From: Halichondria panicea
Taxonomy: Eukaryota > Porifera > Demospongiae > Suberitida > Halichondriidae
Direction of reading: 5' to 3'
NCBI RefSeq assembly: GCF_963675165.1
Contig: NC_087384.1
Span: 4,395,182 to 4,459,181, forward strand
DNA length: 64,000 nucleotides
This document shows positions 1 to 64,000 of the stretch, in pieces. The notes below the pieces were generated by a model. The model ran no database searches, was not told the origin of the DNA, and was given only the letters and a program-made list of their open reading frames with translations. Position 1 is the stretch's first letter, and every line of letters starts with the position of its first letter. The position numbers and the translations under genes were made by a program.

Positions 1-545
1 TGTTGTGAGTAGCTGTGTTATTTCATTAAAACTGCTGTGATTTGTGCAATGACATTATTGTACAATATACTGACTAATTTACTAAGATATCTCGATCCCC
101 AAGAATCTTGGGGCAATTGACGCATGCGCAGACAATGTATACCAGGCCGTCTCAACTGAGAACGGCCTGGAATCGAGGCTAGCAGCTTTGCAGCTCTTTT
201 CTGACACTTACAGCTAACAAACAGCTAGCGCTGAAAATTTGTGTGAACAGATGATGCTATGAAAGATTCTGAAGAGACTGCAACAGTCTTCACTGTCAGC
301 CAGCCAAACTAGCCATAATTTGAGAAAAAAGCTTTAGTTTACAAATCCACGGATCAAAATCCAAGAGAACGTGGCTAGAAACTGTTAGTCGTTTTTTTCG
401 CATTGCAACCGTTGAGCAGAAGTATGGTGGCTATTATCAATCTTTAATCTCAATTCAACATACAAATTTTCCTTTTTATACGCAGGCCTAAGAGGTGGCT
501 ATTTTATTTATTCTCCCTCTTGCCACTGAAATAATTCCCATACAG
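1..545. repeat. Upstream repeat fragment
   Basis: No coding exon recognised. About 232-416 matches, in inverse orientation, the sequence at about 6109-6300, so this is a dispersed repeat. It carries a copy of the recurrent core cggcctggaatcgaggct at 163-180. Confidence 0.5.
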
Positions 546-3500
546 ATTTGGAGAGATCCCTACTATGGAGCAAGTGGGAGAGTTTAAGCGAGTGTGCTCA
601 CATTTTTTTGCTCATCATCCAGAGGAGATTATTGGTGAGTTGGTTGGATAGTTGACCTTGATGATTTAAACTTGGGCGCTCGAATTATATTTGTCTTAGC
701 AACGTATTTTTTCTGTTCTGGTTTGTACATGCAGGTGTGCACTGTACCCATGGCTACAACCGAACTGGGTTCCTGCTAATTTCACATCTTGTAGAGGCTG
801 ACAATTGGGGGTGAATACATAGGCTGTATGCGCATGGATGCTTAAATTGTGACTTTTTTTCACGACTCCAGCCCCTTACAAGAGCGCTAGTTTTCCCCTT
901 CCTTGCGGCCTAGAATCGAGGCTAGTTTAAGTCCTAAGCCTTTACTCAAGACCAGGCCTCTAAACTGAATTTTACAATCAGGGGATTAGGATAGGCCACC
1001 TACTGTATAGTCATGCTGTTTGCTCATTAATTTTTATAGTGAAAAACTGCACCCCTGTAATCATTTTCTTGTTGATATGAAAGAGTGGCCAATTGTGATG
1101 GTATGCTCTCAGGTTGGAAGCTGCACTGGCCACGTTTGCCCAAGCTCGTCCACCTGGTGTATACAAGCAGGATTTCCTCGATGTGTTATCTCATTGCTAT
1201 GGTGATGACCAACAGCTGATTGCGTCTCTGTGGCCTGCGTGGTGTGAAGAGGGTGAGAGGTGTGCCGAGGGGAATGAGCATTACAAAGTGAGTGGGACCA
1301 GATAAGATTGCCGTATAATCTGGTTAATAAGCGCACTTGGTTAATAAGCGCACATCAACTAATAGGCGCATACTGGTTAGCAGCTCAATATATTGTGTTA
1401 CTGCTGATATAACTATAGACCTCTTGCAGACAACGATTGAGATTCGCGTATCCGGATAATAGGTGCATAGAGGCCTGATCTTTCCCCTATAGGTGCATGC
1501 GCTTATTAACCAGTAGCTATAGGAAGTTCATGTGATTCACCCAATACTTGATAATGAATAACACAATGTAGAATAATTTTATGCTAGGTATAATTATAAC
1601 GAACATGGTACACCAGCTAGTGCTGTGTATTGTTATAGTTATCAGAGTCAGTAGTGTAATAGCAACTTAGATGCAACATCATCCCGCCTCACTGTTGGAC
1701 CCTGAAGAGCTTCAATCACTTTTCTCCATGTGAGATCAGTGGGTAATTTTAATCGGAGAGATAGCATTTCTCGTAGACGTTCATTATTAGCATGTTTTTC
1801 ACGACCAATGTTATCTAAGTCCGGTTCAGTCACTCCCAGAGCTAAGCCTAATTCGTGCCAGTCTGCCCTTGCATCTATCACTCCATTGTACACAGTATGT
1901 AGATCCTCTAGAAGCAATTTTCCTGCATGTATGCGTAAGCAAACAAGATTGTCATTAATTTTGGTATGACTGCTTGTTAAGTTACATACGCTGGTCATTA
2001 TTCAACCTTCTACTTCTTCTCGATTGTTCATCGCTTTCCGGTTCTCTGCTTCTCGATCTTTTTTGGCCCCTCCTGGGAGGAGAGTCTGCAATGGAAAATT
2101 CTGTACATGATGGCTGCTAGATTGCTGTATTAAATATCACATAAGCACATGATCGAGTGCTTCATAATGCCATGAGGCAAGTTTAGCTACGGTTAAAAAG
2201 TGTTAGAGTGTTAGAGAAGAGCTTAAGTATGTATAATGGCTGGAGAGGATCTTCAAGGATAGAAGCATAGCTACGATAGTAGTTAGCTCATAATTGATAA
2301 TTATAAGTTTAGTATTATTTTAACCCGAGATTTGTGGACGGCCACGGGTTATTCAGGGCTCGTCCAATACTGATAGTAGCGAGTAGTACAGAGAATTGTG
2401 GTCTGTCTGTTTTTCTGTTACGCATTTCAAGCTTTTTAGCGCGACGATCGCTGCATTTTAGACTCTAACGATATTACTTACAACTTTAATACTCTCAATC
2501 GTACATTACATATTACTATGATCCTTTCCAACATGACTACTTACTACAACTTTGCTACAGGCTTGCCCCACAATTATTTCAGCATTGCCCTATACAGGGG
2601 CGTAGCCAGGATTTTGGAGAAAGGGGTGCTATCACATGCACAGAGGAGGTACGACATAGGTTGACCTTTTTGCTAATGAGTTACTCCCGTATTGCATTCC
2701 TGCAGCATGACAGGATGTCACGCCCACATTTACCTAGAGGAGGTGTGGCCTCGCGTCATAATTTATCATCAAGTTTCATGGAGGAATTGTGCATGAGTGT
2801 ACGGAGAAAGAAGAGAATATACGGAAGCACAACACCAAACTTGCTCTCCTAGCTAGCTATAGCTAAAAGACTACAAACGATCATAGTACTCCACAGTAGT
2901 TATAAATAATGCCTAGCTATATCCTGTGACATAAGAAAATGAATAGCATAGTCATTGTTGAAGAAATAAGCTATAAACTTACAGTGTAAGTCTCTGTAAG
3001 AGTTTGTTGCGCTTTCTATGGCTCCTGTGTTAATGTAACACTTATAGTAGATACGATAACTAGTAGAAAATGCCTCTTGGAGAGACTCCAGAAGAGATAA
3101 ACACAAAGAACAGTAAAACAGCGCTGACGGTGCATAAAATACCTGCTGAGTCAACACAAATATCATGTGGGCGTGACATCCTGTCATGCTGCAGGAATGC
3201 AATACGGGAGTAACTCATTAGCAAAAGGTCAACCTATGTCGTACCTCCTCTGGTGCTATCACAGATGAAAGAGGTAGCCTCCTTCGCAGCCTCTCCTTTT
3301 TCTGTTCTTTGTCACACGGTCAATAAGATAAATACGGTAAGAATTGGAGGAACAAAAAAAGAAAGAACGAACCGTCCAAGAAAAAGGAGAGCCTGCCTCG
3401 CTAAGTCGCGTGACGGTGGCACAGTGGTGGCACAGTGAAAATGAGCGTGGGCTTTCAGTAGATGGGCGGAGCCTGCCAGGCAACAAAGCCACAGGATGCC

Positions 3501-6500
3501 TACGCATTGCAGACTTACTTCATGCAAGTCTGGAGATATTATCATACGATGGCTTTTAATAATACCTAGCATAGTGAAGTCTGAAGACTAAGTCTATCTT
3601 TGAGCCTATCGATCCTCAAGCCTCAAATTGAGGCTTGAGTTATTATTGAGCAGTAGTCTAGTCTAGAAGCAGTGTATTTGAGAATGACATGACAATGTTG
3701 CAAGGTTGTGATCTCATGAGTACTGACAGAGTGACTAAACCATACTAATTTGTGTGCATGAGACAGTTTTCACAGGGGCACGAGCACCAATGTCGAATTT
3801 TCCCTTCGTTCAATACATGTAATAGAGTGTATTGATGTTAGATCGTCAATTCCATAGTCGTGTAATCCTATTGTAGTAGTAGTTTTAGAGGTTCTGCTCC
3901 TTTTGGAAACTTTCTGGCAGTAGAACCAGCTCTATAGTGGATACGGAAATAATACCTGCAGATAAGCACTCAGGTCTACATTGTCTGCTGTAATTTGAAA
4001 CACTCGACTAGGTCGAACGTGAGGTCTTGAGAGTGGGAGCACATTGAGTTTGATAAGGCGAGTCTTGTATATGTAGTCTGTAGTTCTGCTGTAGTTCTAC
4101 TGTAATTATCTGAGGATAAAATTGGTTGCCCTTGCCCTTCTAGTTTGGATAGTGTCATTGTGCCAGGGCAATCTTCTTCTTCTTTATTATGACTTGGACT
4201 AAAACATTAAAATTTTCTTCTGATGACACGAAGGGATCTGTAGGATTTTTCAATTTTGGCATGTCAGAAGTATTGCTGTGAGTTGTCCAGGATCTGGGAT
4301 AGGTTCCTTCTTTGCCCAGGTCCTTTTGACAAGGGCTATTATCAGATACAGTAGTACTCTAGCCTTTCATGCTTCATCTTGTAGAGCTAACTACATACTG
4401 TGTTCTGTAGCTTCACACACTTTGCCTCTAGTTCCTGGTAAATACAGTACTGTGTCACAGTGTGTGGGAGGACAGATATTGCGGTTTACTCTTGCCCACG
4501 CTCAATTAAATTTGGCTACGTCAGTAGCAGATCACAAGACTTAGCGGGGCAGGCCTTCCTTTTTCTTAGTGGCTTCCTTTTTTCTTTCTTTGCTCCTCCA
4601 ATTATTCCCGTATGGTGTTAACATTGTAGTCTGGCCACGCCCTCCCATACTTCGTATATGGTCGGGTGAACTTGCAATGAACAGTTCGTGCAGACACCCC
4701 AAGATTTTCTTGGGGTGTGAAACCGCTCGTCAAGTGCCTTGTGGGCCGTTGTGGCCTGTTGTGTAAACTGTTACGTAAGCTATTGCATCACGAAAAAGTA
4801 GCTAGATATGGGCCTCTACTGCTGTTTGTGTGCGAATGAGTCTCTGGACAACCGAAGGCGAAAGAAGCTCAATGGTCATAGCTGTTCTGTGGCATGTGCT
4901 CCAATGTGTCACCAGATAAAATACAGAGAGCTGGGAAAACACTACAGCCGATACAAACTGTGTGCGAAGCATTTGAGAAAGAGACTACCAATGAAATACA
5001 AAGTGATAGGCATCCCTATCCATCTTTTGAAAAAGATTTTAAGCTAATTTTAAAAAATTACTGACTTTCCATAGCCGGTTGGCAGTGACACAAATGTGTC
5101 CTTTCCTCCAATGATCGAATACATTGCTTTCATTTGCTCTGGCTTTAAATAATGGATCCCAATTGCTCTAGCACTCTCAATTATCACGTCTTGCATCTTC
5201 ATGTGTCTTTCCATAGTCTTGCACTATAATTATGAACTACATTAGTAAATCTTGAAAGTCATAAACTAAATGTTCCACACTGATTTTTGGCCACACCTGT
5301 ACTAGTACCCATTCAGTGATTGCATGAATTTCACCACACAGTGGGTAACACCCACTTAACACTACACTATTTGGTTAACACCCAATTATCACTACTAGGT
5401 TATCTAACCGCGGCACTTAGGGCCGCCTAACACGAGTGGTGATAGTGAAGTTCACCAGACTCTTGCAAAGAGGCTGGAAATTGAGACTATTAACATTGTG
5501 ACAAACAACAGAAACAAAATTATAACTGAAAAAGGAAGGCCTGCGAAGGAGGCTATGAAAGAGGGCCAAAGCGCCTGATTTTTAGCCGCGCAGCGCCGAA
5601 ATTGGGTTGACCGGAAGCCACACCTCTTATTAATGACGTCATAATTAACTTATCTGCCAAGTTGGGCGTGGCTGAACGTTTTTATGCCTCGAGGCGTAGC
5701 CGCACGAGGGATACGGTAATGCACCTATCAATTTCAGTCCCCACTACCCCCCCATGCGGGCTATGTCGGGGTTTAGTGGGGATTTGATTTACATCAATAT
5801 CAATTACCCCACCCCAGGGGGCCTGGTTGAAATCAAATCCCCACTTCTCCTCCCATACCCCCACTTAACAACCCCGGGATTTGACTACACGCGTGCATGT
5901 GCTATACTTTTCCGGATATTACTGCTAGAAGTTTGTATATTGAGGAAGTCAAATTCCCCACCCTATCCTGCACCTCGGGGTTACTTGCTGAATCAAAACC
6001 CCACTATGTCCCCACTATGCCCCGCAGGAGGGGTAGTGGGGACTGACATTGATAGGTGCATAAAGCTGACTGTGTGTGTGTGTGTGTCTGTTCCAGCTGT
6101 AACTGCTCAACGGTTGCAATGCGACGAAAGCTAACAGCTTCTATAGGCTTCTAGCCACATTCTCTTGGATTTTGATTCGTGGATTAGCAAACTAAAGCTT
6201 CTTTCTCGAGTTATGGCTAGTTTGACTCACATTGAAGGCTGTTGCAGTCTCTTCAGAATCTTTCATAGCATCATCTGTCCTCACAAACTTTCTATTCAAC
6301 ATATGAGTTAGCCTTGCACTAACTCGCTAGCTACAATACTCAGAACATATCTGTTAAAACAGCTAGCTAGCAGGTAGCCAATTGTGAAATTGATCTCTTT
6401 GGACACACCCTTTAATTATTCCTATGGATGTAATGCGCATGCGCGCTCATTCCCCATGTGTGAGAAAATAATATCCAAGATCCAGATCCAGATCCTCCTG

Positions 6501-9500
6501 GCAGAATCATCTTTGTCTTGAGGGCCTGGTAAGCCACAAAACACTACCATATAAAAATATAGATAACAATATGCATGTACACAAGTCTTTTCTTCTTAGA
6601 TATTATATACACTGAACTACAGATCCTGGAAGAATCAATTTTCTTCTTTCTTGAGGTCCTGGTAAGCCACATAATACAATAAATAATAACAACAATAGAT
6701 GCATGTAAATAAGTCTTGTCTTCTCAGTGACTTTATATAGATAAGCTAACTTTAATATAAAATTCATTATAGAAACTAATATAACACTCTAATACTTTTC
6801 AGCGAAAGCAAAAACATGGCGAGAGGCATTAGCACAGCGCCAGCTTGAACACTAGTTTTGCATAGAGAAGCTGGCCACGATCACAAAAGAGAACTAGTTT
6901 ATAGATTTAAGCCAGAATATCTCACAGTTTAGAGACTAAATCGTTTTCCTTGCTATACTAGCTAGCTAACAGCCTAACTGGAAGAGAAGGGGTGCTCAGC
7001 TGGACAATCAGATACATTTCTGTGTGATTTGTATACTTGACTCAGGCTGGTTGGGGGTACTCGAGCACCCGTAGCACCCCCCCTGGCTACGCCCCTGTCA
7101 GTATAGTGGTAGGTATGTATGTGCATGGAGTAATGTTATTGATTCTCGACTTCCTTCCGTACAACGGTCAAGGGTACCGGGTGGTGACACCCAACTACTG
7201 CAGCACTGCGTTTACCGCATAGATAGCCTCCATACAACAAGTTATTAATTACTATGTCTAGCGATATAGCTTTCGATTTAGACATTTGTCGCTAACTTTT
7301 TTAGGTACTGTACGTACACTCACCAGGCACATCATCTAGAGAGCTTATACTAGTTGCTACAACCAGAGCTGCACCAGCAGCGATAGAAATTGCAGCTATA
7401 GCAGCCATCGGGTTTATCCTGCGGAAAAAAGCCACTGCATATAGTTATTTTGTTGATATAGAACATCTTTCACACTTACACACGGTTGTCCTGATTTTCA
7501 CTCATTTCTTTCAATTGTCAAGCTAGATCTCTACTGCTCAGTAACTCTATGGATACAAATGTTGTTTTAAGTCAATGTGCACTGTCATCATACGTAATAT
7601 TATGTAACTATGCATTTTAGCTCAATGAATAAAATTTACTCTCATTCCAAATGGTGCACGTCATCATACATTATATTCGTAGTATAATTATAACTATGTA
7701 TTTTAGCTCAATGAATTCTCATTCAAAATGGTGCACATCATACGTAATTATATTCGTAGTATAACTATGCATTTTAGTTTTACGTAATTATATTCGTAGT
7801 ATAACTATGCATTTTAGTTCGATCGATAAATAACTCATGCATTCCAAATGGTGAAGTCATTTGCTATGTAATGATCTAGCTCGATTGGTATTAGATTTGC
7901 ACACGAGAGTAACTGGAAGTGTGTTATACAATGTAAACAACTGGTGTGTGCGTTACTTATAAAATTTACCATGTTGTAATTATAATAAAGTATAAACTAT
8001 GTGTAGAGTGCTCGATTCATGGAGGGTGTGTCTGGGGTGGAGTGTGTTGGCCCTCCCACTAGAGAGGATGTACAACGACAGTGTCAGCACATCCTACAGT
8101 GGGAATGGTTAGTCAGGCACATAATACAGTATCCCTGACACGTACTCCTTACCTTGATCTTCCAGCAATTTTAAGTCAATCTACACCTACGTAGAAAGAT
8201 TTTCAAATGCACATTGTATTTTCTTTGGTATTGTCGTCCATGTCAGAAGCAAATGTCGGTGTTAAATATTATTTCTCATTCTAGCGGTGGATTCCCTGGG
8301 TCTCAGCCTGTGTCAATGGACGTACGCAACATCTCTTTACTACACAAAAAGCCATACAGAGTCTCCTGCAAAGCCGACGGGACCAGGTGATGCTGTCATG
8401 TGACCATTGCTTGTGTGTGACTTGTTGTGTGCAGGTATATGATGTACATTCGAGGGCGTGGAGAAGTGTACATGTTGAATCGCTCCGATGCTGTATTTCG
8501 AGTGCCCTACCTCTCGTTTCCCTCAGGCCGACATCTTGGAGAGCACCTCACAGAAACGTTGTTGGATGGGGTGAGTCTATCGTGGTACCATAGGGCACCT
8601 CATGTATATAATAAATTAACACTATAATTTATGTATTATAGTTGGCAAATTATTTATTTGTTGTCAAAACCAAGTGACTCCCCTGGCATTTAGTGCTCAA
8701 TCATTCTACAACACAATCATATTTGACTCATAGCAAAGATGCGAAATATCAGCTATAGTTAGCTAGCCAATAAATAGATCCGTATCACTGAGTGTTGTTG
8801 CAGGAGATGGTGATTGCTAAAAACAAAGACGGCTCCTCTAAACCTTGCTACCTCATTTACGACATTATTCAGTTCGAGGTGTGTTTTCTTATCACACCAT
8901 ACTGATAGTATCCACTAGCGCTGTTGGTGGACGTGTTTATTGATTGAATTACCTGTAGAGCAGCACTGAGGTGGCACTGCGTGATCACAATGTACGCATG
9001 GTCTTTGTCAGTAAAGAGGTGGTGGAACCAAGAGACAAAGCAGTGAGTTAGTACACTATAGCTACCTCCTGATCTGTATGATCAGTTTGCTCTGAGAATA
9101 ATATTATTACCACTCAAAGTTAGCTTCTCTTGCATAGCTGCACTGTGCTTCTCTCGATGTCATTACTGAGCCATTTAGTGTTCAGGCAGTGAGGTTCTGG
9201 AATGTCTCTACCAGTAACATTGGAGGTAAGAGCATTGTTTTTGTGAGTGAGAAATTCTGAAACAGGCAGCATCATATTTTTTAACCGATCATACACTGCC
9301 AACATGCATGTACTCAGACGTTTGAGGATTACATGAAGACTCTTACATATGAGCATGATGGTTACATATTCACTCCTGCTACTGCCGTAAGTATGTGCTG
9401 CTGTATATAATAGTATAATGTATGCTATGCTGTGTAATGCCTTGTGTAGCCCTATGTTGCAGGACAGTGCATGAACTGTCTAAAGTGGAAGCCTGCCAAG

Positions 9501-10112
9501 CTCAACTCTGTGGACTTCAAGCTGGGCATTGTGAGTCAACAAAAAAGGTAAACGTAAGCGTATAACTAAGTTCACATTGGCCTTTCAACCTTTCACCTTA
9601 ATTCTGTGCTATTAAGTTTTTGACTTTTTCTTTACAGTGAGCTGCCTACCAAGAAACAAGGTGAATTGTTTGTGGGTGGGTGCAAAAAGCCATTCGACAC
9701 CATCAACCTAGAGGTGAGCCATGGCTTCCAGTGATGCATGTACTAAAACTGCGTTCCAAACAACCTGCAGTTGTTGATAGCTTAGAAAGTTATAAAACTC
9801 GGAACTTGTACTGTTGTAGGTAATCAAAGACGTTGAGACGTACAATGGACGTATTATAGAGTGCTCGTGGGACTCGAAGAATGGCTGGCAGTTTATGAGA
9901 GTGAGAGAGGATAAAAATGCTCCTAACAGCTACAATACAGCAATGAGTAAGCTCCTCTAATTATAGGATCATTGTCTCATCAACTCTTAATTATAGGTGT
10001 GATACAGTCCATTCGCAATCCCATTACCAGAGACATGCTACTGACAGAGATCGACAAGATCCCAGTTGACATTGGACTCAAAACTTGTGCTCACATCCAA
10101 ATAACATGCTAA
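546..10112 (+). CDS. RNGTT: mRNA capping enzyme (triphosphatase + guanylyltransferase), 5' partial
   Basis: Nuclear enzyme that removes the 5' gamma-phosphate of nascent RNA and adds GMP to start the cap. Exons read: 546-634, 735-810, 1113-1259, 8009-8107, 8285-8386, 8435-8570, 8804-8878, 8959-9042, 9138-9242, 9318-9386, 9450-9547, 9638-9713, 9820-9946, 9997-10112. All junctions keep frame, giving about 465 residues. The cysteine-phosphatase loop [10 protein letters not shown] lies in exon 2 and is followed by [10 protein letters not shown]. The guanylyltransferase nucleotidyl-lysine motif KADGTR is at the end of exon 5, with LIYDII, HDGYIF and LKWKP further on. The roughly 90 N-terminal residues known in animal homologues are not visible and probably lie before the window. 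The linker between the two domains is much shorter than in vertebrates, and there is no Pro-rich tail. The 1260-8008 intron is very large for this locus; an undetected linker exon is possible. Confidence 0.93.
1318..1520. repeat. Short AATAAGCGCA-type repeats
   Basis: Several copies of a short motif resembling aataagcgcac occur in both orientations (about 1325, 1345, 1500). They lie inside the capping-enzyme intron; nothing coding is seen. Confidence 0.45.
1648..1998 (-). CDS. Death-domain-like ORF, antisense inside the capping-enzyme intron
   Basis: A 116-residue open frame with an ATG at 1998. Residues about 45-110 look like a death-fold domain of six helices: [10 protein letters not shown], then EPDLDNIG, then [19 protein letters not shown] and a helix ending VASKLL. 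This spacing is typical of death domains in sponge proteins. Death domains mediate homotypic assembly in immune and apoptotic signalling; nothing here says which pathway. It may be a single-exon gene or the last exon of a larger minus-strand gene. A basic, arginine- and serine-rich open stretch lies just upstream at about 2010-2090, but I could not join it with confidence. The exon boundary is therefore uncertain. Confidence 0.55.
   Translation of the reverse strand: MTSVCNLTSSHTKINDNLVCLRIHAGKLLLEDLHTVYNGVIDARADWHELGLALGVTEPDLDNIGREKHANNERLREMLSLRLKLPTDLTWRKVIEALQGPTVRRDDVASKLLLHY
2637..3251. mobile_element. Foldback MITE with about 90-bp terminal inverted repeats and 12-bp target duplication
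   Basis: The left arm (about 2643-2735, gaggaggtacgacataggtt) is repeated in reverse complement at about 3160-3251. The element is flanked by the direct repeat ggtgctatcaca at 2625-2636 and 3252-3263. The same terminal motif recurs at about 26772-26885 and 63017-63158. Confidence 0.75.
3264..4807. other. Non-coding stretch of the capping-enzyme intron
   Basis: Only short, interrupted frames are seen. On the minus strand around 4180-4540 there is a degraded-looking coding relic with several stops, which I could not identify. An A/T- and G/A-rich patch lies near 3350-3390. Confidence 0.3.
4808..5047 (+). CDS. Small Cys-rich ORF, possible zinc-binding module of a mobile gene
   Basis: A 79-residue frame starting at an ATG (4808). 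It has closely spaced cysteines (CCLC near residue 5, then C, C and C around residues 25-35 and a further C near residue 52) and basic stretches ([14 protein letters not shown]). The pattern recalls small zinc-binding N-terminal domains of transposon-borne proteins, but I recognise no specific family. It ends three bases from the opposite-strand helicase fragment and lies inside the candidate composite element, so a mobile origin is likely. It may not be a functional gene. Confidence 0.35.
   Translation: MGLYCCLCANESLDNRRRKKLNGHSCSVACAPMCHQIKYRELGKHYSRYKLCAKHLRKRLPMKYKVIGIPIHLLKKILS
5050..5214 (-). pseudogene. RecQ/DEAD-like helicase N-terminal fragment
   Basis: A 54-residue minus-strand frame reads as the beginning of an SF2 helicase. 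It has LKPEQ (Q-motif region), then [16 protein letters not shown] with a Walker A lysine, and then a stop three residues later in an A/T-rich run. Known RecQ-type helicases continue for hundreds of residues with DEAH and motifs III-VI; none follow here. It is best read as a truncated relic of a helicase gene carried by, or captured in, a repeat. Confidence 0.6.
5719..6062. mobile_element. Inverted-repeat element with C-rich ends
   Basis: The left end, atgcacctatcaatttcagt followed by ccccactacc, is mirrored by gtagtggggactgacattga and then taggtgca at the right end. Internal copies of tagtgggga-type sequence give further pairing. MITE-like; no coding content is credible. Confidence 0.65.
6494..6735. 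repeat. Two-copy tandem duplication of about 120 bp
   Basis: Both copies contain cctgg(c/a)agaatca, then tcttgagg, ctggtaagccaca, gcatgta and aagtctt. They lie about 125 bases apart and are diverged. Confidence 0.6.
7136..7505 (-). CDS. Small single-pass membrane protein, nested antisense gene (3 exons)
   Basis: Exons on the minus strand: 7480-7505, 7324-7418, 7136-7197. Donors are gtaagt and gtgagt; acceptors are ttccgcag and gtgctgcag. The frame is kept through all three exons and ends at a stop, giving 60 residues. The N-terminus is short and polar (MSENQDNRV). It is followed by an Ala/Ile/Val-rich helix of about 22 residues (from [14 protein letters not shown] to VVATSI) and a C-terminal tail of about 25 residues ending KEVENQ. 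This fits a small single-pass organelle or ER membrane protein; I recognise no family. The 26-base first exon and the third exon are inferred only from splice signals. The gene lies wholly inside the capping-enzyme intron, just outside the candidate composite element. Confidence 0.5.
7560..7860. repeat. Degenerate tandem repeat in capping-enzyme intron
   Basis: Repeated blocks of acgtaattatattcgtagta, then ctatgcattttag and attc(c/a)aaatggtg occur three to four times. They are imperfect, with a period of about 60-100 bp. Confidence 0.6.
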
Positions 10113-10204
10113 AATTAATCAGCCATAATATTTTTCAAATAATGATTGTCAGATTAGTGGGTGGACCTCGCTGAGCATGCGCAATAATAGCAACCACGTG
10201 TTGC
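10113..10204 (+). promoter_or_regulatory. Compact intergenic region with NRF1-like and E-box motifs
   Basis: Only 92 bases separate the capping-enzyme stop from the DDX55 ATG. They hold gagcatgcgcaa (NRF1-like) and ccacgtg (E-box). It probably serves both as 3' end of the first gene and promoter of the second. Motif calls are by eye. Confidence 0.4.
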
Positions 10205-12938
10205 ATGGCCAAGAAAGAAAGCTATATGATGGCAGTTCCACTTTCGAATAAACCCTGGAGGGATTTGAAGCCTCCCCTGTCCCAGACGTGTCATGATGGA
10301 CTGAAGAGACTAGGATTCACCTCCATGACCCCAGTACAAAGTGCTACAATCCCTCTGTTCATGAGCAACAAGGATGTGGCTGTGGAAGCTGTCACAGGCT
10401 CTGGGAAGACTCTTGCATTTGTTATACCCATCATTGAAGTATTAACTAAACGAAAAAAGTCTTGGACGAAGAATGAAGTTGGCGCATTGGTAGTCACGCC
10501 TACTCGAGAGCTTGCGACCCAAATCGCTGGTATGTTTGAGCCATTTATGCCCAGCGATCTATCACTGTGTTCGTTGATTGGAGGTAGAGACTTGCAAGCT
10601 GATATGGACTGTATCAATGGACAAGGTGCCCAAATTATTGTTGCCACTCCTGGACGTCTTATTGACCTTCTCCAGCGAGCCGAAAGCAACCTTTCCTCAG
10701 CGTTGCGACTCCTGGAGGTGTTAGTATTGGATGAAGCAGATCGCTTACTGGAGTTAGGATTTGAGAAAAGTATCAATACGATCCTCAGTTATGTACCAAA
10801 ACAGAGAAGGACTGGTCTTTTTTCTGCAACTCTCACTCAAGACGTGAAAGCTCTTATGCGCGCTGGAATGAGAAATCCAGTCACCATAACTGTTCGCGAC
10901 AAACAGAGCTCTTCAGACTTAACTCCCACTCCAAAATCACTGTGCAATTACTATTTGATTTGCTCTCCTGTAGCCAAGTACTCAAAACTGCTGTCTTTCC
11001 TAAGTCGGTATAATGATAAGAAGATTCTTGTGTTCTTTGCCACTTGTGCTGGTGTAAGTTACTTCAGTTGTATCACTCGACGGTTATGTAGCTCATTGAA
11101 AGTGTTGGCGTTACATGGAAAAATGCAAGCAAGACGACAAAAACTGTTCACCGAATTCGCATCGCTATCACGAGGAGTTTTGATGTGTACAGATGTGCTT
11201 GCCAGAGGTGTTGATTTCCCCGCCGTGGATTGGGTAGTTCAATTTGATCCCCCTTCATCAGCTAAGGCGTTTGTTCATCGCTGTGGACGTACAGCCAGAA
11301 TGGGGAATGTTGGCAGTGCTCTGGTAATGCTCTTGCCAACAGAGAAAGATTATGTCGAGTTCTTGGAGTTAAATCAACACGTTGTTTTGGAGGAGTTCCA
11401 GAGTGAGCTGGATGTGAGTGAAGAGTATGTCCGTAGAGGGAGAGAGATTGCCGCCAAAGAGAGGTTAGCTTGTTTGATTCTGATGTTTCTCTGTTCTTAT
11501 AATGTAAGCCAAACCTCTATTTTTGTCTTTTAGGGAGATGTTTGAAAAAGGAAAAAGAGCGCTAGTCTCGTTTGTTCACTTTTATTCCAAACACGAGTGC
11601 AGGCTCATCTTTCAAGCAAAAGGTAAGGTTTGTGTATAGGCATGCCCTCATAATACATGTATTTTGACCCAACAGAGCTTGATTTAGTGTCACTAGCTCA
11701 AGGCTTTGCCCTCCCCCATCTCCCTAAAATGCCAGAGCTCAAGGGCAGAGATGTGTCTGCGTTCACTCCTCACACCCGCCCCCACTCAGAGATACCTTAC
11801 AAGGACAAGGTCAGAGAGAAAGAACGGAAGGCCAAGATAAAAAGACAAGCAGGTCAATGTCGTCACTGAGCTCAGAGCTATCCTTACTGCATTTTTTTAT
11901 TTAATGGCTTACCTAAGGATGTTTGTCTTTATTGTGCCTCGGTGCGCATGCACAAGCGAGGTATACGGTAGTGTCTGTGTAGACTGCTACAGCTGCTCAA
12001 GGACTAGTCATGTTTTCTTGGATTTTAATTCGTGGATTTACAAAATAATGCTTTGTTCTCGAGTTATGCCTAGTTTTGCTTACTTGGCATGCCATTGCAG
12101 CCTTTTCAGAAGAGCACGTAGCCAAACTTGTTTACCAAGTGTTGCTACTCTACTTAGTAGTTAGCTCTGCACTAGACCGCTATCGCTATTGGTAGCTGCA
12201 AGAGTGAAAAGAGAGCTGCAAGGCTCTGCTAATGCAGCCATTAATTTTAGACTTAAACTTTTGGCATTGATTGTTTTTAACAACAATCATGGTCGATTAT
12301 TACACACTCTTTGAGTTTGCATGCAGAAAAACAAAATTGTTCATCATGTGTATAAAAGCTTTATGTTATGTAGCTTTGGCATCTCCACCGAGGCATCAGC
12401 ACACCTGCAGTGCTTTCATTAGTTAAAGCACCTGTAAATCATATTTGGGTCTACTTCATAATTGTAAGGACTTGTTTCTTTACATGTACTTTCAAGTATA
12501 ATTTGCTGGCATGTAATCTGTAAAGGCCGGTGTATTTTCATTAATGTATCTGTAGCATATCAATTAGCGAGAATTAACACATTTACCTGTTTTTCACATT
12601 GGTTGTTGTAGATGATGCTCTCGTGAAAAAAAAACCAAAACCAAAACGAAAGGTATAGATAGATATGAAATGTTGCGTCATTAGTATGATTTTGTTTTGT
12701 TTTAGGTAAGGATAAGAACTCCAGAAAGAGAGCTCACAAAGGAGCGCAAAAGAAAGCGTAGAAGTGAGCAAGGTTTTTCGGAAGGAGAGCTTGATGAGTT
12801 ATCGAGAGAAGCTCGACTACTGAAGAAGTTCAAAGCTGGAAAGGTGGTCCCATGCAATTTCCATTTGGCTTTTTTAACACTTTGCATTCTTTTTTACAGA
12901 TTACAAAAGAAGAAATGGAAGTTTCACTAGATGGATAG
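10205..12938 (+). CDS. DDX55: ATP-dependent RNA helicase DDX55 (yeast Spb4 orthologue)
   Basis: DEAD-box helicase of the nucleolus needed for large ribosomal subunit maturation. Exons: 10205-11463, 11534-11622, 11676-11852, 12612-12652, 12706-12843, 12900-12938; 580 residues, close to the human length (about 600). Motifs in order: Q motif (TPVQSATIPLF), Walker A AVTGSGKT near residue 63, PTRELA, TPGR, DEADRLL near 175, SAT, ARGVDFP, HRCGRTARMG. After the helicase core come the SPB4-type segment (SLAQGFALPHLPKMPEL) and a Lys/Arg-rich tail with ARLLKKFKAGKITKEE, both characteristic of DDX55. A second in-frame ATG lies at 10229. The intron 11853-12611 contains a repeat element. The long first exon contrasts with the fragmented neighbours. 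Confidence 0.95.
11934..12420 (+). mobile_element. Dispersed repeat family A, copy 1 (about 490-545 bp)
   Basis: Begins tgcctcggtgcgcatgcaca, then agcgaggtatacgg, and ends ccaccgaggcatcagcaca followed by gtgctttcatt. The ends form a short inverted repeat (gcctcggtg and caccgaggc). Other copies are at 27701-28247 (same strand) and 42630-43155 (opposite strand). It sits inside a DDX55 intron. Confidence 0.75.
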
Positions 12939-13129
12939 AAAAAATTTTTAATTATTTTTCTTTTTACTTTTGGAATATATACGTTTTTACTGACGACGTC
13001 AATGTCTCCTAGACTACAGTGGGTGTTCCCCTGATGCAGGTTGGATGACCTTCAGAACCTCGTGCAATCTCGCGCTCATTCAACTTGTACTCACATTTGC
13101 ATGCAAACGTCTGTCTCAGTGCATCAACT

Positions 13130-14939
13130 ATGGCTGATAGAGAGAGCTACCTGTACCAGGCCAAGCTTGCAGAACAAGCTGAAAGATATGAAGGTTGTTA
13201 CACACTGATAGCTAGCTATTTAATAATGATTGTATTGCTAGTTTCACATGCTAAATCTAGCTAGCTAGCCACATCCATGTAGCTGGATGATTGTCTGCTT
13301 TAATAGCTATGTACAACCACACATGCACACTAGAAATGGTTCAGCTAATGACAAAAATTGCCCAGCTGAACACAGGCTTAACTATTGAAGAGCGAAACCT
13401 CCTCTCCGTTGGCTACAAAAATGTTATTGGGACACGGAGAGCGTCTTGGAGAGTGGTAACAGCGATAGAGAGCAAGGAGAGGGGGGAACCAGGAGAAACT
13501 AACCTCACACGAGTGGAGATTATCACCAAATATAGGGGACAGATTGAGAAAGAGTTAGTAGACATTTGCAATGACATCCTGGGCTTGTTGGACGCGACCC
13601 TCTTACCATCAGTCGAGGAAAAAGACACTGAAGCAAGAATCTTCTATCAGAAAATGTAAGTGACGGGCACGTATATGTACCCAAATGACTGTGCTAGCGT
13701 GAATGTATAATGATGTGTGGAAGATGATATTCGCATTGTTGTATCCTTGATGCATAATATGGTATCCTTAATAAATACGTTACACTAGTGTAGTGTACTT
13801 TATTATGTTTTGAGTCTCGAACCTAAATTTTGTCTGCATCTAGCCCTAATCAGCTAGCCATCAGCTTTGTTGAGTCATCAATTGGCGGTTTCTGAATGCA
13901 TGTACTAGTAAGGTTAACATGATTGTTCCTATGTTCACCCATAAATGGTATGTGACATACACTTGTTTTCTCACTGTACACAAATATTTGAGAGAGAGCT
14001 GCCAGGGTTGTTAATTAGAGCCCCAATCCAACAAACACTGACAGCCCGTTAATGCAGAGGTTAATGTAATTGGTGTGTGGTAATTGTGCCTAGGTGACAA
14101 TTTTACTTTTTTGTTGCAGGAAAGCAGACTACTATCGCTACATGTGTGAGATCATGCAAGAGGGAGAAAAGAAGGCAACCACTGCAGGAAACTCACTCGA
14201 TGCATACAAGGCTGCCTACGAAATTGCCGAAGCCTCTTTGCCTGCCACCCACCCAATTCGTCTTGGTCTAGCCCTAAACTTCTCTGTATTCTACTATGAG
14301 ATCCTCAACAAACCCGATGAGGCACGGATCCTAGCTCAGCGTGCCTTTGATAATGCCGTAAAGGAATTGAGTGGAATGAGTGAGACTGACAATTCATACA
14401 AGGACAGTACGCTCATCTTGCAGCTCCTTCGTGACAACCTAACACTGTGGAGCTCTGAAGATCAGGATGAAGGTCTGTGGCGTAATGTTTAGCTTTTGTA
14501 AGCAGTTTATTTCTGTATTTACCTCTGTCTACCTCAGTACTACTGTTCACCTATTAAATCTTTCTCCTAGTGCTTTAAAGTGTCAATGTTATGGTAACAA
14601 ATTAGTAGATTATATTTACCTGCCAAAAACAGAATTGTTTCAATATGCATTGCCTAGTAACCAACTTTAAATTAGTAAACAGCTATTCATCAATTCTAGT
14701 AATGACTGTACAGTGCAAAGAGTTTTAGCTGACGTCATGCCAACATTACATACTTAGAAGTGTAATGTAAATTCACGTTGGGTAATTTATACCAATAAGT
14801 TAAATCTCATGCCTTATGCCTCTCTCTAGTAATTTACAGCATACACACGAGGAGGTGGTTCATATACTTTGCACTGTCTTTATATTGTGTGTGTTTGTCT
14901 TGCGCAGGTGAGACACAGGAGCCAGTGGAAGACCAATAG
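13130..14939 (+). CDS. 14-3-3 protein
   Basis: Phosphoserine/threonine-binding dimeric adaptor of the cytosol. Exons: 13130-13193, 13307-13655, 14120-14472, 14908-14939; 265 residues, slightly longer than the usual 245-255. The family signatures are clear: an N-terminal dimer helix ([14 protein letters not shown]), the first 14-3-3 signature [13 protein letters not shown] with RRASWR, and the second signature around [18 protein letters not shown]. The ligand-groove residues Lys, Arg, Arg and Tyr of this family appear present (KNVIG, RRASWR, RY in helix E). The exact paralogue cannot be told. Compared with vertebrates there is a small acidic/basic insertion after the RRASW helix ([11 protein letters not shown]). 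The last exon encodes only a short acidic tail. Confidence 0.97.
13656..14119 (+). other. 14-3-3 intron 2, no gene seen
   Basis: A/T-rich intron bounded by gtaagt and ttgcag. No repeat structure or open frame worth reporting. Confidence 0.6.
14473..14907 (+). other. 14-3-3 intron 3, no gene seen
   Basis: Bounded by gtctgt and gcgcag. Only chance frames. Confidence 0.6.
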
Positions 14940-15389
14940 GAACTGCTGTATCACTTCCTTATAATTATGTACACTAAGCATTACTACGGACACGCATACT
15001 TTGAGTGAACCTTTTAGGTAGTGTTATCAATTGATTATTTAATATGAGTGAATTTTATGTATATTGTATATACGTGTGTAATTAACAATAAGACAGTATT
15101 ATCTTTGTGATGATAATCTATAATCATGACCCACAAAGCCCAGACTATTAGAAAACAAGTGTTATGATTATGAGCCAGAAGTGTATATTATAATAATTAT
15201 GCAACCTAAAATCTTAGGCATGTCAGCGGCCAGCATCATTAATTTAGTATGTTGCTCAAGCTTATGTCGGTCAACCACACATGCATGCACGAAAACATAC
15301 ATGTATATAGCTATTAAATGGTGTTATTAACATTGAATTCAAAGAATGCAGGAGGGTGTTTGTACAGCAATCGTCATGTGGTTTATAGT
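14940..15389. other. Convergent 3' intergenic region between 14-3-3 and USP30
   Basis: A/T-rich. It holds the 3' UTR of 14-3-3; no clear AATAAA was found. No gene is visible. Confidence 0.5.
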
Positions 15390-15491
15390 TAGTCTGGGGG
15401 CCAGACCTTTAATTGCTCAGGGAGGAGCTAGGAGTTTCTCCTAGCTCTACTTGATTTTTCTCCCGAGATATTAGGTCTGGCCCCCAGACTA
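15390..15491. mobile_element. Short hairpin MITE, about 102 bp
   Basis: Perfect to near-perfect ends: tagtctgggggccagacctt at the left and the reverse complement aggtctggcccccagacta at the right, with an inner gctaggag hairpin. Confidence 0.75.
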
Positions 15492-15539
15492 GGTGTATAC
15501 ATTTATATACTATGGTACAAAGTTGTCGGTTGTTGGGGG

Positions 15540-18016
15540 CTACAGAATTCTCGATTTGCAATAGAAGAGCATATACGCAGTACAGTTAGTGACTTCATGT
15601 GCCGTAGCTCCATACACTACTGTATCAGATGTACACACCCATTGCCTCTCCTTTACACGTCTATATGTTTGATAATGGCCCGAGAATGGTCCTCCTAAAT
15701 GTTCTGTCACGGCATACAGCGTGTATGTATGACTAGACCCCCCCTTCACTCGTGAATGAGACTTCAGATACTGGCTAATGTTGAGACTGATGGGGAATGA
15801 AACGAAGGTGTTGTTCTTGTGTAGTTGTCCGTCATTTCCCCACGTCGTTCTTTTGAAATGAATACAGAGACAGTCGGGTGGTCTTCCCAGTTGTAGACGC
15901 TTCCAAAACTTCCGTTTGACCTTCTTTTTTGCTACCTGTGGAGTAAGAAAAGTATGGTTAACACAATCATTTTTTATTTGGTATATTATATACAAGTTTT
16001 GAGAATATGCATGATGATAGTAAAATAAAAAGTGGTGTACAAATAACTGTACATGATTATATTAGAGGAGGTCGCGGTGCAGCTCAAGCAATTTGCCTTT
16101 GTTTTACACTCGGATAACATACGACGTGGGCGGATAATTATTGCTCATTTACAATCAAAGACTAATTGCTAGAGCTACTGTACCTCCTTTGTTAGTTTAA
16201 AGGTGAGTACTGACACCCACGACATACCTCTGAGCAGTGTGGGCACTCGACCTCGTGTACTACCTCGGACCTGACATAGTCAGCCATGCAGCTCTGTAGT
16301 GAGCACTGCATGGAAGAGAGGGGCTACAATTTATGGTAGTGCTAACACGGTAATTATAATAGTGCAATACCATACAGTATGCGACAGATAAGTTTTGTGA
16401 TACTATCGGACACTTTAAATTTAGGGACTGTCAGAATCTAGGAGACAAGTAGCCATCTGCAGGGTGTCATACAGGGGGGGGGGTATATCCCCCTAAAATT
16501 TGCATTCAGGTACTAGTTGTATGACGAGAATGCAAAGGCGACACACTCCGCGTGCCTTTATTGCCCCCCTCTGCTTCAAAATCCTACGACACCTTGATCT
16601 GCATGGAGACTATCAAAGAATGAATAGAGATTGCTAAAGTAGTGGATGCAAGATGTCACAAAAATATATTGTCAATGAAATATTAACCTGAGACTGGACG
16701 GTCGGCAAGGTGAGAGAGAGGCTATCAAACATCTCATATCGCATTGGACACTGAGAGACAAAAACACAGTTACACCGAGAGTGAACAATAATGCTAGAGC
16801 CATGTAGTGAAAATTATAAGAGACAACCACAAACTCTCCCCCAGCAAATACATGTACAAGGAACTGAAAGTGATGGTGTAGTCTAGTCTAAGGAGATGGC
16901 CTACCGCGTAGTTACAAACACAGCAGAGCAGTTCACTGGTGAGTAGCCCTTGCAGTGGGCACTTGACAGGCTTCTCAGGTGGGTACACACATCCTACAAA
17001 AATTGTTTTAACTTGAATACCCTATGATCGGAAATACTAACTATTAATTTGATGCATAGTTGCTGGTCACTGGCCGCTCTCCGATCAAACAACACTTGGG
17101 TTAAATGTTGGAATGATCAGCTAACCTCACCAATGATCCCTACCTGTTTTTGTCCAGGCTATACTTCTGCTATTCTCCTGCCCACTCTCCAGTAGCTTCT
17201 GTACTTCTGAGAGCAGACTGGGACAGGGAGTCATTTCCTCAGCCAGGGTCGTCAGGATCACATGGTATAGCTCATGGGCATCCTATAGTGGGTGTGTGTA
17301 TATGTGTATGAGTGGGAAGGTAATTATTTGAGAGTTTCAACATCAATCCCATTAACATTAAATGTCATGCAATAAAGAACATCAGCCAACCAAAATACAA
17401 TATGTACGTATTGAACCTATACAGTGTCAATGTTCTCATTTCATACACTGTAAATAATTAAGGAACTTGCCTGCTGCTGAGAATCAATAGACCATCGATA
17501 ATGTCTTAGGGCACGCAGGATTGAAGATGGTGAATGAGCTCCCTCTCTCTCCTCATTTAAAACTGCATGATCATGATGATACAGGAATGTGCTAATCGTG
17601 TAAAGTGGATCGATCGTACCTGTGAGAACATGCACGAGTGCTGTTGCAAGGGGGCCAGCGTTTGAAATTGAGGAAGTGTCGATCAGCCATTCCCTCACTG
17701 GAGGCAGTGCAGCCAAACCCTGTACAGAAGAAATTAACAAAAAAACGATCGTATAGTCATTGTGCACATCATACTATGTACACGCACTTGCAAGATGGCG
17801 TTCATGAAACAGGTGTTTCCAAGATTTGTCAAACCAGGGCACTGACCTGTAATAGGCACATCATACACACACGTGACAGGCACAGATGACGACATCACCT
17901 CTTTTTCTAAAGAAGAAATCCGGTCCCCAAACAACATACACACCAACAACTACAGCTCCCAAGCAAGCTGCAGCAGTTGCTACAGTGGAGGTGCTGTAAG
18001 CACTGGAGAAATCCAT
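15540..18016 (-). CDS. USP30: USP30-type ubiquitin-specific protease, membrane-anchored
   Basis: Mitochondria/peroxisome-anchored deubiquitinase that opposes Parkin-type ubiquitination in vertebrates. Exons: 17899-18016, 17788-17846, 17620-17719, 17471-17562, 17144-17282, 16905-16993, 16688-16750, 16228-16305, 15540-15935; 377 residues (human 517). The N-terminus has one membrane helix at about residues 10-30, followed by a basic stretch (FFFRKR). The Cys box is GLTNLGNTCFMN (Cys52), then QQQDAHELYHV. Two zinc CxxC pairs lie in LLCCVCNY and VECPHCSE. The His box is SGHYQTYRR (His333). Ser349 in WVCTSDTVV occupies the third-triad place, where most USPs have Asp or Asn; this Cys-His-Ser triad is a USP30 hallmark. 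The intron after 17471 uses a GC donor (cag|gcaagt), supported by the QQQ-DAHEL junction. Confidence 0.92.
16456..16595. mobile_element. Degraded copy of the 'gtgtcatacagg' MITE
   Basis: Left end gcagggtgtcatacaggggg; right end aaaatcctacgacacctt. A fuller copy is at 57807-58001, and a third, variant copy at 50782-51010. Lies in a USP30 intron. Confidence 0.6.
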
Positions 18017-18139
18017 GGTAAAGTACAGAACAAAGGTGCTACATTAATTTACTGCCATGTGGCATTCTATTTGACGCACATTTATTCTAATAAAAACCCA
18101 TCAACATTTACACTTTAGCCTCTACTTCAGCTGCTGGAA
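18017..18139. promoter_or_regulatory. Head-to-head intergenic region of USP30 and PRKRIP1
   Basis: The two start codons diverge across only 123 bases, so a bidirectional promoter is likely. A possible 5'-UTR acceptor (ctacttcag) precedes the PRKRIP1 ATG. Confidence 0.5.
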
Positions 18140-21100
18140 ATGAGTGATGAAAAGTTAGAGGAGGAGGCTTCCACGGCCAAAGGAAAGCCCAGGCTCTCGG
18201 ACTTTCAGAAAACACATCTCAGCAAGCTGATGGCCAATCCAGTAAAAAGTTATTAGTCCATACTCACATGCACACAATTATCCACCTGTTCCCCATACAT
18301 ATACAGGATAAGCCAGTGGTAATTCCTGAAGGACCTAAACGGAAAAAACCCAAGGAGCCACCTGAGTTTGTGAGATTTTATATGGGTAAATAATACCTGG
18401 TTAAGTAAACTGCCTGGAAAACCGTATTGAGTTAAATATAAACACACTGACACCTAGCTACATACCGTAAAACCTCGATTTAAGGCGACACTTTAAAATA
18501 ATTACGTTTTGCGAAAGTATAGTTTTAATGTACACAAAAAATGGTGCTATATGGGCGAAATGCCAAGTGTCGCATATTTAGAGGGTCGCCTTAAATCGAG
18601 GTTTTACAGTAAAGTGCTACATGTAGTTGTAATGAAGGTATCGACCCACACACAAGTTAGGGAATGTGCTATAATATTCTAGTACGCTACACATAAATTT
18701 GATATTAAAGTGTCTGAATGAAATCGCCACTGGAATACAATTATGATTGCAATACTCTTTTAGTATAATTAAGGCCACCATTATACGAGGCAACTTTCAG
18801 GCAATGAATTGCCTCGTGTATGTTACAAATTGCCTGAAATATCGGATTTACTAATTCATACAAAACTACACTACCCATGCTGTCATAATTATCTGAACAC
18901 GTATAAAAAAATTGCTGTATTTACAACCATTGTAGGCAACAAAATAATTGCCTGAAAGTTACCTGGTGTATGGTGACCTTAATGGACAAAATGTCCATCA
19001 TTTGAGTGATGCTATAATTATTATTCGGTGCATGGGTTTGAGAGATTAATTTGTTTATCGTATTACTGATTGATCCCGATTGCGTTGTATTTATAATTAT
19101 GATTCCTGCAGGTTCAAGTGCTGGTGCTGGCAGTGAGGTGTTCCACGTTTACCGTCACCTCCGTCGGCGTGAGAACGATCGTCAGGCCATCATATCAGAG
19201 AATGCTGACGTAGAAGATAGAGAGATGGAATTTCAAGAAAAACTGTTTGCCAACAAGCTGGCTGATGACGAGAAGACGAGCAAAAAAAGGGCAAAACGGT
19301 AAGCACAAATTCAATAAAGCAGAGCCAATAATTGCATAATAGCATAATAATTAAATCGTATGATGTACCGTATTACTAGAATGTTTTGCGAGCATCAAAC
19401 ATATGCGAACTTTGCAAGGGTTGATCAATTCGCAACAATAAAATCGTTAAACTATTACTTAGTACCGGTAAATACGCACGATCCTTGCCAGAACACAATG
19501 TTAGATCCTGCTGATTTAGCTCATTCGCAAAGGTTTTTCACCAGCAAAATATTCTATGTACTATTATTGCTGATTATTTTACCTACAGCCATGACATCCA
19601 TCAAATCCAGTCGCGTAACTGTACTTTAAATGACTTATAAGCACTCTAATACTCGTCATCATTCAAGTCATCCAGCCATCTCAAAAGTGCAGCTTGAAGC
19701 TACCCTTTTCTAATCTGAAAACCCATGTGTTCGAATAACGACCTCGGCTGAAAATTTTATTAACAGCTGTAGAAAACTGCGATTAGAAATCAGTATAATT
19801 ATAAATCATAACAAGCACTGCCATAGCATCAAGAGTATAATAGGACATACCACACCTAAGAGGAGGATATGCACCCTCTGCTACCGTGGTTACTCTGAGG
19901 CGAAGTTGTGGGGTATGTAACCATGGTAGCGAAGGATATACGGGGTGCATATCCTCCAAATAGGTGTGGCATATCTGACTTATACCACGTGACCGCAGCA
20001 CTATAAAAGGACCTCTCCCTAGCAACAATTCAATCCACGATGCAGACTGCAAAAAAGAACAAGACTATGCCAGATAATATTTATTGCAGCCGTCAAAGAG
20101 CTAGTTGAGCAACACGTCGACTCCTACAGATGCTCAAGAGTTTCCTTGGTCCAAGTGGTGACCATTCGACGCCCCTTACTGGAGTTGCAAGCTCTTCTTG
20201 GATAAAATGTATCTAAACCACGCCCATGGACCCATGGAAGCTTAGCCATCTTGTTGGAGAGCAGCTTCCGTGTTTCTGCTGTCGCTCTGAGTCTTAGTAC
20301 CGTCAAGCATGGCTCTTTACTCTTTGCTTACTTTCTTGAACTTTAAAAACTGTGCATGCCTGGGGCTGTATGCTAATATTCTATATTTCCTACAGCTGTT
20401 GACCAATGAAATCAATTAGAGGTGACGTAAGTGTGGTATAATAATAGAGAGAGAGAGGATCGAACGTAGGCGTACTGTACATCAGATGTATGCGGTGTCG
20501 ATTCGTCAGTGTGCACATTCCAAGCGTAACAGATACAGGAAGTCACGTTACTCTCCGCATACATCTGACATACAGTATGCCTACGTTCGATATTCTCTTC
20601 TCTATTATACTCTTGATAGTATTAATCACTTGAAGTTATTGCACGAGTAACCATATTATTGATTTTTAATGCAGTTCTCTGCTGTTTTCAATAACATTTT
20701 CAACCGCGGTTGTCATTTGAAAACAAGCCCCAGTGGCATAGCAATTGCCTCCCCTTATTCTGGATCTCTACTACTCAGCTCAGGTTAGTGTATCTGATTG
20801 TCTACCCCCCCCCCCCTTTCTTCCGCTGCAGTTAGCTAGGCAAGCAAAACGATAAACTGAGCTCTATTCTGGTCTAGACTAGCTAAACTAGCTTCTACTA
20901 TGCAAATAGAACGTCAAGGCCACACCCAACTCGGTAAAGAAGTTAATTATGACGTCATTATTAAGAGGCGTGGCTCCCAGTAAAAATGCGCGGCTGATAA
21001 GCGATCGCTCTTTGTCCCCTATTTCAAAATATCCTGGCTACGCTCTTGAGCCCCCATGCGATGACTTGAAAAGTAATTGCATGTTGTCAATGACGACTTG

Positions 21101-21595
21101 CAATTACTGGTTCGGATGTGATAAGGGATTGATTGCACTTCACTATATGAATCCCATTACATAGTGCATCATACAGAGTGTAGTTTTATATGAGATGCCC
21201 TATCCGATATACGGAATAGCAAGTGGCCACATTTCAGGGCGAGTTTTGTGCAGTAAACATCTAGCTAGCAATCTGTGCCAAACCAAATAGCCGGTATATC
21301 GAGGTGGCCGCACTACAGAGAGCCAGAATAGCGAGTGTCTACTGTACTATAGTACACACGCAATATCCAACTGTGACACCAAGAGTGTGAATATAATTAG
21401 GTACATTGTGTTATGTCTCTTTCCAGGCTCAAAAAGAAGCAAAGGAAATTAGAAAAAAAGAAAAAACCGTCTGAAGGAGACAATGAGGCAACGAATAAAG
21501 AGACAGAAGACGTAGAAGCAATGAACAATGAGAAAAGTGTCAGCAGTGATGAAGAAACTGATCAACAGACACATTTCACGATAGGAGGGAAGTAG
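18140..21595 (+). CDS. PRKRIP1: PRKRIP1 (spliceosome-associated, PRKR-interacting protein 1)
   Basis: Nuclear protein known in human as a bridging component of late spliceosomes. Exons: 18140-18241, 18307-18385, 19112-19298, 21427-21595; 178 residues against 184 in human. Conserved stretches: KLMANPDKPVVIPE, PPEFVRFYMGSSAGAGS, FHVYRHLRRRE. A long charged helix follows (EFQEKLFANKLADDEKTSKK), then a Lys-rich segment (KKKQRKLEKKKK), an acidic Ser/Glu tail and the end FTIGGK, which parallels the human FTMGR end. The 2.1 kb third intron contains several inverted-repeat elements. The start ATG is inferred from the match of the following residues; an upstream non-coding exon may exist. Confidence 0.92.
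18463..18611. mobile_element. MITE with 'cctcgatttaaggcgac' ends
   Basis: Left end taccgtaaaacctcgattta; right end taaatcgaggttttacagta. About 149 bp, in PRKRIP1 intron 2. The gtcgc(c/t)tt core is shared with the larger elements at 55022-55330 and 62584-62842. Confidence 0.8.
18769..18982. mobile_element. MITE with 'aaggccaccattatacgagg' ends
   Basis: About 35-base imperfect inverted ends: ttaaggccaccattatacga at the left and gtgtatggtgaccttaa at the right, each with an inner attgcctgaaagtt-type block. About 214 bp. Confidence 0.8.
19843..19976. mobile_element. Hairpin MITE in PRKRIP1 intron 3
   Basis: Left arm ataccacacctaagaggagg with atatgcaccc; right arm gggtgcatatcctccaaata with ggtgtggcatat. 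The central loop also pairs (taccgtggttac and gtaaccatggta). Confidence 0.75.
20442..20609. mobile_element. MITE family B, copy 1
   Basis: Left arm taatagagagagagaggatc and gaacgtaggcgtactgta; right arm tacagtatgcctacgttcga and tattctcttctctatta. A second, longer copy lies at 51280-51592. Confidence 0.8.
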
Positions 21596-21813
21596 CCTAG
21601 CTGTCACCTGTTATGTCTTCCTAGTTTTTTGCTCATTATTATGTAAACATGAAAAACACAATCCTGTATAATACCAAAATAATTACCGGTAATTGAGTCG
21701 ATTATTGCCAACTTCATTGTGTAACTGACAATCTTTACCAAATCACCAAACCAAGATCTATAGATATATAGCTAGCTAGCTATACGTCGTAGTCTACCTA
21801 GCTAGCTGGTGAA

Positions 21814-24800
21814 ATGAACATACACACTGCTGCCAAGGTTGGTGATTTGAGTGATGTGCGAAATGCCATCAAGAGGGGAGATGATGTCAACAGTGTGGAT
21901 AAAGTAAGCTTGTTTTAATATGGGTACCGGGTATGTAGAGCTGAAAGTCTGTTTTTGCTAGCTTGATAGTCGCCTGTCAGAACAGTGGCCGGCTCTGCTC
22001 AGCTAGTTGCGTGACTCCATGTTTTACTCACATTTAATCCCTGTCTACTTCTACGTAGGTACGTATAGGTTATGCTGGCATAATGGGCACCTTTATAACA
22101 ATCATGCTCATAGAGCATTCACCTTGTGCGTTGAGCTTCATTGCATTACACAGCGGCAAAACGGATAAATAACTTTTACCGTAATGTACCATAAGCGTTC
22201 TAATTATAGAACCAGCCTCGGTTAGGACGCCCTCTTTTTTAATGCCCATGATTATACCACCATATAAAATCAAATTTTTTCATACATTAATTATTTTTTG
22301 CTGGTTCTATAATTAGAACGATTACGGTATATGGGCGATTACGGTATATGGGGAATGATGAATGATTAATAATTAAGGTCGTGAATCTATAAAGCAATTG
22401 ATTAGAAAACAGTGTTTTTTTGTCGTAGCGGGTAATTAATTTTCGTAGGGTAAAATAATTATTCGTTATTTTCATGACCTCCACACACGCCTAGTTTACC
22501 GGAACGCATGCAATGCAGTGCAGGCAATGAAGGTGATTGAAATTTTTTTACTCATGAAAATCAACGTGAACAGTGTGTTCAGACTGTTTTTGTAACAGAG
22601 ATCTATAGTTTATATACCCCATTTGGCTTCTGTATCATAGCAACTATACGTAGGTAGGACAGTCCCAGCCCTAGAGCACATTCCTCATAAACTCCCTTGC
22701 CTTGAGCACATAGTCTCATGAATCAGCTGCACCTCTCAGAGAGGAACGTCTGAGCACTATTTACGTAAAGTCATGGCACAATGGAATGTATTACGACGCT
22801 GTAAATATGACAAAACCATAAAATGAGATTACATGCTTAACCACATCATTGCTTGCTGCTCAACCGCACGCAAAGTTTCATTATTATTATGCTGTCTCCT
22901 ATTCAAGTCACCTGATACTTGTGAGTACTATCATTGGTCACTTTGGAATTCCTCCGTGGCCCATGAACTCAAATAAAGCCTCTTTACAACAGAGAGCTTA
23001 TTGTACAGAACAAAATACCATTGAGGGAGCTAGGCTCTAGCTGCTCCAGGAAACTCTACAGAGATAATTATCTAAACACAAACTATGGTAACTAAAGAGG
23101 CATAATTATATAATTAAGACATACTGGTTATTTTTGAGGCACTAAATGTTCCAGGTTTTTAAGGATTGACCTCGATCCTCAAAAATTTAGTGCTTCAAAA
23201 ATTGGTTTACTTCCGGTATTGAAACCTCTACTCGTAACTGTAGGGTGTGGTCATTTGAACCACTATCCTCAAATAAAATGTGCAAAATGTTTAGTTTGAG
23301 CAATCTGTGAAAATTTAGTGCCTCGAAAATAACCGGTAACTGATACAGTTCGTTTTTTGAGGCTGGTAGCTACCAAGGTGAGGTAGCTAAATGGCTATAC
23401 ATATAGTTTATAAGGATTTTGTTTTTATTCTCGTGGGTATATACAATAATTATATAACACTATTGTCACTACAATAACCATCCTTGGCCTCGGCCTCAAA
23501 GGTTTATTACATAAAATAATGTTGATGTAGTAGACAATAACTATTGTACTTTTGTGTGTGAGTGAATGACGTCAGATACTATAATGCCCATCCCCCTTTA
23601 TTCTGTGTTGTCAACAGTTACTGAATGCTCTCACTCTTGTAGTATGGGTGGACTCCACTCCGGTGGGCAGCCAATAGAGGTCACACTGACTGTGTGAGAG
23701 AGCTGCTTTCATATGGAGCCATTGTGGACCTGGCTGACAAGGTGAGTATCTGATACTACCTTAACCCTTTATTAATAAGTACTTGCTATTGACTCAATAT
23801 TGAGTCAGAAACGCGTTCCTTGCACTGCGTAAATCAGAAATGTCACATAGAGCGCACGAAGTTGCTACATGTAGTAAAACATAATTTTTCCCCTGTGTTT
23901 TTGGCGCGCCTCCTCACCCAAACGTGTATGGAAGGGAGGCAAAATCCCCCCTTAACTGGGGTTCAAGAGACGTCGTTTGGCAGGTAGCTGAGGTTGTACG
24001 CTACAATTTGGTACCTAGTCTCACAGGCCATACTTGGAATTGATTTTGATACCACATAATTATGATAAATATAGCCAGGTTTTCGTGTCGAGTTCTGGAA
24101 TTTCGGAACGATTGAATTTCAAGAATTTCCACACAAATATATACCGCAAGCATTCAAAAGGGGTGTCGTTTACAATCGTCCGCCATTGCTAAAAGTTGAC
24201 AAGCTACACTGAGTGTACTGTGTTGGTTGTACAATCAGTCACTCTAAAGGATCAAGACTACCATTGTATAATTGCTTTCTTGAATATCTAGCTGATGGAT
24301 AGCTGCAGTCAAAAGTGAAAAGTAAGAACAGGGAGCCCAAAAGTTGGCAGAACTATGGTTTTATTTCGGGCAGAAAAGTATGGAGGGCCATTTGTCAAAA
24401 ATGGGTACTACATGTACATGTACATGTTGATTTCAAAACATGAGTAGGGAAGACACGTTCAGAGAACGCGTATAGGAAACGTGAGTTAGTAGGGAAGACA
24501 CATTCAGAGAACGCGTATAGGAAACGCGAGTAGGGAAGACACATTCAGAGAACGCGTATAGGAAACGTGAGTTAGTAGGGAATACACATTCAGAGAGCGC
24601 GTATAGGAAACGCGAGTAGGGAAGACATGTTCAGAGAACGCATATAGGGAGCGCGTGTAGCCTACACGCGTCTAGGAAACAACTAATACAAATGTCTTCT
24701 AAATGGCAATACATAGATCAATATGATTGTTGAGAGTTTCTGCTTCTGCCATGTTTTCTCGATGTTTTCTATGTACCCTAAATAGAGCCACTGTAAATTA

Positions 24801-27800
24801 CTTAGAGTGGAAACCATGCCCCTTTCTTTGGGAAAGAGAAAGAGGTGTAGTTTCCAGTATATGTACTCTACAAACGCGTGTAATGTTTCCTCTAGCCGTG
24901 TGTAGCCTATACACGTGTTTTCTAGACATGTTTACCTAGACACGTGTAGCCTACACGCGTTTCCTAGACGCATGTAGGCTACATGCGCTCCATATACGTG
25001 TTCTCTGAACGTGTTTTCCCTACTCGCGGTTTGAAATCAACATGTACATGTAGTACCTATTTTTGTCACAAATGGCCCTCCATAGAAAAGGCCAAGACCC
25101 TGAACATGTGATATGGAAACAGAAATCAGTGCAATAGACAACATTTTTCTTGTATGTGCAGCTCTAGAGATGTAAATACAATTATTGTGTATGGATAATC
25201 CATTGTCTTGGTGGTCTTTATGTATGTTCATTTGCATGGTAGCTTCTTCCACTTTCAGTCGCTGTATAGTGTCTATACTTCTTCTGTGGGGAAAGGACTC
25301 GAGGTTTTTGTACTGCAATATTGCGGTTAATGCAGCCATAACAGGATGTAATAAATTAAATTCCACTGCGACACAAAAAGCTTGCTATAGTCACCATACG
25401 TGGTATCAGTCTTCAAGTATGGCCCGCGAGACTATTTGCTACCAACCTCATCATGTCCTGATATAGGTGTTGTCCTGCAGTTCCAATAGTACTTTGAGGT
25501 CACCAAAAATATCAAGAATCTCCTGTACATTCTGACCATTATGTGGAAAGGGGAGGGGTTTCACTAGGGTGTTGGGTGTGGCTACTAATGAGGAAAAAGG
25601 GGGCTAAAATTGAAGACAGTGGGTGGGAGCTTAATTGTTGCAGAAATGTGCACGTGAATCGGGCGAGGTAATAGAGATAGAAATGTTAGCGAAAATCATT
25701 ATTAAAAATTTTTAGCAGGTAAATGGTCAAGGTGACATATTTTGGCAGGTATTAATTTTGCGAATAAGAACGCAAAAATTTGTACTCGCAGATAATTGGA
25801 AATTGCGAGTAATTAAAAGTTAAAGTGAGAAGCACTGTCGTACATATATAGATTAGTATCCTTTTCCCCTTATCTTGCTTTTTGTGTGTATGTTGACAAA
25901 CTGGGCTGCTGGAGTACAGTTGTCTTGTGTTTACCTATACGTTTTTAATTTAACATAAGGCTGCAATAATTATGATCATGGAGTAAAGTTTCTATAATTA
26001 TATGTAGCGCATCACGAATAGTTTTATTTTTTGCTGGTTGCCATTTCTCTTCCATTACTGTATTTATCTGTGTTGTCAAACGTTTACTGTACTGAATTAT
26101 GCTCTCACTCTTGTAGGATGGGTGGACTCCACTCCGGTGGGCAGTCAGTGAAGCTCGCACTGACTGTGTTAGAGAGCTGCTTTCCTATGGAGCCTTGGTG
26201 GACCTGGCTAACAAGGTGCATGTCCTTAATTTGTTCGTACACTCATTAATTTGGCCGGAATTTTAACACTGAGCACCATGCACCAGCGTTTAATAATTGT
26301 TCTGATAATGGGGCGAGCGAACTGTGACTCACCGATCCAGACTGGGTGTATCTGAAATAAATGTTTTCAGTTTTTGCCAATCACGCTCTTTTACTTTATA
26401 TATTTATGGTCTATCACACAGATATGTTGTACTGGGTTTTCTCATTAACTTGTAGGATGGGTGTACTCCACTCCGGTGGGCCGCCTACCTAGGTCACACT
26501 GACTGCATTAGAGAGCTGCTCTCTTATGGAGCCGTGGTGGACCTGGCTAACGAGGTGAGTATCTGATACAAACTAATTGATGTGTCTATAGGCAGCATGT
26601 TGATGCATGACCACCTCAGTGATGGTTGTGTAGTGTCTTTATGAGATCCCTAAAGGCGCTAACATTAAGGTTACGATGCAGTGTTTGCTCATGAATTATT
26701 GTATTTTTTGAGACATTGTTTCTATTATTTATGTGCGTAATACTGAAGAACTATTACAGCACTTGCTAGCAAAGGAGGTACACATGCAGGAGCAATAGTA
26801 CAGTTGATTAGCTGACTCAGCATACATAAACCTAGGCCTACATGTGCAATCAAGCCTAATTGCTCCTGCCTGTTGTACATCCTCTGGCTTGCTAGCTACA
26901 TACATCAGTACGCTAACTAGATGGCACAATCGTGACTGCAAATATTGGGTGGTCATAGCCAATTTCAGTCGTCAAATAGTAGAGAAAGAAAGACTCAAAC
27001 AAGAAGTACACAGTGACCTACGTGTTTATAGTATACTTGAGGGCAGCTCGAAGAGTTCTTGCTTCTATCTATCTACAGACTGAAGAAAATGCCTACAATT
27101 AGTAAATTCTTCACGAGCTAACTCGATGGCTGTTAAGAAATTCTTTTGAGCCGCCCTGCCCCTTTCCTCGATTAAATAGATTGCCTTGCTGGTGAAGTGT
27201 GTATAGATTACGACTAGTGTATACAGTCAAGACAGCTTGATTTACTACTGATTTAGTATCCCCTTGGTTTATGCCCCTGAACACTGGCGAGCCATTATTA
27301 CTTGTCTTAATTGCTTATTTGTGTGTGTGTGTTGATGAACTCGGCTGCATAATTTTCCTCGATAATACTTTCTTGCGAGCTGTTTAAAAATAAGGTAACA
27401 CATCACGGTTAGTTGCATTTTCTCAGTGCCAATCAAGTTCCTTAATTTACTTTATTTATGGTCTATCATGCACGCAGATGTGTTGTCAAAAGTTACTTTA
27501 TGCTCTCACTGTTGTAGGTTGGGCATACTCGTGCACTCTGGTGGGCAGCCAGTGAAGGTCACACTGACTGTGTCAGAGAGCTATTCTCCTATGGAGCCGT
27601 GGTGGATTTGGCTGACAAGGTGAGCATCTAATTACTAAACCGATGTATCTATAGGCATGCTTGTAACTATCAAATATAAAATCATTTGGCACTGGTTATT
27701 ATGCCTCGGTGCGCATGCGCAAGCGAGGTATACGGTAGTGTGTTTGTGTGTCTGTGTTTGTGTGTCTGTGTCTGTGTCTGTGTATCTGTGTAGACTGCTA

Positions 27801-30800
27801 CAGCTGCTCAAGGATCAATCAAGTGCAAGTAAGAGTTTCTATAGGCTTCTAATCATGTTTACTTCGATTTAATTCGTGGATTTGCAAAATAATGCTTCGT
27901 TCTCGTAGTTCTGCTTACTTGGAATGCCATTGCAGCCTTTTCAGAAGAGTGCATAGCAAAACTTGTCTATGGAGTGTTGATACTCTACTTAGTAGTTAGC
28001 TCTGCACTAGAACGCTAGCTATTGGTAGCTGCAAGAGTGAGAAGAGAGCTGCAAGGCTCTGCTAGTGCAGCCATTCTCATTTAGACTTGACTTTTGGCAT
28101 AGATTGTTTTTAAAATCATGGTTACTCACTCTTTAAGTTTCCCTGCATGCATATTAATGTTGATCATGTGTGTATTATGCTAGTAGCTTTATGTTATGAC
28201 ATGTAGCTTTAACACCTCGAGGCATCAGCGCCCACGGTGCTTTCATTTAAATGGTAGTAATTTGCATGTAATAATGATACTAGATGCAATAGATGAGAAT
28301 TTAGGAAGACAGAGTAGATCTAAGACAGAGTGTACGTATGAGAATATATAAGAATCGGGTAGACGATAACTCGGTAGACAGAGTAGCTGAGGTTCTTCTC
28401 TAGTCCGATGTATTTCTCGATAACTGGCCGCTCTCTTTGAGCAATGATGATTCGAGGCCAACCCAGAGCCCTCAAAGAGTTACGTAAAGGTGGCAACTAA
28501 CAAAAGTCGAGCCTCGAGAGGTCATGTGCCTCGTGAAAGCGATCGCAAATCTGAGAAAAATCCTGTGGCCAAGACTGTATTGGAAACTGATGGCAGAATA
28601 ATAATCATGACGATGCTTGTACGAGGAGGCAAAAACCTTACTTACTTCCTTACTTACATGTAGAGCCAGTCACTCATTTGCGGTGAAGTGCGATATTAGT
28701 GTAATTTTAGTATATCTATGCATGTGAACGTTTTTTGAATCTCATAACACACAATTATAGAAAAATAGCTACAAACTAGCTGTGCCGTCAGTTTTCAGAT
28801 AATTATGATCCTTCTCTGCAGAGGTATAAATAGGGGAAAATACGTGAAAATGCTAAAAGGTAGTGCCATGTTGTGCAGTAGTAAGTAAACATAATTATTT
28901 TCGCAAGTATTATAATTAATTTTTCTGCTATTTCTACTATTTCTGCGAATGTGAGTAAAGTCGTAAAATCGCAAAATGTGTACTCGTGGATAATAATTGG
29001 AAAATGCAGTAATTACAAACGCTATGAGTAACATTAATTTCACAACTTTAGTACCAGCAGTGAAATTGCAGAAAAATCTACCTGTGAAAATATGTCACCT
29101 TAGGGTAATAATTAGTATAGTATGGCTAAGAGTGATTGCACGAGTAGCCATACTATTGATTGTTAATCGTTTGTGATGCAGTTTTAAGGACAGTTTTAGC
29201 TGCAGTTTCAGTAAAAAAAATTAGCCGCGGCCGTTATTCGAACGTGCTGTCGTCAAGGACGACGTGCAATTACTGATACACGATTAATCACTGTACGAAT
29301 CCCAGTGAATAATAGGACAACATGCGATTATTGTTATAATCATGCATGTACATTTCCCTGTGCATTTAAACCGACGTGCGTATCAGCCGGTTTTAATTTT
29401 ATATGTACTGTATGTGCTTGTGTTCTCACTTATGGATGTGGTAGAGCAGTGCAGTGAAAGCCTGCATTGTTTATTCAATGCACATTCATATTGTGTTGTC
29501 ACTGTCCACTCTTGCAGGATGGGCACACTCCACTCATGATGGCAGCCTGCTATGGATATGAAGATACTGTCAAGGAGCTTCTCTCATTGGGGGCTTCAGT
29601 TAACATCATTAATAGAGTGAGCACATGTACTTCATAGAGTATGCTGCATAGTTATACGAAAATTACGTGCTAATTGTATAACCGACCTCTGTGCAATTAC
29701 CATTGTCAGTATGTTCTGTCACATGCTATATACACACGAGACTACTTTACCACTTACAATGTACATGTACATCTGTGCATCATTACAGGATGGAGAGACT
29801 GCTCTGATGGTGGCCAATAAATCAGATCGCTCTAACCAACCAACAATTAAGCTTCTAGAAGAAGCTGAATCACATGTGAGTCTGTACACCTCAATAAGCT
29901 ACTCTGATCATGGGTGTTTTAGTTCATGCCGATTGAAGTACATGTACATTTATCAAAACATATTTTTCATTTACTTTGCCTATTTCAGTTTATTTTCACT
30001 GATAAGCTAATACTTTTCTTTGGAAAATGAGCTGATACATTAATACTGTAGATGAAATACCATTACATGTCTCTGCCCTCCCCCACAAATGCTCAGCCAC
30101 GTCTGCAGTCTGTTCAGGTTCTCCCCAAAAACTGGACTGCTGTCACTGACGCAGAAACGTGAGTTGACTATTGCACAGTTGAGTCACTAGCTTTATGAAT
30201 GTGAGTGTACTTTAGGGAGAAGCCAGTCTACCGGAACAATGCAACAAGGGAAACCCTTTCCACACCACCTGGATGTAAGTGTGTATGTTCTTCTGCCGTA
30301 TCCAGCACATGGTTCTGTGTGTTTTACCTACTGTGTAGATCCCTTGCACCAAATCTCCGCACACCCTGATGTCATTTTCTATGGCGAGCCTCAAAAGAAG
30401 GTGTTCACCCCCAGTGGTGGACATGCCGACTTCGACAATGGAGTTGAAGTGACTGTTCCAGCTAATGCTGTCTCAGCAGGAACCTCTGTGGGCATTAAAG
30501 TCCAACCCAGCCTTGCCTCCAGAGATGTGTTTTTGATGCCTGAAGGCATTCAATCTGCAAGTCCATCTTACTTGATCTCTGGTGAAGGTCTAAACGGAGA
30601 AGTGACCCTGAGCATGGAGCATCATGTACGAGTGTCCACCCAAGAAGAAGCTGATGACCTCCTCTTTCTCCAAGCTGACTCGTACCCCAAGAGATCTGGA
30701 TCAAAGAGTGTGTATGAGTACCAGAGGGTACAAGAGGGCAGGTCAGAGTTCACTCTAGGGGGGAACACAGGGAGACTGACCAGATGTCTGTCAAAGAAGC

Positions 30801-32742
30801 AGTTCTTTAAAGTTGGTCATCAAGCTCGTGTTGGAGGTGAGTGTATAAAGAAATGTGCTTGTAGTGTGAGTGGCATGCTTTTGTTGCAGGCCGGGATGCT
30901 GCCAGCCAGTCTGATGACCCCACAGAACCTGAGAGTCCTAACCTCTATACTGTCAGAGTTTACCAGTCTCCTCCACAGACAGTTGGGGACAGAATAGCCA
31001 TCATTGCAGTCTGTCTCTTTGGGAGCTTCTACGCTAAGGTATGGATCGAATATATAGATCTAGTGTATAATATTCTATTCTTACGGCTTTAAATATTATT
31101 ATAGTTTCTGGAGAAACTTGATAAAGTGGTAATCCCACGAGACTATCCTGAGGTGTCTTCAAAGTCAATTTACAGGACGACTCAAGGATCACTGAAGTTT
31201 ATTGATATGTGTGCCACTCTCAGCATTCACCCAGTGCAGGGATGGTCTGTGGAACCAGACAAGGAATTGGTAAAATGTAAAATTGGACACACTCTTAAAA
31301 TCACATTCCCTTCATTTCTTAGATCTCGCGTAGTGAAGTGGATCAACCTGGGATGGAGAAGTTCAGAGCCGATTATCTCCACGACTACCCTCCCAGGATA
31401 ATCTGCAGGTTCTTCCCTGAGGAGAATGCTCCCAAGAGAACCATCTGTACCATCTCCTTGTCTGGACTGCTTCCCCAGGTCAAAGTTCACTTATCATTGA
31501 AAGCACCCATCCCTACAATTACTGTGGATACTACTAAACTACAGGTATAGTTACGTTTGTACATTACATTAAGTTTGTACAGTGTAGCCTCTTGAAATGG
31601 TGTATAGTGGGTGCATTTGTATAACTTAAGTTTGCCTCTTAGATAGAAGGTAACTTCTTTGTTGACTCGACATAAATAACAGACAAGTTGGTGCAGGAGG
31701 TTTTGTCCGATATTGGGAGGTTATACCATAATTATATTATAAGGTTACACACCCCTTTTCATTGACAGGAAATGCAATATAATTATATCTAGAGTAAGTA
31801 ACCGATCTAGAGTAAGTAACCGATCTTTGCCAGATACCTATAATCGGCGGCTATTGCACGAAGCACAAGACAATTTGCAAAGCTAACTACATGGACCTAC
31901 AGATGAGTAAGAAAGTAACAGCTCCAAAAATTTGGAAAGAATAACTCGCTTGCAGACGGAGTGGTGGTCATGAGAAGTGAGGTGCCGAATTGATCAATTG
32001 TCGTCAGTGAGACATTTATCTCCGTCTTTGCACGCTTACTAAGCACTGAAACTACCAGCACTAAACAATACTTCTTGGCACAACTCTAACTAGTGAGCAC
32101 TACTTGCAGGCAAAGCAGTGTTAGCTATAGATCGAGCCCCACCCAGTAGAGCTGACGGAAATTTTACAAAAAAATAATGCTGATTCAGCAATAATTGTGC
32201 ACATAATCTTCAGTGCGGCCTGGAATCGAGGCTAATCCCAGTTTAATTATTGCTGACTGTGCACAATTATTGCTGAATCAGCATTATTTTTTGCAAAATT
32301 TTCGTCAGCTCTACTGGGTAGGGCTCTATCTGCAGCTAACGCTGCTTTGCCTGCAAGTATATAGTGCTCACTAGTTAGAGTTGTGCCAAGAAGTATTGTT
32401 TAGTGCTGGTAGTTTCAGTGCTTAGTAAGCGTGCAAACAGAGATAAAATAATTATGTCTCACTGACGACAATTGATCAATTCGGCACCTCACTTCTCATG
32501 ACCACCACTCCGTCCGCAAGCGAGTTATGTTTTCCAAATTTTTGGGAGCTGTTACTTTCTTACCTATCTGTAGGTCCATGTAGTTAGTTTTGTGCAAAAT
32601 CGTCTTGTGCTTCGAGCAATAGCCGCCGATTATAGGTATCTGGCGAAGATCGGTTACTTACTCTACATGCTTCTATCCTCTGGCTTCTATCCTTGAAGAT
32701 CCATTAATTACCCAAATGTATTTTAATAAGGTACTGGTATGT

Positions 32743-32826
<84 letters not shown>

Positions 32827-35095
32827 TGTGTGACAACAATGTCTTAGTGCGCAAAGATGATGAATGTGTAGCAGCAGGTAGGGGATGCCATTTTTCGATA
32901 TAGATTTAAAACCACACCCTTCGTCCGTTATAAGAGGTTAATTCTGTATCTTTGTTCAAGGCTTGTCTGGAGTTTAAAAGTGTCCGCTATTCGGGGTTGC
33001 AAGTACACTATAGTTAGATAGTAAAAGCAGTTGGTACAAAGCATGCTGTCCGCTTTTTAGAGAGTCCGTTATAAGAGGTTCCACCGTAGCACGTATATAT
33101 GTACTTAATGCAAACTATTGTACAGTGTATTTATCATATTTCTTTAGGAGGCCACTGATGAGTTGAGAAGGTCTGCCCTGGCAGTGAGTGACACACAACT
33201 TGGCTTTACTGTGCATAGTGTACATGTAGTGTCTCTGATGGAGAGAATGACTACTTCTCTGAGGTACGACGCATTTGTGTGGAAGTCTGATTATTGCTTT
33301 TTTTCTAAAGGTCATCTTCTCTGAGCGAGCTGGCAGCCCACACTGATTCCATACAGACAGAGATAGCGTCTGTCCTTGTAGTAACCAAGAGGGTTGTCGA
33401 GGAGTGCACAGTACAGAGCATCAGTGAGAACATTGAAGCCGGTCTCTCTAAGATGGAAGCTTTATCTCACCAGCTTTGTCTGGTAACCAAGGTCAAACTC
33501 AGACACTGTCAAAGTGAGAACATGTGCTTATGATATCGTTGGGGGTTCCTCTCATTCTCAATGATACAGACCAATTAGAGGAGACAGCTGCTCTTGTTGA
33601 CCTGGTGGAAAATGGAGCTAATCTGTTGAGAGCTGTAGACTGTCTACTCAGGGACATTCATACACTCAGTGGAGTCAGTGGTGAGTGTCCGATGTCAGTC
33701 ATGCTGTGTTTTTATAGTGCATTGTTAGGCCACGACTTATTACCCGAGGCGCGTGGGTGGCTACGGGTATAGTAGTCGTTTGGTTTATCTGTAATATTTG
33801 AGTCTACTCCACCTGGATGTCATAGCGCTGCATTTACAGTATGGATATATAGCCTTCACACAACAAGTTATTGGTTTTTAAAGTTTCAGATTTCGATGTT
33901 AAAGCTTCATTGTCGAAACGAACTTGCACGTTGGCTGCATGGCTAGCTAGCTAGCTACTCACGGCCTTTATTCGAGGTACACATGTTCCCGTCACATGAA
34001 CAAGTAAAAAAAACCATGAGGGAAGGAGTATTACTATTTTGTTGTTGTTACTATAACTCAGTGAGAGCACAATAAAACTATGAAAACAAGGAACCTATGA
34101 CCTGGCTTTAGGTTTCCTATGGTCTAATGGCTATTAGGCAGGCTAGCTGGCTTCCAATAAGCCAGTAGCCTCGATTTTAGGTAGCATACTGCGGCCTAGG
34201 CTACCTAAAATCGAGAATACAAACTTAACCGTGGCTATTAACCTGTCATGCGGTATAAAATGCTACTTTTATTATGCAAAATTAAGCCCATTCTGACTCG
34301 AAATTAAAATTACACCCACTCATTAAAGTCTTTCTGTCTGTATCTGAGGCCTGCCAGCTCTTGAAATACAATGAATACGTCAATATGGTAATGCATGGAT
34401 AAAGTAGCTAGGTATATAAAGAAAAGTACACAAGTCAAGAATCTGCATCAGAAAGTTATAGTGACATGCAAATAGTATCAATTATTGGATCTAGCTATAT
34501 CTAATGTTCAGAGCTAACCAGCTTACACAAAGAAACTGCTTGACAACTGCTCACTGACAAATGCTGGTGGGCGTACTCTCGAGGAATTAGCCTAATGCAG
34601 GAACTCTCACTCAAAAGCGGGGGTAGGCGTAATCTTGGTAGAGTATGATAATCGTTTCCACTTCCTCCTACTGTGCCATGTACATGCATGACTGTATTGT
34701 ACGTCTATTTGTTCACAGTACACATATTTTTTACTCCAGTGTGTGGGCGTACCATGCCTTAGCGTTTCCTCTCTCCTGCAGGTAACTCTGGCTACAGTGT
34801 GCTGGTGAGCTGCAGTGAGAAGATGGTCCAGTCACTCTCCCAAGAACCCAAAGCTGTAGCTGTTTATTTGCTATCAGTCGGACTCATCACTGAGCGTGTA
34901 TTGCAAGAAACTAACCAGCTAAACGAGATTAATGCTGACAAAGCCACCAGACTGTACACGGCCCTGCTGGGTGTGGTCAAACACCACCCCCACAAGTACC
35001 ACGAGTTTGTCTCCACTCTCAGACTCAACCCACTACACACTGACTTGGTCAGAGAATTAGATAGCAAGTACATGTATAGTTTGTCAACAACATAA
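21814..35095 (+). CDS. Ankyrin-repeat / ZU5 / CARD-like adaptor protein
   Basis: Exons: 21814-21903, 23643-23741, 26117-26215, 26456-26554, 27518-27619, 29518-29616, 29789-29875, 30097-30158, 30216-30274, 30339-30836, 30890-31038, 31105-31269, 31323-31544, 33148-33263, 33311-33513, 33570-33680, 34782-35095; all in frame, 857 residues. Residues 1-225 are ankyrin repeats, one per exon, with phase-0 junctions (DGWTPLRWA, TDCVRELLSYGA, VDLADK). Residues about 265-430 are a ZU5 domain (FTPSGGHADFDNGVEVTVPA, LMPEGIQSASPSYLISGE). A beta-rich region that could be UPA-like follows (RIICRFFPEE, TICTISLSGLLPQVKVHL). A helical linker leads to a CARD-like end (AVAVYLLSVGLITERVLQET, DKATRLYTALLGVV, HEFVSTLRLN). 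ZU5-containing proteins such as UNC5, PIDD and ankyrins use this module for autoinhibition or assembly; function here is inferred only as a cytosolic signalling adaptor. The start is the first ATG before an ankyrin-like segment. Confidence 0.85.
22190..22345. mobile_element. Inverted repeat around 'tctaattatagaaccagc'
   Basis: gcgttctaattatagaacca (about 22194) pairs with ggttctataattagaacg (about 22303), with outer taccgtaatgtacc and ggtatatgg-type partners. Lies in the first intron of the ankyrin gene. Confidence 0.6.
23128..23337. mobile_element. MITE with 'ggttatttttgaggcactaa' ends
   Basis: Left end actggttatttttgaggcac with taaat; right end atttagtgcctcgaaaataa with ccggt. About 210 bp. 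Confidence 0.75.
24376..25085. mobile_element. Palindromic element with internal tandem repeats
   Basis: The outer ends, tatggagggccatttgtcaa and the inverse tttgtcacaaatggccctcc, continue into pairing tgtacatgttgatttcaaa blocks. Inside, 24435-24660 is a tandem array of a unit of about 40-46 bp (gtagggaagaca, cattcagagaacgcgtatag, gaaacg). The right arm (about 24895-25030) holds related blocks in reverse complement (ttctctgaacgtgttttccc). Lies between ankyrin exons. Confidence 0.75.
26772..26885. mobile_element. Short foldback element sharing ends with the 2.6 kb MITE
   Basis: ggaggtacacatgcaggagc with aatag pairs with aattgctcctgcctgttgta with catcctc. A close relative lies at 63017-63158 (tgactcagcat core in both). 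Confidence 0.7.
27701..28247 (+). mobile_element. Dispersed repeat family A, copy 2
   Basis: Starts atgcctcggtgcgcatgcgc and agcgaggtatacggtagtg; includes a (tg/tc)tgtgtctg microsatellite; ends cctcgaggcatcagcgc and ggtgctttcatt. Lies in an ankyrin-gene intron. Confidence 0.75.
28248..29517. other. Intron between ankyrin exons, A/T-rich, no gene seen
   Basis: Contains a stretch near 28900-29105 related to 25700-25800 (ggtgacatat-type end, gcgaat, tgtactcg(c/t)(a/g)gataat), suggesting another diverged repeat. No coding exon recognised. Confidence 0.4.
31797..32667. mobile_element. Near-perfect palindrome of about 870 bp
   Basis: The left arm starting agtaagtaaccgatct at 31812 is matched by agatcggttacttact at the right end. 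The arms, about 400 bp each, agree almost base for base: gccgattataggtatctggc, tcatgaccaccactccgtc, gtgctcactagttagagttg. The short centre near 32210-32250 holds a cggcctggaatcgaggct core. No credible ORF. Lies in the intron before exon 14 of the ankyrin-ZU5 gene. Confidence 0.85.
32744..32830. repeat. (TG)n-(CGTG)n microsatellite
   Basis: About 50 bases of TG dinucleotides pass directly into tandem cgtg tetranucleotides. Confidence 0.95.
33681..34781. other. Last intron of the ankyrin-ZU5 gene
   Basis: About 1.1 kb. It holds the inverted pair cctcgattttaggtagc / gctacctaaaatcgag (about 34168-34215), related to the recurrent cgaggct core. No exon seen. Confidence 0.5.
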
Positions 35096-35681
35096 CTATG
35101 TACGTACATGACATTATGTCGTGGATATTGTTCATTTCTTTTGTTTATGCGCTGGTTTGTCCTTCAAAAAGCTATTAGCTGACCTATTATAGAAAGGGGC
35201 ATGGTTTACAGTCTAGGTCCGTCGTGGGAGCTAGCTAGGTTGCTTTTGTAATTATATCAATCCGTGCCTATAGCTAATTATCCTTTTAATAATAGAGAGG
35301 TTCACCCTATAATTTTGGTAGATCTAGAGATCGTTTTATATTACCATATATAGCGGGTTATTTTCGAGGTTTTGTACAATAATTTTGATCAAAGCATGCA
35401 GCTCGATTCGTTATTATTTTTTCGTGACATTAAAGTATAAAGGACAAACTTTGTGTGAGTTTATGAAAGACAAGCAGTGATGAAGGTACACAGCTAGCAA
35501 TACTCACACTAGTTCACAATTCAAAGGGACAAAATAATAAATGACTATTCATGTGTCATACGTATATATAAGACAGATATTATGGTACAAAATATTTTTA
35601 TCACAAAGAGGAGTGTAAGTGCAGATCTACAGTCTATTAATGTTTTTCATACACACTGCACCGGCTACAAGAGAACAAGTG
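35096..35681. other. Convergent 3' region between ankyrin-ZU5 gene and PP1
   Basis: A/T-rich, with one tatagcgggttattttcg end motif near 35348 that also bounds the element at 59346-59650. No gene seen. Confidence 0.45.
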
Positions 35682-40256
<4,575 letters not shown>

Positions 40257-40462
40257 GGTTCAGGAGAGGTTCACCTAAATCCCAAACTCTAATAACAATT
40301 CATACAATGAGACCACCTAGTACCTTGCAGCTTCAAAAGACAAAACGCCTCTGATCACGTGCAAATACAATTACTATCGCTTTGTGAAAAAGTGACCTTT
40401 CAACCTAACTCCACGTGGACTTTTACCCACGTGTACGTGTACGTACCTTTATAGTGCTTGTG
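40257..40462. promoter_or_regulatory. Bidirectional promoter region of PP1 and C1QBP
   Basis: The two ATGs diverge across 206 bases. The region has several cacgtg-type E-box motifs (ccacgtgg, cccacgtg, tcacgtg) and a tacgtgtacgtac run. Motifs were read by eye. Confidence 0.5.
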
Positions 40463-43387
40463 ATGGCTTCAAGATTGTCTACACTGTATGGGTTTGTAAG
40501 CAGAGGGCTTACAGCCAGAACTAGTCCCTCATTAAGTCATGGAGCAAAGAGATCATTCTCATCTTCCAAAGGTTAGTCAATGATACAAAATAATACAAAA
40601 GCCTTGAACTCTGCTCAATTTCAGCCTTGTCAAAACTCCTCAACGTTGTAAAGGCTGAAATCTCAACAGAACAAAAAATGCTCGAGAATCTCCCAACGTT
40701 CTCCGCTTTTGATGTGTCAGTAGATGGCTCAATAGCTACACTGTTGCGGTCTTACAAAAGTGAGGAAGTCAAAGTTCAGTTAGACGTCAATCGGGCCAGT
40801 GAAGTGGTGTCTGATGAGATGGAGGGTGAGGGTGACTATGACGGCGATTTTGAGGAGGCTGGGAAAGAAGAGTTGTATGAGGAGGAAGGGGAAGATTTTG
40901 ATGAGAAAGAGGTGTGCCATCAAAGCTTTGTTTAATGTGTACACTGGAGCTATGTCCAATACATGGATGTGTTGCTGTATTTGGCTCTATTTTCCCAAAC
41001 TGTTGTGATGAATATGTTTGTCTACAGCAAGTCTCTGTACCAGTCTTCTCAGTCAGTGTGAAAAATGAAGCGGTAAGTATTTGTTCATGTTGGTAATGTG
41101 TGCTATATATGCCTGGCATTACTGTAACTTTCTTCTGAAACTCAGGGCAGTACAATGCAATTTGACTGCCTTTTTGAGGAGTTTGGCCCCTATGATGAAA
41201 CCATGGACTGGAATAGTATGAGGATTGACTCTGTGTCAGTAACCCCAAGCAGTAAGGGGACAACAGAAGCAGTCTACTATGCAAATTCAACATCATTTTC
41301 TGAGGTGCATTTTAATATTAATCATGTATGTGCTTCAAATTTCTATCATGGTTTCACAAAAATCATTATAAGAAAATCGTAAATATTCAAAAGCAAACGG
41401 TTTACTGTAACCTATGCGCGTGTGCCAGAAGTAGCCTTGTCCTAATTGTTTGTGCTCCCTACAAGCTTTATTCACCATAGATCGAAGAGGAAGAGGGATT
41501 GGTAACGGAAGTGCACGTAATGATTTTACATTGAATATGCACTAAAGCCTCAAAAACTATCCGCGTTACGCCGTTTAACTCGCTCAAAATAAGAAAATGG
41601 TGTTTCCTCGAGACATCATCTATTTCAGCATTTTATAACATGCCCATGAGCCACGTGTATTACTTGCTAATGACGACCACACCTAGTAAAAGGGACATTC
41701 CAGTAAAGTTATAAGCATACTGCTGCTATTTATATAGTCTTGTATTGCTAAAACATGTAAGCGTGCTGCTAAAATAGGTACAGTGGAACCTCCATTAATG
41801 ACCACCTCCAAAGAGCAACCACACGCTACATAACGGCCCAAGAGCTCAGGTCCTGATTGAAACTACAATGACTTCAATCAATGAAAAGCAACCTCTCAGG
41901 AGCGACCACCTCTCTATACTCCGTATAACGAGCAGCTTTCCAGCCCCCAACCAGCTTTAGCAATGAAAAATAACCTCCCAGAACTGACAGCCACACCCAT
42001 AATTAGCAGAAAATTATTGCTGAGATAGCATTATTTTGCACAATCGTGAAACCTAGCTGTAGCTTGTCCCTACAGCCTTTTCAAAGCTTGTATAAGCTAA
42101 AGAAGCAGTTAGCAAAGCTCCAAGATTCATTTGCAGCAGGAAATGACTCATAGAACATCAAAACCTCCCAAGGAAGACCACCTCAGCCAAATTAAGACTG
42201 TTCCCCCATGGTGTCCGTTTTTGGAGGTTCCACTGCATAGACCTTTAAATATAAATGAGTTGCACAGACTGAGCATATTTGCTTGTGGTTTGTAGTTTAT
42301 TATGCACTGTGTGTAGAAATCATCAGCTTGGCTAGCCCGGCCACGCCTATCTACAGCTTTGGCTTGTAGACACAGCCTCGATTAAACCGTGGGTAAAGCA
42401 GGTGTTACAGAGTAAGGGTACTTTTGTTGCCAATCCCTTTTCCTCTTCTATCTATGGTTTCACTGACAGGATTTTGCCGTGCTAGTTGTTGTGCTCCCTA
42501 CAAGCTGTTTCTTGTTTTATGTTTCACTGATACAAATTTAATACCTAGAACCTTGACAAAAATGGTACCCCCCCCCCCCCCCCCCCCCCCGAAAAAACTG
42601 CCTACTATACGGTGTAATAAATGTGTATAATGAAAGCACCGTGGGTGCTGATGCCTTGGTGGAGATGCCAAGGCTACATAACATAAAGATACTGATAGCT
42701 TTTATACACACATTAATTAATCTATATCATATGCATTAATTAATTGCTGCATGCCAGAATCCAGCAAAGAGTGGGTAATGATCGACCATGATTGTTGTTA
42801 AAACGATCGATACCAAAGTTCAAGTCTAAAATTAATGGTGCATCAGCAGAGCTTTGCAGCTCTCTTCTCACTCTTGCAGCTACCAATAGCTAGCGTTCTA
42901 GTACAGAGTTAACTACTAAGTAGAGTAGCAACACTCAATGGACAAGTTTTTCTATGCACTCTTCTGAAAAGGCCTACAATGGCATTCCAAGTAAGCAAAA
43001 CTAGGCATAACTCGAGAACGAAGCATTATTTTGAAAATCCATTCATGACTAGAAGCGTACATGTATAGAAACTCTTACTTGCACTTGATTGATTTGAGCA
43101 GCTGTAGCAATCTACACACTACCGTATACCTCGCTTGCGCATGCACACCGATGCATAATTATACTAAGCATTAGCCATTGCAATGTACATTTGAACCTAC
43201 TGTTAATAACCGTGAACTGTGTTTTCCCTAACAGGAGCTGTACAGTGGCCTTTTGGAATTCTTAAATGAGCGGGGCATCAATGAAGAGTTTTCTAAAGAG
43301 ATTCTAGAGTTCTATCGAGTGTTTGAGCACCAGTGTTATGTCAATGACTTCTTAGGTGGAATTAGAGACTTCTGTAGTGGCAAATAG
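40463..43387 (+). CDS. C1QBP: Mitochondrial p32 / C1QBP family protein (MAM33)
   Basis: Acidic trimeric mitochondrial-matrix protein linked to mitochondrial translation. Exons: 40463-40571, 40625-40911, 41028-41072, 41146-41304, 43235-43387; 250 residues. The N-terminus is Arg/Ser-rich without acids (MASRLSTLYGF, RGLTARTSPSLSHGAKRSFSS), as expected of a matrix targeting peptide. Then come SKLLNVVKAEISTEQK, a very acidic loop (GDFEEAGKEELYEEEGEDFD), the strand FSVSVKNEA, and MQFDCLFEEF. The C-terminal helices LYSGLLEFLNERGINEEF and FEHQCYVNDFLGGIRDF are typical of the family. A polyadenylation-like aataaa lies at 43437-43442. The last intron (1.9 kb) is filled with two repeat elements. Confidence 0.93.
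41777..42236 (+). mobile_element. MITE family C, copy 1 ('cagtggaacctcc')
   Basis: Left end tacagtggaacctccattaa; right end ttttggaggttccactgca. The body shares cctacagccttttcaaagct with 43751-44197, which is in opposite orientation. Lies in a C1QBP intron. Confidence 0.85.
42566..42590. repeat. Poly-C run
   Basis: About 22 consecutive C residues; its length may be unreliable in sequencing. Confidence 0.8.
42630..43155 (-). mobile_element. Dispersed repeat family A, copy 3 (inverted)
   Basis: Starts tgaaagcaccgtgggtgctg and ends gcgcatgcacaccgatgcat, the reverse orientation of the copies at 11934 and 27701. Confidence 0.75.
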
Positions 43388-43478
43388 TTCACAATTAATT
43401 TCTGAATCATTATGTCTTGTTATTATTTATGGTGACAATAAAATTAATACTGCAACAAGTTGAACAAAAAAGTTTGAT

Positions 43479-45248
43479 TCATTTCTTTTGAGCTCCGGTG
43501 AAGCTGATAGAATCATCATCAACCTGCAAAACAGTTATGAAAAGCTAAGTGATATGCATAAAGACGGTGACGTGTACATTATCAAGTACAATTACGGTAA
43601 GAAAAGCTCATAATTATATACCAATATACACAGTGGAACGTCAGAACAAGGGACATCAATTAATTTTATACTGAGGACAGTGCTTCTGTAACTAAATTTA
43701 AACATAGTCCCCACTATACATGGCACATGTATAATGCTATAAGTTGTAGGTACAGTGAAACCTCCATAAAACAGAGAACAGCCTTTTGGCTGTAATAGAG
43801 AGGTGGTTTTCCTTGGGAGGGTTCGATTGCCAGCTATATAATTATGCTATATGAGTCATTTCTTGCTGCAAATGAATCTTGAAGCTTTGCTAACTGCTTC
43901 TTTAGCTCATATAAGCTTTGAAAAGGCTGTAGGGACAAGCTATATACAGCTAGGTTTCACGATTGTGCAAAATAATGCAAGAATTTCCTGCATGCTAATT
44001 CTGGGTGTGGCTGTCCGTTCTGGGAGACTATTTGCCATTGCTAAAGCTGCTCGTTATACAGAGTAGAGAGGTGGTCGCTCCTGAGAGGTTGCTTTACATT
44101 GAAGTCATTGTAGTTTCAATCCAGACCTAAGCTCTTGGCTGGTATATAGCGTGTGGTTGCTCTTTGGAGGTGGTCGTTAATGGAGGTTCCACTGTACATA
44201 AATATATGAGTTTTACTCACCTCAGGCCATTTACCCTGAATGAAGTCGATAACATCATCACTAACATCCCCTTGAATCACTATCTCATCGTCCCCGGTCA
44301 CTGACGACCCACATGAGAAGTGTTGGGCAAACGATTTTGATGCTTTTTTCAGATCAATACCTGCAAAAAAAAAGAATGATAACCTTGAGGGTATACCGTG
44401 CACAGAGTAATTTTCGCATGAACTACCCAGACAGCGCAATTTTAATTTTCGTATATATATACAATTTATAATTACGAAAAAAAAAACCTATACGGTATTT
44501 CTTTCTCCTTACTCTCACAAGGGAGGCCACAAAAAAGCACAACTGTTTGGAAAAGCCATTTTGAAAGCTATAATTATACAGAAGCCCGGGCAGGGCTGCA
44601 TCAAGAATTTTGGGTCAGGGGAGCAATTGGTAAAAATGTAGGGGGGGCGTGGCGTATGCATGCACGGCACTAGTACAGTTTACATACAATATTGCACTTA
44701 CCAAACGTTTTAAGGCCCACTATCAGGGTGACATGTTTCTTCTTCCCTCGTACCACTGTTGAGACTTTGATCTGCTTGGGAGTTTCACAATGGACTATCT
44801 TACGAATGGCCTTTCCTCCTGTGGGCAGGGATTAAGACAGTAGATCAGAAGTTGCACACTTTAATTGAACTCTATACCTCTTTTCTGTCGTTTGCTATCA
44901 GCTAGAGTGAGCCCTCCAACACCTGTGGGGAAACAATAAAAACTGATGAGGAGAATCTCACATGCTTTACAAATAAATGAATGGACTAACTTACCTCTTT
45001 CCACCAGTCTTGTATAACAGTCAGGAAGATTGGTTTTCATCCACTCATAACACTTTGATGGATTTGGACCGTATTCGCAGTACTGCAGTAATGCATACCA
45101 TCTTACCCAAATCAACATCAGTAGGCAGGCACGGTATAAAGTGTATCCAAAACTGGGTATTATAATGCTTTTAAAGCAAGAATACAATCCATGGCTATCT
45201 ACTTATCCATCAGTCCATGACCAATTTCACCTGTAGTGTATATCCAAG

Positions 45249-45285
<37 letters not shown>

Positions 45286-45687
45286 TCTGTTATCTACCGT
45301 AGGCATACATCATACACAGCTCGATCATAGTCCTACTACAATTTTTATTTATACAATCATGGTAAAACTACTTGAATTCTAATTAAGGGGGTATAAACAT
45401 ACAGCACATGTATAAATTGTTTGTCGATCGCATAATGTTACTGTGAGGGTGTTAACTTGACTCCCTTACACAAGGTACCGTTCCACAAATAGCTTTGACT
45501 AATAACCTAACAACAAGACACTAATCAATATAATTATAACTTCGACAGAGCAAGTACATGACTAGACTCCCACCTCAGGAGGCATTGTGCATATCTCACA
45601 GTACTCTACTTCCAGTGGGTACTGCACAGCAGCTGCACCCTCATCACCACTAGCACTACCAGGAGTGTCAGTAGTTAGTTCAGCCAT
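43479..45687 (-). CDS. DENR: Density-regulated protein DENR (SUI1-domain translation factor)
   Basis: Cytosolic factor that works with MCTS1 in ribosome recycling and re-initiation. Exons: 45574-45687, 44995-45082, 44878-44922, 44702-44818, 44221-44360, 43479-43523; 182 residues (human 198). The N-terminal Cys-rich part reads [20 protein letters not shown] and then [13 protein letters not shown] basic linker (KRQKRGGKAIRK) leads to the SUI1 fold ([50 protein letters not shown]). The tail [14 protein letters not shown] matches the human end. The stop lies 92 bases from the convergent C1QBP stop. TRIAP1 lies just upstream on the same strand. Confidence 0.95.
43751..44197 (-). mobile_element. 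MITE family C, copy 2
   Basis: Ends tacagtgaaacctccataaa and tggaggttccactgtac. Opposite orientation to 41777-42236. In the last DENR intron. Confidence 0.85.
45256..45282. repeat. (TA)n microsatellite
   Basis: About 12 TA units in a DENR intron. Confidence 0.9.
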
Positions 45688-45779
45688 GCTAGATTTCAAT
45701 ATTGCTTTTCAGAGAGTTCAGACAGGAAATGGGAAGTGAGATAATCATGCATGTGAATGTTCTGGATCTGTTATAATTA

Positions 45780-46072
45780 TTATGTTCTAGGCTTCATTTC
45801 TTGATCTGTTCCAAGTAAATCTCTGTTGAGTTCTTCTTTAGAAATATTATGCTTCTCCACAGCAGCCTGGGAAGTTTAATGGTATAATTATTTGTATAAA
45901 TTGACTGCACTGGTATTACCTTCAAACAGATTTTGTATTCTTTAAAGATATTTCCACAAGCTGTTTCATGATCAGGGCCTTTTCTATTTAAGAAAGAGTC
46001 CCTAAACCATGCATTGAAACAATCATCATACTTATGTTTCAGAGGAGTGCAGCTCGAGTCCAAACTCTCCAT
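45780..46072 (-). CDS. TRIAP1: TRIAP1 / Mdm35 twin-CX9C protein
   Basis: Small intermembrane-space protein that stabilises PRELI-type lipid-transfer proteins. Exons: 45920-46072 and 45780-45866; 79 residues (human 76). The twin CX9C motif is intact: CTPLKHKYDDC and CGNIFKEYKIC, with FNAWFRDSFL between them, as in the human protein. The C-terminal exon is charged (AAVEKHNISKEELNRD). I chose the ATG at 46072 because the human protein starts at this point; an in-frame upstream ATG at 46123 would add 17 residues. A gcgcatgcg NRF1-type motif lies just upstream near 46130. Its stop is 92 bases before the DENR ATG. Confidence 0.92.
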
Positions 46073-46882
46073 TCTCTTTTGATCCTCATAAACCACTCCC
46101 CACAACTGGATGTCTCCTCCCACGCCCCTATGCGCATGCGTATCTACTGCATCTTGTGCAGAGGTGCAGACTGATTAAAAATTTTAGCAGGTAACAATGA
46201 GTACTGAGCATCATAATAATTATAAAGCATTCGCATGTCCTTATTTTCTATCAGCCTTTCTATCAAGAGCAGTTCAATTCTTGCATAGCCATTTGCATAG
46301 TTACGGATATGTTACTAACATATCCGTGAGACTGACTATGCTAACATTGTTAGCATTCCTCTTGATTTTACATGTGTTTTCTTAGTTAAGTTTACTACAT
46401 GTATATATATACACATGAATAAAAGATTAGTGAGTTTGACGTATCTGCAGTCACTCACTCATTGACTTTTAATGTTAGTCGTCAATATTAAGGCACAGAT
46501 GTGACTGTCAATGCATGCTATCATAGCATGCATGATAGCATGCAAAGCCACAGAACACTAAGCAGCTATGGCATAGTGTTCTGTGGCTTTGATGCAAAAA
46601 AGCAAAAAAGGGGCAAAACTTTGTGGATACAAAAACACCCACTTAGCAGCCCGTAGAAGCGCGCATGTGCAAACACAGTTCTAAAAACACGCCCAGTTTG
46701 TCACAGGACTCTGACACAGGACTCTGCCAGTATCTAGTAGCCTTGACAACGACCAATGACCACTATTTCTATCTTCACAAAGCACACACATCCTCAGTAT
46801 TAAACTTTGTGGAGAGAGGAAAGTAAGTTGCTGCTATAAAAATTGTTGCATTTTATTTATTTGTGTCTCATGATCATGCAGG
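46073..46882. promoter_or_regulatory. Divergent intergenic region between TRIAP1 and LC8
   Basis: Holds the NRF1-like tatgcgcatgcgtat near 46130. An inverted repeat lies at about 46300-46340 (acggatatgttactaacata, tccgt). A second hairpin, caaagccacagaacacta / tagtgttctgtggctttg, is at 46542-46592. A likely LC8 5'-UTR intron begins gtaagt near 46821 and ends atgcag at 46881. Confidence 0.5.
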
Positions 46883-47152
46883 ATGACTGAGAGAAAAGCA
46901 GTTATCAAGAATGCTGACATGTCTGAGGACATGCAGCAAGATGCTGTAGACTGTGCTACTCAGGCCATGGAGAAGTTCAACATTGAGAAGGACATAGCTG
47001 CTTACATCAAAAAGGAGTTTGACAAGAAATACAACCCGACATGGCACTGCATTGTTGGAAGGAACTTTGGCTCTTATGTCACTCACGAGACGAAGCATTT
47101 TATTTATTTTTACCTGGGACAAGTAGCAGTACTGCTTTTCAAGTCAGGATAG
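46883..47152 (+). CDS. DYNLL: Dynein light chain LC8 (DYNLL type)
   Basis: An 89-residue hub protein that dimerises and binds short linear motifs in dynein intermediate chain and many partners. The coding part is a single exon and nearly matches animal LC8: [74 protein letters not shown]. The ATG follows a splice acceptor (catgcag) by one base, so the 5' UTR is probably spliced. No anomalies. Confidence 0.98.
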
Positions 47153-47667
47153 ACTTGAACTTCAACTATATCTATACATTTGGTATTCTCTTAGTTATCT
47201 CATTGTTACTGTCTTTGTACCTAGTAACCTGTTGTACTTGTGGAACTATCAATCTTTATTCCAAATTGAAGGATACATATATATGTACATGTATAATGCC
47301 CCATTTTTGGGGCCACGCCTAACTAGTTACAGTTCCTCATGTCACGTCTGCTGGCCAGCCTGCTCCTTGAAATAATAATGTCCCTCAAAGCAGACTCAGT
47401 CGTTATGGTTTGAAACCACCGGAAAATGTACAAGTATGGTCGCCAAGGTTTAGTGTGTTGAGCATTACAAGAAGAGACTAGTTAAGTAGCAGCATCTGTC
47501 TATGGCTCCTTTGGGTTCCTAAGTAGACAAGAGTTAACTATTCTACTCTTGGTTCTTGGTTCCTAGATCCTGTCATCTGAAAGCAGGAAGTAGACTACCT
47601 TGTAAAACAGGATGTTACTTTTCAGTGCAGTCAATTAAAAACTCTTCGATTGTCAAGACGGCAAGAC

Positions 47668-48933
47668 ATGGATTGTGTGACTGTGCCTGCTAGTTTTGAA
47701 GCTAATCTCGCTTTAGAAGATGGCTCAACTGGTTTCTCTCTACCTCAAGCATTGAGCCTGAACAAAAATACTGTTCCCAATCTCTACACGGTGGGCGTGA
47801 ACAAGTTCCACTTTGATTTCCAGGAACATGGTATTGCTTACAACGAAACCGTAGCCTCTGACCTTAGGGCCCAAGCCTCGTTTGAAGTGCAAGGTGACTC
47901 CCCAGGGTTCAGTCTGACTGTAGATCCTACCCCTGTAGCTGTGTGGGGGATCAATTTTGCTGGGAGGATAGTGGTGAAGCACGAGAATGGGTGTGAGAGG
48001 GTTGTCTACCTACCAGGGACCAGGACTTATGACCCTGCTGGAATGACTGGTATGTGTTGGGTTGCTTGTAGGTGACAATGTGAATTTATGATGTTGATTA
48101 TGGCCCAATATTAGTGCCAAAATTAGAGTGTATACGTATTTGTATCTAAGGGGTACTCTTTTTGTCAACTGGTATAGAAAATAAAGCGCTTCAGCGTTCT
48201 ACGTAGAAGCTACACTCACTGTATATGTAGTATCACTTTATGTTCATATATATGTTCGGTTACTAAATATTAGGTTAGGCAGATTTATTTGGCCTGGTGA
48301 TACTAATGACACTAGGACACCCTTGATGTGACACTTAGATAAAGGAAAAGGAAGTTTATGTTTCCAAACACCTCATTCAGCTGTCATTATAGTTGCAATT
48401 GCAATTAGCTAACAGGTGGCTTCTCATGTACATGATTTTAGATGTCGGTGTAAACGCATAATTGACTGTTTTCATTCTGTTTTCATTCTGCAGGTGACCC
48501 CCATGCCAGTGAAAGAATTGGACCTTCTTGCTCTCGTATGCAAGTTGCTGTCACCCTTGCTCAACTGGTCGCTGCTCAAAACGGGGCTGATAGCAATCAA
48601 ATTGGTCTTATCCAGGACAAAGTTATCCCCTTGACTCAACGCTATCACGGAAGAGTAGCTCTCTTAAAATGGATGACACTTCAGATTGAAGAGGCTGTTT
48701 TCAAGAATCGAGATGTAACCCCGTACCCAGAGTTTGTAAAAGAGGAAGTTCGGAAGGGCGATCTTGAGCTGACTGCTGCCAGAGAGCACACTAGAACGTA
48801 TCTCGAATACTACAACCATGGACAAGCCCGACCTCCCGTGCAATACTACCAAAAGGTCTCCAAGAAAGACAAGGTGACGGAACTGTTCTCAGCTGAAGAG
48901 CTAGCCCAGTTTAATAAGATTATCCAAGCTTAG
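47668..48933 (+). CDS. Unrecognised two-exon protein
   Basis: Exons 47668-48049 and 48494-48933 join in frame (donor ctg|gtatgt, acceptor ctgcag|gtgacc), giving 273 residues from the ATG. An acceptor-like site (acttttcag, ending 47624) keeps the frame open upstream, so a further 5' exon is possible. The first half looks beta-rich (LYTVGVNKFHFDFQ, SFEVQG, FSLTVDPTPVAVWGINFAGR, ERVVYLPGTRTYDPAG). The second half is helical and charged (MQVAVTLAQLVAAQNGADSN, LLKWMTLQIEEAVF, REHTRTYLEYYNHGQ, ELFSAEELAQFNKI). No signal peptide or membrane segment. I do not recognise the family and assign no function. Confidence 0.7.
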
Positions 48934-49208
48934 AGATTCAAGCTTAGAGATTCTTTTATTCCACTATATAGCTTATGTATAGTTGTGCAGACAGTGCAAT
49001 TGCTGCAACATTCTTTTTAATACAGCTGACTTGTACACACAATTCTAAATATTTTTAATGAATTTTGTTACCTCGAGACCAAGCCACACATGGGCAACGC
49101 CCATCCAGTGCAGTCACATGATTCAAACTCTGCTTTCAGTTCTTGCATGCTGCTGATTCTTGATCTCTGTACTGTACTGTGGCTGCTCAACAAGACTTTA
49201 ATCCTTGA

Positions 49209-49280
49209 GTAAGTGTATTGTGCTACAGAGTGGCTAGACACTGTACCAAATGTGTTGCGCTATGTCTATATTTTTTGCAG
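49209..49280 (+). other. Likely SRSF1 5'-UTR intron
   Basis: A donor gtaagt at about 49209 and an acceptor ttttttgcag ending at 49280, twelve bases before the SRSF1 ATG. Confidence 0.55.
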
Positions 49281-49291
49281 AGGTTTGAAAC

Positions 49292-52200
49292 ATGTATGGT
49301 GGTGGAGGAAACAACGACTGTAAAGTGTACATAGGGAACCTACCCCCTGATATCAGGTCTCGTGATTTGGAGGACCTCTTCTACAAGTATGGCAAAATTG
49401 TTGATGTCGATCTCCACAGTAACAACAGAGGGTCACCGTTTGCTTTCATAGAGTTTGAAGACAACAGGTAGCTACTCGTACGTGTGAGAGTGTTGCAATT
49501 GCATGAGTAGCCCTTAAGTAGCTTCTTAAGTAGCTTTTTACACCCCTTTAAGCAGTCTCCTCGATGGTTAAATGTTATCCAATCCTGTATGTGTGCAAAG
49601 GGTTGAGAACTGCAATACTGGTTTTGTGGACTGGTAGGGTGTAGTTTAGCCTCAATCCCAGGCCACAGCCGCACTTCATCTACGCATGCGCTAGTTTGGT
49701 CTGAACAAAAATGTTTGTATATATGCTCAGTTAAACAAATACGTCACAACGGAAAGGAAGTGGTAGATAGAACGAGTAATCTAGTGGTAGCAACTCTGTT
49801 GTACGTACAGTTTGATTGAAGGTTTCTAGCCCTATCCGTCATTCTGATAGCTACTCACGTGTGATCATTTGAACAGAGTGAAAGCTAAAACTAGCCTTGT
49901 GAAAAGCTATCAGGAAGATAAGAGCTGCAGAGTGAAATATTGCAATAAACCATAGATAGAAAAGGAAAGGGATTGGAAACGAAAATGTTTGCGTGAAACA
50001 CTCCGCGTTATAGGGCATGGCTAAAAGTACAAAGGATTATAGTAAGCATGCTCATTACCTTTCTTGACTGCCATACAATGTGCTGTATATAGAAATGATG
50101 AAATTAATGTTGATTATTCTAAAAAGAATAACTCTAAAAGGTCGACTAAGCAACTCAGCCACTATTACTAAACTAGGAATAGCCCTTACCAAGGGCGTAT
50201 GAAGAGAAGAAGGCATGCAACTACAATCTATCGTATTATAAATGGGCGGGGGCTTATGTCTAAAAATAGTAAAGAATGCATTGCACGTGCACTGTTTTTG
50301 TGCGTGCACGGTGAAGATATACAGAAACTTGTAGAGAAAGTAGCTATTCTAGCTAAGCTAATATACTGCAAATGATTGTAGCTCTCTATACTAGTAGTAA
50401 ATGATGCTAGCAATACTTAGAAAGTGAGTAGCATAGTCGTACTAGAAGCAACGAGCCAGAAACCACAAACTTTGAGTTGTTGCTGCACTTCCTTCGTTTC
50501 TTTGACTCCTGTCTTGATGTAGCAGGTATAGCAATCATAGTGTTAAACTACTACGACTCATAAACTAACAGGAGATGTTATACAAGAGAGATAAACGAGC
50601 TAATGGAAGACAGTAGATAAAAAATGCCGACTCAGCGGTTTGGAGTTTTTACATAGAAAACATAAGCTCACGTGAATCTTGACCAACCTCCTCTAGTGGG
50701 CGGTTGGCTAAATATATCATATCCTGCTGACTCATCAATAATATGACACATACACAGTATACATTGTGAGTTGCATACTGCAGGGTTTCATACAGGATTT
50801 TTAGTTGGGAGGGGGAAACGTTTAATTGAAGGGGGTCTGGGGGTCCTCTCCCGGAACAATTTTTGAGAAATGGTTATCTGAGGTGCACAATGTAGGTTTT
50901 TTGTGTGCTTCAAACATACATTTTACTAAGTACTGTAGTCTATAGTTTTATTGAAGAGATTTTAGGCATTTTAAAAATCCCAGGGCGCCCCCCCCTGTAT
51001 GAAACCCTTGTGCCCTATTCTCTTCATACGCCCTTGCCCTTACTATGAAGTCGTGGGAGGTTAAGGCCCGTGGTGTGTCTAAAAGTATACGAAAGAACTA
51101 TACTGCCAACGTTTATGAACAGTACAGTCCATAGCATGAAACCATTCTATATAGCACTTAGATACATAATAACCAAGTCAAGCGATGTCTTTTGCTGTTT
51201 CGGCTTCACAGCAGGGAAAGAGAAAAGTTAACATGGAGTAATTCAAGCTAAACTCAAAAACAGTGTAAATACAACCAAGAGTTTATGATAGAGAGAGAGT
51301 ATCGAACGTAGGCATACTGTGTATCAGATGTATGCGGAGAGTAACGTGACTTCCTGTATCTGTCACAAGCTTGGAATTTGCACACTGACCAATCCAAGCG
51401 TGGGTGATGTAATCTATCAACCCATCCAAGTGTGGGTGATGTAATCTACTTTCTTGATAGATTACATCACCCACACTGGATTGGTCAGTGTGCAAATTCC
51501 AAGCTTGTGACAGATACAGGAAGTCACGTTACTCTCCGCATACATCTGATGTACAGTATGCCTATGTTTGATACTCTCTCCTCTATCATAAACTCTTGAT
51601 ACAACAGACTTCGAGCTTGTCAGTGGTGTAAACTTAAACTTACTTCTCTAGAGTACCTCCCAGCCCCTGAGTGGACCGCTAGTGGATAGGAGAGCTAGAA
51701 ACAGTTGAAATACAACCAGAGTACGGTCAAAACGAAAATATTCGCGAGCGCAAAATCATTATGCGGAGTGTTTCACCCGTTTACACAGGGCGGCCTGGTC
51801 GTTTCCAATCCCTTTCCTTTTCGAATAAACCTAGATTAGAGATTAGATTAGACTTTCTAGCTACCGGTAATTACAGCTCTGTGTACACTGACAGTATTCT
51901 TTGTCTGTATATTCATTCGGGATATTTTTTCTGATTAAAAATTAATATCCAAAAATAATAGCAGGCCTTCTTTCTTTAATCCAAGGCCTGTGAAGGAGCT
52001 ACTGCAAAAGTCAACTTTTGCGTCCCAATAAGCTCTAACTTGACCTAGCCTGGTTGGCCCATGTGCTGGTTTGTCTAGCTGTAGTGTTGTTTCATTTTGA
52101 ATTACTAGACTGAGTGAAACATTTATTTAGTAAACTATGTCTGCAATAATTATGATTGGGCTGAATTTTGAATTTTTTGTTCAGTGAAACAAAACCTGAG

Positions 52201-53026
52201 CCGTTCCACAGGGTTGGGCTCTGCTTTATAATTATGTGCATTCATGCACACATTTTAGATTGTGATCAACACTAAACATGTTAATTTACACACAGGGATG
52301 CCGATGATGCTGTGAAGGGCAGAGATGGCTACAGCTTTGATGGCTATCGTATCAAAGTGGAGTATCCGAACAGCTCAAACAAGGGTCGTGGTGACCGTAA
52401 TGACCGTGGTGATCGCGATCGCGGTGGTGACCGTGGTGGATATAGAGGCGGCCGTGACTCAGGGGGTCGAGGGGGATTCAACCGTGGGAGCAGGCCAAGG
52501 GGGTATCAACTCCTCGTGTCTGGGTTGCCCCCCACGGGTTCATGGCAGGACCTCAAGGATCACTTCCGTGAAGCTGGTGATGTGATCTACACTGATGTAT
52601 ACAAGGATGGCACTGGGACGGTGGAGTACTCACGTCAAGAACACATGAAGAGGGCACTCAGGGATTTGGATGACAGCAAGTTCAAATCTCATGAGGTACT
52701 GTGTGGGTATTATAATATTTTCTGCGTATATTTATAAAGCCTGAAATTTCATTACAATACGTGTGCTTAAAAAATGTTTCTTGATTACGATGTATTTAAG
52801 CTCTAATATTTTCCAGGGTGAGGTTACTTACATCCGTGTGAAGGACCCAAGAAACTCTCGTTCCCCTTCTCCACGATCTCGTTCCCGCTCACCTCGAGCT
52901 CGTTCTCGTTCACCTCGGGCCCGTTCCCGTTCTCCCCGGGCTCGATCCCGTTCCCACTCCCCACGGCCCAGCAAATACAGCCGTCAGAGTCGATCTCGTA
53001 GCAGGTCCCGCTCACATTCCCGTTAA
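49292..53026 (+). CDS. SRSF1: Serine/arginine-rich splicing factor 1 (ASF/SF2)
   Basis: Nuclear splicing regulator. Exons 49292-49467, 52296-52695, 52817-53026; 261 residues (human 248). RRM1 has RNP2 [12 protein letters not shown] and RNP1 [11 protein letters not shown] Gly/Arg/Asp-rich linker follows ([20 protein letters not shown]). The pseudo-RRM carries the family signature [15 protein letters not shown], which identifies SRSF1 rather than other SR proteins. The third exon encodes the RS domain, built from a repeated eight-residue unit (SRSPRARS). The first intron (2.8 kb) holds inverted-repeat elements. The stop lies 888 bases from the convergent SRR1-domain gene's stop. Confidence 0.96.
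49468..50781. other. SRSF1 intron 1, left part
   Basis: No exon recognised. A segment near 49930-50060 (ggaaagggattggaaacgaa, cactccgcgttatagg) pairs in reverse complement with one near 51755-51825 (tatgcggagtgtttcac, gtttccaatccctttcctt). A further element of about 1.9 kb may therefore span 49930-51825. Confidence 0.45.
50782..51010. mobile_element. MITE with 'gggtttcatacagg' ends
   Basis: Left gcagggtttcatacaggatt; right cccccctgtatgaaaccctt. Related to 57807-58001 and 16456-16595. Confidence 0.75.
51280..51592. mobile_element. MITE family B, copy 2, with nested inner duplication
   Basis: Outer arms agagtttatgatagagagag / ctctcctctatcataaactct and inner arms acaagcttggaatttgcaca / tgtgcaaattccaagcttgt. 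The core has two copies of aagtgtgggtgatgtaatct-like sequence and one inverse copy. Confidence 0.8.
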
Positions 53027-53913
53027 AAAGGGCCCATCAAACAAACTGTTGCATGAAAAACTTCTTGGATGTTCTCTGCACTTGGTATGACATCCTGTTA
53101 CCCTGTATATTATATACTAGTCTAGTATATATTCACACACTGACATGCATATGATGACATACATGTAGTACTGTCTGAGGTTATTGCTGATTTTCTTTGT
53201 AAGTTGTTGTTTCTTGCCTATGAGTTTTGAGCTATGTATTTTGAGCTGTTGCTTACTTTTGTATTGTACTATTGACTTTCACAGTCAGACTGTACTAGCG
53301 TAACACTATTGTGGATTGGAGTGGATAATTCCTAATCTCATGCAAGGGACAAAGATTTACTGGATTAGTGGATATGGATAACATTTGGAGGGATCAATTC
53401 ATGGATTATGGGAGCAATTCATAGGATTCATAGGATTCATAGGATTGAGCATTAAGGATCTCTGTCACCTGCCTATAAGGATAATCATGGATTGGATGGA
53501 CATGGGATTGTAAATGTACGCCCCCCTGTAAATATTTTATGTAGCCGGTTTAGGAGTTATTCTTAATTTAGGGTCCATCCAAATTTGCTGTAGGGTACAC
53601 GGATTGAAATCATACATAATAGTTCTTTCCAACAAATGCACATACATTTGGTATAGTAATTATCATGTGACGATTATTTCTGGGTCATTTGAGTCAATGA
53701 TTGGTTCTGTACAGTCTGTCCATTCCGTGTGTTGAGCTGTTAGCAGTTTCTCCACTGGGAATGTATGTATTGCAAGGTCATTGAATACTGTGCTGTCAGG
53801 GTAGGTGTTAGAAAGGGTCACCTCCGTGGAGTACTGTAGTGCCTGGGTTTGAGTTAAGAGTACTTACGAGTCACATTGTTGGTCTCTACAATGTGACACG
53901 TGTGTGAATTAAT
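53027..53913 (+). other. SRSF1: SRSF1 3' untranslated region
   Basis: No ORF of note. A short tandem ttcataggattcataggatt lies near 53430. A candidate polyadenylation signal attaaa is at 53992-53997, beyond the end of the opposing SRR1-domain gene, so the transcripts may overlap. Confidence 0.5.
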
Positions 53914-55560
53914 TCATGAATAGGATACTCTGTGTATGTAAGGTGTCTCCTTGGCCAGATGCTTTGTAGGCAGCCTGTAATCAAAGGGCAATTAAAGTTT
54001 TAAAAGTGTGTGTGTCGTTTACCTCTCCAAATAGCTGCTGAGTCTATTCCCAATGATTGTCACACACGGTAGTGAGGTTGGGCTCCAGTTAGACCACAGT
54101 AGGTTATTGTACATAGCTCTTCCACAATGAGGCATGAAGAACAGTGTAGAATGGTGGACTGGGTGCTTGCACAACTGTAGAATCATGTTATAATTATTAT
54201 GAGGGAAAATTATGGCACACATTTTTGGGGAAAGCTAACATTTATATGTGGCCTTGTGCATTCAGCAGCAAAAGTTCTTAAAACCCCAACTCACTTCATT
54301 GTGTGGTAGTAGGCTGCATCCAGTTCTCTCCACAGCCTCTCTCTCCTCAGAGCTAAGCATTGGGTCAAACAGAGAACAGGGTGTTCCCTTTGGGCACAGC
54401 TCCAGTAGCAGGGCCAGCTGCTGTCTGGATATGGAGCAGCTTCCAATGCGACCTATCCCGTAACAGATAAACTCTCTGAATTTGGAACAGTCTAGGCCAT
54501 CTGTGCATATAATTATTATTAATTTTGTGTTTCTGATATTAATTTGTGCTTACCCTGAATTTGTTGCAAGAACTGCGATTGCCGTATTGAATTTCTGAAA
54601 TGATGAAAAAACTGATCTATCAAACGACTTGTATGTTATGTTCATAATTGAGCAAGGGACGTACTGGAGGGGGCTTAAAGAATGCTCAAATAAAAATTTC
54701 ATGTATTAATTTAACTACACGAAGGCCTCGTTTATTTTAAAGTACTAACGGTATGCATGGAAATTTACAGAGGATTTTAGGGTTGGGTTGTTAAATAATA
54801 CAGCAAGAAATGTTTTCTATTTGGTTTGAGAGTCGAGAGACATTTCTGTGGGTTCTAATATTTGCGGTTCAATGCCAGGAAACTACACCTACCAACAGCT
54901 TTGCATGTGAAATACCGGTGCATGGGAGTATATGTATCCCAGTTTTAATTTCCGTGTTTTGAACCTCATGAAAATTTCCCGCTATAATTAGGGTACTAAG
55001 TTAAAAGTTGAAGTGCAGTCAACTACCGTACTTCTTGATTTAAAGCGACACTCTCGATCTTTTCCAATTTTCTGACCTCTAAAAGTAGCGACTGCTGCGT
55101 CGACAATTATTTGTTATGTCACGTCCTAAATAGAGGTCAAACCATAGCCTCGATTCCAGGCCGCAGGTAATTTAAGCGACCTATAATCGAGGATAGTAGA
55201 GTAACCTCCAATTAGATGCGACCCTCTAAATATGCGATACGGACTTCAACATAATTGTTCAACCTCCAAAACGACCTCTGGCCTTTTTTTTAAGTGTCGC
55301 CTTAATTCGAATAAGTACGATAATTGCATATTACACACCGTACGTGTAATCATGACTGCACTAATTATAAGTGCGCTTCACTTTTAACCAACCTGAAATC
55401 CTCTGTACCTATATGTGTCTATCCTAATGATGATGTTTCGTGATGGTAAACCCTCCTCAAGGTGACCTAGTCCTACTGGGGATAGTGGTGGCTTAGTGCT
55501 CCTCTGTCCTCTCCTCCTTCTCACTATCTGGAAACCATCCTCATCTCTAGATTTTGCCAT
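53914..55560 (-). CDS. SRRD: SRR1-like domain protein (SRRD family)
   Basis: Family known from Arabidopsis SRR1 (clock/light) and animal SRRD; the biochemical role is unclear. Exons: 55393-55560, 54554-54611, 54295-54500, 54023-54174, 53914-53974; 214 residues (human about 339). The N-terminus is basic (MAKSRDEDGFQIVRRRRG). The domain core is CYGIGRIGSCSISRQQLALL with LFDPMLSSEE, then FFMPHCGRAMYNNLLWSNWS and VTIIGNRL, which match human HCGTALYNNLLWSNW and VIIGNS. The last small exon (LPTKHLAKETPYIHRV) fits the family C-terminus. The start of exon 2 (acceptor gatcag at 54611) was chosen to keep frame with exon 1 and is the least certain junction. Confidence 0.85.
55022..55330 (+). mobile_element. 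Element family D, copy 1
   Basis: About 300 bp with ends taccgtacttcttgatttaa and cgccttaattcgaataagta. It contains agcctcgattccaggccg. The same element in inverse orientation lies at 62584-62842. In the first intron of the SRR1-domain gene. Confidence 0.8.
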
Positions 55561-55737
55561 GTTAATCTTCACATATCCCGACTTCATATGCAATTGTTTG
55601 AGTATCGACCATTACCCAACTGGCCAACAGGCAGAAAACAATTTGTATCATGTGTACATGTTGCAACTGTGCATGTCAGCATGTACCAATAGTAGAAAAG
55701 TGACTGAATATTAATAAATTTATAACTATTAATAAGT

Positions 55738-56782
55738 TTATGTGGAGTCTCCCTCTAGTTCCGCATCAGGTAATTCTTGATCTGCACGGAAAAACAACAG
55801 CTTAGTAACATCATGCAGCACACGTACAATGTCATGTAGAAATAGTATAAATGTTTACCATAGGCTGAGGTAAGACACACAAAAAACACTATCCTATTTA
55901 CCAGAGCCCAGTGGAGCATATCCCTGTCTGGCAGATATCGAATGCTCTGACTTTTTCTTCCCTTTGGCTAGTTTGACTTTGAACCTTTTACTCTTCAGTT
56001 TGCCTGCAAGCTTTCCAACCTTCTTGTATTTCTTACCTGCAGTGGACAAGATTGGTAACAAAAGTTAAACAGAAAACTAAATCTATGCAGTGCAGGTGAG
56101 TAGACTCAGATATTACAACTAAACAAACAGACATTCACCCTTAAATAATCTGTAAGAACTGCTGTGCAGTGGTTTAAGACATGGAACCACTTTATGATAG
56201 GGAACAAAGCTTTAAATGTCATTGTGTTCACAACTCACTCTGCACACCGGTGACTTGTGTTGTAGTCTCCCTGGCGACAGTCTCTTCAACCCTCGACTCT
56301 CCATACTCCCCACCTTCCCCCTCATCCTCAATATACACAGCCTCAGGTAATCGGTCATGGTCGGTGCATGCCTCCTCATAGGTGGGTAAAGGGTCATCCT
56401 CTGAGTTCACGTCACTATCAGGGCTGGGGGATCGACTACGGGTGAAACTGCTGTCCTCGTCACTAGTGTACAGTGTGTCTTGTGTATCGTAAATGAAGCT
56501 TGGTAGCATCTCAGGCAGTCCACCTATGTCCTCACTGAACTGACCCACCATATCTTGGGAAGGGTTCTCAGTAAAATCTATACGAGTGCTGGAAAAGTCT
56601 TCGGTTACATAATTTGTATTCGAAGTGACCATAAAATATTCCACTGTTGTGTCCATACGTCCGTTATGTGCCTGCAATACTGACACTAGAACATTGTAGT
56701 CGATATTAGGGAACATGGTAGAGAGCTCAGCTAGACATTGTGAGTCTGTACAAATTTGTTCTTGGGTTACGGAACTAGCCAT
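55738..56782 (-). CDS. CUE-domain protein (CUEDC1-like)
   Basis: Exons 56239-56782, 55902-56036, 55738-55781; 240 residues. Residues about 13-52 form a ubiquitin-binding CUE domain: CLAELSTMFPNIDYNVLVSV with LQAHNGRMDTTVEYF; MFPNIDY matches the CUE MFP motif and CUEDC1 MFPNMDY. A long acidic/Ser-rich stretch follows, with an LPTYEEA motif (LPxY-type WW ligand). Exon 2 is strongly basic (KKYKKVGKLAGKLKSKRFKV), comparable to the basic C-terminal part of CUEDC1. Orthology to CUEDC1 is likely but not certain. An adaptor role between ubiquitin and NEDD4-type ligases is inference. Confidence 0.82.
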
Positions 56783-57806
56783 CAGGTTTCACAAGTTCTC
56801 CTGTCACTAATTCTTGGAACTTTGTTCTCTTGAGTATTACACTGCTTATTAACATCTTTGTAGATCTTCATAACGACTAGATTCCTTGCTGAGAATGTTC
56901 AGATGATAAAAGCAACAGCACTAGGCCTAGGACTAGGTAAAGAGCGTTACTTAAGAAAGTCATAAATGATAATGATGTGTACAGTATGCAGAGGATCTAG
57001 GACTCTGTGCCCCAAACCACATGGTTGCAACTAAGCTGCAGAGAACTGAAGGTGGCCTGGCCGGATGGATCTAGGAAAGGTTGAGAAGAGAATTCTATAA
57101 TTATTGTGGAACACTCTTAAGGTCTATTTTCTACTCACGAGATACTTTGTAGGTTTTGATCAGTTATTATTTGTTCAGACCATTCAATGATTCAGTACAG
57201 TACTGATAAACTACTCTCCAGGATGATGCAAGAAATGAGGTTCTGTTGAGGATACCTTGTGTGCTGCAAGTGTGTAATGAGTGCACTGTTATGCTGGGAC
57301 GACTCGTATTAATTAAACCCCGGCCCAGCACTTGTGGTAAGTTACTGGTATCAGAAACCTGAAGGAAATGTGCAGAGCGAACATACAATTGTGGTTGTGG
57401 TTGGTCTAATAACCTGTGTATGTTTCGCCCTTTTTTGTATTACCAACCTTTTTTTAATAGTAAATGCATGTATTTATCTAGTTGGCAATTCGTATCCTGA
57501 GTGCACGTTACTTTATATGAACTATGGCATGTATTTTGAATGTTTGTCTTATAATTCTCTGCTCACACATCTAGATATAGTATCGACATGAGGCTTAGCT
57601 GCTGTCAGTTCTGTTCATACCGGTATTAGTGGAGGCTGGAGGGTCAAAGGTCTACCTCGTTCAAGTAGACGACAGGTGTGTGCAAGTTCTATATTTACTG
57701 TTGAAAAGAGCCTGTATTTTACCTCTTAAAAATCAAGCATCTTTACCTGTTCGCTAACTTGTGTGTGCAAATTGCATTTATTGACCCCCACATGACCCTT
57801 TAATCA
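56783..57806. other. Intergenic, no gene supported
   Basis: Contains a hydrophobic frame near 57340-57590 that lacks a proper start and splice context. No repeat pair recognised. Confidence 0.4.
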
Positions 57807-58001
57807 GGGTGTCATACAGGATTTTGAAGTAGAGGGGGGAAATAGAAAATTAACCAGAACATTTTGCTAAAAAAAAGGTCTTCAATACCCTGTTATCGTA
57901 TGTAAAATTGCCAGCTATGGACACTCAGTCATACAACTAGTACCTGAATGCAAAAAAGGGGGGGGGGGATATCCCCCTTCCCCCTGTATGACACCCTGCT
58001 T
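57807..58001. mobile_element. MITE with 'gggtgtcatacagg' ends
   Basis: Left cagggtgtcatacaggattt; right ccccctgtatgacaccctg. About 195 bp. Confidence 0.8.
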
Positions 58002-58485
58002 TTGTCTTTTCCTTTTTAACTCAGTTAAAGTATGAAATTGAAATAATAACGTACTCAAGTAACTGTGTTTTCTGTTTAGCTAGTGACTATAGGAATAACT
58101 TTATAAACACCACTCTGGATAGCAAAATTATAATAAGTCCAAAGATCTGGAATAAAAGGACCTCATCCATGTCTCACATTCTCTCAGCATGATCAGACAA
58201 GGTAACAGCATGCCCAGAGAGTCCTTCCAGATGGATATCACCAGCTATATTAGCTATCCTGCACTGTACAAGCTAACTAGCTCATAGATAAACAAAACTA
58301 GCTGAATCAATTCTAAAATTTCACTAATAACCGTCGCATAATTGGAAAAGCGTTTCAATTCGAGTATAAGAAGCCTGCAGTTGAGCATGCGCTTAAAATA
58401 AAGATATGCTTATAGTCGAGTAAGCGCTAATAATCCAGTTTCTACGGTAGTGGATGATTGAGCAAATCGTCTGCTGGAATTCTAA

Positions 58486-59304
58486 TCAAGTTGGCGGTGG
58501 TAGCAACGGTTTATATTCGCTTGGGTCGCTGAAATGATGTGGAAGGAGCTTTGTTATCTGTTGACGATCGTGTCTAATGTGTAACTTGTCTTCAACGGCA
58601 GCAGCTAAACCACATGGGCTAATGATCAGGCTGATATGATCCATGACTACAATGTAATACCTATAATACAAAAAGAAAGGAAATAGAAATCCAAATTGAA
58701 TAGTCCCACAAAATCAGCGGCAAATTTACAACTGGAATAAGAGTGGGTATATCCACTTATATCAAATGGCTCATTACTACACAACAGAGTTCTTATAGTA
58801 CCTGAGCAATCAAAACAAAACTGGAGAGGCAACATTTGTTTGGAACACAATAACAATCACACATATCAAAGTTAACGGTACTGTGAGCCTGACAAAGAAG
58901 AGTAACCATCCTAAAGGCTGTGGCATGCATTCCTTACACTCTTTGTAGTAAGAGAAGACGGCTGGTCCCAGTCTTGGTTGGCAGTGACGAGTAGCCCTGT
59001 GCGATTGAGAGGACCACGCAATCTCCTCACCTAGCTTTGATGCATCGGAGGGTACATCACAGAATTTAGATACTCGACGTTTTGTGTTGTATGGACAGGC
59101 TCCAAAATGTTCAAATCTGTATCATTGTTGTAAGTTAGGCAGAATCCTTCATCTTTGTTTGTCATATTCGAGCACTGTTAATATAGTATTGATCTGTTGT
59201 CCACACCCACACTTGTTTTCTTGGCGTATAAACCATGTTGGGCATACTTGACTGGACACTAGAACTACCTGTAGTACAATCACAATCACTCCAAGTATCG
59301 TCAT
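58486..59304 (-). pseudogene. Decayed, internally deleted copy of the adjacent multi-pass membrane gene
   Basis: Reads in pieces as the same protein encoded at 59915-61576. The signal-peptide region and CPTWFIRQ begin at the ATG near 59304. A frameshift follows in the Cys-rich region (near 59175). The segment YYKECKECMPQPLGWLLFF is open. In-frame stops then occur around 58820. After a block matching FDISGYT and LFNLDF, about 800 bases of membrane region are missing. The frame resumes at the C-terminus (SDPSEYKPLLP). It lies directly downstream of the intact copy in the same orientation, so it arose by tandem duplication. Confidence 0.85.
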
Positions 59305-59345
59305 CTCCAGATTAAATCTGAGCCACAGTATTTATAGTCAAGTTA

Positions 59346-59650
59346 CCTTATATAGCGGGTTATTTTCGTATGGTGAAAATGTTCGTATTATTTCGTATTG
59401 AAGAGCATCATACATAAATTAAAACAACGAAATTGTTCTACCGCAATACTGAGATTCAACGTCACTATCCGAGCTGTGCGAAAATTAAAAATTTAAGTGG
59501 GTTGCATGAATTTACATCACATGGCATCTACTGTGCTAGTGCATGCTACACTTATTATCCTGTGCACACGCACGGCACCATTGCAGGTTTGTTGTACAAT
59601 CCTAAGAAAACGGACGTTTGTACGAAAATTACCCGCTATACGATATATAG
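59346..59650. mobile_element. MITE with 'tatagcgggttattttcgta' ends
   Basis: Left end tatagcgggttattttcgta; right end tacgaaaattacccgctata. About 300 bp, between the pseudogene and the intact copy. The same end motif appears singly at about 35348 and 39310. Confidence 0.85.
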
Positions 59651-59914
59651 TGTCATATAGATCCTGCACAGCACCCTGGATGGTAATAACAGTACGTGTT
59701 ATTCTATTATTATACCTACTGATTAAAAGGTTCTTATAGTCCGAGGTACTCTATACATCGTATTGGTATTTTTGTGGCTATAAAAAAAGCCGCCAGTGTT
59801 AATCATAAGTAATCATCACAGTGCATGAAATGTTTGAGAGTATTAATCATCAGTTAATAATATATGTATATAACGTTGTTAGTGCATTCTGTTAACAGCT
59901 GCATGATGATCTAA

Positions 59915-61576
59915 TCAAATGGGTTGTGATAACAAAGGCATGTATTCGCTTGGGTCACTGATACGATGTGGGACAGCTTCGTTGTCTGTAGATGATCCTG
60001 TATGGTGTCTAACTCGTCTTGGGTGGCAGAAGCTGAAACCACATTTAGTTAGAGCAGATCTCATCCATGAAATGAATAGTCCGATGTATAACAGTAGTAT
60101 ACCTGTAATAATAATCAATGCAAAAAGCCAACCAATGTTCTTGAATGCCTTACGGTAAATGTACCAAGCTGACCCTATTGCAAACACTAGTAGAAGAAAA
60201 GCCTCAAAATAGTTGTATCGATCTTTCTTATATGGTCGAAGGCCAAGGATGATAGCAGGTGTAATAATGAATACCATTAGATACACAACATGGTGATACG
60301 TCTGTGCACTAAAGGCTATGAATATTATTCTCAGCAGTAGGTAGACTCCAGCAAACCATCGACAGTCCCTAGTACCAGGTGTTGTGCTGTTCTTGAAATA
60401 GCCCTGTGTGATGTTGGCTAGCTCGCGAATTAGAACACACTTAATTTTGCAAGAAAAGAGACATCTTTGAAAAAAATGATTCTGGTACAGTAATAGAAAC
60501 ACTGCTGGTAGAAATACCATGGTAACAGTGAGGATTGATGCTAGTATAGCAAGTGGAATGTATGTGCCCACATTGAAATCAGCTGTGAAGAAGAGAGTGT
60601 ATGTTACATCTCCGTGTTTGTCATATAAAGGTACTGGCTTTAAAAGGCTTAAAGAAATTGAGCAAAACCTGCTGTAGGATAGTAAAAAGAACGTTGCAAA
60701 TGCATTTACTACAGAGCCTTTTAGTTCCCAGCGTCTCCGAAACCTAGCTAAGCAATTGTGAAATGGCCTCCAGCAAAATACAATTATTTTGCATCCTCTG
60801 TCGTGGAGTGAAATGAACAAGTAGACAGCCAAAGTGAAAACGATTGGATATAGAGCTTCTATGTACTCCAATGCTACGACTGTAAGTGTGCTCATGTGCT
60901 CACTGATGCAAAATGAAGGAATTAGGAACATAAAGAAGTCCAAATTAAATAGCCCTAACAAATCAGCCATAAATTTAAGAAATGAATAGGAGGGTGTATA
61001 TCCACTTATAGCAAATGGGTCATTTCTATACAATACAGTGTTTAGCACCTGAGCCATCAAAACAAAGCTATTCAGAATTGGAGAGGAAATATTTATCCGG
61101 AACACAATAACAATCACACAGACCAAAGTTAACGGTACTGTAAGCCTGACAAAGAAGAGTAGCCATCCTAAAGGTTGTGGCATGCATTCCTTACACTCTT
61201 TGTAGTAAGAGAAGACGGCCGGTCCCAGTCCTGGTTGGCAACGACTACAGAGTAGTCCTGTGCGATTGAGAGGACCACACATCTCCTCATCTAGTTTTGA
61301 TACATCAGAGGGTACATTATTGAAGTTAGATAGTCGACTTTTTGTGTTGTATGGACAGGGACCAAAATGCTCTGTGTCATTGTTGTACGTTAAGCAAAAA
61401 CCGTCTAATATTTCTGTCTTGTTTTCTGCTTTCGAGCACTGCAATACATTATCCATCTGGTGTCCACACTCACAATTGTTTGCTTGGCGTATAAACCATG
61501 TTGGGCATGTTTGACTGGACACTAGAACTACCTGTACTACAATCACAAGTATCCTTCCTAGTAGATATATCGTCAT
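59915..61576 (-). CDS. Intronless Cys-rich multi-pass membrane protein
   Basis: 553 residues in one exon, unlike nearly all neighbours. A signal peptide (about residues 1-21, ILVIVVQVVLVSSQ) is followed by an extracellular region of about 120 residues with many cysteines (CPTWFIRQANNCECG, CSKAENK, CPYNTKSR, CGPLNRTGLLCSRCQPGLGP, YYKECKECMPQ) and N-glycosylation sites (NRT, NKT, NDT). About eight to nine hydrophobic helices then run from WLLFFVRLTVPLTLVCVIVI to ALIIITGILLLYIGLFI. The C-terminal cytosolic tail ends SDPSEYMPLLSQP. The CGxLCSxCxxG pattern resembles cysteine-rich modules seen in large sponge and cnidarian receptor-like families, but I cannot name the family or ligand. Lack of introns plus an adjacent decayed copy suggests an expanding, possibly retrocopied family. 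Confidence 0.85.
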   Translation of the reverse strand: MTIYLLGRILVIVVQVVLVSSQTCPTWFIRQANNCECGHQMDNVLQCSKAENKTEILDGFCLTYNNDTEHFGPCPYNTKSRLSNFNNVPSDVSKLDEEMCGPLNRTGLLCSRCQPGLGPAVFSYYKECKECMPQPLGWLLFFVRLTVPLTLVCVIVIVFRINISSPILNSFVLMAQVLNTVLYRNDPFAISGYTPSYSFLKFMADLLGLFNLDFFMFLIPSFCISEHMSTLTVVALEYIEALYPIVFTLAVYLFISLHDRGCKIIVFCWRPFHNCLARFRRRWELKGSVVNAFATFFLLSYSRFCSISLSLLKPVPLYDKHGDVTYTLFFTADFNVGTYIPLAILASILTVTMVFLPAVFLLLYQNHFFQRCLFSCKIKCVLIRELANITQGYFKNSTTPGTRDCRWFAGVYLLLRIIFIAFSAQTYHHVVYLMVFIITPAIILGLRPYKKDRYNYFEAFLLLVFAIGSAWYIYRKAFKNIGWLFALIIITGILLLYIGLFISWMRSALTKCGFSFCHPRRVRHHTGSSTDNEAVPHRISDPSEYMPLLSQPI

Positions 61577-62332
61577 CTTACACTAAGGTATACTCAGTCT
61601 GATTATAAGATTGACAAACTGAACTACTGAACTATAGGGTTTTCTATTTAGTGTGTTTTAAAACAACTGCGCAGATGCTGAAGCAAATACCAGTGGCACT
61701 GAATGCAAAATCTTTATTTTCTTTAAAGTGAACACAAACACTGATAGTATTCATTGAAACCTATAACCGAATCTCTCATGTACTTTATGCTGTTAGTTGC
61801 AAATTGTATACATGTCATTACCCCGTGGTGTGGACACAAAAATGAGCTGTTTGAGCGAAATATAGACACTTTCATGGACTGCTAATGAGACAGTTGTTGA
61901 GGCTACTGATAGTTGAAACTTGTACGCAATCTTCAAAGGCGACAAAAACACTGTTTTCGATAGATTCACTATCATTACTGTAAAAAGTTATATTTGATTG
62001 CCGCTCTGCAGCACACGGGGTGAATGCTCTATGAGCATCTTGTTATGGTATATATCGTTATATTGCTCATACATTGTGGTCAGACATCGAAGGATTGTTA
62101 AATACAGTACATGCCTGGTAATATCAATATCACCCAGGATGTGGTAAATATACCTAGATGATATTGAGAATGTGATTCAACCTAAAGCACCCACTACCAT
62201 AATTATTAGCTTGCATCACGGAAACTGGGGTGCATGGATGTGTGGCAAATCCCAATGCAGTCAAGTAGAACCCTGCAGTATAGTCTGATTGGTATTAAGT
62301 ATAATGATTCTTGAAATTTGATCGAACCAATA
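61577..62332. other. Upstream region of the membrane-protein gene
   Basis: A/T-rich; no exon or clear repeat seen. The promoter of the minus-strand gene should lie just above 61576. Confidence 0.4.
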
Positions 62333-62443
62333 AAAGTAGGTTATTACATCTTCCCTCGTGCTAATACAACTCTTGCCCTCGGACTTGGGTTGTATTAGCT
62401 GTACATCCCTCGTGCATGAGTATAATAACCTATACGTATACAC
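62333..62443. mobile_element. Hairpin repeat 'gtaggttatta'
   Basis: taggttattacatcttccct with cgtgctaatacaa pairs with ttgtattagctgtacatccc, then tcgtgcatgagtataataac and cta. Confidence 0.65.
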
Positions 62444-62583
62444 CGGTAGTAGCCTATAGCATCACCAAAGCTTTTTGGGCGTGAACCGACCTTCTGTTAA
62501 AGTTAAAAGAAAGGACGTCGAGTTGCAAGCCTATCTTGAATTTGTTCTAACCTTTAAATAATTACGAAGCTAGTTCGTTTCTT

Positions 62584-62842
62584 TTGGAGGTTGAAAAATT
62601 ATGTTGAAGTCCTGGTGTCGCATCTAATTGGAGGTTACTCTACTATCCTCGATTATAGGCTGCTTAAATTACATAGTTTCCCACAGCCTGGAATCGAGGC
62701 TATTGTTTGACCTCTATTTAGGACGCGGCATAAAAAAATAATTGTCAACGCAGTAGTCGCTACTTTTAGAGGTCAGAAAATTGGAAAAGATCGAGGGTGT
62801 TGCATATTTGGAGGGTCGCTTTAAATCGAATAAGTACGGTAG
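62584..62842 (-). mobile_element. Element family D, copy 2 (inverted)
   Basis: Shares with 55022-55330 the blocks gtcgcatctaattggaggtt, actctactatcctcgatta and agtcgctacttttagaggtc, with end cgaataagtacggtag. Confidence 0.8.
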
Positions 62843-63016
62843 GCCAATCATCTTGCAGTATTTTCACGTGGTTAGTTACACTTCCGTTAGCATTTTTAAA
62901 AAAACTGCAATTCACTATGCTGTGAATTAGCCACGTGATCAAATCGCACTTGAAATAACAATTCATACAGTGTTACATAATGCAGCAGACAAATCCAAGA
63001 TATAGGCTTGCAACCT

Positions 63017-63158
63017 GGAGGAGGTACGACATGCATGCAGGAGCAATAGTCTAATTATAGACTTGATTTGCTGACTCAGCATTAATAAACCTTGGGCCTG
63101 CACATGTAATTACAGCTCTCAATCAAGCCTAATTGCTCCTACATTTCGTACCTCTTCC
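63017..63158. mobile_element. Foldback element related to 26772-26885 and 2637-3251
   Basis: ggaggaggtacgacatgcat with gcaggagcaatag pairs with ctaattgctcctacatttcg and tacctcttcc. Confidence 0.75.
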
Positions 63159-63233
63159 AGATAGTCAGGCCACGCCTAACTACCTCCTCCGGCCCATCAC
63201 CCTACACACATACATATGTACACAAACCCTGAC

Positions 63234-63367
63234 CATCTCGAGCATTCACCTCATACTTAGTTATACTATAGAGCAGGAGCTTCATCACAGCCTCCTCCTC
63301 GCCATGGCAACAGAGAGCCAGTGTAACACGTGCAGGTGGTCCGTACCTTTGGTTAAATTGGTGGCCA
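63234..63367 (-). CDS. Tentative ankyrin-repeat exon
   Basis: The minus-strand frame between an acceptor-like catgcag (63368) and a donor-like gtcagg reads like one ankyrin repeat: TLALCCHGEEEAVMKLLL followed by YEVNARDGQ. No other exon of such a gene is recognisable in the window; upstream exons would lie towards or beyond 64000. It could be a stray or decaying exon. Boundaries are approximate. Confidence 0.4.
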
Positions 63368-63639
63368 CTGCATGGCCAGCTGTCCAAGGGCTATGTGAGG
63401 AGAGTCACAGCGGCGATCGAGCATTACTTAACTATAGGATTGGCACCACTTTTGTAGCGATTTTCATTGATTCTGCGGATTGTTAAGGCAAGGATAAGAT
63501 CTGGAAACTGGCTGCCCTGATGGATTTTACATACACTTTCTCGTGTATGTATGTATGTATATGTGTATGTGTGTGCTGTGATACTCCACTTTATGATTTG
63601 AAAGATGACCCCATTTGGTTTGACTGCATGCGTAAAGTA

Positions 63640-64000
63640 GATCTACATAAGCTGCATAGTTGAAGCTTTTCATCCGTGTATATGCAAGGGTCATCATGAG
63701 ATTCTACAACCAGTTTCCAAACAACTATACAACATTACTGTGTATATGCAAGGGTCATCATGAGATTCAGTTTCCAAACAACTATACAACATTACTGTAT
63801 ATATGCAAGGGTCATCAATCTCATCATGAGATTCTACAACCAGTTTCCAATTGTGTATATGCAAGGGTCATCATGAGATTCTACAACCAGTTTCCAAACA
63901 ACTATACAACATTACTGTGTATATGCAAGGGTCATCACATGAGATTCTACAACCAGTTTCCAACCGTGTATATGCAAGGGTCATCATTGAGGTTCTACAA
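63640..64000. repeat. Tandem repeat array reaching the window end
   Basis: Six or more copies of gtgtatatgcaagggtcatc, tgagattctacaaccagttt, ccaaacaactatacaacatt, in long (about 64 bp) and shortened versions. The array continues past the window. Confidence 0.9.

Follow-up and report, generated by a model that had tools for sequence, protein, structure and literature searches.

The locus analysed here raises the question of whether a sponge gene that joins ankyrin repeats to a ZU5 domain and a death-fold end encodes a lone adaptor or one member of a larger set, and of what role such a protein might play. The window, by which is meant the whole stretch of 64,000 nucleotides under analysis (C8:4395182-4459181), was considered within a searched genome of 131.5 Mb in 39 contigs.

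A seventeen-exon gene and its paralog

An earlier note on this DNA had joined seventeen exons in frame into a single protein running from ankyrin repeats through ZU5 to a CARD-like end. Rebuilding the model from splice sites upheld that structure, with 17 exons between 21814 and 35095 on the + strand joining in frame to encode 853 aa and a stop codon, and GT..AG at all 16 of the 16 introns. The predicted protein is ordered as ankyrin (ANK) repeats, a weak WW-like motif, ZU5, a UPA-like region, a linker and a CARD, distributed over the exons as follows.

Exon 1, 21814..21903, + strand: aa 1-30, the start codon (in-frame stops precede it) followed by an N-terminal half ankyrin repeat
Exon 2, 23643..23741, + strand: ankyrin repeat, 33 aa, phase 0-0
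Exon 3, 26117..26215, + strand: ankyrin repeat
Exon 4, 26456..26554, + strand: ankyrin repeat
Exon 5, 27518..27619, + strand: ankyrin repeat, 34 aa
Exon 6, 29518..29616, + strand: ankyrin repeat
Exon 7, 29789..29875, + strand: last, partial ankyrin repeat, aa 197-225; paralog exon in L012
Exon 8, 30109..30158, + strand: first half of the weak WW-like motif (LPKNW)
Exon 9, 30216..30274, + strand: second half of the WW-like motif
Exon 10, 30339..30836, + strand: ZU5, aa 262-427, with no HFS or SFS autocleavage motif
Exon 11, 30890..31038, + strand: connector and first part of the UPA-like region
Exon 12, 31105..31269, + strand: UPA-like region; like its L072 counterpart, begins in phase 0 with FLxxF
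Exon 13, 31323..31544, + strand: UPA-like region, with EVD...YPPR common to L072 and L073
Exon 14, 33148..33263, + strand: helical linker
Exon 15, 33311..33513, + strand: helical linker
Exon 16, 33570..33680, + strand: helical linker, ending in phase 1; the L037/L105 alignment stops in the following intron
Exon 17, 34782..35095, + strand: CARD and stop codon, entered in phase 1

The domain order is borne out by Pfam, by profile comparison and by a paralog, L012, whose exons run through the same series as those of the window gene, from ankyrin and WW-like exons to ZU5, UPA-like exons, linker and CARD. Twenty further copies, picked mostly for having no CARD lying close, were mapped by module. 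All 20 contain a ZU5 exon, three UPA-like exons and both of linker exons 14-15; linker exon 16 was matched in 16 (L030, L032, L039 and L040 are without it); in L030 and L040 there are linker matches beyond the exon for Death B, one of two Death-type ends. Because L012 has the same order and the body exons recur in the 20 further copies, the gene model is more than a product of chance.

The ankyrin part of the protein is clear (PF12796, E 3.5e-46) and comprises about seven repeats, followed by one ZU5 and the CARD end. The WW-like motif falls below the cut-off (PF00397, E 0.14, 12.7 bits), and is also seen in L012, L080 and L081 (L008 being the same locus as L081). Over the linker, the helical families Vinculin and Hpt gave weak matches below the cut-off. 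Pfam returned no NACHT match in the window protein, which lacks the NACHT or NB-ARC domain by which an NLR is recognised.

It should be noted that the introns hold repeats of their own. A foldback inverted repeat of ~860 bp in intron 13 (31805-32668), with five arm pairs 89-97% complementary and then a (GT)n run, is perhaps a small mobile element, and intron 2 contains by eye a minisatellite-like array at 24440-25030 with the unit GTAGGGAAGACACATTCAGAGAACGCG. Elsewhere in the window, positions 10175-11533 form a DEAD-box helicase-like open frame, likewise judged by eye.

Identity of the ZU5, UPA-like and CARD regions

With PF00791, the window ZU5 stays under the cut-off of 21 bits, at 19.4 for the complete protein and 20.9 for exons 10-13. 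In hhalign, the family ZU5 profile matched an alignment of L069, L072, L073 and L076 at Prob 97 and E 7e-11 over 140 columns; L069 and L072 were the two of these that were scanned, and both lie over the ZU5 cut-off. Among eight single sequences tried, the values of Prob were 92 for L076, 71 for L073, 62 for L072, 39 for L071 and 0.3 for L069, and there was no match to the PIDD-like L074 (Prob 0.15). The ZU5-UPA part found no match in the PDB with phmmer, and none of the three PDB matches of the ZU5 profile is a ZU5. A single-sequence AlphaFold model of exon 10 reached a pLDDT of 42, too poor for the model to be usable. Judged from the profile alignments, the exon 10 domain is clearly homologous to accepted ZU5 domains. 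Within the comparison set, L072 combines its ZU5 with a Death match below the cut-off (E 0.0022) and, by eye, a membrane segment, and looks like an UNC5-type receptor; L074 (C17:5475700-5479900) has a ZU5 over the cut-off with two HFS sites, and LRR and Death matches below it (Death E 0.015), and is a PIDD1-like gene.

The UPA-like region proposed behind the ZU5 by the earlier note fared less evenly. It found no match in Pfam and, in an alignment search, none in the PDB; PF17217 had no match in the genome, an absence that says little because this profile was silent in control genomes too. What remains of the proposal is a weak profile match to L072/L073 (hhalign Prob 21, E 0.001, set against E 0.06-0.5 in five column shuffles) and shared intron positions, every boundary of the UPA-like exons having a matching phase 0 boundary in L072, L073 or both. 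The window gene, L072 and L073 also have FLxxF and then EVD...YPPR after the ZU5 in common. No hhalign match was obtained between the UPA-like region and the PIDD-like UPA, and L072/L073 do not match the PIDD-like UPA either. The weak profile match and the shared intron positions hint that the region after the ZU5 may be a UPA.

The earlier note took known ZU5 proteins to end usually in a death domain, which needs correcting in that CARD8 and NLRP1 already show a CARD behind ZU5-UPA in the available text of PMC3210808. The window protein resembles these FIIND-CARD inflammasome sensors in that its C-terminal part runs from ZU5 through a UPA-like region to a CARD, and it could accordingly be pictured as a self-cleaving FIIND-type sensor activated by N-terminal loss. 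The same source gives the cleavage motif as SFS in CARD8 and NLRP1 and HFS in PIDD. However, neither HFS nor SFS occurs in any of 12 family bodies, window included, and the genome's PIDD-like gene has its two HFS; the dipeptide FS is found in 3 of the 12 (L034, L037 and L047), never at the ZU5 end, where all 12 have FFK(I/V)G. With no HFS or SFS and this ZU5 end, autocleavage of the window protein was rejected, and a FIIND-type mode of activation is very improbable. Unlike CARD8 and NLRP1, the window protein also carries N-terminal ankyrin repeats, and its family runs to ~40 copies in which the CARD is exchanged with Death. UNC5 and PIDD1 share with it a ZU5 and a UPA or UPA-like region followed by a death-fold domain, but the window protein has no transmembrane or LRR part and no HFS, and a CARD replaces Death.

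Exon 17 alone has no PF00619 match in Pfam, let alone one above the curated cut-off. A genome search with this exon yielded 182 candidates, of which the best 150 were scored and 106 are listed at E < 0.001, a few of them being pieces of one exon. By eye, its relatives account for 8 of the 43 exons of the genome that pass PF00619, two of the eight passing only with in-frame neighbours, and 4 of 23 aligned CARD members matched PF00619 alone at E up to 1. For comparison, a profile was made of 22 members, leaving out L013 from the 23-member alignment. This profile matched ten Pfam CARD exons of the genome at hhalign Prob 94.3 and E 1e-7 over 75 columns (Prob 92.9 and E 3.8e-7 with the parts reversed), whereas its Prob against nine Death exons was 0.2 and that of the genome CARDs against Death was 2.6; a close subset of six members reached Prob 56 and E 1.1e-4 against the genome CARDs. 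By profile comparison and intermediates, and not by Pfam alone, the exon 17 domain is identified as a CARD, in agreement with the CARD-like C-terminus first suggested for it.

The structural searches stand against this assignment. In the PDB, the CARD profile matched HEPN toxins best (E 0.02 and 0.06), and chains bearing a CARD came at E 0.066-1.1; the matches after the toxins include, at E 0.07, a zebrafish guanylate-binding-like chain and ICEBERG, the former matched, in our reading, through its CARD. The single-sequence AlphaFold model of exon 17 is all-helical with five helices, but its pLDDT of 54 is too poor for it to be usable, and a fold search with it gave 25 weak PDB matches, none of them a death fold. 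As a separate observation, L013:4084-5235 is a single frame of 384 aa with no Pfam match and an N-terminal distant relative of the window CARD (27% identity), and 12 of the listed CARD-search matches on C1 have frames of 383-385 aa.

Family copies and their C-terminal ends

The window gene is not the lone adaptor that had been supposed. A search with the ZU5-UPA part found at least 40 ZU5 exon copies in the genome: C3 has 29 and C6 seven, and C8 (the window), C14, C16 and C27 have a single copy each. The linkers, like the UPA-like regions, come in two types. The nearest C-terminal domain downstream of the 40 listed copies is a CARD in 15, Death A in 15 and Death B in six, with none within 5.5 kb in four, in a census that used the best 150 of 182 CARD candidates and the best 150 of 565 Death candidates for the at least 40 copies. 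A fragment of 28 residues is among the 15 CARDs. Of the four copies without an end inside 5.5 kb, two have a CARD at 8.6 and 9.1 kb, and the C27 copy, also among the four, begins 1.6 kb from a contig end; the C14 copy has its own Death-like exon (E 0.035). Death A matched the Death exons of the genome at Prob 93, as against 1 for the CARDs, and five Death A exons exceed the Death cut-off of Pfam, with the one scanned alone under it (19.3 vs 22.6). The exons for CARD, Death A and Death B are alike entered in phase 1, the Death phases being read from sequence. A Death A exon sought in the window was not found, the search giving one 17-residue chance match (E 0.62).

In L042, L043, L044 and L046, Death B looks internal, with a donor site and then a second linker copy, and some family members may carry a longer tail after Death B.

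The distribution of ends was mapped on a tree of 36 ZU5 exons, 34 of them labelled (15 Death A, 13 CARD, 6 Death B) and two, L011 and L032, unlabelled; the rows L099 and L103 have a stop inside the stretch used. The tree needs at least 12 label changes, eight for CARD vs Death, and the mean for shuffled labels is 15.2. As 8 of 200 shuffles were as low, the end label is somewhat clustered on the tree, and some of the discordance could stem from gene conversion of ZU5 exons. Sister pairs with CARD vs Death ends are L012/L030, L039/L046 and L037/L095, and those with Death A vs Death B ends are L035/L043 and L044/L045.

Four sister pairs were aligned. Between L037 (Death A, at C3:7738867) and L105 (CARD, at C3:7786409, which is also the locus of L095), identity is 97.4% over 2,565 bp, exons and introns included; the match starts with the ZU5 exon, spans the linker and enters intron 16, and the alignment ends after a further 57-bp patch at 88%. 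L035 and L043 are 97.2% identical over ~2,340 bp before one continues into Death A and the other into Death B. In the L039/L046 pair, L046 alone carries an additional block made up of linker and Death B, and the break between L012 and L030 is less clean than in the other pairs. An exchange of last exons fits what is seen in L037/L105 and L035/L043; for the other pairs, a block may have been gained or lost, the body may have undergone gene conversion, or last exons may be used alternatively.

The same processes, that is, alternative last exons, gain or loss of a whole linker-Death block or gene conversion of body exons, may be responsible for the different ends more broadly, with no last-exon replacement between genes. 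Death A and a CARD exon do lie a few kb apart at some loci, C6:1654345, C6:1686316 and C3:5597375 being examples, the L039/L046 difference is just such a block, and ZU5 exons are near-identical in places. Alternative ends are, however, at odds with the first pair, as in the stretches read L105 has no Death exon and L037 has no CARD exon, and as their identity continues through exons and introns alike up to intron 16. This explanation is given appreciable but minority weight, and replacement of last exons between genes is retained as the reading that fits L037/L105 and L035/L043.

Ankyrin surface diversity and candidate function

The ankyrin exons were drawn from the window gene, L012 and eight upstream stretches, L079-L086 (L008 overlaps L081). 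Of 38 exons found, 7 were dropped as last-type repeats and 31 inner repeats from ten genes were used, three of them from the window. Register was set through the consensus GxTPL, and position 26 was assumed to be a sixth binding-surface position. The other five, repeat positions 2, 3, 5, 13 and 14, are our reading of the DARPin variable positions 45, 46, 48, 56 and 57, and of their equivalents 33 and 66 residues further along, as listed in the accessible part of PMC10484509. The ratio dN/dS was 3.02 at the six positions (bootstrap over genes 1.55-6.55) vs 0.76 at other positions, and 4.13 vs 0.83 when five were used, figures that describe rather than test because pairs among the 31 repeats are not independent. 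The corresponding values were 0.34 for ZU5 exons (11 rows) and 0.30 for CARD exons (9 rows). Random position sets were as high as the surface in 83 of 20,000 draws for dN and 1,172 of 20,000 for the ratio. Because the exon finder fixes six positions, the test was repeated on the other 27, and random sets were then as high in 87 (dN) and 927 (ratio) draws. Positions 7 and 8 are variable too, though outside the DARPin set. The earlier note, correct in its gene model, domain order and CARD-like end, had missed this surface diversity along with the WW-like motif, the Death-ended paralogs and the exchange of ends.

A similar kind of pattern is described for the ANK repeats of Podospora NLRs in the available text of PMC4986451, and the fungal NLRs resemble the window family in their alike ANK repeats, positive selection on the concave binding surface and exchange of effector domains; in contrast, the window family has no NACHT or NB-ARC, and its output consists of animal death folds. 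Within sponges, Amphimedon has an expanded set of genes with many architectures in which TRADD-N and death folds are joined to ankyrin repeats (PMC8195603, in the portion available). These genes are like the window family in being a sponge expansion that couples death folds to ankyrin repeats, but their death folds are N-terminal with TRADD-N, whereas that of the window protein is C-terminal behind ZU5. NACHT-Zu5 and NACHT-Ank genes are reported from early animals including sponges in the accessible text of PMC12909245. In the literature searched, which left most subscription papers outside it, no account was found of a family in which ANK and ZU5 precede either a CARD or a Death end. The window family may be a new combination among ZU5 death-fold proteins, in which ZU5-UPA-CARD itself is known.

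Canonical ankyrins (ANK1-3) also bring together ankyrin repeats, ZU5, a UPA-like region and a death-fold end, and the function of their death domain is described as uncertain in the available part of PMC5135030. The window protein might by analogy be a cytoskeletal or trafficking scaffold in which the death fold serves only as a structural or binding module. The full ankyrin arrangement is ANK-ZU5-ZU5-UPA-Death, which that part of the source reports as not found in nine sponge species. Unlike it, the window protein has about seven ANK repeats rather than 24, one ZU5 rather than two, a helical linker and a CARD end, and it belongs to a diversifying family of at least 40 copies with a diversified ANK surface, all of which makes a scaffold an improbable role.

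The reading that we favour, if by a modest degree of confidence and from sequence comparison, is that of an intracellular sensor-adaptor with an ANK sensor, a ZU5-UPA-like module and a CARD output, one of ~40 copies with a diversifying surface and an exchangeable CARD or Death end. An immune or death-signalling role for the window gene is plausible. The short ankyrin solenoid would bind a protein ligand, and the ZU5-UPA-like module and helical linker would hold or position the C-terminal CARD in a form of autoinhibition; ligand binding might then release the CARD to nucleate homotypic CARD assemblies, leading to a caspase or NF-kB type response. Across the family, the sensor surface would diversify while last exons swap the output among CARD and the two Death types.

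One possible partner in such assemblies would be a CARD-NACHT gene from the subfamily of the window CARD. On C1, a CARD 41% identical to the window CARD precedes, by ~1.4 kb and on the same strand, a NACHT domain (E 7.9e-22) in a 963-aa frame with no LRR match, and we infer that the CARD and the NACHT frame form one gene. Another CARD relative lies near an ankyrin exon on C12. None of the 33 caspase matches listed is within 10 kb of the CARD relatives listed, the nearest, by eye, being at 38 kb.

A bolder extension of the sensor-adaptor reading, which we hold tentatively and as distinctly less probable, is that the family constitutes a combinatorial innate recognition repertoire, with dozens of ankyrin receptors whose ligand surface is diversified by exon homogenisation and selection, and whose CARD or Death output is switched via last exons. 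Such a repertoire would be a non-NLR counterpart of NLR repertoires, possibly used in allorecognition. If the sensor-adaptor reading is right, the sponge would possess, beside its NACHT genes, a large set of ankyrin-based intracellular sensors with swappable signalling ends, and a defined family of loci would be at hand for testing how sensors are connected to death folds and how sponges recognise self or microbes. Allorecognition in place of pathogen sensing, with the ANK surfaces reading polymorphic self proteins to trigger rejection death, would suit genes that are multicopy, diversifying and exchangeable, and sponge allo-incompatibility with cell death is noted in the accessible text of PMC8195603; this role is rather unlikely, if less so than that of a scaffold.

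Two further sequence features were observed in the genome. Sites of the form CGASYAF, which we take to be a silicatein signature, occur three times within 11 kb on C2 and a fourth time on C6, and the reversed pattern gave 0 matches, a result in keeping with DNA from a sponge. 2A-like sequences have been linked to sea urchin NLRs. Such signal sequences are the subject of PMC4981915, a source available in part. Here, the 2A-like peptides GDVETNPGP and GDVESNPGP stand in frames just upstream of CARDs of the window subfamily (L014:640-1182 on the minus strand; L009:1265-1489 and 8347-8667).
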